Origin: Candidatus Bathyarchaeota archaeon
GTDB lineage: Archaea > Thermoproteota > Bathyarchaeia > Bathyarchaeales > Bathycorpusculaceae
DNA: 59,485 nucleotides
NCBI GenBank assembly: GCA_026014485.1
Contig: JAOZIE010000017.1
Span: 1-59,485, forward strand
Direction of reading: 5' to 3'
Under the pieces are notes generated by a model. The model saw only the letters and a program-made list of their open reading frames with translations, was not told where the DNA came from and searched no databases. Shown piece by piece: positions 1-59,485 of the stretch (its first letter is position 1; each line of letters begins with the position of its first letter). The translations under genes were made by a program, and so were the position numbers.

Positions 1-92
1 CTTTCTGCTTTTGACAGCTCAACAGATTGGGCTCCCGCCCAAAAACCAAAAAGAACCAAAGCTGCAATTGCCATACATGCTTTTCTGCTCAT
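1..92 (-). CDS. Partial CDS: exported protein, N-terminus only
   Basis: Reading the minus strand from an ATG at position 92 gives 30 codons that run off the left edge. The peptide begins MSRKACMAIAALVLFGFWAG and continues AQSVELSKAE. This is a classic secretion signal: a short basic N-terminus, a hydrophobic core and an A-G-A-Q cleavage-like site. A GGGTGA ribosome-binding site lies 6 bases upstream of the ATG. The gene diverges from the redox operon starting at 406. A secreted redox partner for the CcdA-like protein would fit that position, but nothing in the visible part proves it. Confidence 0.6.
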   Translation of the reverse strand, partial: MSRKACMAIAALVLFGFWAGAQSVELSKAE

Positions 93-405
93 CGCAGTCA
101 CCCAATATCTATATGTGCCGTCGGCGTCTATAGCTCTGCCTGAGGAACAACAACGTTCCGCCAAAAGAACAACCCTGTTTTCACAATCTCCTCTTTGCCC
201 CATTTTGGTAATATATTCTATTCATGCCACTTTCCGTCCATGTTTTCAAGTATGAATAGGAAAACTTGCATCCTGAGTTTGATGTGTACTCATCCGTATT
301 TGAAGAGATTTCGTCTCACTTGATCTCCTTTAATCGGTAACCTGCCTAAACTGTAATCTTTAAAAGCTGAATCCGTTATTCTTTTAAGCCTATTGAGACT
401 TTGGC
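93..405. promoter_or_regulatory. Divergent intergenic region with promoter of the redox operon
   Basis: No gene is visible in these 313 bases between two divergent genes. A TTTAAAAG element at 359-366 is a good archaeal TATA box for the operon beginning at 406, placing transcription start near 385-390. A small hairpin-capable sequence, GGAAC-AACAAC-GTTCC, lies near 150-170 and could be a regulator site or chance. There is no strong Shine-Dalgarno motif before the first ATG, so a short-leader transcript is likely. Confidence 0.45.
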
Positions 406-1092
406 ATGTCGTTGTTGCCTGAAATTCCCAATCCTTACCTTGCTGCCCTCGGCATCGGCTTCAGCTACGGGTTAGTTTACTGCACTTCTTCTTGTCTCCC
501 ATACATTTCAAGTTACATCGCAGGCATCGGCGCAGGTTTCCGCAGAGGCGTAGCTGTAACCTTGATTTTCAACGCGGGCAGACTCACGGCTTACGCTTTG
601 ATTGGGGTTTTGTTTGGCTTGTTCCAGTTCATCGTTGACGAAGCGGTTTACACCGTCTTCCAGACCTATGCGTCCCTCATCTTTGGCGTCGTCACGATAG
701 CCATCGGCGTAACCATACTCATAAAAAACAAACCGCCCTCATGCGATTGCCCCGTGGAACACAACGGCAATGGCAGCGTGGGCACGCGAGGATTCGCGTC
801 GAGGTTTGACTTGCGCGCTTACTTTATGGGTTTATCCCGAGGGCTAATACTATGTACGCCTATGTTGGCGATTATGGCTTACTCCGTTTCGTTTGCCTCT
901 CCTGTGGACAGCTTTTACATGGCGGTTCTGTTCGGGTTGGGAACCGTTTTGTCGCCGATTATCCTGCTGGGCGGCGCAACAGGCTGGCTTCTTAACAAGG
1001 CACCGCTGTTTCGGAAGTGGATTTCACGGTTGGGGGCTGTTGCGCTCATAATTTTGGGTGCAGTTGCGGTGGTAAACACAATAATTATTTAA
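406..1092 (+). CDS. CcdA/DsbD-like transmembrane thiol-disulfide transporter
   Basis: This 228-residue polytopic membrane protein resembles the transmembrane domain of DsbD/CcdA, which passes reducing equivalents through a pair of membrane cysteines. About six hydrophobic segments are visible. Helix 1 carries YCTSSCLPY (Cys-x3-Cys-Leu-Pro) and a later helix carries LILCTPML, matching the paired Cys-Pro half-sites of the family. A polar loop near residue 110 holds CDCP, an unusual extra dithiol. It is the first gene of a six-gene operon, 28 bases before a NapH-like polyferredoxin, so its job here is probably electron supply or cluster maturation for the downstream reductase rather than cytochrome c assembly. 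The exact subfamily (CcdA or SafE-like) is uncertain. Confidence 0.75.
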   Translation: MSLLPEIPNPYLAALGIGFSYGLVYCTSSCLPYISSYIAGIGAGFRRGVAVTLIFNAGRLTAYALIGVLFGLFQFIVDEAVYTVFQTYASLIFGVVTIAIGVTILIKNKPPSCDCPVEHNGNGSVGTRGFASRFDLRAYFMGLSRGLILCTPMLAIMAYSVSFASPVDSFYMAVLFGLGTVLSPIILLGGATGWLLNKAPLFRKWISRLGAVALIILGAVAVVNTIII

Positions 1093-1120
1093 TGGTCATG
1101 TAATCAATAAGGCTGATAAG

Positions 1121-2104
1121 ATGTATGAACCGTTAGTGGGGACAATACTTGGGTGGATAGTTGCTGTAGGGATAGCGCTGGCTGGTTTACTGGTTATCCT
1201 TATATGGAAGAAAGACCGCACCCGAAAACTCAGCTACCTGAGGCTTTTCATCCAAATGGTCTCTTTGGTGGGTCTCTTTTACTCTTTCACTTTGTCTCTG
1301 TGGCTGATGGTTTTTGTGATAGTGATTTTCGGATTGACGTTTTTCAGCGGCAGGTTCTTCTGCGGCTGGGTCTGTCCCTTCGGCTTCTACATGGACATTG
1401 TCTCTCTCATTCGGCAGAAGCTCGGCGTGAAGTACTGGATGCTTCCTGACCGAGTCAACAGGGCGCTGCATTGGTTGCGGTACATAATCGCGGCGGTCAT
1501 CTTGATTTCGCCGCTGTTGTTGGGCGCCTTAAATTTTGTTCCCGCCTCCCAGATACACGCGCTTTTTCTACGTGGCCCCTACCGACCTTACGCCATCTTG
1601 TTGAGTCCGCTGGAACCGCTGGTTTTGCCCTTCACGGGAGCAATCGCGGACTTGGGTTTCTTCGATTGGAGCATAAGTTACCCCTACGCCCGAGACATAA
1701 TTTTCTACCTTGACGTGCCCCAAGTGACTTCTATAATCATTTACGTTTTTGTGGCGTTAACCTTAGCGGCTACCTTCATGTTTAGGCGGTTCTGGTGCCG
1801 CTTCTGCCCCACAGGAATCTCAATCGCCGCAGCCAACAGGTTCAACGGCTTGAAGTGGATGCCGCTATTGCACATAAACAAGGTGGAAGAGAAATGCACT
1901 AAATGCGGCATCTGCAAACGGGTTTGTCCAGTGCAAGTTACTGAAGTCTACGAGCAGAAAGGAGGCAACATAGCTCCTTCAACTTGCCTTAACTGTATGA
2001 GATGCATCGAAATGTGTCCCTATGAGGGATGCTTGAAGATGAATTTAGCGGGAAAAACTCTGATTGAATCCCGCAATTGGTTAGAACCATCAGACGTTAA
2101 ATAG
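1121..2104 (+). CDS. NapH/MauN-like membrane polyferredoxin
   Basis: The 327-residue protein combines several transmembrane helices with iron-sulfur motifs. It has the two NapH-type cysteine signatures, CGWVCPFGFYMD near residue 85 and CRFCPTGIS near residue 226, followed by a cytoplasmic tail with two [4Fe-4S] ferredoxin motifs: CTKCGICKRVCP and CLNCMRCIEMCP. Members of this family move electrons between a membrane pool and soluble partners. The gene lies between the CcdA-like gene and the double-cubane protein, only 14 bases before the latter, so a dedicated electron inlet for that enzyme is a reasonable inference. The quinone- or thiol-side donor is not identifiable here. Confidence 0.85.
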   Translation: MYEPLVGTILGWIVAVGIALAGLLVILIWKKDRTRKLSYLRLFIQMVSLVGLFYSFTLSLWLMVFVIVIFGLTFFSGRFFCGWVCPFGFYMDIVSLIRQKLGVKYWMLPDRVNRALHWLRYIIAAVILISPLLLGALNFVPASQIHALFLRGPYRPYAILLSPLEPLVLPFTGAIADLGFFDWSISYPYARDIIFYLDVPQVTSIIIYVFVALTLAATFMFRRFWCRFCPTGISIAAANRFNGLKWMPLLHINKVEEKCTKCGICKRVCPVQVTEVYEQKGGNIAPSTCLNCMRCIEMCPYEGCLKMNLAGKTLIESRNWLEPSDVK

Positions 2105-2118
2105 GAGAAAACATCTAA

Positions 2119-3450
2119 ATGAAAAGCCAAACTGCAGAAAAAAAGTACCTGCCTGAAATGCCTCAGAAAGAAATCGACGAAGCAAACGCTTCCGTTAAGT
2201 CGACTTCCGAGAAAATCATGGTGGATAACATCGAGCGGATGAAGAAAACCGACCCTAACCGACCCGCTGCGATGAAGTACTTTGATGATATTTCGAACTT
2301 TTTTGGTCAGCGCAAAGAAGAAATTGAAGCTGAAAAAGCTAAGGGCAGGAAGGTTATTGGGTACTTCTGCATTTTCGCTCCTATCGAGTTGATTTTGGCT
2401 GCTGACGCCATTCCTGTCCGCGTTAACTCAGGTTGGTATGATACATCAAAGTTTGGTGACCGTGTTGTGCCTGTGGAGGTTTGCCCAGTTATTCGCTCCA
2501 CGATAGGCGCGAAGATGATTGGTTTGTCGCCTTACTTGGAGTTAAGTGATGCCGTGATAAGCACGTTAACCTGCGACGGCATGACTAAACTCAGCGAAAT
2601 TTTAAGTGACGCCACACAAATCTGGACTATGACTCCCCCCCGAGTAAAAGACAGCGCTCAGAGCCTGCATCTTTGGAAGGAAGAAATCAAATCGATAAAG
2701 ACCCAAATTGAGAAGCTGACTGGAAACAAGATAACCGCCAAGAAGCTAAAAGCCGCCATTGAAACCATGCAGAAGGCAACTAAAGCTTTTCGGAGACTGC
2801 AGGAACTTCGAAAAGGCAACCCCGTAATCATGGGCAGAGACGCCATGCTGGTTAATCAGATGAGCCTGTGGGACGACATAACACGGTGGATCCAGAAAAC
2901 CGAGGCACTTTGCGATGAACTGGAGAAGCGGGCGGCACAGAAAGCTTGGGCTTGCCCTCCCGACACGCCACGGGTTATTGTTACGGGAACACCGATGTTT
3001 TGGCCTGACAACTGGAAGCTGCCTAGTCTTGTTGAGGAGGCGACGCCGCAGGGAGTGCTTGTCGGAGACGAATTGTGCTCAGGCGACAGGATACTGTATG
3101 ACCCTGTGGGTATAGATGAATGGACGATGGATGACATGATTAACGGCATCGCTGAACGGTACCTGATGGCTTCCACTTGCCCCTGCTTTACCTCTCAGGA
3201 TGGCAACGAAGACCGCATTAACTGGCTTATAACTAAAGTCAAAGAGAACAATGCAAACGGCGTCATTTACTATGTGGTTCGGGGCTGCATGCTCTACGCC
3301 ATGGAATACGCCCGAGTCAAACGAGCCTTAGACAAACTGAGTATCCCGGTCTACTATTTAGACACCGAATACACAAGAGAAGATGTTGGACAAATGAAAA
3401 CACGTGTAGAAGCCTTCCTAGAAATGCTGTCTGCAAGGGTGGACTTTTAG
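2119..3450 (+). CDS. Double-cubane cluster protein of the HgdB/BcrC family
   Basis: This 443-residue protein belongs to the 2-hydroxyacyl-CoA dehydratase D-component/benzoyl-CoA reductase family. Six cysteines sit at family-like positions: Cys84 (GYFCIFAPIE), Cys122 (VEVCPVIRS), Cys152 (TLTCDGM), Cys320 (GDELCSGDR), Cys354 (STCPC) and Cys390 (VVRGC). In the double-cubane proteins such cysteines hold an [Fe8S9] cluster that is reduced by an ATP-driven activator. Only one catalytic-type subunit is encoded, whereas dehydratases and benzoyl-CoA reductases use two, which favours the homodimeric double-cubane protein class. Its substrate cannot be deduced. It is followed by two activator ATPases and a ferredoxin in the same operon. 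A predicted helical stretch at about 185-235 may be an insert. Confidence 0.85.
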   Translation: MKSQTAEKKYLPEMPQKEIDEANASVKSTSEKIMVDNIERMKKTDPNRPAAMKYFDDISNFFGQRKEEIEAEKAKGRKVIGYFCIFAPIELILAADAIPVRVNSGWYDTSKFGDRVVPVEVCPVIRSTIGAKMIGLSPYLELSDAVISTLTCDGMTKLSEILSDATQIWTMTPPRVKDSAQSLHLWKEEIKSIKTQIEKLTGNKITAKKLKAAIETMQKATKAFRRLQELRKGNPVIMGRDAMLVNQMSLWDDITRWIQKTEALCDELEKRAAQKAWACPPDTPRVIVTGTPMFWPDNWKLPSLVEEATPQGVLVGDELCSGDRILYDPVGIDEWTMDDMINGIAERYLMASTCPCFTSQDGNEDRINWLITKVKENNANGVIYYVVRGCMLYAMEYARVKRALDKLSIPVYYLDTEYTREDVGQMKTRVEAFLEMLSARVDF

Positions 3451-3461
3451 AGGCGATTGAA

Positions 3462-4250
3462 ATGGTGACAACTGCAGGAATCGACATGGGCATCCAAACC
3501 GTTAAAATCGTTATCCTCAAAGACGGCGAGGTTGTCGCAAGAGCCAAAGCCTTCTCCGGGTTTGAGCCCACCAAGGCAGCAGAGCAAGCATACGCTGAAG
3601 CTCTGAGCGCAGCTAAAATCTCCAGCGAAGAAGTAAGCAACGTTTCAGCTACGGGGTCAGGCATGGATATGGCGCCCTACGCAAGCGGCACGGTAAGCAT
3701 GATGGGTGCAGATGCAAAAGCAGGTGTTTTCCTGTTTCCCTCTGCAAGAACAGTTATCGATGTAGGCGCTGAAGAAGCCCGAGCCGTGAAATGTGACGAG
3801 CGCGGCATCATGATGGATTTCGTGGTTAACGAACGGTGTGCTGCGGGTGCGGGTGCATTCATCGAAGCCATGGCAAGAGCCTTAGAGGTTAAGATGGAGG
3901 ATATGGGTCCCCTCAGCTTAAAGGCGAAGCGCGCCAGCCCAATCAACGCGACATGCGTCATCTTCGGAGAATCCGATGTGGTTTCTCTTATCCACCGTCA
4001 AGAATCCAAACCTGAAATTGCCCGAGCAGTATTTGACGCTATGGCTGACCGCATCTCCTCGATGGTTCATAGGCTGGGCATTAACCCTGATGTTGTTCTC
4101 GTCGGCGGCGTCGCCAAAGACGTGGGTTTCATCGAATCCCTAAAGAGAAAGCTTGGACTTACTATTCTAGTGCCAGAGCACCCCGAGTACGCGGGTGCGT
4201 TGGGCGCATCACTTACAGCTGCAAGCCGCGTGAAAGGTGACCACAAATGA
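3462..4250 (+). CDS. Activator ATPase, BcrD/BadG-like (ASKHA fold)
   Basis: The 262-residue protein is a BadF/BadG/BcrA/BcrD-type ATPase. Activators of this family bind one [4Fe-4S] cluster at a dimer interface and couple ATP hydrolysis to low-potential electron transfer. The nucleotide-binding start AGIDMGIQTVK, the cluster cysteines Cys126 (NERCAAGAG) and Cys165 (NATCVIFGES) and the adenosine motif VLVGGVAKD are all present. The phosphate-2 motif reads VIDVGAEEA rather than the more common DVGGQD, as seen in BcrD-type subunits. It starts 11 bases after the double-cubane gene and its stop overlaps the next ATPase by four bases (ATGA). Two unlike ATPases suggest a heterodimeric activator. Confidence 0.87.
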   Translation: MVTTAGIDMGIQTVKIVILKDGEVVARAKAFSGFEPTKAAEQAYAEALSAAKISSEEVSNVSATGSGMDMAPYASGTVSMMGADAKAGVFLFPSARTVIDVGAEEARAVKCDERGIMMDFVVNERCAAGAGAFIEAMARALEVKMEDMGPLSLKAKRASPINATCVIFGESDVVSLIHRQESKPEIARAVFDAMADRISSMVHRLGINPDVVLVGGVAKDVGFIESLKRKLGLTILVPEHPEYAGALGASLTAASRVKGDHK

Positions 4251-5152
4251 CTCAGCAACCAAAAGACACCACAGAATACTGGCGATGGCAAGAGTACCAT
4301 AGAGTTCGCTCTGAAAAAAGCTGGAGCAACAAAGACGTAATCACCGCTGGCATCGATGTAGGTTCAGTTGGCTCTAAAGCGGCGATAATGATTGACGGTG
4401 ACATGTACGCTTGGGCAGTGACCCGCACAGGCTCCAACAGTCCCGACAGCGCCAAGAAAGTTCTAGGTATGGTTTTGGAGGACACAGGACTCCAGCTAGA
4501 CGACATCAAATACACAGTGGGCACAGGCTATGGACGCGTTAATGTGCCTATGGCAAACAAGGCCATAACCGAAATTGCTTGCCACGCCAAAGGTGCAAAC
4601 TACATCTGGGGACCCAGCGTCAGAACAATACTGGATGTGGGCGGACAAGACATCAAGGCAATACACTGTGACGAAACGGGCAGAGTCACCTCGTTTTTGA
4701 TGAACGACAAATGCGCCGCGGGCACAGGCAGAGGCATGGAGGTCTTTGCTGACCTGCTCAAGATTCCAATCGAGGATATCGGCAAGGTTTCGCTGTCGCT
4801 TGACGAGGAACCTGAACCCGTAAGCTGTACCTGTGTAGCCTACGCCAAAACCGAAGCAGTGGGGCTACTGCGTAAGGGCTGGACACGGGAAAAAGTGCTT
4901 GCTGCATACACACGTGCCATGGCCGTTCGGATGGCTAACCTCATAAACAGGGTCGGCTTAGAGAAAGAATTCGTCATCACAGGCGGGCAATCCAAAAACA
5001 TGGGCATTGTATCCCGTATAGAGAATATTTTGGGTGTGAAGACGTTGCCGTCGCCGAACTGGCGGGAAGGCGGTTTAGACCCGATGATTGCGGGCGCCGC
5101 AGGCGCAGCGTTGTTTGGCAAAGCCCTCTATGCGAAGTCGCAGGGCAGTTGA
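4247..5152 (+). CDS. Activator ATPase, BcrA/BadF-like (ASKHA fold)
   Basis: This second activator ATPase has 301 residues. It has an extra N-terminal segment rich in aromatic and charged residues (1-30) before the phosphate-1 motif AGIDVGSVGSK. The phosphate-2 motif is the canonical DVGGQDIK at about 130-137, and the cluster cysteines are Cys156 (NDKCAAGTG) and Cys196 (SCTCVAYAKTE). The gene is translationally coupled to its paralogue through an ATGA overlap. By analogy with BcrA/BcrD it probably pairs with the preceding protein and injects electrons into the double-cubane protein. The two paralogues differ in the ATPase motif, so they may not contribute equally to hydrolysis. Confidence 0.88.
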   Translation: MTQQPKDTTEYWRWQEYHRVRSEKSWSNKDVITAGIDVGSVGSKAAIMIDGDMYAWAVTRTGSNSPDSAKKVLGMVLEDTGLQLDDIKYTVGTGYGRVNVPMANKAITEIACHAKGANYIWGPSVRTILDVGGQDIKAIHCDETGRVTSFLMNDKCAAGTGRGMEVFADLLKIPIEDIGKVSLSLDEEPEPVSCTCVAYAKTEAVGLLRKGWTREKVLAAYTRAMAVRMANLINRVGLEKEFVITGGQSKNMGIVSRIENILGVKTLPSPNWREGGLDPMIAGAAGAALFGKALYAKSQGS

Positions 5153-5162
5153 GGCGCGAAAC

Positions 5163-5450
5163 ATGATTACCCACTACGGCTACATTGACGGTTCAGGCGA
5201 ATACTTCATCGTTATCGACTCTGACAAATGCAGCGGCTGCCAAAAATGCGTTCAGCAGTGCCCCCAGCAAGCGTTGGAGATGGTCACCGAATTCGTGGAC
5301 CTCGAAGACAAAAACGTCGCTGCTGTTTCAGAGTTACACCGCAAAAAAATCCGTTACACATGCGCCCCTTGCAAGCCGCAGGATAACCAGACGCCCTGCG
5401 TTTTAGCCTGTGAAGAAAAGGCAATCAGCTGCGTTTGGAAACCCCTTTAG
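5163..5450 (+). CDS. Ferredoxin with two [4Fe-4S] motifs
   Basis: The 95-residue ferredoxin starts at the ATG at 5163, behind a GAGG site; an earlier in-frame ATG lies inside the upstream ATPase and is not needed. The first cluster motif is CSGCQKCVQQCP (Cys23, 26, 29, 33). The second is unusual: Cys67-x2-Cys70-x8-Cys79-x3-Cys83, with a further Cys90 near the C-terminus. It closes the redox operon 10 bases after the second ATPase and is the likely electron donor to the activators. Its 3' end overlaps the convergent DUF454 gene by 26 bases. Confidence 0.85.
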   Translation: MITHYGYIDGSGEYFIVIDSDKCSGCQKCVQQCPQQALEMVTEFVDLEDKNVAAVSELHRKKIRYTCAPCKPQDNQTPCVLACEEKAISCVWKPL

Positions 5451-5880
5451 TTCTTTCCTCTTTTTGGATAATGGTTATGGTTGCTTTTCGGTAAGTTGGG
5501 ATTCTGAGCAGATGCGTAGTTACTCCGAGACATACGGCGACAAGAACCGCTTGAATGGCCCATGAATTGACCACGAAGAACGCTGAGTAAAGTATGGTTA
5601 CCCACAGCAGCGTAAGCGTGAAGATTTTGGCTCTTGCAGACATGCCTTTGCCTTCTCTGTAGTTTTTGATGTAGCTGCCAAACAGCTTGTTGTTGAGTAG
5701 CCATCGGTGCATACGTTCGGAGCCGTTGAGGTAGCATGCGGCGGAGGCCAGAAGAAAGGGCGTGGTGGGCAGGAGGGGTAGGACGATGCCGATTGCTCCT
5801 AAACCTAGAAAGATGGTTCCGAGAACGGTGAAGACTGCTCTTTTTATGCGGCTTGCCTTTTTCTTAGTGGGCTTCTGCAT
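5425..5880 (-). CDS. DUF454 (YbaN-like) small membrane protein
   Basis: This 151-residue protein matches the DUF454 family of small inner-membrane proteins, whose function is not established. It has a basic N-terminus, then hydrophobic helices with the family hallmarks GLGAIGIVLPLLPTTPFLL and a following Ser/Met/His-rich segment (SERMHRWLL). The ATG at 5880 is preferred over the one at 5904 because an AT-rich TATA-like element at about 5909-5917 puts transcription start near 5888. It is convergent with the ferredoxin and does not belong to that operon. Confidence 0.8.
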   Translation of the reverse strand: MQKPTKKKASRIKRAVFTVLGTIFLGLGAIGIVLPLLPTTPFLLASAACYLNGSERMHRWLLNNKLFGSYIKNYREGKGMSARAKIFTLTLLWVTILYSAFFVVNSWAIQAVLVAVCLGVTTHLLRIPTYRKATITIIQKEERTKGVSKRS

Positions 5881-6097
5881 GGCGACTGATGTAATGGAAT
5901 TCAAAGTTGATATATATTGCTGTTTTTGAACTGCAAACTCAACCCCTAAATGAGTTGAACGAATTTTGCGAAAACAAAAAAATCAAGCACACCCGTCTTT
6001 TAGGGCTGTTTCTGTTTTTAGCCGCTCTGGTGTGGTTGCTTCTTCACAGTCACACATCTTTAAACCCGCGATTCAGCTATACCTTTGCGGTGTCCTT

Positions 6098-6388
6098 ATG
6101 CAAAAATCAATCGAGTCCAAGCAAAGGTACCTTGTTCTTGTCAAGCTGAATCCTGCAAAAACCGACAGCTTCCACAACTCCCTGATGAATATATCGGAGA
6201 TACCCTCTGAAGGTGTAAGGCTCAATGCCACCTACAACGTTTTTGGCGAATGGGACTTCGCCGTGTGGTTTGAAGCAAAAAACAACGACGAAGCCGTACG
6301 TTTCGTCGGAGACAAAATCCGCGCAATCGACGGCGTCGTAGAAACCGTCACCATGCCCGCCACCCCAATCAAAGAATACAAAATGTAA
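6098..6388 (+). CDS. Stand-alone Lrp/AsnC ligand-binding (RAM) domain protein
   Basis: The 96-residue protein contains only the alpha/beta effector-binding domain of Lrp/AsnC regulators, with no helix-turn-helix. Typical features are the opening strand RYLVLVKLNP, the central turn with ATYNVFGEWDFAVWFEA and the closing strand with VVETVTMPAT. Free-standing RAM proteins usually sense amino acids or modulate partner regulators. The start at 6098 is preferred over an upstream ATG at 5966 because a TCTTTAAACC element around 6056-6065 is a good TATA box and would exclude the longer form. The gene stands alone. Confidence 0.8.
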   Translation: MQKSIESKQRYLVLVKLNPAKTDSFHNSLMNISEIPSEGVRLNATYNVFGEWDFAVWFEAKNNDEAVRFVGDKIRAIDGVVETVTMPATPIKEYKM

Positions 6389-6594
6389 CCCACAACCGCT
6401 TCTCCTCCTTCTCTTTTTTGTCTCTTCAGTGAATGAAGGTTTATTTTTTTGTACTTCGCCTTTTTTTGTATCTTGTAAAAATTAGCTTTGTGAACCAACG
6501 GTTAACTGCAACAAAGCATTTTTTATGCATGTAAAGGGTAATCTGTCTGTTCGTGTTTTTTTAGGAGTTTGCCGTTGCAGGGTTGCGTACGGGG

Positions 6595-7431
6595 TTATTT
6601 TGCGTATGCCTCGACTAGGTCTCGTGCGGTGATTATACCTGTGAGCTTATTGAATGCGGCGACGGGCAGTCGTCTAATGTGTTTCATAGCCATGGTTGCT
6701 GCTGCCACGTGGACGCTTGTTCCCTTTGGGATAGTCACTAACGGAGACGATGCCGCCTTGCCTACTGCCGAGTTTAACGCTTTGCCTTTTGCCAAAAAGG
6801 TTGTCAAGAGGTCTCTTTCTGTGAAGATTCCAAGCGGTTGCTGCTCTCGGGTGATTATTACGCTGCCTATGCGCTGTTTTCCCATGGTTTTGGCTATGTC
6901 GATGACTGGGGTTTCCTCGTTGGCAGTTACGACTTTCTTGGTCATGAAGTCATCAACTTTAGCTGCTGTTTCAGGAACCTCAGGTAGACTTCTTGTCAAA
7001 TCCGACGCGGTGATTACTCCAACCAGATAACCCGCATCAAAAACCGCCAGCCTGCTCTTGCTTCTCATCATCATCCGTGCGGCTTCTTTTATTTTAGCTG
7101 TGACGGAAATTTTTATGAGGGGATAGCTCATTGAATCTTCGACTTTTTCTTTTGCGGGGTCTTTTCCGTTTGCCAAAACCTTAGTAAGCAAATCCCGTTC
7201 GGTGACTATGCCTATAGGCGTTTCATATTTTTTGACGATGAGGCTTCCGATGTGCTTGTTACCCATTATTCTGGCGGCTTCCTCCATTGAGGCTTCAGGC
7301 GAGGTGGCAACAACGTCTTTGGACATGATTTCCTTTGCTTCTTTGAAGCGGGAAAGATCACGTTTGTACTGAGTGTATGCGCTGTCGAGGACGCTGGGAA
7401 ACTCCTTTTTCAGGTTAACTGTTGCTCCCAT
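6595..7431 (-). CDS. Protein with four CBS domains
   Basis: The 278-residue protein consists of two Bateman modules, giving four CBS motifs. The repeats begin near IMSKDVVATSPEASMEEAAR, SYPLIKISVTAKIKEAAR, FMTKKVVTANEETPVIDIAK and ASSPLVTIPKGTSVHVAA, and each ends in a GIVTERDL, GVITASDL, GIFTERDL or GIITARDL signature. CBS pairs bind adenosine ligands (AMP, ATP, SAM). The ATG at 7431 is preferred because GTGAGGT sits 8 bases upstream. No catalytic or DNA-binding domain is fused, so it probably regulates a partner that is not evident nearby. Confidence 0.88.
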   Translation of the reverse strand: MGATVNLKKEFPSVLDSAYTQYKRDLSRFKEAKEIMSKDVVATSPEASMEEAARIMGNKHIGSLIVKKYETPIGIVTERDLLTKVLANGKDPAKEKVEDSMSYPLIKISVTAKIKEAARMMMRSKSRLAVFDAGYLVGVITASDLTRSLPEVPETAAKVDDFMTKKVVTANEETPVIDIAKTMGKQRIGSVIITREQQPLGIFTERDLLTTFLAKGKALNSAVGKAASSPLVTIPKGTSVHVAAATMAMKHIRRLPVAAFNKLTGIITARDLVEAYAK

Positions 7432-7531
7432 AAAACGAACCTCACTAGAAATATGCACCCGCAATTACTTAAACAATCTTTCCTCTGAAACTCACCAAAA
7501 AATGCCTACCTCTGGAAAACGCCTTGCCCCT

Positions 7532-8494
7532 TCACATCCATTTCTTTAGCCACGAAAGCATTTCTTCAGGTTTGTCTCCAAAGTATTGGTAACCTTGGAA
7601 TCGGTGGGTGAGCCCCTCCAGCCAGAAAAACTCCTTGGGTGCCTTGGTGTTCTCGTAGAAACCCCTGATATCACTTGGTTTTGTCCAGGGGTCATTTCTT
7701 GTTTGAACATAAAGCGTGGGCACCTTGATGTCTTTGACGAAACCGGCGGGGGACATGTCTTGCAGGCGGTGTTTGCTTTGCCAATTGACAAACCTCTTCA
7801 CCGTAGGCAGCAACAAGCTGGCGCCAGCCGCTGTAAACCTTTTTTCAAAATAGCTGTCCACAAAAACCTCCATGGAGATAGGCTGAACCGCCACTAAGCA
7901 CTTGACTTTCTCGAATTTCTCGGGATTTTTGCTCATGGCGATGATTGTGGAGTTTGCACCCATGCAGAAACTGACAAACCCCACATCTTTATCCTTCAAA
8001 TCACTGCTGCCTTGAATGTAATCCATAGCTGCTGAAACATCCTTGAATTCCTCCAAGCCTACCCCCGCTTTGCCGCCGTTTGGGCTGGGGTCGCTTTCGC
8101 CGTGGTTGCGGAAGTCAAACATTAAAACTCCGTAGCCTGCGTTGTTGAGGTGGCGGGCGACTTTGAGGAATTCGACTTCTTCGTTGAAGAGTTTAGAGAA
8201 GCTTTTGTAGGCTTTGGTGGAGCCGTATTTGGTTAAGCCTCCCACATGCGTCATCACCACAAGCTTGTCTGATTCCGCGGGTATGAGCCAGCCCTTTAGG
8301 TTGACGCCGTCAACGGCTTTGAAGGTGACACTTTGGAAGTTCATGCCGTAATCTTTTGGCGTTTTGGGAACGGGCTGCCTGTCCAAATGGATAATTGTCC
8401 GAGACAGAAAATAACACAAAACCACATAAACAACAACCACTGCGGATACAGCGAAGAGAACAATTGTCAACACGAAATCAAACACCCAAATCAC
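7532..8494 (-). CDS. Membrane-anchored alpha/beta hydrolase with Cys nucleophile
   Basis: The 320-residue protein has one N-terminal transmembrane helix (residues 5-30) followed by an alpha/beta hydrolase domain. The nucleophile elbow reads GFVSFCMGAN, with cysteine where most relatives have serine; dienelactone hydrolase is a known Cys-type member. The acid is probably the Asp of QTRNDPW and the base the His of EGLTHRFQGY, completing a Cys-Asp-His triad. An oxyanion-region motif VVMTHVGGLTKYG is also seen. A GGTTATAAAAGG box at about 8532-8543 supplies the promoter. The substrate is unknown. Confidence 0.8.
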   Translation of the reverse strand: MIWVFDFVLTIVLFAVSAVVVVYVVLCYFLSRTIIHLDRQPVPKTPKDYGMNFQSVTFKAVDGVNLKGWLIPAESDKLVVMTHVGGLTKYGSTKAYKSFSKLFNEEVEFLKVARHLNNAGYGVLMFDFRNHGESDPSPNGGKAGVGLEEFKDVSAAMDYIQGSSDLKDKDVGFVSFCMGANSTIIAMSKNPEKFEKVKCLVAVQPISMEVFVDSYFEKRFTAAGASLLLPTVKRFVNWQSKHRLQDMSPAGFVKDIKVPTLYVQTRNDPWTKPSDIRGFYENTKAPKEFFWLEGLTHRFQGYQYFGDKPEEMLSWLKKWM

Positions 8495-8642
8495 CCTTCA
8501 AACACATTAGTCTGTTGCAACTATGCACGATTCCTTTTATAACCTGTTGCATCTGCACCCAGAGTGCAGGTCAAGCGTCAACACTTAATTACATTAACTC
8601 TGAATAGAACTGACTGTGTAATGAAGGAGGAAGCGTGGCTAA

Positions 8643-9071
8643 ATGAGTGGCGGTTTTGATGCGAAGTTAGTTTCCCGTTGTGGAATCGACTGCAGAGTAT
8701 GTGTTGGTTTTCTTGGCTATACCCTGAGCGGGGGAAAGTCCCCAGAGATCTGCGGTGGCTGTCGAACAAGAGAAAAACTATGTGCCTTCATCACAAATCA
8801 CTGCCACAAACTAGCAGACAAAGACCAAATTGAATACTGCTCGGATTGCTCAGATTTCCCATGCGAGAACCTAAAAAAAGTTGATAAGCCTTACAGCGAA
8901 AAATTCGGAGTAAGTCTAGTCGAGAACCTCATGTTTATCCGAACCAACGGCATGGAGGAATTCCTGAAAAGCGAACGCGAAAAATGGAAATGCCCCACCT
9001 GCGGCGGAGTAATCTGTGTGCACACCAAAAAATGCTACACCTGCGAAACCAACAAAACAGGTGAAACTTAG
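8643..9071 (+). CDS. DUF3795 cysteine-rich protein
   Basis: The 142-residue protein matches the DUF3795 family by its pattern SRCGIDCRVCVG, ICGGCRT, EYCSDCSDFPCENL and a C-terminal zinc ribbon (CPTCGG and CYTCET). There are 15 or so cysteines in pairs, suggesting metal or iron-sulfur binding; the biochemical function of the family is not known. The ATG at 8643 has a GGAGG site, but at the long spacing of 12 bases. It is a single gene between two minus-strand units. Confidence 0.8.
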   Translation: MSGGFDAKLVSRCGIDCRVCVGFLGYTLSGGKSPEICGGCRTREKLCAFITNHCHKLADKDQIEYCSDCSDFPCENLKKVDKPYSEKFGVSLVENLMFIRTNGMEEFLKSEREKWKCPTCGGVICVHTKKCYTCETNKTGET

Positions 9072-9083
9072 AAAAAGGGCGTG

Positions 9084-10235
9084 TTATAGTTTTTTGAACT
9101 GCTCCAGTTTCTTAGCGATTTCGTCGCCGAGGTAGAGGTTGCTAAAGACCGTTCCTTCGCTTTCTGTTAGTTTCATGGTGTCGATGAGTGGTTTGTATTT
9201 TCCACCCGCTAACCCGTTGGCAAACACTGCGGCTCCTTCTGAGGCTTGTTTTCCAACTTGAGCCGTTCCCCCAAGCACAACAACGTCTACCTTTAACCCT
9301 GTCTGTTCGAAGAACTCAAACAACCTGCCTTTCAGTGCTGCTAAGAATTCAGGGATTTTCACGAACCTTCCGCTTAAGATAATCTCTTGAGGTTTAACCG
9401 AGGTCAGAAGAGAAGCAACGTCTTTAACTAGTGACTCCAGCATCAACTCGTAGGCTTCTTTTGCGTCAGAGTTAGTTTTTGCGGATTCGACGAATTCTTC
9501 TAGAGGCTTAGAGGAGTCAATTTTTCCAACGGACGCGGCTCCACCCGCAAACAGCAGCATTTTCGAGAAATCGTCAACGCTGTTGGCTACTGCGTAGGCT
9601 ACTTCTGAGTCGAGGAAGCCCATTCCGAGAAATGATGGGAACCCTGCGGTGCCTGCCATGGCATCGACAATTTTACCGTTTTTGACGGCTATTGCTGAAG
9701 TGTAGGCGAATCCTACTTCAACAAGAATCAAATTCGTTTTGTCGTATGGAATCTGTAATCTTTCAGCTTGGTCTTTCACTGCCAAAATGGCGCTGTAGAC
9801 TTTGTCGGATGTTCCCATATCGATTTTGTTGGCTTTTCGATATTTCGGCACCGTAGTGAGGTGAATTGCGCCCTGCGTAAACCAGCTGTTCAAGTCTTCC
9901 GCGCCTTTGAGCAACTGCATGAGTTCTCTTAGACCAATAATTTTTAGCCTGCGTTTGACATCCGCTTCAGTTACAAATGTCGCTTCCGCAATTTCCTCGT
10001 TAGTAGCCTGCTGGGCTTTTTTGAGTTGCATCCCGTATCCAGAGGACGCTACGATGGCATCTATTTTTCCAAAAGTGTTTTGGACTTCTCGCAGTTTTTC
10101 GACGACAAGTTTAGCGCTTTTGGTTATCTCGTCTCTGGGTATGGCAATGTCGATTATGACGCTTCCGTCTTTGTCGTCGAAGCCAAAGATATCCATCGTT
10201 TTTGTTCCCGAGTCAATACCTACGGCTTTAACCAA
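9084..10235 (-). CDS. DUF1464 family actin-fold kinase-like protein
   Basis: The 383-residue protein belongs to DUF1464, archaeal ASKHA-fold proteins sometimes annotated as predicted butyrate kinases. The phosphate-1 loop is GIDSGTKTMDIFGFD at the N-terminus, a second phosphate motif is VEVGFAYTSAIAV and the adenosine motif is LLFAGGAASVGK. It uses a TTG start at 10235 with an excellent AAGGAG site 9 bases upstream, three bases after the stop of the upstream gene. It is the last gene of the pterin operon, which hints at a role in one-carbon cofactor metabolism rather than butyrate metabolism; that is inference from position only. Confidence 0.8.
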   Translation of the reverse strand: MVKAVGIDSGTKTMDIFGFDDKDGSVIIDIAIPRDEITKSAKLVVEKLREVQNTFGKIDAIVASSGYGMQLKKAQQATNEEIAEATFVTEADVKRRLKIIGLRELMQLLKGAEDLNSWFTQGAIHLTTVPKYRKANKIDMGTSDKVYSAILAVKDQAERLQIPYDKTNLILVEVGFAYTSAIAVKNGKIVDAMAGTAGFPSFLGMGFLDSEVAYAVANSVDDFSKMLLFAGGAASVGKIDSSKPLEEFVESAKTNSDAKEAYELMLESLVKDVASLLTSVKPQEIILSGRFVKIPEFLAALKGRLFEFFEQTGLKVDVVVLGGTAQVGKQASEGAAVFANGLAGGKYKPLIDTMKLTESEGTVFSNLYLGDEIAKKLEQFKKL

Positions 10236-10238
10236 CGA

Positions 10239-11201
10239 TTACAACTCCTTGATGTAGGCTCCAGCATTCGCTGCTTTAGTGTAGAAGACTTCTCCGCCGC
10301 CATTCTTATCTATGAACGCTGATAGTTCTTTTGTTAACGTTTCCGCTTTGTTTTTGCCTTCAACTATACCGTAGAATGTTGGACCCCACGAGGTTTGACA
10401 TGCGCAAGTGCTGCTACGGAGCATGATTTTAACGCCTTCTTCAACTATAGGGTGACAATAAGTTCTGCCGCATTGGTATTTATTCCAGAACTTTCCAAGC
10501 TCAGAATTAAAGGCGGTTAGCCCTTCACCAAACGATTTTAAGTCCTGCTCAATTATCGAAGGTATGATTTTAACTAAAACTATCCTTGAAAGCTTATCTG
10601 AGGTTTCTTTCGGCATCAGGTTGAGGTTTCGAAGAATTTGGTCTTCATCTTTTCGCATGTCCACTATCTTCTGAGTGGGTTCTTTAGCTATCGCAACGAC
10701 AAAGAACCAGTTCTCAGGAACGGGGCATTGGAATATCAGGGGCGGTATCATTTTTTCTCTCTGGTCCATCCTGAAGCCGCCTTCCACAATGAAGCCGCCG
10801 ACCTTAAACGCGTGAACCCCCAAAGACGTTATTGCGCCTCTTTGCATGGTCAAAGCGATTTTTTCTGTAGTTAACCCCAAATCATACAGTCGAGATAAGG
10901 CGGTGCCGATTGACAGCGCCAAGGTAGTGTGGTAGCCTACGCCGACAAACTTGGGGATGCTCCGCTTCACTTTGACTTCAGCCCCAGCAAGGTTAAAGGC
11001 GTCAACAAATCTTTTTGTGAAAAGCTGCGCCGCCTCATCTTCAGCTATAATTTCGTTGGCTTTTGTCACTTCAACTTCTAAAGGTCTGTCGATTGCAAAT
11101 CCTACTGTACCGTATAGTCTCCCTAAATCGCCAGTCATGTCAAAATTTCCAGTGTGTAAATGAGCAGGCGCGCTCACCGTTATTTTGTTAATTCTTTGCA
11201 T
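10239..11201 (-). CDS. Beta-RFAP synthase paralogue (diverged GHMP-fold protein)
   Basis: This 320-residue GHMP-fold protein is a paralogue of the adjacent beta-ribofuranosylaminobenzene 5'-phosphate synthase. The opening strand PAHLHTGNFDMTGDLGRLYG mirrors the partner PARLHLGLIDLNGDLGRIFG. The glycine-rich loop, however, has changed from HVGLGSGTQ to FVGVGYHTT. The C-terminal block SWGPTFYGIVEGK is retained. The start at 11201 is preferred to an ATG eight codons earlier. It may use a different acceptor, act as a heteromeric partner, or be non-catalytic. Confidence 0.72.
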   Translation of the reverse strand: MQRINKITVSAPAHLHTGNFDMTGDLGRLYGTVGFAIDRPLEVEVTKANEIIAEDEAAQLFTKRFVDAFNLAGAEVKVKRSIPKFVGVGYHTTLALSIGTALSRLYDLGLTTEKIALTMQRGAITSLGVHAFKVGGFIVEGGFRMDQREKMIPPLIFQCPVPENWFFVVAIAKEPTQKIVDMRKDEDQILRNLNLMPKETSDKLSRIVLVKIIPSIIEQDLKSFGEGLTAFNSELGKFWNKYQCGRTYCHPIVEEGVKIMLRSSTCACQTSWGPTFYGIVEGKNKAETLTKELSAFIDKNGGGEVFYTKAANAGAYIKEL

Positions 11202-11297
11202 TCTGTCCACTGCACGGTGATGCATGCGTTTGAAAAATTAAATGTTTCGTTTAACTGTTCGGCATCTTGTTCTAAACTTAGCTGTATCTGTTACCTG

Positions 11298-12263
11298 CTA
11301 CTGGCCCATTTTGATGATTGCTCCCTGGTTATTCACCTTGGCAACAAACACCTTTCCGCCAACGCTCTCATCCAAGAAGGCTTGAGTTTTCACGTGTATT
11401 TTCCCTGCCTCGCTGGCTTTGACTACGCCATAAACTGTAGGCCCCCAAGAACTCTGTCCTGAACCATACGCTCCATTTTGCAGCATAAAGTCAACGCATT
11501 GTGTTGCTGGTGAGCTTGCATATCGACCGCCTTGGACGGGTGCAAAGCAGTCTCCCACGATGTTTTGGATTTGGGTTAGTGCTTGACCAAAGCTTTCGAT
11601 GTCTTTTTCAGAAATTGCTGGAAGAAGCTTCATCATCACAAGGCGACAGATTTTCCCCACTTCACTTGCTGGCATCGGAGGCAGATGTTTGAATGCTGAG
11701 GCTTCAACTTTGTTTGCTAACCCTTTTTCTGTGTTCGGAATTGCAACAACAAAGCGCCATTCCTCTGGAAAGAGCTGACGGCAAATAAGCGGTATAGTTA
11801 CCTGCGCAGGGTTCCGTGTGTTCTTGCCGCCTTCAACAACTAATCCCCCATGCGCAAACACCGCCGTGCCTACCCCTGACTGGGATACTCTTCCCATTGC
11901 AGCAGCTAACTCGTGCACTGAGGCTTTCACGTTAAACAACCGTGCCATTGCCGCAGAAACAGCTAAAGCCAACTGAGTTCCCGAACCAAGCCCCACATGC
12001 TCAGGAATAACCGCTTTAACCTCAACCGCAACTTTCTCTTTTATTCGGTAGGCTTCTAAAAACTTGGAAGCCACTTGTTTTGTTAACTCAGGTTTTTTGC
12101 CTGTTACCGTGAGTGTCGGCGATTTTTCGGCTTCTAGAATCACGTTTGGGTGGTCAATGGCGACTCCTAACCCGCCGAAGATTCTGCCTAAATCCCCGTT
12201 CAAATCTATAAGACCCAAATGAAGCCGTGCAGGAGTTTCAATGTAAACCTTCATTTCATTCAC
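11298..12263 (-). CDS. Beta-RFAP synthase (H4MPT biosynthesis)
   Basis: The 321-residue protein matches beta-ribofuranosylaminobenzene 5'-phosphate synthase, which joins 4-hydroxybenzoate (or p-aminobenzoate in older work) to PRPP as the first committed step of the arylamine side chain of tetrahydromethanopterin. It has the GHMP-family N-terminus PARLHLGLIDLNGD, the glycine loop HVGLGSGTQLALA at about 108-120 and the C-terminal SSWGPTVYGVV. It overlaps folK by four bases. The neighbouring pterin genes support the assignment strongly. Confidence 0.87.
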   Translation of the reverse strand: MNEMKVYIETPARLHLGLIDLNGDLGRIFGGLGVAIDHPNVILEAEKSPTLTVTGKKPELTKQVASKFLEAYRIKEKVAVEVKAVIPEHVGLGSGTQLALAVSAAMARLFNVKASVHELAAAMGRVSQSGVGTAVFAHGGLVVEGGKNTRNPAQVTIPLICRQLFPEEWRFVVAIPNTEKGLANKVEASAFKHLPPMPASEVGKICRLVMMKLLPAISEKDIESFGQALTQIQNIVGDCFAPVQGGRYASSPATQCVDFMLQNGAYGSGQSSWGPTVYGVVKASEAGKIHVKTQAFLDESVGGKVFVAKVNNQGAIIKMGQ

Positions 12264-12757
12264 GGGCTCTCGAAGACAGATGCCTTCTTGATTTCAGATT
12301 TGTCGTAGTTGAGTTCTGCCAGTAGTTCCGTGATGGTTTTCTGGATTATCGGATGGACGAGTTGGGGGGCAATTTCCGCCAGCGGGACAAGAACAAATGC
12401 TCGTTCCTGAATTCTGGGGTGTGGAATCTTCAAATCATCTTCGGTGACTATCTGGTTTCCATAGAATAAAATGTCTAAATCGATGATTCTGGGGCCATTC
12501 CGCTCCACAACCTTTCTGCCGAACTCTTTCTCTATACTCTTCAAAAACTCAAGCAACTGTCTGGGCGTCAATTCGGTTTCTACTTCGACGGCGCAGTTCA
12601 AAAACCACTCCTGATTCTCCAAATACATAGGTTTGGTTTCATAGATAGAGGAGCCCTTCAGAACAGTCATTTTTGCTTCAAGGTTTTCAAATGCGCTTCT
12701 CAGGTTACCTTCACGGTCTCCGATGTTTGACCCTAAAGCAATGTATGCCTTAACCAA
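12260..12757 (-). CDS. folK: 6-hydroxymethyl-dihydropterin pyrophosphokinase
   Basis: The 165-residue protein is a bacterial-type HPPK, which transfers pyrophosphate from ATP to 6-hydroxymethyl-7,8-dihydropterin. Signatures are YIALGSNIGDREGNLR at the N-terminus, the VVERNGPRIIDLDILFYG loop with the metal-binding D-x-D, and IPHPRIQERAFVLVPLAEI. Most methanogens use the unrelated MptE, so a FolK in an archaeal pterin operon is notable. The start is TTG at 12757, overlapping the folB stop by eight bases. Confidence 0.92.
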   Translation of the reverse strand: MVKAYIALGSNIGDREGNLRSAFENLEAKMTVLKGSSIYETKPMYLENQEWFLNCAVEVETELTPRQLLEFLKSIEKEFGRKVVERNGPRIIDLDILFYGNQIVTEDDLKIPHPRIQERAFVLVPLAEIAPQLVHPIIQKTITELLAELNYDKSEIKKASVFESP

Positions 12758-13130
12758 GTTGATCCCTTGTTATTTCGATGCCCATGATGGGCTGTTTTGC
12801 GTATTTCTCTTTTTTCACCGTCACGGTTACTTGTGAGGCGCTTGTATTCTTTAGAATCCATGAGGCGATGTTTTCGGCTAAGGTTTCTAAAAGCTTGAAC
12901 TGCCCCGTGGTTACCATATGCGTAATTTTTTCTTGGACTGTCGCGTAGTCGACGGTGTTCTCCAACTCGTCTGAAGCTCCCGCGGCGGCTAAGCTGCAGG
13001 ATATTTCAATGTCAATTATAACGTTCTGTTTTGTCTTTTGCTCTTCTTCATAGACGCCCACAGAGCAGGGCAACACTAAATTCTTAACAAAAACCTTGTC
13101 GGGTTTAGGTTTAACATTCAAAGTACTCAC
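12750..13130 (-). CDS. folB: Dihydroneopterin aldolase
   Basis: The protein of about 126 residues is a FolB-type dihydroneopterin aldolase, making 6-hydroxymethyl-dihydropterin. Family marks are VFVKNLVLPCSVGVYEEE, the tunnelling-fold segment NTVDYATVQEKI and LLETLAENIA, then VTVTVKKEKYAK. The reading frame extends into queD; a GTG at 13130 or a TTG at 13121 (after GGTGTG) is the plausible start because homologues begin close to the VFVKNL strand. It sits between queD and folK in a tightly overlapping operon. Confidence 0.88.
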   Translation of the reverse strand: MSTLNVKPKPDKVFVKNLVLPCSVGVYEEEQKTKQNVIIDIEISCSLAAAGASDELENTVDYATVQEKITHMVTTGQFKLLETLAENIASWILKNTSASQVTVTVKKEKYAKQPIMGIEITRDQLG

Positions 13131-13470
13131 ACCAACTTGTCGGTGTCTCCCACACTCGGACCTTCTCAATTACGATTCCAGTCGGTAACCCGTTCATATT
13201 TTGAAAAATGTATCTTGCAAGGTTCTCCATTGATGGGTTCCCTACGTCTTTGAATTCGTTAAGAAAGCTGTGGTCAAAGCAGTCAGTTATTTTTCGTAAT
13301 TTCTCTTTTAGTACTCTTTGGTCAACTGATATCCCAGTTGCATCTACATCTTTTGCTAAGAAGAAGGCTTCAACCTTGTAGGTGTGCCCGTGTAGTTTGG
13401 CGCATTTGCCTTCGTAGCCTTCGATTTTGTGGGCTGCGTCAAATTTAGCTTCAATTCTGAGTCTGTACAT
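13111..13470 (-). CDS. 6-pyruvoyl-tetrahydropterin synthase/QueD family
   Basis: The 119-residue protein has the tunnelling fold of PTPS/QueD. Zinc ligands are the His of AKFDAAH and the HGH pair in CAKLHGHTYKVE; the Cys four residues before HGH is the catalytic cysteine of QueD-like enzymes. The conserved Glu appears in VRVWETP. It could make 6-carboxytetrahydropterin for deazapurines or supply a pterin intermediate in this operon; position between mptA and folB favours the latter. The start at 13470, 12 bases after the mptA stop, is preferred over 13500 within mptA. Confidence 0.85.
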   Translation of the reverse strand: MYRLRIEAKFDAAHKIEGYEGKCAKLHGHTYKVEAFFLAKDVDATGISVDQRVLKEKLRKITDCFDHSFLNEFKDVGNPSMENLARYIFQNMNGLPTGIVIEKVRVWETPTSWCEYFEC

Positions 13471-13481
13471 TTCAGCACCGA

Positions 13482-14246
13482 CTATAAGGTTCCTCGCCAT
13501 TCCGAGTAGGCATTATGGTCATGAATAGATTCGTAGCTGACGCATTTTACGGCGCAGTACTTTTTGGGGTACTTCTCCCGAAGCATCTTGACGCATTTTC
13601 GGACGACGTCTTCCACGAATCTAGCGTTTGCGTGCATTTGCTCAACCACTTTCTTTTCTTCTGGACGCTTCAGGGTTGAGAACGTTTGTGAACTGAAGCA
13701 TTGTAGGCAAACGTTGAGTATGTCGGAGACGTCAATTTTGCTTTTTGAAACATCAATTTCTGCGCTGAGATTTCCCCTCTGGTTATGGGTTAACCCGCCA
13801 CACATTTCCCTTGAACATGGGCAGGCAAGTGCACCATTAACGGAGATGCCTACCATCTTCCTTTTAGTTTCAGTTGAGTATTCAGCGAACATTTGAGCGA
13901 TGCCCGTTTCTTTTGTGCCGTTTGGTCGTGTTCGTTCAAAGGGAAATTCGCTGAAAACTTGTGTGCAGCAGTTGAACTTGTGCTTTTCCAGTGAGGTTTC
14001 GCTGATTTTTTGGGCAAGGTCCTCAATGGAGTTGGTTTCTTCAGGGATTTCGTCTATGGATTCGGCAAACCTGCTCATGTTTGCGCCCCGCAGGTTTGAT
14101 GGCAGTTTTATGTAGCTGTTCACTGTGACGATTGTGTGGTAGTTTTTTGTTGGGCGCTTAACCACCACGTACTTTTTTAGTCCTTCAATGCCTACTTTGT
14201 TTAATTCAATTTCGTGTTCAGGCTTTTCATTTTGAATGTCTTTCAA
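13482..14246 (-). CDS. mptA: GTP cyclohydrolase MptA (FolE2 family)
   Basis: The 254-residue protein is a FolE2/MptA-type GTP cyclohydrolase, the metal-dependent first enzyme of archaeal pterin synthesis. Conserved segments are GANMSRFAESIDE, the long CCTQVFSEFPFERTRP, NGALACPCSREM with the metal-site cysteine, GLTHNQRG and EQMHANARFVEDVVR near the C-terminus. It starts at a TTG (14246) behind AAGGT. It is the first gene of the seven-gene minus-strand pterin operon. Confidence 0.92.
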   Translation of the reverse strand: MKDIQNEKPEHEIELNKVGIEGLKKYVVVKRPTKNYHTIVTVNSYIKLPSNLRGANMSRFAESIDEIPEETNSIEDLAQKISETSLEKHKFNCCTQVFSEFPFERTRPNGTKETGIAQMFAEYSTETKRKMVGISVNGALACPCSREMCGGLTHNQRGNLSAEIDVSKSKIDVSDILNVCLQCFSSQTFSTLKRPEEKKVVEQMHANARFVEDVVRKCVKMLREKYPKKYCAVKCVSYESIHDHNAYSEWRGTL

Positions 14247-14600
14247 TATGATTTTACCTTCTCTGAAGCAATTCCCCGTTCTCTGTTTTCAAGCAAAAAA
14301 ATGTTGTCGCCTACGCCCTTCATGTAAATGCTTAGTCACATCCTTGAACCATTAGCCTTCACCGTTCATTCTTCTGCTCGGGGGATTCGAATTGAATTAT
14401 TTTTCATTCTTGTGTACTTTTTTACCTTGGGCATAAAAAAACTTTCCCATACAAAACTGCGAATACCCATCACTCAACGATTCACGGCGCTACCAGTATT
14501 GATGCCAAAGTCAACATCCATTCCTCTACCAAAACACACAAGGTTGCCTGAAGTGAAAACGCACTTCCGCTTTGGCTCTGAAACAAATTTGCAGAAAATA
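14247..14600. other. Intergenic region between mptA and tRNA-Ser
   Basis: These 354 bases hold no convincing gene. A plus-strand reading frame beginning at 14328 runs into the tRNA and has no homology-like features, so it is not accepted. The mptA promoter and the 3' trailer of tRNA-Ser must lie here, but no terminator hairpin is clear. Confidence 0.4.
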
Positions 14601-14717
14601 TGGCGCCGGGAGAGGGATTTGAACCCCCGCGGCCCCAAGAGGCCACAAGCTATTCGGTGCAAGCTGGTTGCTTTGACATCTCCAGGCTTGCTCCCTACCT
14701 GGCTAGGAGACCCCGGC
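14601..14717 (-). tRNA. tRNA-Ser (anticodon GGA) with an intron
   Basis: On the minus strand the 117-base segment folds as a serine tRNA with encoded CCA. The acceptor pairs GCCGGGG with TCCCGGC, the discriminator is G, the D stem pairs TCCT with GGGA, the T arm has loop TTCAAAT and there is a long variable arm built on GGCC/GGCC. The anticodon stem CAAGC/GCTTG and loop CTGGAGA give anticodon GGA. An extra 28 bases (about 14652-14679) interrupt the loop after position 37, the canonical archaeal intron site. An alternative upstream GCTTG makes the exact 3' splice point slightly uncertain. Confidence 0.9.
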
Positions 14718-14840
14718 ACGCGCTTTTCTTTGGTTAGTGATGCTTAACGGTTTTATTATAGTTTTGCAGCGCCACATAAACCTTTACGGGATTTTTTTGT
14801 TGCCGCAGGCGCCGTTGGGTGTTTGTCTTATAAATCTGGA

Positions 14841-15230
14841 ATGCGTTATGAATTATTTGGAGTGGTAGGTTTGAACTCAGGCGGCGGATTGGGTAGTTCA
14901 GATAAGAAAGTTGATGCTTACATCGGTAAGTTGCTGTCGCCCCAGAAAGAGCTCTGTCAAACACTCAGAGAGCTTATACACCGGACGCTTCCCGAAGTCA
15001 AAGAGGCAATGAAGTGGGGCGTGCCCACCTTTGGCGACGGCAAATTCTACATTGTTGCCCTAAAGGAACATGTGAACTTGGGTTTCTCGATTGCGGGGCT
15101 TTCAGCGGAGGAGCTGACGCTTTTGGGTGGCGGCGGCAAAACCATGAAGCACCTTGAAATTGCGGAAACCAAAGATATCGACGAAGAGAAAATCGTTCAT
15201 CTGCTGACTCTGGTTAACAGCAAGAGCTAA
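14841..15230 (+). CDS. DUF1801 (YdhG-like) protein
   Basis: The protein of about 129 residues matches DUF1801: KVDAYIGKLLSPQKELCQTLRELI, then EAMKWGVPTFGDGKFYIVALKEHVNLGF, a fold related to iron-chaperone-like YdhG/frataxin-like proteins of uncertain function. A CTTATAAAT box at 14827-14835 predicts transcription start near 14858, so the real start may be the TTG at 14871 rather than the ATG at 14841. It stands alone downstream of the divergent tRNA-Ser. Confidence 0.75.
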   Translation: MRYELFGVVGLNSGGGLGSSDKKVDAYIGKLLSPQKELCQTLRELIHRTLPEVKEAMKWGVPTFGDGKFYIVALKEHVNLGFSIAGLSAEELTLLGGGGKTMKHLEIAETKDIDEEKIVHLLTLVNSKS

Positions 15231-15303
15231 ACGGCTTCGGTGTTGGTTGAAGACTTATATTTTAACTAACGCAAGTTAACCACGCAATCAGGATGTGTTA
15301 TCT

Positions 15304-16050
15304 GTGAATAAACCAAGTTGCGTATGGCTCGATGAATTAAGCACTCAAGAAGCTGCAAAAGCCGCCGCTGACGGGACCGTGGTGATTTTCCCCGTGGGCA
15401 GCGTCGAGGAACACGGCGCGCATCTGCCGCTTTGCACCGACAGCATCCAGTCCGAATACATCGCCGTGGAAGTCGCGAAAAAAACTGGTTGCCTGCTTGC
15501 CCCTGCGTTTAGGCATGGAATATGCAACGCGGGACACAACTTCCCCGGAACCATTTCTATAGAGTTTGACACGCTTTTCATGGTTGCCCGTGACGTTTTG
15601 TCGGAGCTGGTTCGCAACGGGTTCTGCCGTATAATTGTGTTGACGGGGCACGCTGGCTCCTCCCACATGACAGCGCTTAAGTTGGCCGCTCAAGAGATAA
15701 TTCGAAGGAAAACCTCAGATGCTGCGAGAAAACCCCGTATAATGGTGCTTTCTGACTACGACTTCGCCGATGAACTCAGCGAACAACTTGGCTTTCCCAA
15801 GGGTGACGGACACGCGGGCGCCATTGAAACCAGCCGCGTCATGGCAATCAGACCCGATTTAATCAAAGGAAAAGGCGAGAAATGTTTCCCTAACCTGCCG
15901 CGTTTTGAAGTTGTATCTGACCCCGAGCGGTATTTCCCTTGTGGGGTGATGGGTGACCCAACAGCAGCCTCAAAGGATAAAGGCAAAGCCATGAATGAGT
16001 ACATCGTTGAGCAGGTTGCCCACCTCGTGGAGGAACTGAAAAAAGACTAA
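15304..16050 (+). CDS. Creatininase-family amidohydrolase
   Basis: The 248-residue protein has the creatininase fold signatures: VGSVEEHGAHLPLCTD with the metal-binding Glu, His and Asp, then HGICNAGHNFPGTISI, the TGHAGSSH loop and DGHAGAIETS with a further metal Glu. Family members include creatininase, the archaeal formamide hydrolase ArfB of flavin/F420 synthesis and mycofactocin MftE. ArfB is a plausible role in an archaeon, but no other flavin gene is adjacent. An AGGATG site lies 8 bases before the GTG at 15304; a GTG at 15295 is less well placed. Confidence 0.82.
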   Translation: MNKPSCVWLDELSTQEAAKAAADGTVVIFPVGSVEEHGAHLPLCTDSIQSEYIAVEVAKKTGCLLAPAFRHGICNAGHNFPGTISIEFDTLFMVARDVLSELVRNGFCRIIVLTGHAGSSHMTALKLAAQEIIRRKTSDAARKPRIMVLSDYDFADELSEQLGFPKGDGHAGAIETSRVMAIRPDLIKGKGEKCFPNLPRFEVVSDPERYFPCGVMGDPTAASKDKGKAMNEYIVEQVAHLVEELKKD

Positions 16051-16068
16051 TGCCCCTTGCTGCAGAGT

Positions 16069-16686
16069 TTACCTTTTTTTGCCCATTAAAATGCGGTAGC
16101 CGCTTTCGATAGCCAGAACCTCTACGTTGCCAAATGCCTTCATGAATGCGTCGGGCAAGGTTTTTTTGCCGATTTTGCTGCGGACCACCATCTGCAGGGT
16201 TCCGCCTTCCGCCACAACTGCTGGCGCGCCGCTGATTATGGCTTGTACCGTTTCCATGCCTGCGCTCACAGGCGGGTTCGAAAGAACCGTGTTAAAGCAG
16301 AGGTCGCCTACGGGCTCATAGAGGCTACCATGGCGGACTTCGATGTTTCTAGCGTGGTTTTTTTCGGCGTTTTGTTTTGCTAAAAGAACCGCGCGGCGGT
16401 TAACGTCTGTGAGGACAACGCGGAGTTTGGGGTTCAGTTTTGCCGCTGAGATGCCTACCGCTCCGTATCCGCAGCCCAAGTCAAGCACGCAGCCAGACTC
16501 TGGCAGAGCCATGTTTTCAATTAGCACTCGGGTTCCCCGGTCGACGCGTTTAATGCTGAAGACGCTTGAGGCGGTGGTGAACTCAAAGGTTTTTCCGCGT
16601 AGGCAAGTGCGAATCAAACGCAGTTTATTGTGGCTTGTCGGTTTTTCTGTAAAGTAGTGTTCTGTGCCTTTATTACTGCTTGGCAT
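16069..16686 (-). CDS. RsmC-like class I methyltransferase (small domain)
   Basis: The 205-residue protein belongs to the methyltransferase small-domain family. It starts with EHYFTEKPTSHNK, typical of archaeal RsmC-like proteins, followed by the SAM motif VLDLGCGYGAVGISAAK and the catalytic SNPPVSAG motif, an NPPF/Y-type signature of N-methylation of guanine or adenine in RNA. The start at 16686 overlaps the end of the cbf5 gene, so the two RNA-modification genes are translationally coupled. The precise rRNA or tRNA target is not known. Confidence 0.82.
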   Translation of the reverse strand: MPSSNKGTEHYFTEKPTSHNKLRLIRTCLRGKTFEFTTASSVFSIKRVDRGTRVLIENMALPESGCVLDLGCGYGAVGISAAKLNPKLRVVLTDVNRRAVLLAKQNAEKNHARNIEVRHGSLYEPVGDLCFNTVLSNPPVSAGMETVQAIISGAPAVVAEGGTLQMVVRSKIGKKTLPDAFMKAFGNVEVLAIESGYRILMGKKR

Positions 16687-17698
16687 GTTTGCTGCCACTG
16701 CCCGTTCTCCAAGTTTTCGGGTAGGTGCCTCGTTCCATGAGAACCCGCTCCAGTGTAGCTACAGTTCCATGGTTGGCGGTTATGATTTCGTAGGTGTTAA
16801 GCTCCGCCTTCCCTAATGCGACAGCTTCGCCTTTCAACGTGAGAACTGCCACTAAACTGTTTTTGGCTATGTCGCTTTCTACACTCAGAACTCCCGGCGC
16901 GGTGAGGTTTGCTCCGTGGCAGAGCGCGTCAACTGCTGAATCGCGCACAGTGATTTTGGGTATAAGCTCCAGCGCAGTTTCCATGGGCTGAATAAACCTG
17001 CGTAGAACCGCGGGGTCTTTCTTTTCCTGCCATTCACCAAACCAGTACGCCACATCGTGAAGGGTAACAAACGTTTTACTGTCTTCACTGAGGGGTCCTG
17101 AGCGGCTTCTGCGAAGTTCCTGCATGTGAGCGCCGACGCCGATGATTTCGCCCATGTCAAAGCAAAGTTTGCGTATGTATGTGCCTGCTTCGCATCCGAC
17201 GCGGAAAAGCACGTTTCTGCCGTTCATCTCAAGGAACTCGTTGTAGTAGATGCGTCTTGTGCGAATTTGCCTCTTCACCGAACTGCGCAGAGGCGGCCTT
17301 TGATAAATTTCATCTTCGAATTCTTCAAGGACTTTGCGGACTTGACTCTCTTGTGCATCCCCATGGAGCTTCATGACGCAAACGTATTCTTTGCCGCTGT
17401 ACAGCAACGCCTGAACCACCTTGGTGGCCTCCTCCAGCGTTATAGGCAGGACGCCTGTGACTTTCGGGTCAAGGGTGCCGCCGTGTCCGATGGCTTGGAT
17501 TTTCAGTATCTTTTTGGTCCATGCCGCGACTTCGTGGCTGGTTGGTCCCGCGGACTTGTCCAAGTTTATGACGCCGTGGCGGATGTACTGCTCTGCGTTT
17601 CTCTCCGCTGGTTTGCTTCCGTATTTGGGGTCTGTGGTGTCCTCGTTTTTGATGTGCACTTCGCGTTTGTTTTCCCACGGCGGGGTGGTTTTTGGCAT
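16673..17698 (-). CDS. cbf5: tRNA/rRNA pseudouridine synthase Cbf5
   Basis: The 341-residue protein is the catalytic subunit of archaeal H/ACA ribonucleoproteins. The TruB-type core is clear: GVINLDKSAGPTSHEVAAW, the catalytic aspartate in HGGTLDPKVTG, then KEYVCVMKLH, RRIYYNEFLE and GTYIRKLCFDMG. A C-terminal PUA domain spans about 235-325. Length is normal for the family. It lies downstream of rpl14e, a common archaeal neighbourhood, although no cytidylate kinase is present between them here. Confidence 0.93.
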   Translation of the reverse strand: MPKTTPPWENKREVHIKNEDTTDPKYGSKPAERNAEQYIRHGVINLDKSAGPTSHEVAAWTKKILKIQAIGHGGTLDPKVTGVLPITLEEATKVVQALLYSGKEYVCVMKLHGDAQESQVRKVLEEFEDEIYQRPPLRSSVKRQIRTRRIYYNEFLEMNGRNVLFRVGCEAGTYIRKLCFDMGEIIGVGAHMQELRRSRSGPLSEDSKTFVTLHDVAYWFGEWQEKKDPAVLRRFIQPMETALELIPKITVRDSAVDALCHGANLTAPGVLSVESDIAKNSLVAVLTLKGEAVALGKAELNTYEIITANHGTVATLERVLMERGTYPKTWRTGSGSKHAKQ

Positions 17699-17758
17699 AA
17701 GCTGGTTGTTTCTCCTTGAACGTAGAAAAAGAGTAGCGGGGAAGTATAAGAGTCTAGT

Positions 17759-18049
17759 TTACTGTGTGGCTGCGTTTTTAGCCAGAGGCTGCTTCATTTC
17801 GTCAAGTTTACCTGTTTCCGTCAACGTGGACGTGACTTCCTCGTCTGAGGCGCCCCTATCAAGCTCCAGCTTGTCTTCGAGGGGCATGATGTGGCTCAGA
17901 TTAACCCGTTTACGCTTGACCCCTGTGACGGATTTGGGTCCAGTGATGAGGGCGAAACTCTTGTCCATAACGTCGATTATGACGCATTTTTTGCCGTTTT
18001 CGCGGCCAGCCGTTTTAACGCATATTCTGCCAACTTCAACTGCGGGCAT
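17759..18049 (-). CDS. rpl14e: 50S ribosomal protein L14e
   Basis: The 96-residue protein matches archaeal L14e: it opens with VEVGRICVKTAGRENGKKCV, continues VIDVMDKSFALITGPK and VKRKRVNLSHIMPLEDKLEL, the usual core of this small SH3-barrel ribosomal protein. The C-terminal 25 residues are variable. A GCTTAAATATTG TATA box at about 18098-18109 on the minus strand is well spaced for a short 5' leader. It precedes cbf5. Confidence 0.93.
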   Translation of the reverse strand: MPAVEVGRICVKTAGRENGKKCVIIDVMDKSFALITGPKSVTGVKRKRVNLSHIMPLEDKLELDRGASDEEVTSTLTETGKLDEMKQPLAKNAATQ

Positions 18050-18404
18050 TCCACTTCATTCTCCTATGTAAAATCTATAGAATAGAGTTCCCCAAGCAAT
18101 ATTTAAGCATGACACAACAACAGAAAACCAAAAGGAAGCCCCGCCACACAAAAACCGGTTTTGACGCCTACATAATAGCCGAGGAATCGAGACAAAACGG
18201 GCCTTTTCAGACCTTTTCCATACGTTTTCAGACACGTGAAAACCCCATTTTGAACCCTGAATCAAAAAAGCAACCCAAAACAGGCGCTCAAGAAAATGAG
18301 GGGGCTACCACTGAAAAGAGTATAACAGTAACGGGTGCCCCAGAAATAACTAAAAGCAACCTTCAACAACCAAACAGCAGAAACAAACACGCCGTGACCC
18401 AAAC
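18050..18404. other. Intergenic region rpl14e-trmY carrying a dispersed repeat
   Basis: These 355 bases between divergent genes carry the rpl14e promoter at the left end and a copy of a dispersed repeat at about 18184-18282. A plus-strand frame beginning at 18109 crosses the repeat and overlaps trmY. It has a low-complexity Lys/Thr/Gln composition and is not accepted as a gene. The promoter of trmY probably lies to the right of the repeat. Confidence 0.45.
18184..18282 (+). repeat. Dispersed intergenic repeat, copy A
   Basis: This segment aligns with 40635-40746: both start with an AATC/CGGGCC block, continue CAGACCTTTTC, then CACGTGAAAACCCCAT here versus CACATGAAAAACCCAT there, and end with an identical 20-base tail at 18263-18282. 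Several short gaps separate the conserved blocks. It is noncoding and lies upstream of trmY. It looks like an old mobile or structured intergenic element. Confidence 0.6.
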
Positions 18405-18995
18405 ATGCGCGAATTCCTCTTATACTCCCGTCTTGGACGCACCGAACCCCACTGGAGCAATCTGCACGACGCAGGAAGACTCGACATAGTCTACGAATGC
18501 ATCGTAACCAGCCTTTTCCTATCGCATGGTCTGCGCAGAGACGTAACCTTCCACGCAGTCCTCAACGGACCCCCCAACCCGCCCATGCACCTGCAAATCA
18601 ACGGCGAAGAACTCTACGACGTACGCACAGACATCGACACTTGGAACACGATTCTACACAAAGCCGTCAACGGCAAACCGCATCCCGGCGTAACAACCAA
18701 AAAAACCAGCTTCGAAGCCCTCCTAAAAACAAAAGCCCAAACAAACAGCATCTACATCCTAGAAGAACACGGAAAAAGCATCTCCGAAATCGAGCTCGCC
18801 GAGAATCCGCTTTTCATTTTAGGTGACCATGTTGGGCTTCCCAAAAACGCTGAGCGCTATGCACAGCGATATGGAACAAAAGTCAGCCTTGGAAAAACAC
18901 CTTACTTAGCTGCAAGCTGCATAACCATAATCAACTACCTGATGGATGTACAGGAAAGAAAACAGCGCACTTCAGGTGCCGCAACTAGCTTTTGA
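18405..18995 (+). CDS. trmY: tRNA (pseudouridine-54 N1)-methyltransferase
   Basis: The 196-residue protein is TrmY (formerly DUF358), a SPOUT-family enzyme that methylates Psi54 of archaeal tRNAs to m1Psi. Recognisable blocks are the start MREFLLYSRLGRTEPHW, then GRLDIVYECIVTSLFLSHGLR, FHAVLNGPPNPP and the knot region IYILEEHGKSI with FILGDHVGLPKNAE. The C-terminal cofactor strand KVSLGKTPYLAASC is complete. It overlaps convergent thiL by 11 bases. A neighbouring tRNA-Thr lacks U54 and so could not be a substrate. Confidence 0.93.
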   Translation: MREFLLYSRLGRTEPHWSNLHDAGRLDIVYECIVTSLFLSHGLRRDVTFHAVLNGPPNPPMHLQINGEELYDVRTDIDTWNTILHKAVNGKPHPGVTTKKTSFEALLKTKAQTNSIYILEEHGKSISEIELAENPLFILGDHVGLPKNAERYAQRYGTKVSLGKTPYLAASCITIINYLMDVQERKQRTSGAATSF

Positions 18996-20028
18996 AGTGT
19001 TCGTAGCCGCGGGCGGCAACTTCCCGTTTTTCACCGTTCACCTCAAGCAGCACACGCTTGTCCGCTGTTGCTCTGCCAATCTGCAGAAGCTTCCCGCCAA
19101 CTGCTTCAACCGCGGAAACCGCCTTCTCCCACAATTCAGGTTTAACGGTTAATACCAACTCGTATTCTTCGCCTCCAAACAAAGCCAGTTCGGAAGCGTC
19201 TAACCCGTTAACCTCAGCAAACCGCGCAGCTTCAGTCGCAACAGGCAAGGCGGAAACCACAAACCCCACGCCGCTCTGAACCGACAACTCATGCAGACAC
19301 CACGCCAGTCCGTCACTGGAATCCATAGCTGACGAAACCGCGCCTGAACCCGCCAAAGCCAAGCCTTCCCGCAACCGCGCAGCAGGCATGTAAACCGCAG
19401 CCGCCAACACATCCCGTAGCGTAGCAGACGCCGCAAGATGTTTGTCTTCAAGTAGCCGTAGCCCCGCTGCGGTCTTGCCGAAAACTCCTGTGACCGCCAA
19501 AATGTCCCCTGCCTTTGCGCCGCCGCGCAGCATCAAATCTGCCTTTTTTGCTGACCCGAAAAGCTGAACGCTGATGATTAAGTCACAGGCTTCTCCAGTG
19601 TCGCCGCCGACCACATAAGCTCCATATTCACGTGCCCCCGCGTTAAGCCCCTTTGCAATCTCCACTAAATCGTCCCGCCGCAGCCCTGCAGGCAAACCCA
19701 GTGAAACCATAACCGCCCTAGGCGCGACGCCTTTTGATGCGAAGTCGCTCACGTTCATAACCACGGCTTTGCGTGCAGCCTGCCAAAGACTCATTCCGCG
19801 GGGGACATCCGTCTTGGCAACCAGCATGTCCGCCTTTAAAACCGCCACGTCGCCGCCGCCAAGCGGCAAAGCAGAAACGTCATCGCCAAACGGAACCGCA
19901 ACATCAGGCATCACCTCAAAATACCCACGCATAAGCTCAATCACCGCATGCTCACCCAACCCCTCAACAGATTCCCCAGACGCCTTCAACGGTTCCTGCA
20001 CACCCAAAACCTTAGCCTCTACGTTCAC
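18985..20028 (-). CDS. thiL: Thiamine-monophosphate kinase
   Basis: The 347-residue protein is ThiL, which phosphorylates thiamine phosphate to the diphosphate. Diagnostic segments are VPFGDDVSALPL, VLKADMLVAKTDVPRGMS, NVSDFASKGVAPRA, the GGDTGEACDLIISV strand, AVTGVFGKTAAGL and SSAMDSSDGLAWCLHEL, all typical of the PurM/ThiL fold with Mg-ATP-binding aspartates. A TTTAAAAG TATA box at about 20053-20063 on the minus strand predicts a very short leader. Confidence 0.93.
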   Translation of the reverse strand: MNVEAKVLGVQEPLKASGESVEGLGEHAVIELMRGYFEVMPDVAVPFGDDVSALPLGGGDVAVLKADMLVAKTDVPRGMSLWQAARKAVVMNVSDFASKGVAPRAVMVSLGLPAGLRRDDLVEIAKGLNAGAREYGAYVVGGDTGEACDLIISVQLFGSAKKADLMLRGGAKAGDILAVTGVFGKTAAGLRLLEDKHLAASATLRDVLAAAVYMPAARLREGLALAGSGAVSSAMDSSDGLAWCLHELSVQSGVGFVVSALPVATEAARFAEVNGLDASELALFGGEEYELVLTVKPELWEKAVSAVEAVGGKLLQIGRATADKRVLLEVNGEKREVAARGYEHFKS

Positions 20029-20133
20029 CGACTGTACACGTAAGGCTTCCCAAACTTTTAAACCAATTCACAGCCAAATCAGTCAACATTTAAAAAGTTC
20101 TTCACCATCACAGTTAACGGCTGGCAACAATAC

Positions 20134-20210
20134 GCCTCGATAGCTCAGCCCAGCAGAGCGGCTGCCTCGTAAGCAGCAGGCCGCGGGAGCAAAGCCCGCT
20201 CGAGGCTCCA
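20134..20210 (+). tRNA. tRNA-Thr (anticodon CGT) with an atypical elbow
   Basis: The 77-base segment folds perfectly: acceptor GCCTCGA/TCGAGGC with discriminator T and encoded CCA, D stem GCTC/GAGC, anticodon stem GCTGC/GCAGC with loop CTCGTAA, and T stem GCGGG/CCCGC. Anticodon CGT reads ACG (threonine). The T loop is AGCAAAG instead of the nearly invariant TTCRANN, and the D loop AGCCCAGCA lacks the usual GG pair. All stems are intact, so it may be a functional variant; a decayed tRNA is the alternative. Confidence 0.82.
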
Positions 20211-20290
20211 CAACGCCCCTCTTTTACCGCTCTATATTTTCTGTAGTTGAGTTGTACGTGTAGGCGGATAGGTTTATTAGGTGTTGAGTT

Positions 20291-20665
20291 TTGGTTGGTT
20301 TGCGTGCAAATTTGGTGGTTGGTTTGAGGTTTTCGCTGTTCGGTGGGCGTTCGCATGGCGGTTTGCTGCGTTGCCCCTATAAGGGGTGCGAGAAGAGTTT
20401 TGAGAAGCCCACGGTGTTAACCGACAACTCCAAGGTTCCCCGAGAATCATATTATGCCTGCCCCTACTGCATGAGCAAGATTGATTTGGTGACTGAGGGC
20501 ACGCGGGTAGTTGAAGTAAAGCCAGTGGAGTATCCGCCGACGGTTTTTGATTCTCCCGCAAAATGCGCACATTTCTCGGGTCTGCTGGGCGTTTCCCACG
20601 GCGTTTTGCCTGATGAATGTCTGGTTTGCCCCAAAGTTTTACAGTGCGCCGCCCGAAAACGCTAA
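20291..20665 (+). CDS. Zinc-finger hypothetical protein
   Basis: The protein, up to 124 residues, has two cysteine-rich modules. The first is CPYKGCEKSF followed by YYACPYCMSKIDL, a zinc-ribbon-like pair. The second, near the C-terminus, is CAHFSGLLGVSHGVLPDECL followed by VCPKVLQC. The N-terminal region is full of TTG and GTG codons, so the true start is uncertain; the TTG at 20363, just before the first zinc motif, is possible. The family is not recognised. It may bind nucleic acid. Confidence 0.65.
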   Translation: MVGLRANLVVGLRFSLFGGRSHGGLLRCPYKGCEKSFEKPTVLTDNSKVPRESYYACPYCMSKIDLVTEGTRVVEVKPVEYPPTVFDSPAKCAHFSGLLGVSHGVLPDECLVCPKVLQCAARKR

Positions 20666-20936
20666 CGCATCCCCCCTTTTGCTTTGTGTTACGCTGCCTC
20701 TTCCCTTATGTTTCCTGCAGGTTCACCTTTGCTGCTTTTTTGTTTCTGTTGCGTTTCGGGTTTAGGGTGCGTTCTAAAAAAGTACCTTAATGTCCAAAAA
20801 GGTTTGTTCGGTCTCCGAATATTTTTCTAACAAGCGAGTTAAAAAAGTAAAAAATGGAGAGAAAGCAGAAGTGTTATCCGAGCCTTAACCGGTTCGGTTC
20901 ACGTTGCTTTTTCCCGCGAGAGGGTAATTGCGGGTT

Positions 20937-21443
20937 TTATCTGGTTTTAGCGAGGTATTTTAGGTGGAAGGGTTTGATGATTACTCCAGGTTTCAAGTCT
21001 GCCTGGAAGCTTTCTGTTTCAATGATGACATCTGCAAGTTCCGACTGCTGGGTCCTTAAGAACTCGGCATAACTTGTGTAGTTTTCGTGCAGAGAGACAC
21101 AGACAGCGTCGTAACCCATGCCTTGCCCGTCCAAAACGGCAACGACATTTGGCTGTTTTAAGTACCATTCATTGAGTTTGCTGAGTGCATCCTCTTTGTC
21201 TTTGCCTTTTTTGTGGTTAAGGGCGGTTTTCATAAACGTGAAAGCTGCAAGTTCAAAACCAATTTGTCCAAACTTGGGTATAACGGTGTACCCTTCTATT
21301 GTGCTGTCTTCAAGCATAGCTCTGCGACGAGTTACCGTTGGCTGAGAGATACCTAACGCTTTTGCTAGTTGTCGGTCGCTTCGGTGGGAATCCTTCATTA
21401 GCTCAAAGAGCAATTGGTAATCTAGTGGTTTCAGTTCTTTCAT
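20937..21443 (-). CDS. Lrp/AsnC family transcriptional regulator
   Basis: The 168-residue protein has an N-terminal helix-turn-helix (LLFELMKDSHRSDRQLAKAL then GISQPTVTRRRAMLE) and a longer than usual C-terminal effector domain. It lacks the compact RAM fold of typical Lrp proteins, resembling instead a divergent archaeal subgroup. The 160-base divergent spacer shared with the peptidase gene at 21596 suggests that it may regulate that gene or itself. Confidence 0.8.
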   Translation of the reverse strand: MKELKPLDYQLLFELMKDSHRSDRQLAKALGISQPTVTRRRAMLEDSTIEGYTVIPKFGQIGFELAAFTFMKTALNHKKGKDKEDALSKLNEWYLKQPNVVAVLDGQGMGYDAVCVSLHENYTSYAEFLRTQQSELADVIIETESFQADLKPGVIIKPFHLKYLAKTR

Positions 21444-21595
21444 TTTTATCTACCTGATTCAGATTTATTCCGTTTCCCTAAGAAATTCCAAATTGATATA
21501 TAAACTTCGTGTTAGCTCAGTGTGAATATTCAACAATTAACCCTCTACAGTTCTCTGAAGAAACTTTAAGAGCGCAACTGCCTTTCCTAAACCTC

Positions 21596-22969
21596 ATGGT
21601 TCAAATGTTGCCGATTCAGACGCAAAAAGAAATCCAGCAAGAAGTTACCAGCTTCCTGAGCGAACTCATACAAATAGACACGACAAACCCGCCTGGGAAC
21701 GAGACTAAAGCAGCGACATGGCTAGCTGAAAACCTCGCCGCCGAAGGTTTCCGATGTGAAATCATCGAATCTGCGCCGCAGCGAGGCAGCCTTGTCACAC
21801 GGTTGAAGGGCTCAGGCGAAAAACCTCGCCTTCTACTGCTTTCCCACTTGGATGTAGTGGCCGCTAACCCTGCTGAATGGACTGTGGACCCGTTTAGCGG
21901 CGCCGTCAAAGATGGCTATGTTTGGGGGCGAGGCACTTTGGACATGAAGGGCATGACCGCCATAGAGGTTATGGCGCTGAAGATGCTGAAGCGGAACGGT
22001 GTAAAACTGAAAGGGGACGTTATCTTAGCGGCTACTGCTGACGAGGAGATGGGCGGAATCGGCGGTGCAGATTACCTGTTGCGGAACTGTCCTGAAAAAG
22101 TCTTCGCTGAATACGTTCTTAACGAAGGCGGCGGCTCCACAGTGCCCTTACACGACAAAAACCTGTTCACAATCAACGTAGCCGAAAAAGGCTTGTTATG
22201 GTTCAAAGTTAAAGCAAAGGGCTTTCCAGGGCATGGTTCTGTGCCTTCTGCGGCGGACAACGCCATCATGCGCATGAACAAAGTCCTTGACTGTTTAGGC
22301 AACTACCGCGGAAAACCCCAGTTGGCGCCTGCTGTCAAGCAGTTCCTACAAGAAATCGCCCGTGAGGATTCCACTCTACAACCACACATTACACGCCTTA
22401 TAGAGACTCCCGAACAAAGCGACAGCGTGCTGGCGGAGTTGGAGAAAACCTCCCCAGACATCGCTGCCGAGATTCGCCCCCGCATCAGAATGACCATAAC
22501 ACCCACTATGATTCACGGCGGCGTAAAAGAAAACATCATCCCCTCAGAGTGCGAAGCGGTTTTTGACTGCCGCGTTCTTCCTGGGCAATCCACAGCGGAA
22601 GCGTTGGAATTCGCAAAAAACCTACTCAAGGGCGCTGGCTTAGAGAAACTCACCTTTGAAACCATTCAGATTCAGGAACCGTCAGAGTCACCTGCAGACA
22701 CGCCACTGTACCAAACAATTACAGAGGTGCTCAAGGACGTGGAACCCGGTTGCGGTGTGGTGCCTTTGCTTATGCCGGGTGGAACAGACAGCCGTTTCTT
22801 CCGAAGAATGGGCAGTGTATGCTACGGCTTCCATCCGTTGCGTAGTGAAAACCGCTACGGCGAAAAGGCAACGCGGCGGGAACACGGCATAGACGAGAGA
22901 ATATCGGTGGAGAATTTGGTTTTCGGGGCAAGCGTGCTCTACGAGACCGTAAAGAGGTTCATGACCTAG
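21596..22969 (+). CDS. M20 family metallopeptidase (ArgE/DapE/ACY1)
   Basis: The 457-residue protein is a two-zinc M20 deacylase/peptidase. Metal and catalytic motifs are LLLLSHLDVV, GRGTLDMKGMTA, ATADEEMGGIGG with the catalytic Glu pair, then a lid domain with GHGSVPSAADNA, and the C-terminal MPGGTDSRFFR. Substrates could be acetylornithine, succinyl-diaminopimelate or N-acyl amino acids. A GATATATAAAC box at 21494-21503 places transcription start near 21525, which rules out the GTG at 21509; the ATG at 21596 is preferred. Confidence 0.86.
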   Translation: MVQMLPIQTQKEIQQEVTSFLSELIQIDTTNPPGNETKAATWLAENLAAEGFRCEIIESAPQRGSLVTRLKGSGEKPRLLLLSHLDVVAANPAEWTVDPFSGAVKDGYVWGRGTLDMKGMTAIEVMALKMLKRNGVKLKGDVILAATADEEMGGIGGADYLLRNCPEKVFAEYVLNEGGGSTVPLHDKNLFTINVAEKGLLWFKVKAKGFPGHGSVPSAADNAIMRMNKVLDCLGNYRGKPQLAPAVKQFLQEIAREDSTLQPHITRLIETPEQSDSVLAELEKTSPDIAAEIRPRIRMTITPTMIHGGVKENIIPSECEAVFDCRVLPGQSTAEALEFAKNLLKGAGLEKLTFETIQIQEPSESPADTPLYQTITEVLKDVEPGCGVVPLLMPGGTDSRFFRRMGSVCYGFHPLRSENRYGEKATRREHGIDERISVENLVFGASVLYETVKRFMT

Positions 22970-22990
22970 CCTTTTGTAAGCGCGTTTTTT

Positions 22991-24151
22991 CTATTGGGTT
23001 ACGCTGTGGTACCAGCTTAGGATGTATTCAGGTGGCTTCAAGCCTCTTTGACCCAGCCGCTCCACCAGCCTAACTGGCAGGGGACTGAGAACAAATGCTG
23101 CTCGCGTGTAGAATCGTCTTGGCGTGCCTGGTTTAACGTCTTCTTCAATGATTATTTTTAGGTCAGATTTCTTTGCCAACGTGGAGTTTTCTTTGCCTGT
23201 TATCGCCAGCACTGTTCCGTTGAACTTCTTTAGTACGTCGCACCATAAAAGCACAGGTTTGCTTTCGCCCGAGTACGATAGCAGAATTTCAAGGTCGCCT
23301 GCTCTTGGGTGCGGTGTGTTGACGCCTCGGGTCATGAACACGTTGTCGCCCAAGAAGGTTTTCATGTGGAACAGCCTCACTCCAGTCATTTTGGCAATTT
23401 CGTTTGCTGTGCCTCTTCCGCCCAGAAATACGTTGGTTCTTTTTTCGAGTATATCCACAAGTTGCGTGTAGGTTTCCGACTGGAAGTTGGCGTCAATTAA
23501 TGTGCCGATGTTGTCAAATTCTTCTTCACATAGATTGAAAACTTCGTCTACATCTAGGTTGCGGAAGATGGCTTCAATCATCATACACAGCAGTTCTAGG
23601 GTACCTAACTCGAAGATGTCGCCCATCATGCCTGTCTCGCTGTAATCCAGCGACGGCTTAAGCTTTCCCCGTCCCTTTATGGTGACGACTGTGCCGTACT
23701 TGCCTGCTACCTGCGCTAAAGGTGATTCAGACGCGCTTGTAAGCAGCCCCATACTGAACTTGGTGGAGTTGGTTTCATCTATGTATCTTGCTAAGTCTTG
23801 AGCCATAACTAATGGGTCGTCGGAGTAGCCGCTGCCGCTGTTCATGAGTAGCAAGATTTTCTTGTATCGTCTGTCAAGGTCTGCTGCTGCATCATACATG
23901 CTTTTGCCTGGAAAGCCCGGGTCGTCGGGCGTAATCACAACCTTGTTTCTCCAGCCAACTTGGCTCAACGCAATCTGGCTCATGGCGGCGTTAAGCGAGT
24001 AAAGTGACCTGCCTGAACCCCCGCAGACGACGCAGTCTGCCGCCCGCAAATCCTCGTATAATGGTGCAAGACCCTTCTTTTTTACACGTAAAACGTTGTC
24101 TCTGACTCGGTTGACATATCCGATACAGCTGACTTTGCATTTGTTAGCCAC
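22991..24151 (-). CDS. Tandem SIS-domain protein (sugar-phosphate isomerase-like)
   Basis: The 386-residue protein has two SIS-like domains in one chain. The first holds VCGGSGRSLYSLNAAMSQIA and LLMNSGSGYSDDPL, reminiscent of 6-phospho-3-hexuloisomerase. The second holds FLGGRGTANEIAKMTGVRLF, LLSYSGESKPV and VLAITGKENSTLAKKSD. A linker of helices joins them at about 190-225. GTG is the start codon. It could be an isomerase, a sugar-phosphate sensor or a GlmS-like isomerase half lacking its amidotransferase; the sequence does not decide. Confidence 0.72.
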   Translation of the reverse strand: MANKCKVSCIGYVNRVRDNVLRVKKKGLAPLYEDLRAADCVVCGGSGRSLYSLNAAMSQIALSQVGWRNKVVITPDDPGFPGKSMYDAAADLDRRYKKILLLMNSGSGYSDDPLVMAQDLARYIDETNSTKFSMGLLTSASESPLAQVAGKYGTVVTIKGRGKLKPSLDYSETGMMGDIFELGTLELLCMMIEAIFRNLDVDEVFNLCEEEFDNIGTLIDANFQSETYTQLVDILEKRTNVFLGGRGTANEIAKMTGVRLFHMKTFLGDNVFMTRGVNTPHPRAGDLEILLSYSGESKPVLLWCDVLKKFNGTVLAITGKENSTLAKKSDLKIIIEEDVKPGTPRRFYTRAAFVLSPLPVRLVERLGQRGLKPPEYILSWYHSVTQ

Positions 24152-24262
24152 GGTGACCCCAGTCCAACAAATGTTTATTTTTTGCTATATTATTCTTCCG
24201 CTCGATATACCTCGTAAACAGCCGTTTTCTGTCCAAAAATCTGAAACACATGCGGCAAATTG

Positions 24263-24303
24263 AAACGTTTTTCAGGAAACTCGACATGTGATGCTAAACG
24301 TTT
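24263..24303. promoter_or_regulatory. Paired AAACGTTT palindromes by a TATA box
   Basis: Two identical 8-base palindromes AAACGTTT lie at 24263-24270 and 24296-24303, exactly 33 bases apart, about three helical turns. The second overlaps the TTTATA box that serves the DUF2284 gene at 24346. Same-face spacing and promoter overlap suggest operator sites, though no regulator is identified. Confidence 0.4.
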
Positions 24304-24345
24304 ATATCGCCTTGAGTCTCCTCAACAGAGGACAGGTGAAATTCC

Positions 24346-24981
24346 GTGGCAGCTCAAAGTGAACTTGAACAATTTGATTTCCTTAGGAAACTTGCTTTGG
24401 AACTGGGTGCTGCAGACGCAAAACTCATCCCCGCCAGCAAAGTGGTGATAGAAGACCGTATCGTGCTTAAATGCAAAGTCGGATGCAGCAACTACGGCAA
24501 AACCTTAGTTTGCCCCCCTTACACGCCTACCCCTGCGGAGTTCCGCAAAATGGTCTCTGAATACAGTGTTGCATTGTTCATGAAGTTCACGTCCAGGGCA
24601 GCGGCTGATGGTGCCCTGCAGAAAGCACTTTCTAAACCCGCAACGGACGCTTCGCTTTCCAGTGAAGAAAAGCAGAAAACCGACCAGTTTTGGGATGCTT
24701 GGAAAAAAGACAAAAAGGAGATGCTTGCTTCAGTTGTGAAGCTTGAGAAGGAAGCTATGCGCAAGGGGTACTCTTTGGCAGTCGGGTTTGTTTCTGGTTC
24801 CTGTCAACTGTGCGAGAAATGCAACACTGAAACAGGAATCTGTGCTCACCCTGAGATGGCAAGGTACAGTGAAGACGCCGTGGGTGTGAACGTTAAGAAA
24901 ACCGCCCAGAACGCGGGAATCAGCTTTGTTTTCCCATTTCCCAAGAATCCTGAGTCGTTTGCGCTGCTTCTGATAGACTAA
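24346..24981 (+). CDS. DUF2284 predicted metal-binding protein
   Basis: The 211-residue protein matches DUF2284. Cysteine motifs are KCKVGCSNYGKTLVCPPYTP at 46-65 and GSCQLCEKCNTETGICAHPE near 150, with the RYSEDAVGVNV block following. These are usually taken as iron-sulfur or metal sites, but no function is established. It starts at GTG 24346 with GGTGA six bases upstream, and a CGTTTATATC TATA box around 24299-24308. Confidence 0.82.
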   Translation: MAAQSELEQFDFLRKLALELGAADAKLIPASKVVIEDRIVLKCKVGCSNYGKTLVCPPYTPTPAEFRKMVSEYSVALFMKFTSRAAADGALQKALSKPATDASLSSEEKQKTDQFWDAWKKDKKEMLASVVKLEKEAMRKGYSLAVGFVSGSCQLCEKCNTETGICAHPEMARYSEDAVGVNVKKTAQNAGISFVFPFPKNPESFALLLID

Positions 24982-25025
24982 AATTTTATCTTCTTAAACC
25001 GCTGTTATGGTTATGTGTGAGCCGC

Positions 25026-25559
25026 ATGGACGTATTCGAAGCAGTTCAAAAACGTAAGTCCCAACGCAGCTACACGTCTAAGCCTGTTCCAAGGGCGACG
25101 TTGGAGAAGCTTCTGGAGGCGGCAAGGCTTTCCCCTTCAGCAAAAAACATTCAGCCCTGGCATTTTGTCGTTGTCACTGACCCTGAAAAGCGGAAGGCTC
25201 TTTCAAAAGGGCTCTACGCCAAGTTCCTCAAAGACGTACCCGCAGTTATCGTTTTGTGCGGAGATGAGCCGGCTTCACCTGAATGGTACGTGGTGGACGC
25301 AGCATTGGCTGGAGAAAACATGGTGATGGCAGCTACAGCGGAGGGCTTGGGGACCTGTTGGGTAGGCAGCTTTGACGAGAACAACGTCAAGTGGCTGCTT
25401 GGCATTCCTGAGCGCATGCGTGTTGTGGCGCTTTTGGCAGTCGGCTACGCAAAAGAAAAGGTAAGCATAACCACCAGAGTTATCCAGTTCCTTCGAAGAA
25501 GAAAAGCCTTGGATGAAATTTCCAGCTGGGAAGTCTACGGCAACCAAGGGAGCCTATAA
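25026..25559 (+). CDS. Nitroreductase-family flavoprotein
   Basis: The 177-residue protein is an FMN-dependent nitroreductase-fold enzyme. It starts MDVFEAVQKRKSQRSYTSKP with the FMN-phosphate RKSxRSY motif, followed by SPSAKNIQPWHFVVV, the central PAVIVLCGDEP and the GLGTCWVGSF segment lining the flavin. A GTG nine bases earlier is an alternative start. It is immediately followed by a small PIN-like gene, two bases after its stop, so the pair forms an operon. Confidence 0.87.
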   Translation: MDVFEAVQKRKSQRSYTSKPVPRATLEKLLEAARLSPSAKNIQPWHFVVVTDPEKRKALSKGLYAKFLKDVPAVIVLCGDEPASPEWYVVDAALAGENMVMAATAEGLGTCWVGSFDENNVKWLLGIPERMRVVALLAVGYAKEKVSITTRVIQFLRRRKALDEISSWEVYGNQGSL

Positions 25560-25561
25560 GT

Positions 25562-25843
25562 TTGAAGCTTTTACTTGACGAAATGTACGCTGGGCTAAAA
25601 GAATACTTTGAAACTTTAGGCTATGAGGTGCAGACGGTTCAGGAAGCAGGTTTGCAGAGCGCCAAAGACAAGGACGTCGTTGCATACGCTGGCAAACAAG
25701 ACATGGTTTTGGTAACGCAGGACCCGAAGCCGTCGGAGCTGGCGGAGCTAACAGGAGTCCGCTGCGTTTTCGTCGGAAATGCTCTGATAGCCAAAGTTGC
25801 CAACGCAAAAATCAAAGAAAAATACCCCTCTGAAACGCCTTAA
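25562..25843 (+). CDS. DUF5615 PIN-like protein
   Basis: The 93-residue protein resembles DUF5615, a minimal PIN-fold ribonuclease family found as toxins. Its opening MKLLLDEM carries the first acidic residues, and VLVTQDPKPSEL and VRCVFVGNA follow at the expected distance. It starts at TTG 25562. No antitoxin-like gene is adjacent: the upstream partner is a nitroreductase and the downstream gene is a winged-helix membrane protein. It may be a domesticated toxin. Confidence 0.75.
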   Translation: MKLLLDEMYAGLKEYFETLGYEVQTVQEAGLQSAKDKDVVAYAGKQDMVLVTQDPKPSELAELTGVRCVFVGNALIAKVANAKIKEKYPSETP

Positions 25844-25940
25844 CCCTGCTCAGCAGCCTTTTAGGCAAGCTTCTTTATTTGGGAACGCATAGACTTATTG
25901 AAGCTCACAGAAAAAGTGGTCATTTAACGGTGAACTTACG

Positions 25941-26393
25941 GTGCAGCGTAACGAGGAAGAATTGAACTCGACAACCTTCGGCATCTACCTTTACCTAGTG
26001 AAGGTCAAGGAGCCCGCTGCGCCAAGAGAAATCATGCGTGCCATGAACATAAGCAGCCCCGGCGTGGTAAATCGGCACCTGCAGAAACTCATGGACTGGG
26101 GCTGGGTCAGCAAGGATGTCTACGGCAGATTTAACATGAGAAAGAAAGTCAGCTTTAAGGGGCATCTGTGGCTGGGAAGAACGTTGCTGCCGACATCGCT
26201 TTTGTTTTTTCCCGCATTCATAGCTTTCACTGCCATAGTCATCGCCGCGTTAGTTTCTCACATGCTAAACGGGGGAACCCTAAGCGCACCTTACATAGCA
26301 TTAATTGTTGTCATAGTGGTTTTAGCCCCTATTTTGTTGGCGGAAGCCCTTCGCCCAAGGAGAAGGCAACCCAAAGAACCCCTGAAGCTCTAG
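25941..26393 (+). CDS. Membrane-anchored winged-helix protein (paralogue 1)
   Basis: The 150-residue protein has an N-terminal winged helix (TTFGIYLYLVKVKEPAAPRE then IMRAMNISSPGVVNRHLQKL) and a C-terminal pair of transmembrane helices from about residue 85. Between them sits KGHLWLGRTLLP, which is shared with the paralogue at 28968 as KGHLWVGSRLFP. A DNA-binding domain tethered to the membrane suggests direct membrane-to-gene signalling. It starts at GTG 25941 and overlaps the convergent dinB by four bases. Confidence 0.8.
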   Translation: MQRNEEELNSTTFGIYLYLVKVKEPAAPREIMRAMNISSPGVVNRHLQKLMDWGWVSKDVYGRFNMRKKVSFKGHLWLGRTLLPTSLLFFPAFIAFTAIVIAALVSHMLNGGTLSAPYIALIVVIVVLAPILLAEALRPRRRQPKEPLKL

Positions 26394-27463
26394 CATAAGG
26401 TTTGCTGTTTTTCCGCAGAAACAAACGTGGAAACCCGCACGCCAATCAACCTGATTTTCCTGTTCACCCGTAGGTACGGCGCCAGCAGTTCTTTGGCGTG
26501 CTTTTTGAGGTCTTGGGGGCGATTGGTCATGAACTGCAGGGTTCTGCTGCGGGTGTGTGTTTCAAAGTTTTCGAACCGAACCTTCACGGTGACGGTTTTA
26601 AAGAACAATCGTTGGCTTTGCACTTCCATGGTTACCTCTTCCGCGAGTGCATCTAACGCGTTCAGCACCGCTTCGGCGTCGTCGGTGTCTTCTTCAAACG
26701 TGGTTTCGTGGCTGACGGATTTGACAGCGGTGCGTTCCTCCACTTCGCTGCGGTCAACACCATGCGCCATTCGATACATCTGCGTGCCTGCCACCCCAAA
26801 AGTCTCCGCCAACACTGAGGGGTCAAAACGGGCTAAATCGCCGATGGTTTCTACTCCCATGGCTTTGAGTTTTGCTTCGGTTTTGCGTCCCACCCACAGC
26901 AGCTTCCGCACAGGCAACGGCTGCAGGAACTTCTCTGCGTCTTCTTCTTTGACTACGGTTAAGCCGTTGGGTTTCTGGTAGTCGCTGCCGATTTTGGCTA
27001 TGAGCTTGTTGGGTCCTACGCCTATGGAGCATGTGAGGTGTTCTTTCTGGCTGATTTCCCGCTTAATCCTCTGCGCCAGAGCCTTTGCTTCGGCGTAATT
27101 TTTCACGCGGGAAGATACGTCAAGGAAGGCTTCGTCTATGCCCCACTGCTCAAACTTATCCGCGTACTGGCGTGCAGTAGCCATAATCTTGTTGGAAACC
27201 TCAATGTACCGCGGAAAATTCGACGGTAAATACACGGCTTCGGGGCACAGCTTGTAGGCGCGGCTGATGGGCATGCCTGAGTGGACGCCTACTTTGCGGG
27301 CTTCATAATTGCTGGTGGAAACAACGCCCCTGCCTGAGCCGCCTTTCGGGTCAGCGCCGACCACAACGGGTTTTCCCTCAAGCTCTGGGCGCTCACGGGT
27401 TTCCACTGCCGTATAAAAGTGATCCATATCCAAATGGAAGATTACCCGCTTTTTCTCTCTCAC
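26390..27463 (-). CDS. dinB: DNA polymerase IV (Y-family, DinB/Dpo4)
   Basis: The 357-residue protein is a Y-family translesion polymerase. Catalytic motifs are FHLDMDHFYTAVETRERPEL with the first metal aspartate and QWGIDEAFLDVSS with the Asp-Glu pair. The fingers carry GRGVVSTSNYEARKVGVHSG, the thumb helix-hairpin-helix SIGVGPNKLIAKIGSD, and a little-finger domain extends to the C-terminus. Length and order are normal. It is probably used for lesion bypass. Confidence 0.95.
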   Translation of the reverse strand: MREKKRVIFHLDMDHFYTAVETRERPELEGKPVVVGADPKGGSGRGVVSTSNYEARKVGVHSGMPISRAYKLCPEAVYLPSNFPRYIEVSNKIMATARQYADKFEQWGIDEAFLDVSSRVKNYAEAKALAQRIKREISQKEHLTCSIGVGPNKLIAKIGSDYQKPNGLTVVKEEDAEKFLQPLPVRKLLWVGRKTEAKLKAMGVETIGDLARFDPSVLAETFGVAGTQMYRMAHGVDRSEVEERTAVKSVSHETTFEEDTDDAEAVLNALDALAEEVTMEVQSQRLFFKTVTVKVRFENFETHTRSRTLQFMTNRPQDLKKHAKELLAPYLRVNRKIRLIGVRVSTFVSAEKQQTLC

Positions 27464-27534
27464 GCGGACGCCCCACCACTGTTTTAAGGTTTAGGCGATT
27501 TGAATTTATCGCGTCTGATTCTGCGCTTCTGTAG

Positions 27535-28872
27535 CTAAAACCCGCCTTGTAAGAGTTGACCTGTTTTCTTGGCGGCTTTCCATCCCTGCGCCTTTGTAGT
27601 GGTCAGAACTGCGGCTGTAGCGGCAAGCAGACCCACCGCGATGGCGGCTGCGGGGAATTCTGGAATTGTTGCAGAGCCTAAGTAGCCCACGTACACGGGG
27701 TCATGTACTATCTGATTGCCGTCCCAGACGGGGAAGCATATTCGGTAAACAAGCGAGGACGCGTTGTAGCTTGTGTTTACGTTGGGCCATGAACCGCCGA
27801 ATAGGTCGGTTAGGTTTAGCTGTTTAGTGAAGAAGCTGATTCCTTTCACTGTGGGTCCGTAAAGTTTGATGGGTAAACTGTCAATTGCGGCTGCTTCTGC
27901 CTTTGCCTGATAGGTTTCAATCTGCGCTGCCTGCGTTTGGCTGCCCTCTTCCGTGTAGAGAGTGTATTCTCCGCCGAACATGAAGTCGTATGCTTTCGCG
28001 CCGTCCACGGTTACTTGTGCTGCTTCGGCTTCCACCGCTAAATCCTGTGTGGTTGTGGAGTTGTATGGCTCCCCATTCACAGATGTTGTGTAAGGCTTGG
28101 ATGCGTATGTTGCGGTTGCGTAGAGTAGCGACAGGCTTAAGCCGTCAAAGGAGAACTCGGTTGAATTGACGTAGCTTTGGGTGGCGGCGTCGAAGGTTTG
28201 TATGTCTTTGGTTTTTCCGATGTCAAAGTTGGTTTTGAGGTTTGAGACGTTGCCGTTTACGCTGAAGTCGTAGCTGAGCGTGAAGTGGTCCAGCTTGACT
28301 CTGACTGCAACGCCTAAGTGGCTGGTGGCGTTCTGTAGGTATGTGTAGACGTTTTCGTAGGTTAAGCTCCACTGGTAGTGTACGGTATCGTTCTGAGTAA
28401 ATTTCTGGATGGGTGCCATATTGTAGCCGTCGCTCATGTTCGAATACATGAAATACAAGATTTCGCTCTCACCCGAAGTGAAGTTAGCCTGTGGGATGCC
28501 GTCGCCGTTCACGTCGCGGTAGACTTCCATGCCGTCTAATGCGCTCGCGACGAAAACCTCGGAGCCGTCCGCCAAATGCAGGTGCTGACCGAGGAGGTTG
28601 GCGATGGGCACGGGGTAGTCATAGTCGGTTGGCGTGTACAGTGCATAGTTGATGATTTGGGTATCGGAAACGTTGATCCAGTCGTACCAAACATTCAGAA
28701 ACGAGGAAGTGGAAACGATGGTTCCGTCGGCGTATTCTGCGTTGCTGTCTGGCAAAATTGAAGACGCCTTAACTAAGCTTGATTGAGAAAGCTGGGGAAA
28801 CGCCGCAAAACATAACCCCACAAACAGCACGCTGATCATAACGAACCCAGAAACCTTCCGCTTGCCACTCAT
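27535..28872 (-). CDS. Secreted surface protein with PEF-type C-terminal anchor
   Basis: The 445-residue protein has a signal peptide (GFVMISVLFVGLCFAAFPQL), a beta-rich extracellular region with many N-x-S/T sites, a calcium-loop-like DVNGDGIPQ near residue 120, and a C-terminal IPEFPAAAIAVGLLAATAAV helix followed by basic residues. The IPEFP tail resembles PEF-CTERM archaeosortase signals; no sortase is in the window. The start at 28872 has AGGTGA five bases upstream. No catalytic motif is seen. Confidence 0.7.
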   Translation of the reverse strand: MSGKRKVSGFVMISVLFVGLCFAAFPQLSQSSLVKASSILPDSNAEYADGTIVSTSSFLNVWYDWINVSDTQIINYALYTPTDYDYPVPIANLLGQHLHLADGSEVFVASALDGMEVYRDVNGDGIPQANFTSGESEILYFMYSNMSDGYNMAPIQKFTQNDTVHYQWSLTYENVYTYLQNATSHLGVAVRVKLDHFTLSYDFSVNGNVSNLKTNFDIGKTKDIQTFDAATQSYVNSTEFSFDGLSLSLLYATATYASKPYTTSVNGEPYNSTTTQDLAVEAEAAQVTVDGAKAYDFMFGGEYTLYTEEGSQTQAAQIETYQAKAEAAAIDSLPIKLYGPTVKGISFFTKQLNLTDLFGGSWPNVNTSYNASSLVYRICFPVWDGNQIVHDPVYVGYLGSATIPEFPAAAIAVGLLAATAAVLTTTKAQGWKAAKKTGQLLQGGF

Positions 28873-28967
28873 TACTGTCACCTAAAATGTTATGCTTACC
28901 TTACGTTTATTAGGCTAACGTTTAGAACAACCCTCCGGGGTCTTCAGCTTTGACGTGCAAGTTAAGT

Positions 28968-29441
28968 TTAGACGCCTTCAGAAGTGGCGTCATGCTGGAT
29001 AGGCTGTTTTTTCCGTTCAAACCTATTTGAAAGGATTCCTTCCAGCAGAAACAGTACCGTGGAGGTCGCGGTTACGACGATGAGCAAGATGAAATCGTAT
29101 TGCAAAGGTTCGCTCTCAAGCAGCCTCAACCCTGCAATGATTGTTTCCACGCTTAGGATACCGATGAAAAAGAAAGCGTAGAAGAGTAGCCTCGGAAAAA
29201 GTCTGCTGCCGACCCATAAGTGCCCCTTCACTCTTTGCTTCTGTTTGATGGTGTACTCCCCGAAAGCATCCTTTTCAACCAGCCCCAACTCTTCAAGCTT
29301 CTGCAGGTTACGGTAGGCGACGCTGGGGCTGCTGAGTTGGGCTAGGCGGGTGACTTCTCTGGGGCCAAGTGGCTTATCCGAGTTTGCCAACGCAACGTAG
29401 ATTCTAAGGGTAGTGCCATCCAGTTCTTGGTCGCTGTTCAC
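28968..29441 (-). CDS. Membrane-anchored winged-helix protein (paralogue 2)
   Basis: The 157-residue protein mirrors the one at 25941: an N-terminal winged helix (LRIYVALANSDKPLGPREVT then QLSSPSVAYRNLQKLEEL), a linker KGHLWVGSRLFP and two transmembrane helices from about residue 85 to 135. Its GTG start overlaps the stop of the upstream signal-anchored gene by four bases (GTGA), so the two products are co-translated. A membrane sensor-regulator role with that extracellular partner is a reasonable inference. Confidence 0.8.
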   Translation of the reverse strand: MNSDQELDGTTLRIYVALANSDKPLGPREVTRLAQLSSPSVAYRNLQKLEELGLVEKDAFGEYTIKQKQRVKGHLWVGSRLFPRLLFYAFFFIGILSVETIIAGLRLLESEPLQYDFILLIVVTATSTVLFLLEGILSNRFERKKQPIQHDATSEGV

Positions 29442-30148
29442 GATGGGAGCCTCGTGCCTACGTAAACGTCCAGACCGTTGTAGAATATGAGGGTTTGTTT
29501 TTCGCCTATGAGATTATTGTAAAGATGGGCGTCCCCGAAGGTTTGCAGCGATATCTGCTTGTAGTCGACGCCACTGGCCTGAACGTTGTTGTCTTCGTAA
29601 CTGTGCCCTTCCACCTTTGCGTGAACCCAGACGGTGCCGTTGAGCACATCGTAGACGACGTCGTGGACGCCTATCATGCCTGAAAGGAAGATGAGTCTTG
29701 AGGCGTTTGCGCTCCAAATGTTATTCCAGAGCGGATAGTAATCTACGTTTCGTGAGTCAGTCACGATGGGATTGTTTGCCTGTATGGGTCCGTTGGGTCC
29801 CGCTGAAATGCTGGGTCCAATGATGGTGTCAAAGTTGGTTATGTACACGGGTTCTTTGGAGAGGTTTGTTATGTTGAGGACAAGAAAGTAGGCAACCACG
29901 TTCATATCGAACTCGAAAGGTGTTCCTCCAACGTTTACCGCTTCGGTTGGTATGCTGTAGTTGCGCCACAACCCAGAAACATTCGCGTCAACGTAGGGGG
30001 TTCCAAAGTAAGCGTAAACGACATCTACATCTAAATTTGAACTCTTCCCGACTGGCAGGTTCATGACCAAAAGCGGGTAAGCCAACGCTAACCCTAAAAC
30101 CAACGCGGCAAGGCACCCCGCCACGATTATGATTGAGCTGTGTTTCAC
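29438..30148 (-). CDS. Signal-anchored extracellular hypothetical protein
   Basis: The 236-residue protein has an N-terminal membrane anchor (SIIIVAGCLAALVLGLALAY) and an extracellular beta-rich domain with several N-glycosylation sequons. No family is recognised. It overlaps the membrane winged-helix gene by four bases. It could be the outer sensing half of a two-protein transmembrane regulator. No lipobox or catalytic residues stand out. Confidence 0.68.
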   Translation of the reverse strand: MKHSSIIIVAGCLAALVLGLALAYPLLVMNLPVGKSSNLDVDVVYAYFGTPYVDANVSGLWRNYSIPTEAVNVGGTPFEFDMNVVAYFLVLNITNLSKEPVYITNFDTIIGPSISAGPNGPIQANNPIVTDSRNVDYYPLWNNIWSANASRLIFLSGMIGVHDVVYDVLNGTVWVHAKVEGHSYEDNNVQASGVDYKQISLQTFGDAHLYNNLIGEKQTLIFYNGLDVYVGTRLPS

Positions 30149-30317
30149 TTGATTTCCCTACGTTTGGAAGGAAACGGCTCCATTTAATTGTCACTGAGGA
30201 ACACCCCCGTTCCCCAAAGGAACACGCAAACCTTAACATGTTGCATTGCAGGTTTGGGTTTTGTTTGATGGCAACTTTTTAAGTTTGAGAAACAAAGAAT
30301 AGACCTTGGCGTTCAAC

Positions 30318-31160
30318 ATGTTGTTCTCCGATGAAAAGCCCCTGTCAAAAGTCCTGTACGTAATCGGCGTTGCCGTGATTTTCATAGCCGTTTACGTGCA
30401 GTACTTCGTGGAGCTAGGAGCGGTAACAGGATACCTCGTCGTTTACGGTATACCCGTAGCTGTCGTTTCGGTCTTTTTTGGCAAAACTCTTCTGTCTCAC
30501 GCTGCCAAAAACAACAAAATCGCCTTCAAGTACGGAATAGGATTGTTCGGCGGCTTCACCATGGTTGGCTTCGTTTTGTCTTTTGTTGTGTTGGCGATTC
30601 TTTTGCAGTTTGACCCCAACGTCACCAGCCTGCTGGACAAGCCAAACCCCGTGCTTAACGTACCATCCAGTCAAGCGTGGATTCTGATGGGGATTTCTAT
30701 GCTTGTGGTGGGTCCCGCAGAGGAGTACCTGTTCCGCGGCTTCATGTACGGTGGCTTACTGAGCATATTCAAAGGCAAACACTGGCTGCCCCTCGCCGTC
30801 ATATCCGGCGTGATGTTTGCGGCTGTACACGGATACTACGCCATAACCTACGAAGCGGCAAGCATCCTTCCCTTCATAACCATCATAACCTTCGGCGTTG
30901 CCATGGCAATTACCTTCTACTGGTCAGGCGGCAACCTATTAGCCGCAGCCGTCATCCACGGTCTCTACGACGCCACAGGCTTCTTAGGCGTGGCAACAAA
31001 CAGCTCCATCGGGTTAGCCGCAAGATTCATCTTGATAACCGTCGGCGTAGCCTTCGCCATCTTCTATGTTGTCATGAAAAAGGTACGCATAAACCCCGAA
31101 CAATACAAAGACGCACCAGCCGAAACCCAACCGCCCCCTGTGCCTCCCGCGATTGCATGA
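30318..31160 (+). CDS. CPBP family intramembrane metalloprotease
   Basis: The 280-residue membrane protein has the CAAX-protease/bacteriocin-processing (Abi) motifs: PAEEYLFRGFMYGGL, then FAAVHGYY and VIHGLYDATGF, supplying the Glu pair, Arg and His residues of the intramembrane active site. About seven helices are present; the C-terminus is Pro-rich. An ATTTTTTAAG-like TATA box around 30273-30281 supports the ATG at 30318, with a TTG at 30306 as an alternative. Substrate unknown. Confidence 0.85.
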   Translation: MLFSDEKPLSKVLYVIGVAVIFIAVYVQYFVELGAVTGYLVVYGIPVAVVSVFFGKTLLSHAAKNNKIAFKYGIGLFGGFTMVGFVLSFVVLAILLQFDPNVTSLLDKPNPVLNVPSSQAWILMGISMLVVGPAEEYLFRGFMYGGLLSIFKGKHWLPLAVISGVMFAAVHGYYAITYEAASILPFITIITFGVAMAITFYWSGGNLLAAAVIHGLYDATGFLGVATNSSIGLAARFILITVGVAFAIFYVVMKKVRINPEQYKDAPAETQPPPVPPAIA

Positions 31161-31174
31161 AGGCTTTGCGGCGG

Positions 31175-32053
31175 CTACTTTTTGGCTATCCAGTAGCTTG
31201 TTTCTGGGCGGCAAATATGCCTGTAGACCCAGTAGATTGGGTTGAAAATCCAGCTTTCTCTGAGGTGATAGTCTGTTCTCGTGTAGGATTCGAACTTTTC
31301 CTTTTTGAAAATCTGTTGTATACGTTGGTGGTTTAGGGAGTGTTCTCTTTTGAACCAGTAGTCAGACAAGCTGTAATCCACTGGGGGCGCCTTGAAGCCG
31401 ATTATCTGAAAGTAGAATGAGTTAAGCATGGGGTTAGAGTGAAAATACATCGACTTCACTAGAGTCGTCAGCATCGTCGGTTCAGGGCGCCAGAAAAACG
31501 GTGATGCCTCATGGTCCAGGAACATGATGCCGCCTTTCTTCAAGAAGCCGCAGAGCCTACGCAACGTTTCTTCGTAGTCGGGCAAGTGATGCAGAACCGA
31601 GTAGCAGGTAATCAGGTCAAACTTGCCCACGCCGAAATCCACCTCTTCAACGGGCGCATTGATCACGGTTAGTTTGTGGGCTTTCACGTAGCTTTGGTAT
31701 TTGTTTTGCAGAGCCGTGCACATAGCTGGGGAGATATCCACGGCGGTCACTGTGTATCCTAACGCAAGAAGCTTGCCTGTTATGTTTCCAGTGCCTGCCC
31801 CAAAATCCAGTGCCCTCTTCTGGTTATCCGCCACGAACCCGTCGATTTCGCTGAGGGTTGCTGTTACACGTTTCTGTTCTTGTTTACTGTAAACTTCGGG
31901 GTGGAACAGGTTGTAGTATGAGGCTTCGACTTGATGGACTGCGATGTTTGCTTCGTGGATTTTTTCGCGGAGAACTTCTGCTTCCGACAAGCCTGTTTCC
32001 CTCGGTTTATGTTTTGCTTTTACACGTTGGGGCGTACATATAGCTTTTTGCAA
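31175..32053 (-). CDS. Class I SAM-dependent methyltransferase
   Basis: The 292-residue protein contains a Methyltransf_11/25-type domain: RALDFGAGTGNITGKLLALG (SAM motif I), VTAVDISPAMC (motif II), and FDLITCYSVLHHLPDYEETL. The C-terminal 110 residues are aromatic and basic and probably determine substrate. It starts at TTG 32053, 12 bases after the permease stop, so it is the third gene of an ABC exporter operon. Lipid or small-molecule methylation linked to export is possible. Confidence 0.82.
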   Translation of the reverse strand: MQKAICTPQRVKAKHKPRETGLSEAEVLREKIHEANIAVHQVEASYYNLFHPEVYSKQEQKRVTATLSEIDGFVADNQKRALDFGAGTGNITGKLLALGYTVTAVDISPAMCTALQNKYQSYVKAHKLTVINAPVEEVDFGVGKFDLITCYSVLHHLPDYEETLRRLCGFLKKGGIMFLDHEASPFFWRPEPTMLTTLVKSMYFHSNPMLNSFYFQIIGFKAPPVDYSLSDYWFKREHSLNHQRIQQIFKKEKFESYTRTDYHLRESWIFNPIYWVYRHICRPETSYWIAKK

Positions 32054-32065
32054 TGCCCCGGCAGG

Positions 32066-32863
32066 TTAGAACCATGAGAGGGTTCCGTTTTTCCTTGCCG
32101 TTTGCAGGCACCAAGAATAAATGTAGTATCCCAGCGGCAAAATCACTGCGCACATGAGAATCAAGATTGTCAGGTCAGGCAGAATCGAAAGCAGCGAAGA
32201 CCCCGTTAGCACCTGCCGTATGGTAGTGAAGAAGTAGTATTGGGGTACAAAATACGAAATTACCTGCAGTTGGATGGGCATGACCTGCGGTGGAAAAAGC
32301 ACGTTTCCAAAAAGGCTTGTGGCTATGGTAATCAGCGTTGTCACGGGGTCGCCCTGCTTGGTTAAAATGAGGATGCCAGCGCCAATCATGCTGAAGCCGA
32401 TGAAGGTTCCGATGCCTAACGCTACCACCAGCAAGGTTCCTACGATGTTGATGCTTAAAACCACCCCGAACGCCAGTATGCCCACCGCGAGGTATATGAC
32501 TATGGTTCCTGTGCTCCAGATGAAGCCCCAAAGGCTGCTGCCCACGATGAATGTTACCAGCCCCGTCGGGGAAACCAGCACTTCCTCCAGCGACCACGGG
32601 TTTATGGTTTTCTGCACCAACGTGAGGCTCTGCGACAGATACGTGTTAAATGCGATGCCGATAATCAGGTAAGTCGTCAACGAGATGTTGTACATTTCCA
32701 GAACGCTCTGCATCTGCGCATTTGCCCCCAAAAACGCGTAGGACAAGGCGCCGAAAACCGCGCTCAACACCATCAGCAGCATATTCGTTTTGTACGTTGA
32801 GAACGAGATGATGTCCCGCTTCATGAAGTAGTAGATTTTATCCATTTCCCGCCTCAACGTCAT
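32066..32863 (-). CDS. ABC-2 type transporter permease
   Basis: The 265-residue membrane protein has six predicted helices and the layout of ABC-2 permeases (NodJ/DrrB-like), with an amphipathic N-terminal segment, a TYLIIGIAFNTYLSQSLTLV region and a LFGNVLFPPQVMPIQLQVIS loop before the last helices. It overlaps the ATPase stop by four bases (ATGA). Substrate could be lipid, polysaccharide or drug. Confidence 0.85.
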   Translation of the reverse strand: MTLRREMDKIYYFMKRDIISFSTYKTNMLLMVLSAVFGALSYAFLGANAQMQSVLEMYNISLTTYLIIGIAFNTYLSQSLTLVQKTINPWSLEEVLVSPTGLVTFIVGSSLWGFIWSTGTIVIYLAVGILAFGVVLSINIVGTLLVVALGIGTFIGFSMIGAGILILTKQGDPVTTLITIATSLFGNVLFPPQVMPIQLQVISYFVPQYYFFTTIRQVLTGSSLLSILPDLTILILMCAVILPLGYYIYSWCLQTARKNGTLSWF

Positions 32864-33897
32864 CTGCCCACCCCCGCACCTGTCAACTCGATGAACGCGT
32901 CCTCCAACGTGGGCTCCTCCTGCTTAAAGTTGACCAGCTTAATTTTCTCCTTAAAGAAGAAATCCAGAACCCTCGGCAGCGCATCCACATCGGTTAAGCG
33001 AATCCGTAGACGCGTTTGACCCAGCACCGCATCCTGCACTTGAGCAGCTACCTCCTCGACTCCCGCCATGCCCCTGAGCGCCTGAACTTGGGCACTGGAC
33101 ATGTTCTTCACCACTAACTCGGCGACTTCCCCTTTCTTTGCCATATCCTTGAGGGCGTCGGGAGTGTCCAATGCGATGATTTTTCCTTTGTTCATGATGC
33201 CCACACGGTTGCACATCTGCGCCACCTCTTCAATGTAGTGGGTGGTGTAAAGCACGGTTTTGCCGGTTTTCTTGATTAAATCGTTTTTTATGAAGTCCCT
33301 GATGGCTCTGGACGAGGTTACGTCTAAGCCTGTTGTGGGTTCATCCAGTAGCAGAATCGGCGGGTCCGCAAGCAGCGTCCTTGCTAAAGCGAGTTTTCGT
33401 TTCATGCCGCCTGAGTACTTCTGGAAGAAGTCGAATGCGTGCTCTTTTAAGCCCACGAGCTCCATCACTTCAATGATTCTTTCTTTGCGTCCATTTCTAG
33501 GTACGTTGTATATGGCGGCGTAGAATTCGAGGTTGCTGTAGCCGTTGAGTCTCCAGAAGAACCCGCGTTCCCCCACACTGAAGAGCGTGCCTATGGACTG
33601 CTTGACCTGCATCTGCTGCTTAGAAACATCAAATCCGTTTACCAACGCGGTTCCCTCGTCGGGCGGAAGTAGTGTACAGAGAACCTTAACCAGCGTGGTT
33701 TTTCCCGCACCGTTGGGACCCAGCAAGCCAAAGAGTTCTCCTTGTCTGATTTGCAGGTCAAGGTGGTTGACGGCGGCTACGATTCGTTTTTCTTTATGGC
33801 TGAACAGTGACCTCTGGTTTTTCGCCGTTTTTATTTTTGACTTGTACGTTTTGGTGAGGTTCCGTGTTTCTATGGCGTACTCTTTTGAAGCCGTCAC
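32860..33897 (-). CDS. ABC-2 type transporter ATP-binding protein
   Basis: The 345-residue ATPase has Walker A GPNGAGKTTLVK at about 60, the Q-loop region GTLFSVGERGFFWR, signature YSGGMKRKLALA, Walker B ILLLDEPTTGLD and the switch His in TTHYIEE. The C-terminal domain of about 100 residues is typical of DrrA-like exporters. It is the first gene of the operon with permease and methyltransferase and diverges from 34046. Confidence 0.92.
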   Translation of the reverse strand: MTASKEYAIETRNLTKTYKSKIKTAKNQRSLFSHKEKRIVAAVNHLDLQIRQGELFGLLGPNGAGKTTLVKVLCTLLPPDEGTALVNGFDVSKQQMQVKQSIGTLFSVGERGFFWRLNGYSNLEFYAAIYNVPRNGRKERIIEVMELVGLKEHAFDFFQKYSGGMKRKLALARTLLADPPILLLDEPTTGLDVTSSRAIRDFIKNDLIKKTGKTVLYTTHYIEEVAQMCNRVGIMNKGKIIALDTPDALKDMAKKGEVAELVVKNMSSAQVQALRGMAGVEEVAAQVQDAVLGQTRLRIRLTDVDALPRVLDFFFKEKIKLVNFKQEEPTLEDAFIELTGAGVGR

Positions 33898-34045
33898 TTG
33901 AGGTCACAATGAAGCTTTTTCCTGCAGACTATGTATGTTTCCACGCATAAAAGCTACCCGTAGAACAAACAGAATATTAGGTTACACTCTGGCAATTGAT
34001 ATTTTTAAATATGAACCGCGGCAACATAATGGCAAGGGCTTGGGT

Positions 34046-34795
34046 ATGAGTGAAAAAAGTGGCAGGCTAAAAATTGTAACTTTCTTTCTGATTGGTATTC
34101 TTGTCGGAATCGGATTCACGGAGCTTTACTTCAGTGTGAATGCCCCGGACGTCAAGCCGAGCCTAGAGCATTTGTATCGGGACGCCATAGAAGACGCCAT
34201 GGTTGCCAAGCCCAGCGAAATCTACAACGGACTCACACCCATCACGACGAGTAATCATAACTTGAACTGGACTGGCGAAGCAGGCAACGAAAGCGTGTTG
34301 GTGGTGACGTTCACGAAGTACGCTTCCAGCTACCCCCTCGGCGAAACAGTCAACACCACGTGGGGTGAAACTTGGGTCACGGTGGTTCCTGAAATCAGAA
34401 CCTTCTTCAAAACCCAAGACGCCAACATGAACGTGACGCTCAGAGCGCTGCAACTGCTTGGTTTGCCGCCCAACAACACGAACACCTACTTTGTGGAGAT
34501 GTGGGTGAATCCGCAGGCGCTTTTCCGACCTGCCCCCGACAACGAAATCAACGACACCTCGGCGCAACTGGATTTTCCCGAATCCGCAACAGCCGACTAC
34601 AAAACATGGTTCAACAACAACATAATCTACTCATACTTCCCTGAACGTTACCCATGGACGCGGTTGGGCTACACCTACGACTGGGGCAACACGAAAGGGC
34701 ATGTGGGGCTAAGCGAATTTGTGCTGAAACAGAACTCGTTGGTAACGGTAGAGTCAGTGACGCCCACACAAGAGTACTTGAAACCAGGCACCTAA
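34046..34795 (+). CDS. Signal-anchored extracellular hypothetical protein
   Basis: The 249-residue protein has an N-terminal transmembrane anchor (VTFFLIGILVGIGFTELYFS) and a soluble outer domain with many N-x-S/T sequons and aromatic residues. No known domain is recognised. The ATG at 34046 is preferred to 33935 because an ATTTTTAAATATG element near 33999-34010 is a good TATA box. It heads a plus-strand series of membrane-surface genes but is about 85 bases from the next, so operon membership is uncertain. Confidence 0.68.
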   Translation: MSEKSGRLKIVTFFLIGILVGIGFTELYFSVNAPDVKPSLEHLYRDAIEDAMVAKPSEIYNGLTPITTSNHNLNWTGEAGNESVLVVTFTKYASSYPLGETVNTTWGETWVTVVPEIRTFFKTQDANMNVTLRALQLLGLPPNNTNTYFVEMWVNPQALFRPAPDNEINDTSAQLDFPESATADYKTWFNNNIIYSYFPERYPWTRLGYTYDWGNTKGHVGLSEFVLKQNSLVTVESVTPTQEYLKPGT

Positions 34796-34880
34796 CCCGC
34801 GGCAATGTTAAATCGGCAATCCTGAGTCAGCATAAGCAAATCATTAAAAACCAGAATGAAAACAAACAAGGGGGACACGA

Positions 34881-35744
34881 TTGAACAAAGCATCCGTACT
34901 AACCTGCATCTTAGTGGGAATTCTGGTAGTCTCTTTAGGCTTCAACTTCTATCAGTACAGTCAGAATGCTTCTCTGAGCAGCCAAAACAGCGGCATCAAC
35001 GCAAAACTGGAGATGGCTTCGTTGCTGACGCAGGCGCAACTCCAAGCAAACGCGGAACTGGAAAAACTTGACTGCGCGCTTGCAGAGGCGTGTGCCCAGC
35101 TTTCCGTCACTGACCTGCAGGGAAGCCAAGCGCGAAACATACTCGGTGAACTAGCCGCAAGTAACCCGCTTATTGTGAATGCTGCGACCTGCGACGCCAG
35201 TGACGTGCTTTTGGCTGTGGAACCCGACCAGTACCGCAGCATCGAAGGTGAAGACATAGCTGGCCAAGAGCAGAATATCCAGATGCATCAGACTATGCGT
35301 CCAGCCATGAGCGGCATGATTCTTCTGGTGGAGGGCTTCTACGGCGTGGTCATGGTGGCGCCTATATTCGATGGTGAGGGCGCTTTCTTTGGGTCCCTAA
35401 GCATAGTTATCCAGCCCAGCGAACTCCTTAAAGACACAGTTGAACCCCTTGCGGAGGGCAAGCCGTACTCTTTCTTCGCCATGCAAATCGACGGCAGAAT
35501 CATCTACGACGCTGACCCTGCCCAAGAAGGCAAAATGACTTTTTCTGACCCTGCATACGCCGACTTCCCAGAACTCTTAGCGTTAGGACATATTGTTTCA
35601 TCTGAAACAGCCGGGTACGGCACGTACAGTTACCACGAAACCTTCGCGTCAGCACAGGTGGTACACAAGGAGGCTTACTGGGCAACGGTGGGAATCTACG
35701 GGGCACAATGGCGACTGCTAATCATCCACACGCTTAATGCGTGA
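34881..35744 (+). CDS. Orphan Cache-like sensor protein 1
   Basis: The 287-residue protein has one N-terminal transmembrane helix (CILVGILVVSLGFNFYQYSQ), a coiled region and an extracellular double-Cache-like (dCache) domain. The telltale end pattern AGYGTYSYHE, then KEAYWATVGIYGAQWRLLII, is found in many chemoreceptor sensor domains. There is no HAMP, kinase, cyclase or chemotaxis domain after it. It begins at TTG 34881 after GGGGGAC. It is homologous over its full length to the next gene, implying a tandem duplication. Confidence 0.78.
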   Translation: MNKASVLTCILVGILVVSLGFNFYQYSQNASLSSQNSGINAKLEMASLLTQAQLQANAELEKLDCALAEACAQLSVTDLQGSQARNILGELAASNPLIVNAATCDASDVLLAVEPDQYRSIEGEDIAGQEQNIQMHQTMRPAMSGMILLVEGFYGVVMVAPIFDGEGAFFGSLSIVIQPSELLKDTVEPLAEGKPYSFFAMQIDGRIIYDADPAQEGKMTFSDPAYADFPELLALGHIVSSETAGYGTYSYHETFASAQVVHKEAYWATVGIYGAQWRLLIIHTLNA

Positions 35745-35900
35745 ATCTTGTATGCCCGTAGCAGCCAACCCTAATCTCAAAAACTCTGCCTCCCAGTTTT
35801 TTCCTAACCTCTCTATAAACTAGCAGTAAACTACTCTAATTTCGAAATGAGCAACGCCTTAATTAGGCTGGATTTCTGATTAAGTAAACGGGGACAATTG

Positions 35901-36764
35901 ATGGCGAACAAACTAAAAGTGATAACTGAACTCCTTGCTGTCGTCCTGATTATTTCGTTGGGCGTTAGCCTTTACCTCGTGAATCAAAACCTCTCCTTAA
36001 CCGACGAAAGAAACACAACAACAACTCAACTCGAGATGAATACCCTCCTGAGTCAAGGTCAAGTTGCTGCAGAAGCCGAACTGACACGAATTGGCAGCAG
36101 CGAAGTCTATGCTTCCCAGCAACTTTCAACCACTGGACTCCAAGGCAACCAAGCCCATGCCGTGTTATCGGCGTTAGCTGCAAACAGCACCTTCATAATT
36201 GACGCTGGCACCCAAGACCTCAACAGCATCATGCTTGCCGTGGAACCAAGTCAATACAGCAACGCCGAAGGTAAAAGCGTCGGCGAACAGAAATGGCTTA
36301 ACCCTAATCCCAACGGTGCAATCACGCCATGCATGACGCCAGTCATACCCCTAATCGAGAACATGACGGGCATCGCCATGGCATCACCGGTGTTCGTCGA
36401 TGGCTCGATGATTGGCACCGTAAGCGTCATTTTTAACCCGGCAGAGCTGCTTAACGCAAAACTTGCCCCACTGCTGCAAGGCAAAAGCTACGAGTTTGTT
36501 GTCATGCAACCCAACGGCCAAATACTATACAGCACCAATCCCGCAGAAGAAGGCACAAATATCTTCACAGACTCCTCGGTCGCTGGGAGCACCGAACTCT
36601 TAACTGTATGGCACCAAATTGCCGATCAAAGCTCAGGCTATGGAACATACCTATACAATCTATCCGGCGTGAGCCAAGTGACTCACAAAGAATGCGCTTG
36701 GACAACCATCAACGCGTACGGACAGCAATGGCGACTAACCATAATTTATGCGTTAAACGCATAA
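35901..36764 (+). CDS. Orphan Cache-like sensor protein 2
   Basis: This 287-residue protein is a full-length paralogue of the preceding one: same single N-terminal helix (LLAVVLIISLGVSLYLVNQN), same MLAVEPSQY and VEP-Q-Y block, and same SGYGTYLYNLSGVSQVTHKE ending with QQWRLTIIYALNA. The ligand-pocket region differs most, so the two may sense different compounds. The ATG at 35901, after GGGGAC, gives the same length as the paralogue; an adjacent TTG at 35898 is equivalent. It lacks an output domain. Confidence 0.78.
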   Translation: MANKLKVITELLAVVLIISLGVSLYLVNQNLSLTDERNTTTTQLEMNTLLSQGQVAAEAELTRIGSSEVYASQQLSTTGLQGNQAHAVLSALAANSTFIIDAGTQDLNSIMLAVEPSQYSNAEGKSVGEQKWLNPNPNGAITPCMTPVIPLIENMTGIAMASPVFVDGSMIGTVSVIFNPAELLNAKLAPLLQGKSYEFVVMQPNGQILYSTNPAEEGTNIFTDSSVAGSTELLTVWHQIADQSSGYGTYLYNLSGVSQVTHKECAWTTINAYGQQWRLTIIYALNA

Positions 36765-36804
36765 CCTTTTATTTTTTTTACGGACAAACAGAGCGCGATA
36801 AAAC

Positions 36805-37404
36805 ATGCCAGACCTGACATCAACCTTAACTAGCGTTTTTCTTTTACTTGGCACTGCCTCGTTCATGATTGTCGTTGCTTTCGTCTGTTCCAGTTTTAGC
36901 TTCTCAAAATTCGTGGTCACGCGGAAAGGTCCAATTGCCAAAGTGGTCATTGGCGCGGTTTTGGGTGTTCTGGCTATTTACGGGACGTTGATGGGAACAA
37001 AACTTGCTAACGGCACCATAGTCAACGTCAGGGAACTAGCTACTATGATTGCGGGAGTGACCGGCGGACCAATCGCAGGCACCATCGCCGGAGTCATAGG
37101 AGGAGTCCACCGATATACTGTAGGCGGCGCCACAGCGCTTCCCTGCACAATTTCAACTGTCGCCATAGGTCTAGTCTCGGGGGTAGTGTCCACAAAACTG
37201 CTGGGCACAGCATACCTGCTCAAAGGCGCCATCCTCGCAGTAGCCTCAGAGTCAGGCGCCATGGGGCTAATCCTGCTGCTCGTGCAGCCCTTTGACACGG
37301 CGGTAAACATCGTGTCGCAAATCGCCATTCCCATGATAACTGCGAATACAATCGGGCTGGTTCTCTGGATGTACCTGTTCAAACGCTGGAATGTGCTCCA
37401 CTAA
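36805..37404 (+). CDS. Stand-alone 5TM-LYT (LytS-type) membrane sensor module
   Basis: The 199-residue protein is the 5TMR-LYT membrane domain found at the N-terminus of LytS/YhcK-type histidine kinases, here with no kinase attached. Signature residues are NGTIVNVRELATMIAGVTGG, GPIAGTIAGVIGGVHRYTVG and GGATALPCTISTVAIGLVSG. It ends soon after the last helix. It begins 40 bases after the second Cache gene and is probably co-transcribed, forming a sensor cassette whose signalling partner is not present. Confidence 0.85.
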   Translation: MPDLTSTLTSVFLLLGTASFMIVVAFVCSSFSFSKFVVTRKGPIAKVVIGAVLGVLAIYGTLMGTKLANGTIVNVRELATMIAGVTGGPIAGTIAGVIGGVHRYTVGGATALPCTISTVAIGLVSGVVSTKLLGTAYLLKGAILAVASESGAMGLILLLVQPFDTAVNIVSQIAIPMITANTIGLVLWMYLFKRWNVLH

Positions 37405-37425
37405 CCTCAATTTCTTTTTTTAATC

Positions 37426-37701
37426 TCACGGTTGCCACATGTGAATGAACATCCCTCTTTTCTTAACAAAGGGCGTTAGATACCTTAGCAGTAGTGGCGC
37501 AAAAATCAGCGTCACCACTATGTTGCCCAAGAACCAGTTAAGGAAAAACCCTGAAAAGTCATTTGCAAAACTTTCCGGTCCAAACGAAAAGACGGTTGAG
37601 CTCTCTTCTGCGTGTGCTCTGATTGTAATAAATTTTGGGGCGCTGCGCGTTGGGAAAGCTGTTATTAGAGGCTCCGCATACTGTTTTATTGCAAATTGGC
37701 G
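37426..37701 (-). pseudogene. 5'-truncated membrane protein gene remnant
   Basis: On the minus strand a frame of 91 codons runs from the stop at 37702-37704 to a TGA at 37426-37428. It contains no ATG, GTG or TTG until well inside the transmembrane part. The C-terminal two-thirds reads as a membrane protein end: FGPESFANDFSGFFLNWFLG, then NIVVTLIFAPLLLRYLTPFV and KKRGMFIHMW. Codon use and hydrophobic patterning look genuine, so this is probably the C-terminal remnant of a deleted gene. The parent family is not identified. Confidence 0.55.
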
Positions 37702-37718
37702 CTAACGAGGTTTAGGTT

Positions 37719-38333
37719 ATGTTTTTTAGGCAGGTTAAGCATCACGGCGACAACTTCAGCTACATAATCGCAGACCAAGCTACGCGTGAGGCGGTGGTGG
37801 TGGATTCCAGCTTTAACGCCGACGAAATTCTACGCGTTCTCAAAGCCGAGGGCTTCACGTTAAAGTACATTATAAGTACGCATGGGCACTCGGACCACAC
37901 GGCAGGTAACTTCGAACTGAAAGCGGCTTTAGGCGGACAAATCGTTGCCCACGGGCTTTCCCGAATCAGAGTTGACCTCAAAGTTGAAGATGGTGACATC
38001 CTCAAAGTCGGTGGGATACAAATCCCAGTAATCTATACGCCTGGACACACCGCTGACGGTATCTGTTTGCTTGTGGATGGAGAGAAACTGCTGACGGGCG
38101 ACACGCTGTTTGTGGGGGAATGCGGCAGAACCGACTTGCCAGGCGGAAACCCCCGTAGCCTCTACGACAGCCTATTCAACAAGCTGCTCAGGCTGAATGA
38201 TGCCGTGGAGGTTTATCCTGGACACGACTATGGAAGTAAGCTTCACTCGACAGTTGGGGAGGAACGACGAACAAATTACGTGCTGCAGCCCCGCAGCGTT
38301 GACGAGTTTGTTGCGTTCATGCAGGAACCCTGA
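37719..38333 (+). CDS. Metallo-beta-lactamase fold hydrolase (ETHE1/GloB-like)
   Basis: The 204-residue protein has the full metal-binding set: STHGHSDHTAGN, TPGHTADG, LLTGDTLFVGECGRTDLPGG and VYPGHDYG. The CGRTDLPGG block followed by SLYDSLFNKLL resembles persulfide dioxygenase (ETHE1) more than glyoxalase II, so a role in sulfide/persulfide handling is possible; an anaerobe might use it as a thioester hydrolase instead. It starts at ATG 37719 and has no clear operon partner. Confidence 0.85.
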   Translation: MFFRQVKHHGDNFSYIIADQATREAVVVDSSFNADEILRVLKAEGFTLKYIISTHGHSDHTAGNFELKAALGGQIVAHGLSRIRVDLKVEDGDILKVGGIQIPVIYTPGHTADGICLLVDGEKLLTGDTLFVGECGRTDLPGGNPRSLYDSLFNKLLRLNDAVEVYPGHDYGSKLHSTVGEERRTNYVLQPRSVDEFVAFMQEP

Positions 38334-38406
38334 CACGACGCGCTGGCTGCTTTTGCAAAATGGTCTTATAATGCATAGAACGATAGGTTTTGGTGTGGTG
38401 TAGTGT

Positions 38407-39039
38407 ATGAGGGAGCCGTGGAGTTCGCCTTATCACGTTGTTTTGGAAGTGGAGAACAAGCAGTGTGCGATAGTGAAACGTTTGTCGCCGCTGGGACTCA
38501 GGCACCTGAAGGTTGCGGACATACGCAGCTCAAACCCCAAGTCGGTTAAGCACCTGATTGAGTTGGACCCTGAGGAAGTCAGGCAAATCAAAAATCCGCC
38601 TCCTGAACTCAAAGCCACCTTGGCGCAGGGCAAATCCTCCATCTGGCTAGAAAGCGAGGGCTGCGGCGTCTGCAACACCATCCTCTCCTGTGACGCTTTT
38701 CTTGTTTCAGGCAAAAGCATAGAGGACTACACCATAATGTACAGTTTCATGGTGCCCAGCTTTGAAGCCTACCAGAAAATCGTCTCCGCCATGGAAACAG
38801 CGGGGCTAACGGTTCGGGTTCTCAAGATGGGCAGGTTCGAGGCGAAAGCGGGTGTTTTAACGGAGAAGCAGGAGCGGATATTTTGGCTTGCGTTGAAGGG
38901 CGGCTTTTTTGATTATCCCCGCAAAATTGACATGAGTGAGCTTGCGGCTAAGCTGGGCATCAGTGCGTCTACGCTTTCGGAGATTATGCGCAGAGGCATG
39001 CGGAGGCTGCTGGAGAGCTACTTTAAGAGTGAAACCTGA
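38407..39039 (+). CDS. HTH-10 (bacterio-opsin activator-like) regulator
   Basis: The 210-residue protein ends in the Bat-type HTH-10 domain: LTEKQERIFWLALKGGFFDY, PRKIDMSELAAKLGISASTL, SEIMRRGMRRLLESYF. The N-terminal 140 residues have a fold typical of this archaeal regulator group, with cysteines at ESEGCGVCNTILSC that could sense redox or metal. It is co-directional with the preceding hydrolase (about 70 bases) and convergently overlaps the racemase-family gene by 17 bases. Confidence 0.85.
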   Translation: MREPWSSPYHVVLEVENKQCAIVKRLSPLGLRHLKVADIRSSNPKSVKHLIELDPEEVRQIKNPPPELKATLAQGKSSIWLESEGCGVCNTILSCDAFLVSGKSIEDYTIMYSFMVPSFEAYQKIVSAMETAGLTVRVLKMGRFEAKAGVLTEKQERIFWLALKGGFFDYPRKIDMSELAAKLGISASTLSEIMRRGMRRLLESYFKSET

Positions 39040-39736
39040 AAACCTCAAGTAGCCTGCCAAGACGCGGTCTGAAACTACTGTTTAAGGCTCTTAGGCTTGC
39101 CCACAGCGTCGCCGAGTTGCTGCTGACCACTGGCTTATGCAGTTCCCCCTCTAAACCAGACAGCATCTCAAATGTGGCTAGGTTTGTGCAGCTTACGAAT
39201 AGGGCATCTGAGACGGTTGAGTCGGCGCTTCTCGCTAAGACCGCCGCATCATCTGCGGTTAACCTACCGATGTCCAAGTTGCTTTTCAGGTTAAATGCCT
39301 GCAGATTCACGATTTCAAAACCGCTTTTCTCCAAAAAATCCACTTCCCTCTTGTTGACTTCATCCACGTAGGGCGTTGCCAACGCAATTCGGTGCGCGTC
39401 CACCTCTTTTAGGGCTTCGACTACCGCGTGGGAAGTGACCACAACTGGGCAAGCGGCGATTTTGCTGATTTTCTGTGCAATGACGGCGTCGTGCCCTAAC
39501 CCCTTGATTAGGCTACCTGAGGTGCAGGCGAACGCCACCGCGTTTACGTCTGCGTCTTTGAGGAGCCTTGCGGCGGCTTCTGTTTCTTTTTCCATGGCTG
39601 AAAGCGCCTGGACGGTGACTTCTCGCAGGGGAATCCGAGCGGTGTGCAGGCTGATTTGGGAGCCCCAGAGGGCAGCCGTGAACTCAACTTCAACAGTAAT
39701 GTTTGAAGAGGGTACAATAACGCCTAAGCGCTGCAT
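39023..39736 (-). CDS. Asp/Glu racemase superfamily enzyme (maleate isomerase-like)
   Basis: The 237-residue protein resembles maleate cis-trans isomerase/arylmalonate decarboxylase. It has LGVIVPSSNITVEVEF at the N-terminus, a first catalytic-type cysteine in AFACTSGSLIKG and a second in LFVSCTNLATFEM, the two-cysteine arrangement of the superfamily. An internal ATG at 39736 is preferred to a TTG at 39757. The substrate is unknown; no degradation pathway genes are adjacent. Confidence 0.8.
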   Translation of the reverse strand: MQRLGVIVPSSNITVEVEFTAALWGSQISLHTARIPLREVTVQALSAMEKETEAAARLLKDADVNAVAFACTSGSLIKGLGHDAVIAQKISKIAACPVVVTSHAVVEALKEVDAHRIALATPYVDEVNKREVDFLEKSGFEIVNLQAFNLKSNLDIGRLTADDAAVLARSADSTVSDALFVSCTNLATFEMLSGLEGELHKPVVSSNSATLWASLRALNSSFRPRLGRLLEVFRFHS

Positions 39737-39887
39737 AACAAAAGAAGTGCCCTGCAAGTATTTCTTAATTTTCCCTTGAAGTGCTTGATGTGACTCCCCT
39801 CTCCCTAATAATTATGCTGTATCCTATAATTAGTGATGCTCTTTTATGGCAAAAAGTTTTAGTTTAAATTATTTATTTCTTTAGAGT

Positions 39888-40577
39888 ATGGAACCGATAG
39901 ATAATTTTGAGACAGGTTACTTTTGGGAGTACTATATGGATTTGGAAAGGCAGTTTGTCGATTTCTTAAACTATGTCCCGTATCTTGATGGGAATGAAAG
40001 TGTGTATTCTTTTCGTTTGGCGAACCTTATACTTGCCATTGGTGCACATGTTGACTCTGCTTTCAAGGAAATGTTCAGGTGTCCCAATTTTTTAGATAAA
40101 TTTCCCGAAACATTCAAAAAAGTACAAGATGGAAAAGCAGCAATGCAGGATTATAGGGAGTTAGAAAATGAATATGACCTGTCCAAAAGAATCGTCATTT
40201 TCAAACGTTTACCTAATCATGAATACATTTGCCCTTTTCAGCAATTTGAAAAATCAACTTCTCCTGATTGGTGGAAATCTTATAATGGTATAAAACACGA
40301 ATTTAGCTTGAATTTCAAGAAGGCTAACTTGAGACACGTTAAGGAAGCTCTAGCTGGCGCATTTTTGCTTAACGTAGTTCATAAACCTGCCATATTGCGA
40401 TTGTATAAATATGGCGTAGCAAAAAATCCATATCGTGAAGTTGTTCCTAAGTTGGACGACGGCGAGTATGATGTGGCGGACATAGACGACATTTTGAAAG
40501 GTACGATTTATCCCCCTCTTTATGTTGAGACAAATCTATTTTATTTTAATTGTGAGGCTCCAACGGGTAGTAGATAG
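39888..40577 (+). CDS. AT-rich hypothetical protein, possibly HEPN-like
   Basis: The 229-residue protein is mostly alpha-helical with many aromatic and charged residues. A block WWKSYNGIKHEF, followed by NLRHVKEALAGAFLLNVVHK, resembles the helix-pair ending of HEPN-family proteins (a YN-x2-KH pattern), though the catalytic R-x4-6-H motif is not clear. The gene is visibly richer in A and T than its neighbours, with an AT-rich upstream (GTTTAAATTATTTATT), suggesting recent acquisition. No partner nucleotidyltransferase is adjacent. Confidence 0.65.
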   Translation: MEPIDNFETGYFWEYYMDLERQFVDFLNYVPYLDGNESVYSFRLANLILAIGAHVDSAFKEMFRCPNFLDKFPETFKKVQDGKAAMQDYRELENEYDLSKRIVIFKRLPNHEYICPFQQFEKSTSPDWWKSYNGIKHEFSLNFKKANLRHVKEALAGAFLLNVVHKPAILRLYKYGVAKNPYREVVPKLDDGEYDVADIDDILKGTIYPPLYVETNLFYFNCEAPTGSR

Positions 40578-40634
40578 CGTAGCACTGACGGCGCGTTTTG
40601 AAGAAACCGTTTCTGCAACCACCACCTCAGTCAA

Positions 40635-40746
40635 TAATCATGGGACCAAATCGGGCCAAAACAGACCTTTTCGCACCATTTTTGGGCATTTTGGACCACA
40701 TGAAAAACCCATGTCAGTTGCAGAAACAAAAAAGCAACCCAAAACA
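40635..40746 (+). repeat. Dispersed intergenic repeat, copy B
   Basis: This copy aligns with 18184-18282 over about 100 bases with small gaps and ends in the same 20-base tail (40727-40746). Unlike copy A, it lies largely inside an 11-base inverted repeat pair (40609-40619 and 40717-40727), which gives it a miniature-transposon-like outline. It is noncoding and precedes hcp. Confidence 0.55.
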
Positions 40747-40792
40747 CAAACCCCCAAGACTATAGGAGGTATACGCTGCAGCGAGTAAAAGA

Positions 40793-40806
40793 TTTCTGCG
40801 CAGAAA
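40793..40806. promoter_or_regulatory. 14-base perfect palindrome upstream of hcp
   Basis: TTTCTGCGCAGAAA is a perfect 14-base palindrome about 45 bases upstream of the CTTTAAATTT TATA box of hcp. A second palindrome, CGCTGCAGCG, lies just upstream at 40774-40783. They are plausible operator sites for a redox or nitrosative-stress regulator; no regulator gene is adjacent. Confidence 0.4.
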
Positions 40807-40936
40807 CCGTTAAATCATCTGTTTTCCCCTTTTGTGTGGGCAAACAGCCTTTAAATTTCTTAAATCCCTGATATATTCGGGACAAACACTATCTTCTGCC
40901 CAAACCAAACATCAATAGACAAGGTGAAAAAACGGT

Positions 40937-42589
40937 ATGAGTCAAACTCAAACTGAAACCGAAATGTTCTGTTGGCAATGTGAGCAAACCGCCAAAGGCA
41001 CCGGCTGCACAGCTTTTGGTGTATGCGGAAAATCGCCCCAAGTAGCCCAACTCCAAGACCTACTAATCTACGTGCTCAAAGGGTTATCGCAGGTTACGCT
41101 GGAAGCCCGCAAACTCGGCATAAAAGACGAAAAAACCGACCTATTCATCACCGAAGCAGCATTCGTCACCCTCACAAACGTGAACTTCGACCCAGACAGC
41201 ATCACACGATACCTGCAGTTAGCAGTTGAAGCCCGCGAAAACCTAAAAAAGAAAATTGCACCCGCAGGCAAAAAAACAGGCTTCGACCAAGCAGCAGCTT
41301 TACAGCTGGAAAAAACAATCGAAGCCATGGCAGAACAGGGCAAAAAACACGGCATACACGCAGACTCCACATTGGACCCTGACTTGCGTGGGTTGCAGTG
41401 GCTGCTGATCTACGGCGTAAAGGGCGTAGCGGCATACGCTTACCACGCTTACCGATTAGGCGAAAAAGACAACCAAGTCTTCGAATTCATCCAACAAGCC
41501 CTCGCAGCAACCCTCAACAAAAACCTTGGCGTAAACGACTTCGTTAACTTAGCCCTAAAATGCGGCGAAATAAACATCCTTGCCATGCAACTCCTTGACG
41601 CAGCAAACACCAAAACCTACGGACACCCCGTCCCAACCAAAGTCCCACTCGGACACAAAAAAGGCAAAGCCATCCTCGTCTCGGGACACGACCTCAAAGA
41701 CTTAGACGCCCTCCTCAAGCAAACCGAAGGCAAAGGCATCACCGTCTACACCCACGGCGAAATGCTTCCCGCACACGGCTACCCCCAACTCAAAAAGCAC
41801 CTCCACTTCTACGGACACTACGGCACCGCATGGCAAAACCAAATCCGCGAATTTCCCAACTTCCCAGGCGCAATCCTCATGACCACCAACTGCATCCAAA
41901 AACCCGCCGAAACCTACAAAGAAAACATCTTTACAACTGGACCAGTCGGTTGGCCAGACGTTCCACATATCCCCGATGAAGACTTCACCCCAGTCATAAA
42001 CAAAGCCCTATCCATGCGGGGATTCACAGAGGACACTGAAGGCAAAACCGTCACGGTGGGCTTTGCCAGAAACGCCGTTCTCGGAGTAGCAGACGCAGTA
42101 ATAGATGCAGTCAAAAAGGGGCACATCAAGCACTTTTTCCTCGTTGGCGGCTGCGACGGCGCAAAACCAGGACGCAGTTACTACACCGAATTCGTGGATA
42201 AAGCACCAAAAGACACCGTTATCTTGACGTTGGCATGTGGCAAATTCCGCTTTTTCGACAAAGAACTCGGCGACATAGACGGTATCCCCCGACTGCTAGA
42301 CATCGGGCAATGCAACGACGCATACTCGGCTGTGGTGATTGCACAAGCATTGGCAAAAGCTTTCGGCGTTGGCTTAAACGAGCTGCCGCTGTCGATGATT
42401 ATTTCGTGGTACGAGCAGAAAGCCGTAGCAATCCTGCTTTCACTACTGTACTTAGGTGTCAAAAACATCCGTTTAGGACCAAGCCTGCCAGCATTCATAA
42501 CTCCCAACGTGCTGAAAGTGCTAGTAGACAACTTCAATATTATGCCCATAAAAACAGCCAACGAAGACCTCAGAACAATTCTAGGTTAA
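40937..42589 (+). CDS. hcp: Hybrid-cluster protein (hydroxylamine reductase)
   Basis: The 550-residue protein is Hcp, which carries a [4Fe-4S] cluster and a hybrid Fe-S-O cluster and reduces hydroxylamine and, in some bacteria, nitric oxide. The N-terminal motif is C-x2-C-x8-C-x5-C (FCWQCEQTAKGTGCTAFGVC), the class I pattern. Hybrid-cluster ligands are visible in SGHDLKD, THGEMLPAHG, TTNCIQKP, GGCDGAKPGR, ACGKFRFF, IGQCNDAYSA and SWYEQKAVA. AAGGTGA lies 9 bases before the ATG. An iron-sulfur flavoprotein gene is convergent downstream. Confidence 0.95.
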   Translation: MSQTQTETEMFCWQCEQTAKGTGCTAFGVCGKSPQVAQLQDLLIYVLKGLSQVTLEARKLGIKDEKTDLFITEAAFVTLTNVNFDPDSITRYLQLAVEARENLKKKIAPAGKKTGFDQAAALQLEKTIEAMAEQGKKHGIHADSTLDPDLRGLQWLLIYGVKGVAAYAYHAYRLGEKDNQVFEFIQQALAATLNKNLGVNDFVNLALKCGEINILAMQLLDAANTKTYGHPVPTKVPLGHKKGKAILVSGHDLKDLDALLKQTEGKGITVYTHGEMLPAHGYPQLKKHLHFYGHYGTAWQNQIREFPNFPGAILMTTNCIQKPAETYKENIFTTGPVGWPDVPHIPDEDFTPVINKALSMRGFTEDTEGKTVTVGFARNAVLGVADAVIDAVKKGHIKHFFLVGGCDGAKPGRSYYTEFVDKAPKDTVILTLACGKFRFFDKELGDIDGIPRLLDIGQCNDAYSAVVIAQALAKAFGVGLNELPLSMIISWYEQKAVAILLSLLYLGVKNIRLGPSLPAFITPNVLKVLVDNFNIMPIKTANEDLRTILG

Positions 42590-42599
42590 ACGCTTTCAA

Positions 42600-42627
42600 G
42601 TTTTTCCCTTTTTCTCTTTTTTGCTCC
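42600..42627 (+). terminator. Poly-T terminator after hcp
   Basis: A pyrimidine-rich stretch with TTTTT, TTTTT and TTTTTT runs follows the hcp stop by about 10 bases without a hairpin. Runs of T on the non-template strand are the standard archaeal termination signal. Confidence 0.5.
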
Positions 42628-42659
42628 GAGAAAAAAACGGTGTTAAGGTAGGCAGAGCT

Positions 42660-43235
42660 TTATGCTTTTATTTTTTTGATGAGCCACGCCATGTTTCTGC
42701 CCAGCGTTTCCATGGTTTTCAAGCCTTCCTCGTCTGCTTCAACGTCGCCTTTTTTGTTGCCCAAGCCTATGTTCCAGTAGCTGCTGCCTGGGACAATCAT
42801 CTGGTTAATCAGGAAGAAATGGTTAATTGCATTAAAGGTAGGCATTCCGCCTGCACGGCGAACCGCCACAACAGCAGCACCCACTTTATATTTAAGCATG
42901 TCAGGTTGGGCTCTGGCGACAAATCCTGCCCTGTCTATGAGAGCCTTCATTTCAGGAGACATCATGCTAAAGTAAGTCGGCGACCCCAAAAGTATGCCGT
43001 CTGCTTTGGCCATTTTTTGGATGTACTCGTTGACTTTATCGTCCTCGATGATGCAGCGTTGGTTTTTTGTTTCAAAACAGGCTCTGCAGACCGTGCAGCC
43101 GCGGATTTGCTGTCCCGCAAGCTGAACCAACTCGGTTTCTATGCCTTCTGACTCCAAAGTTTGCAGTGTCCTTCTGAGAAGTATAGCGGTGTTTCCGTCT
43201 TTTCGGGCGCTTCCATTGAATGCTACAACTTTCAT
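42660..43235 (-). CDS. Iron-sulfur flavoprotein / NADPH-dependent FMN reductase family
   Basis: The 191-residue protein has a flavodoxin-like fold: MKVVAFNGSARKDGNTAILL binds FMN phosphate and GSPTYFSMMSPEMKALIDRA lies near the isoalloxazine. The compact cysteine cluster GCTVCRACFETKNQRC (C-x2-C-x2-C-x6-C) is that of the archaeal iron-sulfur flavoprotein, which binds [4Fe-4S]. The start at 43235 is preferred over 43244. It may accept or donate electrons to Hcp, which is encoded convergently. Confidence 0.88.
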   Translation of the reverse strand: MKVVAFNGSARKDGNTAILLRRTLQTLESEGIETELVQLAGQQIRGCTVCRACFETKNQRCIIEDDKVNEYIQKMAKADGILLGSPTYFSMMSPEMKALIDRAGFVARAQPDMLKYKVGAAVVAVRRAGGMPTFNAINHFFLINQMIVPGSSYWNIGLGNKKGDVEADEEGLKTMETLGRNMAWLIKKIKA

Positions 43236-43518
43236 AACTGTCACTCCGACTGATGCCTATCTCTGGGAACCATAAAAAAGTAGCGCGAAAACTAAAAACC
43301 GCCTAGGCGACGTGGCTGAAAACTCGGTTCCATTTTTGGCTTTTGCCCCGTTTTGGTTTACATCCAGCAAAGCATTTGATGTTGGCAGCTGCGGGGAACC
43401 CTGAAGATTTTCTCGTCGGAGAAACCTTCCTTGCCTGTATATTGCCCGTTTTGTGGGTTAACCTTGCTAAACCTTATAACGTTAAACATAGGATGAGAAT
43501 CAGCGAGGATAAACCGAG

Positions 43519-44064
43519 TTGGCAATAGGTCAATCCCAGTTTCCAAGAACGTTACCAAAAATAACTTCTGCAAAAACCGTCGGCTTAATCAGCGACACTC
43601 ATATTCCTTCCCGCGCTAAAGCAATCCCTGAGTACGTCTTCAGAGTCTTCGAAAATGTTGATTACATTATTCACGCAGGGGATTTGGTTGATTTATCCGT
43701 AATTGAGGAGTTAGAGCGGTGTGCTCCAGTTCTTGCAGTACACGGCAACATGGATTCTGCCAATTTGTGCAGTGTGCTGCCTGAAGTGGACTCGATGAAG
43801 CTTATGGACTATAAAATCGGCGTCATCCACGACCCCGGTTCCCTTTACGGCATGGAAAAACTGCGCGAGGTCGCCAAACAAAACCTGTTTGATGTTCTTG
43901 TTTTTGGACACACACATTCCTCTAGCGTCAAATGGGAAGGCAAAACCCTCTTTGTCAACCCCGGAAGCCCCACCTGCCCTGAACCGCCCTTCCTTTGTAA
44001 ACCCACAGTCGGGCTTCTAAAAATAACTAAACAAGCTGTAACCCCTGAAATAATTCACATATAA
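43519..44064 (+). CDS. YfcE/MJ0936-type metallophosphoesterase
   Basis: The 181-residue protein is a small phosphodiesterase. Metal motifs are VGLISDTHIPSRA, IIHAGDLVD, AVHGNMD, and GHTHSSSVKWEG. The family usually has a second GH-type His strand; here IGVIHDPGSLYG carries His-Asp. It starts at TTG 43519, with GAGGAT about 10 bases upstream and an AACCTTATAACG TATA box near 43472-43483. Substrate unknown. Confidence 0.88.
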   Translation: MAIGQSQFPRTLPKITSAKTVGLISDTHIPSRAKAIPEYVFRVFENVDYIIHAGDLVDLSVIEELERCAPVLAVHGNMDSANLCSVLPEVDSMKLMDYKIGVIHDPGSLYGMEKLREVAKQNLFDVLVFGHTHSSSVKWEGKTLFVNPGSPTCPEPPFLCKPTVGLLKITKQAVTPEIIHI

Positions 44065-44286
44065 CCTTGTCTGAAGAGTACTGTTAGACAATAATTGTTT
44101 TTTCTGTTTTCTCTTACGCCCAGTAAGCAGGCAAAAGTCTCGTTTTCTCCTAAACAGACTGCACTTACGGTGTAATTGTTTCACTTTAACTATCCCCTCT
44201 TCCCTGTTTGTAGCAGTCGTTTCTGGCTGCGCTTTAAAAGTAACTTCCGCAGAATGACCAACACAGGAACATCGGAGGCATAAAAT

Positions 44287-44424
44287 TTGGAGCAATGTCA
44301 AAACCCGTGGAAAAACACATGCCACAGCGAAAACATAAAACTGTACATTCAGGTTAAAGGCGAGAAACTGCCCATCTGCCAACAATGCTGGATTAACCTT
44401 GCAGATAAAGGAGTGGAGTGGTGA
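44287..44424 (+). CDS. 45-residue zinc-binding small protein
   Basis: A TTG at 44287 behind a perfect GGAGG site (44274-44278, spacing 8) opens a 45-codon frame that ends at 44424. The product has four cysteines in two pairs: EQCQNPWKNTCH at the N-terminus and PICQQCWINLADKG near the end, typical of a minimal zinc ribbon. A GCTTTAAAAG TATA box near 44230-44238 is well spaced. Its stop abuts the LSm-like gene, suggesting an operon. The family is not known to me. Confidence 0.6.
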   Translation: MEQCQNPWKNTCHSENIKLYIQVKGEKLPICQQCWINLADKGVEW

Positions 44425-44430
44425 GTGCGC

Positions 44431-44670
44431 ATGGAGAGTTTTAGTTTGAACAGCGCTAAATCCTTCATAGGCAAAAACGTTAACCTACACCTGAAAGACG
44501 GTTCAGTTATAGTTAACGTGCACCTGACGAGCATCCGAAAAGGCAACTTCGGGAAAGGAAACTTGCTTGAATACACGCCTTACGGAAACCGCAAGTTATC
44601 TCTTTTGCCTCTGAGGACTGTGGCTTGGGCGGAGTTGCTGAACCTTAATCTCATGAACATGGCTGGCTAA
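44431..44670 (+). CDS. LSm-like small protein
   Basis: The 79-residue protein resembles an Sm/LSm barrel: FIGKNVNLHLKDGSVIVNVH has the Sm1 pattern (hydrophobic strand, K-D-G turn) and GNRKLSLLPLRTVAWAELLN is in place of Sm2. It lacks the canonical archaeal Sm2 IRG motif, so it is a distant relative at best. It begins at ATG 44431 (GTG 44425 is possible), immediately after the 45-residue zinc protein. Confidence 0.6.
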   Translation: MESFSLNSAKSFIGKNVNLHLKDGSVIVNVHLTSIRKGNFGKGNLLEYTPYGNRKLSLLPLRTVAWAELLNLNLMNMAG

Positions 44671-44729
44671 ACACGCTGATTGCGAAGCGTTTTGAGGACA
44701 GACAAAAACCGACAAGGTTGGGGGCTATA

Positions 44730-45401
44730 TTGTTGACCAACGTAATAATCCATAATTCAATCAGTTTAGATGGTTCTTTAGTGAACTTCATTCCCAACAT
44801 GGAATTACACTATTCGATTGCTGCAAAGTTCAAGCCTGATGCTCATCTGGTGGGTTCTAACACCGTGAAAGTAGGGATTCAAATGTTCCAGAAGGAGATT
44901 CCTGCTGAAGAAGACAGAGATTTCGTTAAACCTAACCGTGAAAGTGCTTTGGTTTATTGGGTTATCCCAGACTCTAATGGTGCACTAAAGGGTTTGCTTC
45001 ATGTCTGTAGGCGCTTTGATTACTGCAAAGATGTTATTGTGTTAGTTTCTGAGAAAACCCCTGATGATTATTTGAGTTATCTTACGGAAAGGCATTATGA
45101 TTACTTCGTTGTCGGAAAAGACCACGTTGACCTCAAGACGTCTCTTGAGGTTCTTGCTGAAAAATACGCCATAACGACGGTGTTGACTGATGCGGGAAGA
45201 ATACTGACAAATCTGCTGTTGCAACAAGGTTTGGTGTCTGAGGTTAGCTTGCTGATTCACCCTGTAATCGTTGGGAAGGAGCCCTATCGTGTTTTTGATC
45301 AGATTGAAGGAAGCTACGCTTTGGCTCTGAAGAACAGTGTACCTTTGGAGAACAATTTTGTATGGTTAACTTACACCGTTAAGGCTGGCGATGAGAAATA
45401 G
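44730..45401 (+). CDS. RibD C-terminal/dihydrofolate-reductase-like reductase
   Basis: The protein of about 223 residues has the RibD-C fold: VIIHNSISLDGSLVNF at the N-terminus, then a central KPDAHLVGSNTVKVG, the cofactor-side TVLTDAGRILTNLLLQQGLV and SEVSLLIHPVIVGKEPYRVF. Members include the archaeal diaminopyrimidine reductase of riboflavin synthesis and dihydrofolate reductase-like enzymes. No riboflavin gene is adjacent, so the substrate is open. The TTG at 44730 follows GGGGG. Confidence 0.83.
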   Translation: MLTNVIIHNSISLDGSLVNFIPNMELHYSIAAKFKPDAHLVGSNTVKVGIQMFQKEIPAEEDRDFVKPNRESALVYWVIPDSNGALKGLLHVCRRFDYCKDVIVLVSEKTPDDYLSYLTERHYDYFVVGKDHVDLKTSLEVLAEKYAITTVLTDAGRILTNLLLQQGLVSEVSLLIHPVIVGKEPYRVFDQIEGSYALALKNSVPLENNFVWLTYTVKAGDEK

Positions 45402-45464
45402 GATGCATGTTTTTGTGGCGCCATTAAATAATGCTGATATAGCCTTTGTAAGAATATATTTTTC

Positions 45465-45848
45465 ATGCGCTGTGCTCGTTGCGGAATCTGTTGTCGGGAA
45501 ACCGACATGTTGCTTTCTGAAGAGGACATTACACGGTTAGAAAAGCAAGGTTTCACACGGGAGTTTTTTGTTCGGTTCGACAGAGAAGGTTACGCGTTGC
45601 TGCGTAATCGCCAAGGGTGCTGTGTATTTTACGATACCCAAAAGCGGGGTTGCAGCGTTTACGCTTTTAGACCTTCTGGATGCCGCGTTTACCCAGTGAT
45701 TTTCGACGAAGAAAACGGTGTAGTGGTGGACTCTATCTGTCACGCTCAGGCAACCATATCTGAGGCAGAAAAGCTGCGGCGTGGAAAACAGGTGCTTAGG
45801 CTGCTGGAGAAAATCGACGCAGAAGCCAAAAGCAGACGTTCCAAATGA
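45465..45848 (+). CDS. YkgJ-type cysteine-cluster protein
   Basis: The 127-residue protein matches the CxxCxxCC family (YkgJ/UPF0153). It opens MRCARCGICCRETDM, followed by GCCVFYDTQKRGCSVYAFRP, SGCRVYPVIF and SICHAQ, giving about nine cysteines likely to bind zinc or an iron-sulfur cluster. Function in the family is unknown. An AT-rich TTAAATAA box near 45423-45431 precedes it. Confidence 0.85.
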   Translation: MRCARCGICCRETDMLLSEEDITRLEKQGFTREFFVRFDREGYALLRNRQGCCVFYDTQKRGCSVYAFRPSGCRVYPVIFDEENGVVVDSICHAQATISEAEKLRRGKQVLRLLEKIDAEAKSRRSK

Positions 45849-45860
45849 ACCTTCGGCGAT

Positions 45861-46040
45861 TCAGTATCTGTTTGTTTTTGAAGAAGCTATCTCTTCTTTA
45901 CACTGCTGACACACGTTTCTGGTTTTATTCTGCAGTTCAGCAATTGGTATTACGCTGACGCTGATTAGTTTGCCGCATCGGTCGCATGAAATACGGATTT
46001 CAGCGACGCGACTGTTTGACTGTGCAATTTCAATGGGCAA
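45861..46040 (-). CDS. 59-residue zinc-ribbon protein
   Basis: On the minus strand a TTG at 46040 with GGAGG at 46049-46053 (spacing 8) opens a 59-codon frame. The protein reads as a single zinc ribbon: ISCDRCGKLISVSV then NVCQQCKEEIASS, with 20-odd residues between the CxxC pairs. The strong ribosome-binding site and intact ribbon support a real gene. It is convergent with the YkgJ-type gene. Family unknown. Confidence 0.62.
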   Translation of the reverse strand: MPIEIAQSNSRVAEIRISCDRCGKLISVSVIPIAELQNKTRNVCQQCKEEIASSKTNRY

Positions 46041-46123
46041 TTCTTATGCCTCCCTGTTTATTCTCATGTGAAACAAGATTTGCTGTTGAGCCGTTTTGCC
46101 TAAAGGGCTACATTTACTGAAGT

Positions 46124-46276
46124 TCAGATTGTTTTTTCTTCTCTTTGGACGCTTTCTTTATCCATCAAATACTTGATGTACTCGGGGATGGTTCGATCGG
46201 TTTCTTTAGCTTTCGTCTGTATACAGTGGTAGACTTCATCTGTAACGCATATAGTTCGATATCCCTTGCGCGGCAA
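46124..46276 (-). CDS. 50-residue ribbon-helix-helix-like protein
   Basis: A TTG at 46276 with AGGAGG at 46285-46290 (spacing 8) opens a 50-codon frame. The strand-helix-helix pattern GYRTICVTDEVYHCIQTKAK then RTIPEYIKYLMDKE is that of MetJ/Arc-type (RHH) antitoxin-like DNA-binding proteins. The N-terminus aligns position by position with the divergent gene at 46462. It may be a transcriptional regulator; no toxin is adjacent. Confidence 0.62.
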   Translation of the reverse strand: MPRKGYRTICVTDEVYHCIQTKAKETDRTIPEYIKYLMDKESVQREEKTI

Positions 46277-46461
46277 TCCGTTTTCCTCCTTTATTCTCCC
46301 CGTACTTTACGGTACTTCCTAATATAAACGTTTATTGCATCATGAAATGTTACACGCGAATTGTGTGCTATGTGTGCTACACTTGTGTTTGTTGTTGTTT
46401 GAATGTTAAAACTTAAATAGTGAGAGTTCCGTACATTACGAATTAACAGAGGGGACATTTA

Positions 46462-46644
46462 ACGCCAAAACATGGCTTCAAAAGCATCACGGTGAAGGCC
46501 GAAATTTACGATTACTTCTTTAACGAGTGGCTTAAAGTTAAAGAGGAATACACCATAAAGAAGGGCATTCGAAGTTTTTCAGCTTACGTCACTTACCGTC
46601 TGAGTGAACTAATGAGCGCCGACAAGAAGCGTAGCCAACGATAA
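46462..46644 (+). CDS. Small RHH-like protein with ACG at the start position
   Basis: The frame gives up to 60 residues ending at 46644. The sequence reads GFKSITVKAEIYDYFFNEWL, then KVKEEYTIKKGIRSFSAYVT and YRLSELM, a strand-helix-helix form. The N-terminal TPKHGFKSITV aligns with MPRKGYRTICV of the divergent gene, so translation should begin at 46462, where the codon is ACG. GAGGGG at 46449-46454 sits 7 bases upstream and ACTTAAATAG near 46410 is a TATA box. The first ordinary start, GTG at 46492, would lose the conserved strand. Confidence 0.58.
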   Translation, partial: TPKHGFKSITVKAEIYDYFFNEWLKVKEEYTIKKGIRSFSAYVTYRLSELMSADKKRSQR

Positions 46645-46652
46645 TCTTGAAA

Positions 46653-46704
46653 CAACTTCAGTTGCTTTTTTTTACTTAGGTCTTGACCTTAAGTCTCTTT
46701 TTTT
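46653..46704 (+). terminator. Tandem hairpin-T-tract terminators
   Basis: CAAC-TTCA-GTTG (46653-46664) is followed by eight T residues, then ACTTAGGTC-TT-GACCTTAAGT (46674-46694, one bulge) is followed by seven T residues. Two terminator-like structures directly follow the small RHH-like gene. Confidence 0.55.
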
Positions 46705-46887
46705 GATAACCCCTATTTAACGATAGCGTATTTGCAGAAATTTCTCTTTCTTATAGGTGTGTTCTTTGAAGGACGCCTTTGCCAAACAGATGTGCGCGTA
46801 GAAAACAGTGTTTCCTTTTAACCTTACAGTTTATTGTTTTTGTTGTCTGCGTTTTTCATCAACGGATCTGCTAAAAAATAACTTTGG

Positions 46888-47172
46888 TTAGTCAGTTTTG
46901 AGGTTAGCCAGAACCGTTTTCATTTGGGCTTGGCATTCTCTACATTTTTCCATGAACTGCTCATGTTCAAGTGGACCGACGATGTCGCATACGATTTTTT
47001 GTTCTCCTTCGTAGTTGAAGCAGCACATGGGGGCGTGCTTGGTTTCTTTGTAGGCTCCGTTTATAACTTTAAGTTCGGTGATGACGTTTTTGGCTTTTTC
47101 TTCGTCAGTTTCAGTGCCCATGTATTCCAGTTCATATAAGACATGGTTTAGCCGTTTTCTTACACTTGTCAT
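46888..47172 (-). CDS. Small hypothetical protein with Cys pairs
   Basis: The 94-residue protein is mainly helical, opening MTSVRKRLNHVLYELEYMG, with a predicted coiled coil at about 5-45, a CCFNYEGEQKIVCDIVGPLE middle section and a CRECQAQMKTVLANL end. The four cysteines could bind metal. An ATATAAAG element on the minus strand near 47214-47221 serves as TATA box. The start at 47172 is preferred over 47199. No family is recognised. Confidence 0.6.
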   Translation of the reverse strand: MTSVRKRLNHVLYELEYMGTETDEEKAKNVITELKVINGAYKETKHAPMCCFNYEGEQKIVCDIVGPLEHEQFMEKCRECQAQMKTVLANLKTD

Positions 47173-47362
47173 CTGGATTATCCCCAGTTGTTTCATCAAA
47201 CGGCTAAACGTGAGATATAAAGTGTATCCCGCGGAGACAGGGAAAATATTGTATTACGCGCCAAAATCGCGGACTTCTGGGCAAACCACAATTAACCTTT
47301 CGTTGGCACTTTTCAAAAACAAAACGAGGGCTTTGGGTCTCTTAACCTTAGGTAGATTTGGT

Positions 47363-48628
47363 TTACTTGGAGAACTGCTCGTCAGCATTACATATTAACA
47401 ATCCGCCTGCCAACGAAAAAACCAGCGAAGCAACTAGGATACCCCATGGAATAGCCAGTTGGTAGGCTTCAAGCGAAGTTTTCACCAAAACTAGGTTCAC
47501 AATTAACGGCAAGATGACAGTTAATATGACAAACGCCTGCCCCTTTTTCTTCACAGCCATCGCAGTCCCTGCAAATCCCAATGCTGACGATAGAAACGCC
47601 AACAAAGCCAGTATCGTCCAATCAAACCCGTGTAGGGCTCCGTCTAACCCCACAAGCCCCCAATAGAGGCTTACGATGGACGCAGCCGCCAATAGGATGC
47701 TTCCGAAAACTGGAAAACGGGCATTCCTTGGTAACGGCGTGTTGCTTGGTTTTTTGAACAGAACGAACCTGAAAATCAACATGGCAAACACCGCTCCTAC
47801 CCCAATTATTATGGCGTATTCCCAGATGGGCTGGTTTGCGTTGTGGGCGAAGCTGAATCCTGTGCATGTTGTTGTCCATCCTTCTTGGGCGACACCTACG
47901 GGGATGTAGGCTGTGGGTGACCAAGTTGAAACGTTGGCTGAATACACGCCTTCTGGTGATGTTTCCTGTGCCTTCACGCCGTTTATGGTTACGTCTAAGC
48001 CGTGAGCGATTTTAGGCAGAAACGTTTGACCAGAGTATGTTGCTGACGCTGGCAAGGTTAACCCTTTTTCGGGGATAAGTAGGTAAGTCACGTTCACTGT
48101 AACTGCTGTTGTTCCAAGATTACTTGTTTCATGGTTCAGTAGTGCGACGTGGAAGGTGTCCCACCAGATGGTTAACGGTTTTGAGGAGAGCCCGTACAGG
48201 TTGTTGTCCACGTCTAGAAGGGTTGAATTCCACTCTGTGTCATTCTGCATAGTAAGTTTAGTAACGTTGAACGTTAGAATATCTGCGGTAGATGACGAAT
48301 AGTTGAAGGCGAATACACCTGCAGTTATGTTTTCCTCCAGCGTTGCTACACGTGTGCCGTTCTCTGATGTTACCTCGATTGTGGCAGTGGCATTGCTGAT
48401 TAATTGTCCTGCTTGGTTGCCGTAAGTCCACTGAGCTTCAAACGAAAGAGTCCAGTTTCGCCCAGCCGGCGCGTACAACACGGTATCCTCAGTTGTTGGC
48501 TTAACCGTAACCCAGTAGTTGTCCGCTGTCTCTGCTTTGGCTGTTAAGAGGAAAGTCGGGGCTAACACCAGCAATATCAAAAGGCATCCTACGGCAACGC
48601 GTGAAACGGTTTTCTTTTTTTGAATCAT
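47363..48628 (-). CDS. Surface protein with C-terminal membrane region
   Basis: The 421-residue protein has a signal peptide (VGCLLILLVLAPTFLLTAKA), an extracellular beta-rich part of about 240 residues with many N-x-S/T sequons, and then about five transmembrane helices from about 265 to the end. No enzyme motif is visible. The membrane portion is compact and hydrophobic, resembling uncharacterised archaeal membrane proteins. It is alone between a small protein gene and a nuclease-like gene. Confidence 0.65.
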   Translation of the reverse strand: MIQKKKTVSRVAVGCLLILLVLAPTFLLTAKAETADNYWVTVKPTTEDTVLYAPAGRNWTLSFEAQWTYGNQAGQLISNATATIEVTSENGTRVATLEENITAGVFAFNYSSSTADILTFNVTKLTMQNDTEWNSTLLDVDNNLYGLSSKPLTIWWDTFHVALLNHETSNLGTTAVTVNVTYLLIPEKGLTLPASATYSGQTFLPKIAHGLDVTINGVKAQETSPEGVYSANVSTWSPTAYIPVGVAQEGWTTTCTGFSFAHNANQPIWEYAIIIGVGAVFAMLIFRFVLFKKPSNTPLPRNARFPVFGSILLAAASIVSLYWGLVGLDGALHGFDWTILALLAFLSSALGFAGTAMAVKKKGQAFVILTVILPLIVNLVLVKTSLEAYQLAIPWGILVASLVFSLAGGLLICNADEQFSK

Positions 48629-48708
48629 TGAAGTTTCAAGCATCAGTTCAGTCTAATAAAAATATCTGAAGACCGTTCCCGCTGGGTAAACAAAAACCCA
48701 TTTGTCTT

Positions 48709-49041
48709 TTACTCATCATCGACGTTGAGGAACCTTTTGATGGCCGCCATAATTTCTTTAAGTGCCTTCTCGGTCAGCGGGGGGTCATAAGGGATTCTGA
48801 GGACTTCCCAGCCTTGCATCTCCAGCAACTCGTCTATTTCTGCATCCCGCTGCTGCGCCTTGTCTTTTCTGTGAACTTGGACGCCGTCGAGGTAGACGAT
48901 TTTTCGTTTGTTAAGCCAGCAGAAATCGGGAATGGTCGATTTAAGAATTATAGGCTGCTGGGTTACCATACCGCCCGTTAACCCTTGAGCGCTTAAGGCT
49001 TTGAAGACTTCTATTTCGGCGTTGCTGACTTTCGGGTGCAT
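48709..49041 (-). CDS. Vsr/DUF559-like PD-(D/E)XK nuclease domain protein
   Basis: The 110-residue protein resembles the very-short-patch-repair/DUF559 nuclease fold. The core reads STIPDFCWLNKRKIVYLDGVQVHRK, where the Asp of IPD and Asp-Gly preceding Gln-Val-His are family-like catalytic positions, then RDAEIDELLEMQGWEVLRIPYDPP, the usual closing helix-strand. The family usually has Glu-x-Asp-Gly; here it is Tyr-Leu-Asp-Gly. No cognate methyltransferase is near, so it is probably a solitary or repurposed nuclease. Confidence 0.7.
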   Translation of the reverse strand: MHPKVSNAEIEVFKALSAQGLTGGMVTQQPIILKSTIPDFCWLNKRKIVYLDGVQVHRKDKAQQRDAEIDELLEMQGWEVLRIPYDPPLTEKALKEIMAAIKRFLNVDDE

Positions 49042-49238
49042 TCGGCTCTTATAGCTCAAACTCAATTTCCCCAGTTTCGCTTGTAACTATACTTCTCTCC
49101 TTAAAGAACCTTCAAGCTTCGACCGCATTTCCCCAGAACGCAACTATCCGCAGATGCGGAAAAGGCTCATTGTAATCTTCATTTTAAGCTGTTGCTCCTG
49201 TAAAGGTTTATATCGGGAAACCGTTTGCTCAAGAATCG

Positions 49239-50054
49239 GTGACCGATTTGGCGAATAAAGCCGAGAATTATTCTTGGAATGTTGAAGAATATGCAAAGCA
49301 TTCTTCGAACCAGTTCGAGTGGGCAAAAGAGCTCATTCCCAAGCTTAACCTAACAGGTACGGAATCCCTCTTGGACATTGGTTGCGGCGACGGCAAAGTC
49401 ACCCAGTTGTTATCCACATATTTGCCCCATGGACAGGTAGTCGGCATTGACAGTTCTGAGGAAATGATAGCTGCAGCACGCCAAAGCTTTCCCCATTGTC
49501 ATAACCCGAACCTAACTTTCCTGCGTATGGACGCTAGAGAATTAACGTTTCGTGAGCAGTTCGACGTGGCTTTCTCAAATGCTTCTCTACACTGGATAAT
49601 CGACCACCAAACAGTGTTAGCAGGCGTGCACGACAGCCTTGACAAGGGCGGCAGATTACTGTTCCAGATGGCCGGCAAAGGCAACGCCCAAGACATGATA
49701 GCTGTAATTGAAGAGTTAATAAGCGAGGAAGACTGCGAACCCTACTTCAAGAACTTCACTTTCCCCTACGGTTTCTACGGACCCGAAGAATATGGTCTAT
49801 GGCTTAAACAAACAGGCTTCAAAGCGGAAAGAATCGAATTATTCCCCAAAGACATGACGCTTCAAGGCAAAGAAGGCTTAATCGGCTGGATACGCAGTGT
49901 CTGGCTGCCTTTTACTGAACGTGTTCCCTCAAGTTTACGGGACTGCTTTATCAATGAAATTGCTGACCGCTACCTCGCCGCTTACCCGTTGGATGAAAAC
50001 CAAATCGCGCACATCAAAATGGTGCGGCTGGAAGTGCAGGCAACCAAAATCTAA
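49239..50054 (+). CDS. SAM-dependent methyltransferase (trans-aconitate methyltransferase-like)
   Basis: The 271-residue protein matches Tam-like methyltransferases: SLLDIGCGDGKVTQLLSTYL (SAM motif I), VVGIDSSEEMIAAAR, FDVAFSNASLHWIIDHQTVL and GGRLLFQMAGKG. GTG 49239 is only about 4 bases from the predicted transcription start set by a GGTTTATATCGG TATA box near 49205-49214, so the transcript is probably leaderless. Target is uncertain. Confidence 0.85.
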   Translation: MTDLANKAENYSWNVEEYAKHSSNQFEWAKELIPKLNLTGTESLLDIGCGDGKVTQLLSTYLPHGQVVGIDSSEEMIAAARQSFPHCHNPNLTFLRMDARELTFREQFDVAFSNASLHWIIDHQTVLAGVHDSLDKGGRLLFQMAGKGNAQDMIAVIEELISEEDCEPYFKNFTFPYGFYGPEEYGLWLKQTGFKAERIELFPKDMTLQGKEGLIGWIRSVWLPFTERVPSSLRDCFINEIADRYLAAYPLDENQIAHIKMVRLEVQATKI

Positions 50055-50063
50055 ACGGCAATT

Positions 50064-50612
50064 TCACTGTTTCAGTTGGATGAACCGTTTTATAATTTCG
50101 AGGTTCCTCACTTCGGGGTGAAATAGTACCCCGTAGAGGGGTTTTCTTTTGTGTTTTAGGGCTTGGATGCATTTAGTGGATTCAGCCAAGATTTCGAACT
50201 CGTCCGAGGACTCAACACAATAGTTGTGAAGAGAATAAGCCTTGAACGTTCCTGAGCACAGTGGGTTCGCGTTCTGCGTTTTCACTTGTGTCATGCCTAT
50301 TTCCATGCTTCTTGTCAAAAGCAGACCGAAAACGGCGCCGATGGTTTGCATGCCCGCGCAGACGCCCAAAACTGGCTTATCCACAGTTTTTAACCACGCG
50401 AACTTTTCTGTTTGCTCTAACGTAACGTTGTCTTTCAACGTAGTGCCTGAAAGAATTATCCTGCTGCATCCCTGTATGTCGGAATCTGCAACTTCCGAGT
50501 AATGTTTCACGACGCATTTCTCACTTTTTTGTGTAGCTTCAATGATGGGTAGAACAAATTCGGAGTATCCCAGCGAATTTTTCTTCCAGTTCATGTCCAC
50601 AACTAGAATCAC
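50064..50612 (-). CDS. Class I glutamine amidotransferase
   Basis: The 182-residue protein is a GuaA/TrpG-type glutaminase domain. The nucleophile is the Cys in VLGVCAGMQTIGAVFG and the His-Glu pair is in LYGVLFHPEVRN. It contains the SGTTLKDN oxyanion-side segment in place of the usual SGGP. The GTG start overlaps the PP-loop gene stop by four bases (GTGA), so the two are translated together. Free-standing GATases normally pass ammonia to a synthetase; the partner here is the PP-loop ligase. Confidence 0.87.
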   Translation of the reverse strand: MILVVDMNWKKNSLGYSEFVLPIIEATQKSEKCVVKHYSEVADSDIQGCSRIILSGTTLKDNVTLEQTEKFAWLKTVDKPVLGVCAGMQTIGAVFGLLLTRSMEIGMTQVKTQNANPLCSGTFKAYSLHNYCVESSDEFEILAESTKCIQALKHKRKPLYGVLFHPEVRNLEIIKRFIQLKQ

Positions 50613-51289
50613 TTTGGCACCAGCCTTGCCTGCTTAATCCTGAAAATGCCTGAGTTGCCCCGTGCCTTTACCGAGGAGTTGAGAATTTCAATTCTCTTTT
50701 TAAACAGTGGTGCGTCCAAGACGGTGGTTTCAATTTCGCCGCCTTCTCCCGACGGGCTTATACAGTACTCCAGTTGTAGTTCAAGTAGCCTCTGAATTAT
50801 TTTTGCGTCGATTTGTTTTCCAAGCCACCTCTCATCAAGCGGGTAAGCGAACACGCCTGAGATGACCACATCAAAGCCCTCCTCAACCAACTCCTCCAAA
50901 AGGGCTTTCTGGTTTCTTTTCCACAGCGGATTAAAACACCAAAGATCTAGGTTGTGGCAGATACGCTGCACTCGTTCCGACTGATACACCGATTCAACCG
51001 CGCCCGTTACGATACCTTCTATACGGAACTTCTCAGCAGCATCAGCTATTGCCAGCTCCAAATCCGCCAACTCCTCCTCTTTCTTGCCCTCGGTCACCTG
51101 TATCACCAGCGGAAGCTCAAGGGCTTGGGCTTGCAACGCTGCCAAGTTAATGTTGGGTGTGTGGAACATGTAACTCTCTGGGTTTTTTGACTGCAAAGTG
51201 ATTAGGCAAGCTACCTCTTCTTTTTCGGCTGCCTTGTGCAGGGCAAGCGTCGAATCCTTGCCGCCTGAGAACAACACCCCGAGCTTCAT
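50609..51289 (-). CDS. Dph6-like PP-loop ATP pyrophosphatase (diphthine-ammonia ligase family)
   Basis: The 226-residue protein is of the Dph6/TIGR00290 type: the PP-loop SGGKDSTLALHKA at the N-terminus, then LITLQSKNPESYMFHTPNIN, IEGIVTGAVESVYQSERVQR, and the SGEGGEIETTVLDAPLFKKR motif. Dph6 makes the diphthamide amide of elongation factor 2 from diphthine and ammonia. ATG at 51289 is preferred because homologues begin right at the PP-loop; an upstream in-frame extension is not conserved-looking. It is coupled to a glutaminase gene. Confidence 0.87.
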   Translation of the reverse strand: MKLGVLFSGGKDSTLALHKAAEKEEVACLITLQSKNPESYMFHTPNINLAALQAQALELPLVIQVTEGKKEEELADLELAIADAAEKFRIEGIVTGAVESVYQSERVQRICHNLDLWCFNPLWKRNQKALLEELVEEGFDVVISGVFAYPLDERWLGKQIDAKIIQRLLELQLEYCISPSGEGGEIETTVLDAPLFKKRIEILNSSVKARGNSGIFRIKQARLVPK

Positions 51290-51539
51290 TGAATGTTTTA
51301 GAATGTGAACGGGCTTATAGAATCTGTCGCTGGGAATCGCCGTTTTCGATTTTTGCACTGTAACTTCAATAGCGCTTTTGTGGGCGACTACCCCGCTGTG
51401 AATGCCGCCTGAAAGGTTAGTCAAAATTTCTTGACTAAAAGTCTGCGGCAAGAATACCGTATGGTCAAGAAATCTTTACAAAAAAGCCTTTATTCACGAA
51501 AGAGCCCATCAAAATTGGAGTTCGGCGGTAGATGTTTAC

Positions 51540-53960
51540 TTGAACGGTAAAACAAAATCCCTTGTTGTTCTTTTAACGTTACTTCTTTCCATATCGTCAG
51601 TGAGCACACTTTATTCTGTTGGCAAAGCGGATTTGACTGCCTCTGCCTCTTCAACTGGTGATTGGCCAATGTTTCGTTATAATCTTCAGCGGTCAGGTTG
51701 TCCCGACGATGTGGCGCCTCTTGGGCTCGACTTGCTTTGGGAATTTGCCGCAAGTGACGGGATGATTGCGAATTATGTTTCTTCTTCTCCAGCAGTTGTA
51801 GATGGCTTAGTGTACGTCGGCTGCCAAAACGGATATGTCTATGCATTAGACGCTGCCACTGGTACTCGTCAATGGTGCTATAGCACTGGAATTGCGGGTT
51901 TGTCTTCGTCACCTGCGGTTGTCGACGGAGTCGTTTACATAGGCGGCGCCAACAAGACCGTTTATGCGTTGGACGCTTACAACGGAGACAAAATTTGGAG
52001 CTACCGCACTGAAATGGGCATATCCTATTCTTCTCCATGTGTTTCCAACGGCATCGTTTACATAGGCGAATTCGGAGCTTTTGTCCATGCCTTGAATGCT
52101 TCAACGGGCGCAAAAATCTGGAGCTTCAAGACGGGCGACTACGTGATTTCTTCTCCTTTAGCTGTGGACGGGCTGGTTTATGTTGGCTCAATTGACGGAG
52201 AGGTTTACGCTTTAGACGCCGATAACGGAGGTAAAATCTGGAGCTTCAGCACAATTAAATCCATAAGTGGAGGCGTGCAATCTTCACCTGCTTTCGCAGA
52301 TGGCGTTTTGTACGTGACATCCTTAGACCACAACATCTACGCCTTAAACGCCTTCACCGGGAAACAGCTTTGGAACTTCACCACCGGTGACATAGTTCGT
52401 TCGTCACCTGCGGTTGTTGACGGCGTAGTTTATTTCGGTTCGGATGACTGCAACATCTACGCCTTGAATGCTTCAACGGGCGCAAAAATCTGGAGCTACT
52501 ACAACGGCGGCTTCCTCATGATGTCGTCTCCAGCTGTTGCTGGCGGGACACTTGTCGTAGGCACAAATTTTGGCAGAGTTCTCGCATTGGATACAACTTC
52601 TGGTTTGCTCAAATGGACTTATTCAACTTCACGTGACATCTTTTCTTCACCGGCAATCGTAGGGGGCGTTGTCTACGTTGGCTCCAATGATGGCAAGCTC
52701 TATGTGCTGGGAGCGAGTAGTCCGATGCCGACTCTTACCCCAACACCAACACCTATTCCTACCCCTACCGTTCCGCCTTCTTCAGTCCCTACGCCTACGC
52801 CTCCTCCTTCTTCAGGTGAATGGTCCACAGTGGCTCCTATTCCAGTGGCAGGCGTCTATGAAGCTGTCACCGTGGACGGCAAGATATACGCGATTGGATA
52901 CAACTATACCTATCAGTTCGACCCCGTCAGCAGCACTTGGGCGTCTAAGAGTGTCATGCCCACGGTGCGGCAATCGTTTGCTGTGACTGCGTTTCAAAAT
53001 AAGATATACGTGATTTGTGGACAAACAGAAGGTTCTGTTATCTGCAACTTGAATGAGGTCTACGATACTCTAACAGACACATGGGAGACAAAAACGGCGG
53101 CTCCAACCAGCAGAATCCAGATGGACGCCAACGTCATCGACGGCAAAATCTACGTTGTGGGCGGAAGAACAGCTGGACCTTACTCCACCGTCGGATTCAA
53201 CGAGGTCTATGATATCGCTAATGATTCATGGTCCACATCCGCTCCCCTATTGTACCCAGTTGTTAGCTTCCAGTCAGCCGTGGTTGACAAAAAACTGTAC
53301 GTCATCGGCGGGCAAGACGAATTCCATTCCAGCATGAACCTTAACACAAACCAGATTTATGACCCTGCAACAAACACCTGGACCCTTGGTGCATATGCTC
53401 CTGAGGTGGTTTGGCAGGGCGCCGCTGCTGCAACAGAAGGAATCGCCGCGCAGAAGCGGATTTATCTTTTTGGCGGCATGGCGGGTTTTGCATATGGCTC
53501 AAAATCAACGTATAGTTATGACCCTGAAACCAATTTCTGGATTACCGTCGAATCTATGCCTACGGCCCGGTACAATCCCGCTGCAGCAGTCGTTAATGAT
53601 GTCATATACGTTTTTGGAGGTGGTGATGGCATGCAACTGTTGGCAGTTAACGAAATGTACACTCCCATAGGTTATGGTGAGCCATCACCGTCACCAACTC
53701 CAATTTCGTCCCCCACTCCCACTTTGACGCCTTTGCCGACACAGCAAGAAACAGTTACCCCAACAACTACTGCTACGCTCTCTCCATTACCCTCTCAGAC
53801 TTCGACACCCCCTCCATCTGTTTCCCCTCTACCAACGCAGAGTTCAAATCCAGACCCAACCCCCGTGATTCCCGAACTACCTGTAGCGGCTTTACTGTTA
53901 ATGCTGGCTTGCTTGTTTGCGTTTTTGGTTATGGCGGTTCGGTTTAGAAAGCGTGGTTAG
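51540..53960 (+). CDS. Large surface protein: PQQ-like propeller plus kelch repeats
   Basis: The 806-residue protein has a signal peptide, then a PQQ/YWTD-type beta-propeller with repeated SSPAVVDGVVY-G and YALDA-TG units (about 40-390), a Pro/Thr linker (about 390-420), a kelch propeller (about 421-715) with IYVVGG and NEVYD units, a second Pro/Ser/Thr linker and a C-terminal IPELPVAALLLMLACLFAFL helix. It is an adhesin or envelope protein; the PQQ repeats lack catalytic residues. It starts at TTG 51540 with a weak site. Two blades share a 37-base identical stretch (near 52090 and 52460). Confidence 0.88.
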   Translation: MNGKTKSLVVLLTLLLSISSVSTLYSVGKADLTASASSTGDWPMFRYNLQRSGCPDDVAPLGLDLLWEFAASDGMIANYVSSSPAVVDGLVYVGCQNGYVYALDAATGTRQWCYSTGIAGLSSSPAVVDGVVYIGGANKTVYALDAYNGDKIWSYRTEMGISYSSPCVSNGIVYIGEFGAFVHALNASTGAKIWSFKTGDYVISSPLAVDGLVYVGSIDGEVYALDADNGGKIWSFSTIKSISGGVQSSPAFADGVLYVTSLDHNIYALNAFTGKQLWNFTTGDIVRSSPAVVDGVVYFGSDDCNIYALNASTGAKIWSYYNGGFLMMSSPAVAGGTLVVGTNFGRVLALDTTSGLLKWTYSTSRDIFSSPAIVGGVVYVGSNDGKLYVLGASSPMPTLTPTPTPIPTPTVPPSSVPTPTPPPSSGEWSTVAPIPVAGVYEAVTVDGKIYAIGYNYTYQFDPVSSTWASKSVMPTVRQSFAVTAFQNKIYVICGQTEGSVICNLNEVYDTLTDTWETKTAAPTSRIQMDANVIDGKIYVVGGRTAGPYSTVGFNEVYDIANDSWSTSAPLLYPVVSFQSAVVDKKLYVIGGQDEFHSSMNLNTNQIYDPATNTWTLGAYAPEVVWQGAAAATEGIAAQKRIYLFGGMAGFAYGSKSTYSYDPETNFWITVESMPTARYNPAAAVVNDVIYVFGGGDGMQLLAVNEMYTPIGYGEPSPSPTPISSPTPTLTPLPTQQETVTPTTTATLSPLPSQTSTPPPSVSPLPTQSSNPDPTPVIPELPVAALLLMLACLFAFLVMAVRFRKRG

Positions 53961-54079
53961 CTTTTTCTAAGACTCAACATTTGTCGACTAGAGCAACCCC
54001 CGTGGCTTTCCTGTTTATTCCTAAGCCGCAAAATTAGTCTTATAAAGCGGCAGTGAACGATGCGCAGTCAAAGGGTGCC

Positions 54080-55264
54080 CTAGACTTTGACGTCAGAGAT
54101 GTTGGGGATTTTCTTTAGTACTTCAATAATTTTCGGCTCAACCTTTTGGTGCAGCACGTAAACCGACAGGGCGTAGCCGCTTTTGCCGATTTGCCGTGAA
54201 TAGTTTGCGCGTATGTTTATTTCGTTGTCAGCCAGCACCTTGTCTATATTAGCAAAGACGCCCGGTACATCTCGGTGGTGAATGAATAGCGGATATACGG
54301 GTTTCTCTTCTACCTCTATACTTTCGCCCGCGTTCACGGCGTTTGTAAAGTCGCCGCTTAACAGAAAGCCCGCAATAACCTTAGCCATTTCCAGCGCAGT
54401 TTCACGTTGCGCTTCCAATGTCGAAGCCCCCAGATGCGCGCTGAGAACCACATTGTCCAGTTGGGCAAATGTGCTCTTGAATTGGGCGTCTTCCCCCTTG
54501 GGTTCTTCCATGTACACATCCAAAGCTGCACCTGCAATCTTTTTGTCCTTAAGCGCTTTGTAGAGCGCTTCTTCGTCGATGTTGGCTCCTCTGCTCGTGT
54601 TTATGATATACGCGGTAGGCTTCATCATAGCAAGTTCTTTTTCACCGATTATGACAGATTTGCCGCCTGTGTGAATAGTGATATAGTCCGCTTTGGAGAG
54701 GACTTCCTCTTTAGAAATATAGTTAATTTTTGCTTCGGCACACGGGCAAACATCGTAGCCAACAACCTCCATGTCAAAGCCGCGTCTCGCCAACTCTGCC
54801 ACACGCTGCCCGATTTTACCACAGCCCAAGATGCCCAAGGTTTTGTAAGCAAGCTCTGTACCCTTAAGTTTCTGTTTAGACCAGACGCCGCCTTTCAGGA
54901 GCATGTGCGCTTGTGGAACGTTTCGGGACACGTCCAGCATCAAAGCGAGGGTTAGTTCAGCAACCGCGTTAGTGTTCCCTGACGGTGCAGACTTCACCAC
55001 GATGCCGAATTCAGAAGCTGCTTCAACATCGATGTTGTCGTAGCCAACTCCTGCGCGACCCACGATTTTAAGTTTGCCTTTTGCTCCCGCCTCAAGGACT
55101 TGGCGCGTAACTTTGGTGGCGCTTCGAACAATTAACGCGTCAAATCCCGCTATGTCAGTGATTAACGCTTGGAGGTCTCTTTTTTTGGTGTCAATTTCTA
55201 ATCCAGCTTGCTGAAGGAGCTGTAAGCCCTCTTTTTCTAATCCGTCGTTAAGTAGTACCTTCAC
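54080..55264 (-). CDS. serA: D-3-phosphoglycerate dehydrogenase
   Basis: The 394-residue protein is a SerA-type dehydrogenase: LIVRSATKVTRQVLEAG, VGRAGVGYDNIDVEAASEFG, the Rossmann loop LGILGCGKIGQRVAEL, IINTSRGANIDEEAL and SAHLGASTLEAQ with the catalytic His. A short C-terminal ACT domain follows (VPGVFANIDKVLADNEINIR), without the intervening ASB domain of longer forms. GTG is the start. It supplies serine to glyA, encoded 500 bases upstream on the same strand, but with another gene between. Confidence 0.92.
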   Translation of the reverse strand: MKVLLNDGLEKEGLQLLQQAGLEIDTKKRDLQALITDIAGFDALIVRSATKVTRQVLEAGAKGKLKIVGRAGVGYDNIDVEAASEFGIVVKSAPSGNTNAVAELTLALMLDVSRNVPQAHMLLKGGVWSKQKLKGTELAYKTLGILGCGKIGQRVAELARRGFDMEVVGYDVCPCAEAKINYISKEEVLSKADYITIHTGGKSVIIGEKELAMMKPTAYIINTSRGANIDEEALYKALKDKKIAGAALDVYMEEPKGEDAQFKSTFAQLDNVVLSAHLGASTLEAQRETALEMAKVIAGFLLSGDFTNAVNAGESIEVEEKPVYPLFIHHRDVPGVFANIDKVLADNEINIRANYSRQIGKSGYALSVYVLHQKVEPKIIEVLKKIPNISDVKV

Positions 55265-55384
55265 TTTTCAGCGGTCTCCTTTGAGGTGGTATTACCCCAC
55301 TAGAATTTAAGTACATTACCGAACGCAATTATAAATCAATCCCCAAAAAGGCACACAAGTCTTACTTCTTTAGGCAGCAGCGGT

Positions 55385-55654
55385 CTACGACGTCTTCGAT
55401 TTTGAGACCCGCGTAGTTGCTATGTTGTAGATTGCTTCTTGACCACAGTAGGGGCATTTCAGGCGTCTGCGGTTCCCATACCGTAGCGAGGTTAAGGTGG
55501 CTCCCGGAACCCAGTGGTAGTTGAACTGTTTTTTGCATCTGGGGCATTTAAGCCGCGACGTGTAGTGTGGTCCATACCTCGGAAGCAGAATGAACAATAC
55601 AACAAACAGCACCATGATTACTGGCAGAGCGATTACAAGCGTCAAGTCAACCAT
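55385..55654 (-). CDS. Small membrane protein with zinc ribbon
   Basis: The 89-residue protein has one N-terminal transmembrane helix (VDLTLVIALPVIMVLFVVLF), followed by a cytoplasmic zinc ribbon with LKCPRCKKQFNYHW and LKCPYCGQEAIYN. ATG 55654 is preferred since it places the helix at the start. It lies between serA and glyA on the same strand. Function unknown. Confidence 0.68.
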   Translation of the reverse strand: MVDLTLVIALPVIMVLFVVLFILLPRYGPHYTSRLKCPRCKKQFNYHWVPGATLTSLRYGNRRRLKCPYCGQEAIYNIATTRVSKSKTS

Positions 55655-55754
55655 TGACAAGTCAAACCTGAATGAGTTATAGTTCACTTATTAACGTTTA
55701 GTCCCGAAAAAAAGCAAAAAGGAGTAGAAAAGAAGGGTGGTTTCCCGATTTTAT

Positions 55755-57092
55755 TTATGCCTTATTGATGTAGCCTAAGGCTTCTTGGACGTTTTGGAAG
55801 CCAAATTTGATTGTGTTGAAGCCCTTCTTGAATTCAACAACGTCTTTTTGGACTTCTGCTGGTGTACGTTTCCCCTTGATTACGTCGAGCATAAGGTCAC
55901 AGAGGTGCTTGATGTCGCCTTCACAAAAGCCCCTGCGCGTTACATCTTGGAATCCAATGCGTAGCCCTGAGGGGTTGCCTTTGCTGCCTTGGTCATCGTA
56001 GGGCAGCAGGTTCTTGTTGCAAATTATGTTCGCATCTTCAAGGTCCTGAGCAATTTTGTTGCCTCCGCCGAAGGCTTGGATGTCCACGGCGATTTGGTGG
56101 CTTTGCGTGAATCCTTTGTGTTCACAGAGGACTTTGACGCCGTTCTCGTAGAGGCACTGCCCAGCAGTCTGCGCGTTCTTCACGATTTGCTTGGCAAGTT
56201 CGTTGCCGAAAAGCTTCATCTCCAATGCAGCTATACCCAACGCTGGCAACCTGCCCAAATGCGTACTGGAGGCACTCAGCGGGAAAATTGCATATTGGAT
56301 TTTTTTGATGGCTTTCTCAGTCCGCGGGTCAGAAGCGTTACCCATAACGACGCCGCCTTGAGGACCTGGAAACGTCTTGTGCGTAGATGAAGTGATGAAG
56401 TCTGCCCCTTCACGGAGCGGGTCTTGGAAGACGCCGCCTGCCACCAGCCCAAGAACATGGGACGAGTCGTAGGCTACGTAGGCGCCAACTTCATCACAGA
56501 CTTCCTTGAGCTCCTTAATGGGATGCGGAAACAGGAAAAGGCTGCCGCCGAAGGTGACGATGCCTGGTTTTGCGGCGCGGATAACATCAGCGGAGCGGTC
56601 GGGGTCAATGTTCATCTCATCAATATTGTAGACATGGTTTATGTCTTCTAAACCCAGCACCGACCCTGCCAAGCCCGTGTAGTCATGACTTATGTGTGCA
56701 CCGCAACTCAGCGGGGTAACAACCATCTTACGGTTTTTAGTGGCTAAACTCAAACCCTTGAAAGTGGCAAGGTTTGCATGTGTACCGCTAACTAAGCGTA
56801 TATCTGCCCAGTTACATTTGAAGAGGCTCTTCATGAGGTCAGCGGCGTAGTCCTCGATGGATGACATAAACTTTTGACCTTGATAGTACCGTTTCTTGAC
56901 ATGTCCCTGTATGTTATTGTCGCCTTCTGCATATCTGCCCTCCAAGTCAGAGGCGAAGGCCTGCATTTCTTTGACGGCAGGTGACTTGAGCCCTTCACTG
57001 GCTATCATGTTAATGCATTCTTGGTCGCGGTAACGTTCGTGGTCGCGTGTAGCTTGAGTTAGTTTAACTACGAGGTCGTAGAAGTCTTCCAT
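55755..57092 (-). CDS. glyA: Serine hydroxymethyltransferase
   Basis: The 445-residue PLP enzyme converts serine and a tetrahydropterin to glycine and methylene-pterin. Family marks are NMIASEGLKSPAVKE, YYQGQKFMSSIEDYA, GTHANLATFKGL, the PLP lysine in SSTHKTFPGPQGG and VLCEHKGFTQSHQIAVD. In archaea the pterin is H4MPT, matching the pterin operon in this window. A CTAAATATAAC TATA box near 57136-57146 on the minus strand precedes it. Confidence 0.93.
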   Translation of the reverse strand: MEDFYDLVVKLTQATRDHERYRDQECINMIASEGLKSPAVKEMQAFASDLEGRYAEGDNNIQGHVKKRYYQGQKFMSSIEDYAADLMKSLFKCNWADIRLVSGTHANLATFKGLSLATKNRKMVVTPLSCGAHISHDYTGLAGSVLGLEDINHVYNIDEMNIDPDRSADVIRAAKPGIVTFGGSLFLFPHPIKELKEVCDEVGAYVAYDSSHVLGLVAGGVFQDPLREGADFITSSTHKTFPGPQGGVVMGNASDPRTEKAIKKIQYAIFPLSASSTHLGRLPALGIAALEMKLFGNELAKQIVKNAQTAGQCLYENGVKVLCEHKGFTQSHQIAVDIQAFGGGNKIAQDLEDANIICNKNLLPYDDQGSKGNPSGLRIGFQDVTRRGFCEGDIKHLCDLMLDVIKGKRTPAEVQKDVVEFKKGFNTIKFGFQNVQEALGYINKA

Positions 57093-57339
57093 GGCTATTC
57101 TCGTCCTTTATTGATTATCAACCGAGATTGTCTTAGTTATATTTAGCCCTTACTGGACGCATATGAAACATTTGTGATTAGCTGTTACTAACGATCACAG
57201 TGCGCTTTCTAATTCACAGATTTGCCCTTTAGGGTCTGGAGTACGTATGGAGTCTGTTTTGTTGATAAACCTTTTATGTCGTAGATTCCTTACAATGCAT
57301 CAGAGCTAATCTGACTACCTTACGGGTTAAAGGCGCCAG

Positions 57340-57480
57340 GTGACAAACGGGGATGAGCGTGTGGATGTCGGGCATTTAGAATTCGATTTGTTGGAAGAAT
57401 CGCGGCTGATTAGCTCACCTGCTTTTATGTATGTTTACCACCCTTTTGGAGCCATGAGGTGTTTGCTGAAACTGCGTTAA
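57340..57480 (+). CDS. 46-residue ORF before the glycosyltransferase
   Basis: A GTG at 57340, or an in-frame GTG at 57361 behind GGGGAT, opens a frame ending at 57480. The product, VDVGHLEFDLLEESRLISSP followed by AFMYVYHPFGAMRCLLKLR, has no recognisable domain. It stops 17 bases before the glycosyltransferase ATG, where GGAG provides the next ribosome site, so an operon leader peptide or small partner is possible. This is a weak call. Confidence 0.35.
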   Translation: MTNGDERVDVGHLEFDLLEESRLISSPAFMYVYHPFGAMRCLLKLR

Positions 57481-57497
57481 ATGTGGAGTAATTGGCT

Positions 57498-58757
57498 ATG
57501 TTTGGCGTTTTGGATGTGGTTTTAGTTTGCGTTTTTGCGGTGGTTTACCTATGGGCCTTCTACAATATACCCGTTTTAGCAGCCGGGGTTCGAAGTAAGC
57601 GACGCAGTCAACAACTGGGGGCCAGTACCGACACTGTTAACGCTGGAGTTCTGCCTTCCTTTAGTTTGTTAATCCCAGTCAAAAACGAGGGCAGATTAGT
57701 TGGACGGCTTTTCGAAGCATTAACTAAAATAAATTACCCAACGGAAAAAGTTGAGGTTGTAGTGGTCGAGGACGGTTCATCAGATAACACTCTGGAAGTC
57801 TGTAAGATATTTGCCTCAGAGAGGGAAAACGTAAAAATTCTGCGCCGAGGCATATCAAATGGTAAACCATCTGCACTAAACTTTGGCCTAAAAAGCTGCA
57901 GTGGTGATGTCGTAGCCGTTTTCGATGCCGATAGTGTACCTGCACCTGACTCTCTATTATGTGCTGCCAGCTATTTTGCCGACTCTGGCGTAACCGCAGT
58001 TCAAGGCAGAACCTTATCGATTAATGCAGGGCAAAACATGCTTACCCAGTTCGTATCCTATGAGGAAGGAGTGTGGTGCGAAGCCTACCTGCGAGGAAAA
58101 GATGCCTTAGGTTTGTTTGTTCACTTACGAGGCAGTTGCCAGTTTATCCGACGAGGCGTTTTAGATGGCGTGGGCGGCTTTGATGAACGGACTTTATCTG
58201 AGGACATGGAAATGTCGGCGAGGCTAACCGAACGCGGCTTTGTGATTCGTTATGGCGGGGATGTGTGTGCTTGGCAGGAAAGCCCATCAAGTTTGCGGAT
58301 GCTGTTTAGACAACGAACGAGATGGTTCAGAGGCACAATGGAAGTTGCAGCCAAATACGGCAGATTGATGGCAAAGCCTAGTGTGCGTAATTTTGACGCT
58401 GAAGCCACGCTGTTTGCGCCCTTCATAATTATGGCTTCATTACTCGGCTACATTGCAGGCTCAGGCGTGTTTTTCGCCGAATTTCCATTCAATGTCCTGT
58501 GGAGTGCTTTGGTTTTCATATCTGTTGCGACGACCACGGTTACGATGCTCTTGGCTGGAGCGTCTTTGGTTTTTGTTTCCAAGCCCCGCCGCGTCGGGAA
58601 TTTACGTTGGTTACCCTTCGTTTTCATTTACTGGTGCCTACAAGGATTCATCGCCCTATATGCTGGGCTGCTGATTGTGCTAAGACGCCCAAGACGATGG
58701 GTGAAAACAGAAAAAAATGGTGCAGCAGATTCAATGTTAACTTCAGCGCCTAAATAG
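57498..58757 (+). CDS. Processive family 2 glycosyltransferase (membrane)
   Basis: The 419-residue protein resembles processive GT2 enzymes (hyaluronan/cellulose/poly-GlcNAc synthase-like). It has an N-terminal helix, a GT-A domain with SLLIPVKNEG, EDGSSDNTLEV and the metal-binding FDADSVPA, the catalytic SEDMEMSARL, and the acceptor-site QRTRWFRG (Q-x-x-R-W), followed by three transmembrane helices. It probably makes or exports a surface polysaccharide. The TTG at 57492 is an alternative start. Confidence 0.9.
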   Translation: MFGVLDVVLVCVFAVVYLWAFYNIPVLAAGVRSKRRSQQLGASTDTVNAGVLPSFSLLIPVKNEGRLVGRLFEALTKINYPTEKVEVVVVEDGSSDNTLEVCKIFASERENVKILRRGISNGKPSALNFGLKSCSGDVVAVFDADSVPAPDSLLCAASYFADSGVTAVQGRTLSINAGQNMLTQFVSYEEGVWCEAYLRGKDALGLFVHLRGSCQFIRRGVLDGVGGFDERTLSEDMEMSARLTERGFVIRYGGDVCAWQESPSSLRMLFRQRTRWFRGTMEVAAKYGRLMAKPSVRNFDAEATLFAPFIIMASLLGYIAGSGVFFAEFPFNVLWSALVFISVATTTVTMLLAGASLVFVSKPRRVGNLRWLPFVFIYWCLQGFIALYAGLLIVLRRPRRWVKTEKNGAADSMLTSAPK

Positions 58758-59105
58758 CCCAGTTGTAGCTTTGCGCCTTTTTTCGGTTAAGCCACAGTTA
58801 CAAATGTCCAATTCAGAATTTTCTCGTTTTTCATAATGTCTTTTGCGCTTTCTATGACTTATCTGTAGTTCTGTTGTTCTATGAAGGTTTTTGTCCTGTC
58901 CTTGGTTATTTTAGCATATTGTTCAGTATGTGTGTGTTTATGAATGAACTTGCTTTTATAGTGTCGGAGTTTATGGGTTTTTTCCTTCAGAGCTGTTGAA
59001 CCTTTGATTGTTCCTTTTCCGTTAGAAAAGCTTTTATTCTTTGTTAGGAAAGTATTTTTGTTATTAATCTGGGGATTAGGTAAAGTCAAATTGTCAGGGC
59101 TTCAT
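58758..59105. other. AT-rich intergenic region
   Basis: These 348 bases are AT-rich. A minus-strand frame at 58859-59089 encodes a very Lys/Thr/His-rich, low-complexity product and is not accepted as a gene. No RNA gene or clear repeat is visible. The promoter of the gene starting at 59106 should lie at the right end. Confidence 0.4.
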
Positions 59106-59485
59106 ATGTTTAGGTTTACTGCTATGTGTTCAAGCGCAAAGGCGATTAGGCGAGGCCCTAGTGAAAAAAACCAATGTTCAAAGACAGAGCTTGGGCAAAA
59201 AACAAAATCTGAGTTTAGCAATGCCCTATCTGTCGAGAAGATATTCAAAGCAAAAAAATCTGCCTTAAGGCATGGAATCTGGTTCAGCGCCCTAAACCGG
59301 GTTGAGCGAGGCGTAGTAGACCTCACCGTACGGTACGTAGACAGCATCAAAAGCACAAAGCTGGCCACAGTGTTAACGGCCATAATGCAAAAACTGACGG
59401 TAGCTGCGGAAAGCATTGTTGACAAGATGGCGAAGTCTGTTGGTTTTGTTCAAGCCCGAAAAATTAGTGAAATAGCTCTAAAGTG
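59106..59485 (+). CDS. Partial CDS: conserved archaeal protein of unknown function
   Basis: An ATG at 59106 opens a frame with no stop before the right edge (126 codons visible). The part from about residue 43 resembles a protein common in Bathyarchaeia: EKIFKAKKSALRHGIWFSAL, then NRVERGVVDLTVRYVDSIKS and KLATVLTAIMQKLTVAAESI. The N-terminal 40 residues are Ser/Lys-rich. A minus-strand frame over the same bases is its shadow. Function unknown. Confidence 0.68.
   Translation, partial: MFRFTAMCSSAKAIRRGPSEKNQCSKTELGQKTKSEFSNALSVEKIFKAKKSALRHGIWFSALNRVERGVVDLTVRYVDSIKSTKLATVLTAIMQKLTVAAESIVDKMAKSVGFVQARKISEIALK

Follow-up and report, generated by a model that had tools for sequence, protein, structure and literature searches.

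A Cache–LYT gene cassette without output domains in Bathyarchaeia, a possible split ligand-recognition complex

A run of genes from a bathyarchaeal genome encodes two membrane-anchored Cache proteins and a free LYT sensor module with no output domain among them. Its core, a Cache gene directly followed by a LYT gene, is kept together in three genome locations in relatives, and the pair is therefore probably a real functional unit. Our leading, if tentative, explanation is that the cassette forms a split, output-less ligand-recognition complex at the outer surface of the archaeal membrane. The parts themselves are known; what is new is their combination, a stand-alone LYT protein with output-less Caches. 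The literature describes LYT domains as the input modules of kinases, of cyclases and of other fusion proteins. We know of no description of a Cache–LYT pairing, and our searches of the open-access literature found none. Output-less Caches alongside a conserved, free-standing LYT protein whose receptor pocket is intact provide a concrete system for studying whether such modules can sense or transport without a fused effector and allow one to ask how archaea without HAMP or chemoreceptor proteins read external Cache sensors.

A run of four genes without an output domain

The cassette lies in a stretch of 59,485 nucleotides (contig JAOZIE010000017.1, hereafter the window). The analysed genome, G000, comprises 2.37 Mb in 26 contigs and is 96.5% complete. 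Of three adjacent + strand genes, two code for PF22309 (dCache-type) proteins and the third for a PF07694 (5TMR-LYT) protein, and Pfam detected no other domain in them. This agrees with the original prediction, made from the DNA alone, that the three sensors carry no signalling domain. The run starts one gene earlier than had been thought, at 34046, with a gene that we refer to as c4. Its members are:

34046–34795, + strand: c4, a tryptophan-rich, anchored extracellular protein of 249 aa; first gene of the run, start taken from the alignment of relatives

34881–35744, + strand: Cache1, a dCache protein (PF22309) of 287 aa with a TTG start; clade A, Dret_0059-like (Pfam, AF2 model, tree)

35898 or 35901–36764, + strand: Cache2, a dCache protein (PF22309) of 287–288 aa; clade B paralogue with a diverged membrane-distal lobe (Pfam, tree)

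36805–37404, + strand: stand-alone 5TMR-LYT protein (PF07694) of 199 aa with a BtsS-type pyruvate-site signature (Pfam, pocket alignment)

The open frame of c4 starts at 33935 and the alignment of its relatives at 34046. The protein has one N-terminal membrane helix and is strongly conserved (68% mean column identity). Profile searches of Pfam, NCBIfam and the PDB found no relatives of it, and its AF2 model reached a pLDDT of only 36.9.

The Cache–LYT pair recurs in three genomic contexts

Across 257 genomes of the class, PF07694 gave 15 strong matches, all above 120 bits, and the next match scored 36.5 bits. Matches below 37 bits, which may be S-components, were left out of the LYT count. Eight of the 15 strong LYT genes lie directly 3' of a Cache gene on the same strand, with a gap of 16–41 bp (genomes G000, G131, G085, G100, G096, G094, G101 and G093). 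The flanks of the pair are of three kinds: in five genomes a HAD phosphatase gene and a gene that we call c5 lie upstream; in G000 and G096 a divergent ABC transporter gene lies upstream and an MBL hydrolase gene downstream (37719–38333 in the window); and G131 has a third arrangement. We estimate that a random LYT gene would adjoin a Cache gene with a chance of about 1 in 1,000 (one to six Caches per ~2,300 genes). With the pair in three locations, coincidence is therefore unlikely. Both the domain assignments and the linkage on which the original prediction depended are upheld, the former by profile matches and the latter by a gene order, Cache directly upstream of LYT, that is conserved in eight genomes.

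Neighbouring genes were considered as further members of the cassette. The HAD phosphatase and c5 were rejected as widespread neighbours: c5 (205 aa) is found in about half of the 257 class genomes and in nearly all of the family of G000, where it is encoded elsewhere (G000:C12:182851). The MBL hydrolase and the divergent ABC transporter are shared with G096 only and were assigned to the flanking context. Just 3' of the MBL hydrolase gene, the window encodes an HTH_10 regulator of the bacterioopsin-activator type (38407–39039), which in relatives does not stand beside the cassette. Tail-to-tail with it lies a PF17645 gene of the arylmalonate decarboxylase/maleate isomerase type (39023–39757), and the window also holds a gene for a Prismane/hybrid cluster protein (PF03063, 563 bits; 40937–42589).

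Two anchored dCache proteins of different ancestry

Both Cache proteins match PF22309 well above its cut-off of 27 bits (Cache1 at 119 bits, Cache2 at 72 bits; Pfam), and Cache2 is also matched, weakly, by dCache_1. They are 41% identical across their full length (E 3e-79), which bears out their description as full-length paralogues. The AF2 model of Cache1 (pLDDT 89.9) has a two-lobed Cache fold after one long N-terminal helix (residues 3–75), the first part of which is the membrane anchor, probably uncleaved. A second hydrophobic stretch, residues 145–163, coincides in the model with a loop and a strand. The single membrane helix that had been proposed for each Cache is therefore correct, with the model and the hydropathy of Cache1 showing the N-terminal helix only. 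In ordinary dCache receptors, a second membrane helix connects the second lobe to a HAMP or output domain. By contrast, neither model nor hydropathy places a second membrane helix toward a HAMP or output domain in Cache1: the last strand, at residue 285, forms its C-terminus, and its cytoplasmic part amounts to about five residues.

The top PDB matches of the Cache1 model are mostly dCache ligand-binding domains (Foldseek). The best of them, 5ERE, is Dret_0059 of Desulfohalobium retbaense, the closest solved relative (phmmer E 5e-47, Foldseek E 2e-26); residues 41–282 of Cache1 match residues 321–560 of the 5ERE chain, its Cache part only. The Cache of Dret_0059 is preceded by an extracellular solute-binding domain in the same chain, and this binding-protein half reportedly held a keto acid in 5ERE. 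Cache1, by contrast, has no N-terminal solute-binding domain and stands alone on a membrane anchor with a LYT gene nearby.

In a tree of the Cache proteins, Cache1 groups with the cassette Caches of G131 and G096 (support 94/86), and Cache2 with eight Caches sited elsewhere, mostly beside a divergent cysS (clade support 100/100). Local duplication was rejected as their origin, as the two fall into different old clades and are old paralogues. The membrane-distal lobe of clade A has a set of residues in common with Dret_0059 (D105, Y118, D125, Q129, E130, Q131, T138, S144, V150, E151 and G152), and clade B differs at most of these positions; Cache1 retains this signature and Cache2 has lost it. 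From this difference we infer that Cache1 and Cache2 would bind different ligands. PMC8694187 lists 5ERE among the cytosine-binding dCaches, and the ligand of Cache1 may perhaps be nucleobase-like. Cache genes often stand in tandem (L066, L064, L076), with two clade-A copies in G100 and in G094 and three clade-B copies in G094.

A free LYT module with a receptor-type pocket

The LYT protein matches PF07694 with 129.5 bits (cut-off 24.6) over domain positions 4–167 of 169. It shares this domain with BtsS (YehU), the LytS-type pyruvate receptor kinase of E. coli. BtsS, however, has a kinase part, whereas Pfam found no kinase domain on the LYT chain, which stops after the membrane bundle, about seven residues past the last helix. 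BtsS has seven membrane helices (PMC10653868, PMC11109136), an extra N-terminal helix, H0, being added to the six-helix core common to ECF S-components (PMC11109136). The N-terminal helix of the LYT protein (residues 10–28) occupies the H0 position, and by homology to BtsS this "5TM" protein should have seven helices. The stand-alone LytS-type sensor of the original prediction was thus recovered, but probably with seven helices instead of the five ascribed to it.

Aligned with BtsS (E. coli NC_000913.3), the LYT protein keeps the equivalents of N70, R72, R99, C110, S113 and T114, including the NxR motif. Its pocket residues Arg76, Arg103, Cys114 and Ser117 correspond to R72, R99, C110 and S113 with identical spacing. 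In BtsS, alanine at any of these four positions abolishes or strongly reduces pyruvate sensing and lowers affinity (PMC10653868). In the LYT alignment both arginines are highly conserved and C110 and S113 more variable, and the latter two are common among LYT kinases (71–79% of the alignment; PMC10653868). Given how common they are, the pocket would favour a BtsS-like ligand without proving pyruvate; the residue set has diagnostic value but is not confined to pyruvate receptors. The full set is present in all eight Cache-linked LYT proteins, and four of the seven unlinked ones carry alanine at the S113 site. Two unlinked ones that otherwise resemble the linked group, L082 and L084, retain the full signature.

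LYT domains have recently been proposed as kin of the S-components of vitamin transporters (PMC11109136), with which they share the six-helix fold. This kinship raises an explanation that the original prediction left unconsidered, namely that the cassette is an uptake system in which the LYT protein is an S-component-like transporter, either solitary or working with a distant ECF module, and the Caches are its extracellular substrate-binding subunits. We consider this rather unlikely, yet a serious rival, and several observations speak for it. Helix H6 is the end of S-components but not of LYT kinases, whose chain goes on (PMC11109136), and the LYT protein resembles S-components in ending a few residues past its last helix. 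A GxxxG-type small-residue motif, noted by eye, is present in helix 1 of the Cache-linked LYT proteins. EcfT-family genes were found in 13 of 13 genomes tested, two of them in G000, but their presence does not discriminate between the readings, being compatible with uptake without supporting it. On the other side are the H0 helix, typical of receptors and untypical of S-components, the receptor-type pocket signature, and the lack of any ECF gene beside the cassette. With an H0-type helix at one end and a stop at the last helix at the other, the LYT protein looks like a receptor at its N-terminus and like a transporter subunit at its C-terminus, a mixed appearance.

Cache and c4 genes also occur apart

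PF22309 was found in 11 of the 257 Bathyarchaeia genomes, where all 24 intact genes encode stand-alone proteins of 274–303 aa. In a phylum-wide sample of 398 genomes, PF22309 matches from beyond Bathyarchaeia sit in open frames of about 550–650 aa, and all four that were domain-scanned are dCache–HisKA–HATPase kinases. These share the PF22309/dCache_1 sensor with the cassette Caches but carry HisKA and HATPase_c, both of which the Bathyarchaeia Caches lack. The missing output is therefore a stable trait of the Bathyarchaeia PF22309 group. A contig scan with the Cache alignment, using one narrow pattern, returned seven loci only, in Bathyarchaeota/Crenarchaeota MAGs.

The gene c4 stands directly before a Cache gene in six genomes (G000, G085, G100, G096, G094 and G095). 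In five of these c4, Cache and LYT follow in a row, and G095 has c4 and Cache without LYT. Two Caches lie within the run in G000, G100 and G094. As five other genomes carry c4 but no Cache at all, the association of c4 with Cache is frequent but not obligate. In one of these five, G107 (L119:4195–4896), a c4 copy with an in-frame TGA occupies the HAD–c5 location and both Cache and LYT are absent; this cassette is apparently decaying or partly lost.

Cache genes likewise occur as solitary copies (for example beside cysS), in tandem twos or threes, or with c4 and no LYT. Such separations, like the c4 genes of Cache-free genomes, are what one would expect if the products were separate sensors or binding proteins, transcribed together but forming no complex and serving for example in ligand scavenging or cell-surface binding. 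We regard this as improbable: the Cache–LYT pair recurs in three separate contexts, more than unrelated functions would predict. Although these domains are otherwise known as kinase input parts, it is very improbable that the genes are degenerate remnants of full receptors that lost their kinase, as neither the 24 intact frames of stand-alone Caches nor the 15 of the strong LYT matches contain internal stops, and conserved pocket residues and clean ends are found as well.

Candidates for the output partner

Profile searches of G000 found neither a HAMP domain nor an MCP signalling domain. This speaks against the separately encoded HAMP protein that had been suggested as a partner, and HAMP and MCP proteins were rejected as the output of this cassette. 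Among the 11 Cache genomes, HAMP is present in six and MCP in four, and neither in G000, G092, G093 and G101; these genomes are MAGs of 85–97% completeness, and any single absence is soft. With four genomes lacking both, however, an obligatory HAMP or chemoreceptor partner is unlikely. No output gene was found to travel with the cassette in the loci of relatives. G000 encodes nine histidine kinases, six without membrane helices and three with, and a soluble PAS-type kinase is a possible partner. A tenth HATPase match was rejected as a kinase, its sequence resembling topoisomerase VI subunit B. A PAS kinase gene divergent from a Cache gene in L067 was also set aside as a single case at about chance level by our estimate. 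Several Bathyarchaeia encode HAMP domains in short frames of 269–310 aa (G088:C75, G098:C8, G095:C11, G127:C63 and G087:C56), which possibly lack an output domain.

A possible split recognition complex

In the split recognition complex that we tentatively favour, the free LYT module would act as a receptor whose most likely ligand, judged from the conserved pocket, is pyruvate or a closely related alpha-keto acid. As single-pass anchored dCache domains, Cache1 and Cache2 would likely recognise two further, different ligands. The Caches have no second helix and only a short cytoplasmic part, and the LYT chain stops at the final helix; therefore none of them is likely to signal alone. In line with the original prediction, which had the three products assemble with each other or with a separately encoded output protein, we suggest that the anchors of the Caches would lie against the LYT helix bundle and that the state of the complex would be passed to a separately encoded partner without a HAMP or chemoreceptor domain, for example a soluble PAS kinase. 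Several findings count against such a complex: Cache genes without LYT (G095 and the solitary copies) indicate that LYT is dispensable for Cache; seven strong LYT genes adjoin no Cache, among them L082 and L084 with their full pocket signature; no output gene accompanies the cassette; and the S-component fold of LYT would allow transport instead. With somewhat greater reserve, we propose that the cassette is a multi-ligand receptor in which a pyruvate-type LYT protein, anchored dCache co-receptors and a new extracellular subunit are joined by their membrane helices and act on a non-HAMP, non-chemoreceptor partner, or else that it represents an intermediate stage between S-component and LYT receptor.

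Membrane-anchored binding proteins that hand information to separate archaeal transducers are known from Halobacterium, in the form of BasB and CosB. Their folds differ from those of the cassette proteins, and the genes of their transducers lie next to their own; in G000 the searches revealed no transducer.

LYT genes outside the cassette

G000 encodes a second stand-alone LYT protein (G000:C12:229683–230168; L088:9564–10280) of 238 aa, which is divergent, 36% identical and has no adjoining Cache. It keeps serine at the BtsS S113 site, where its relatives in G129 and G093 carry alanine. In G093 (L086:7255–10683), the gene after an unlinked LYT gene is, by eye, ketol-acid reductoisomerase-like, and a gene for an ArsB/CitMHS-type permease comes next; these neighbours possibly hint at 2-oxo acid metabolism.
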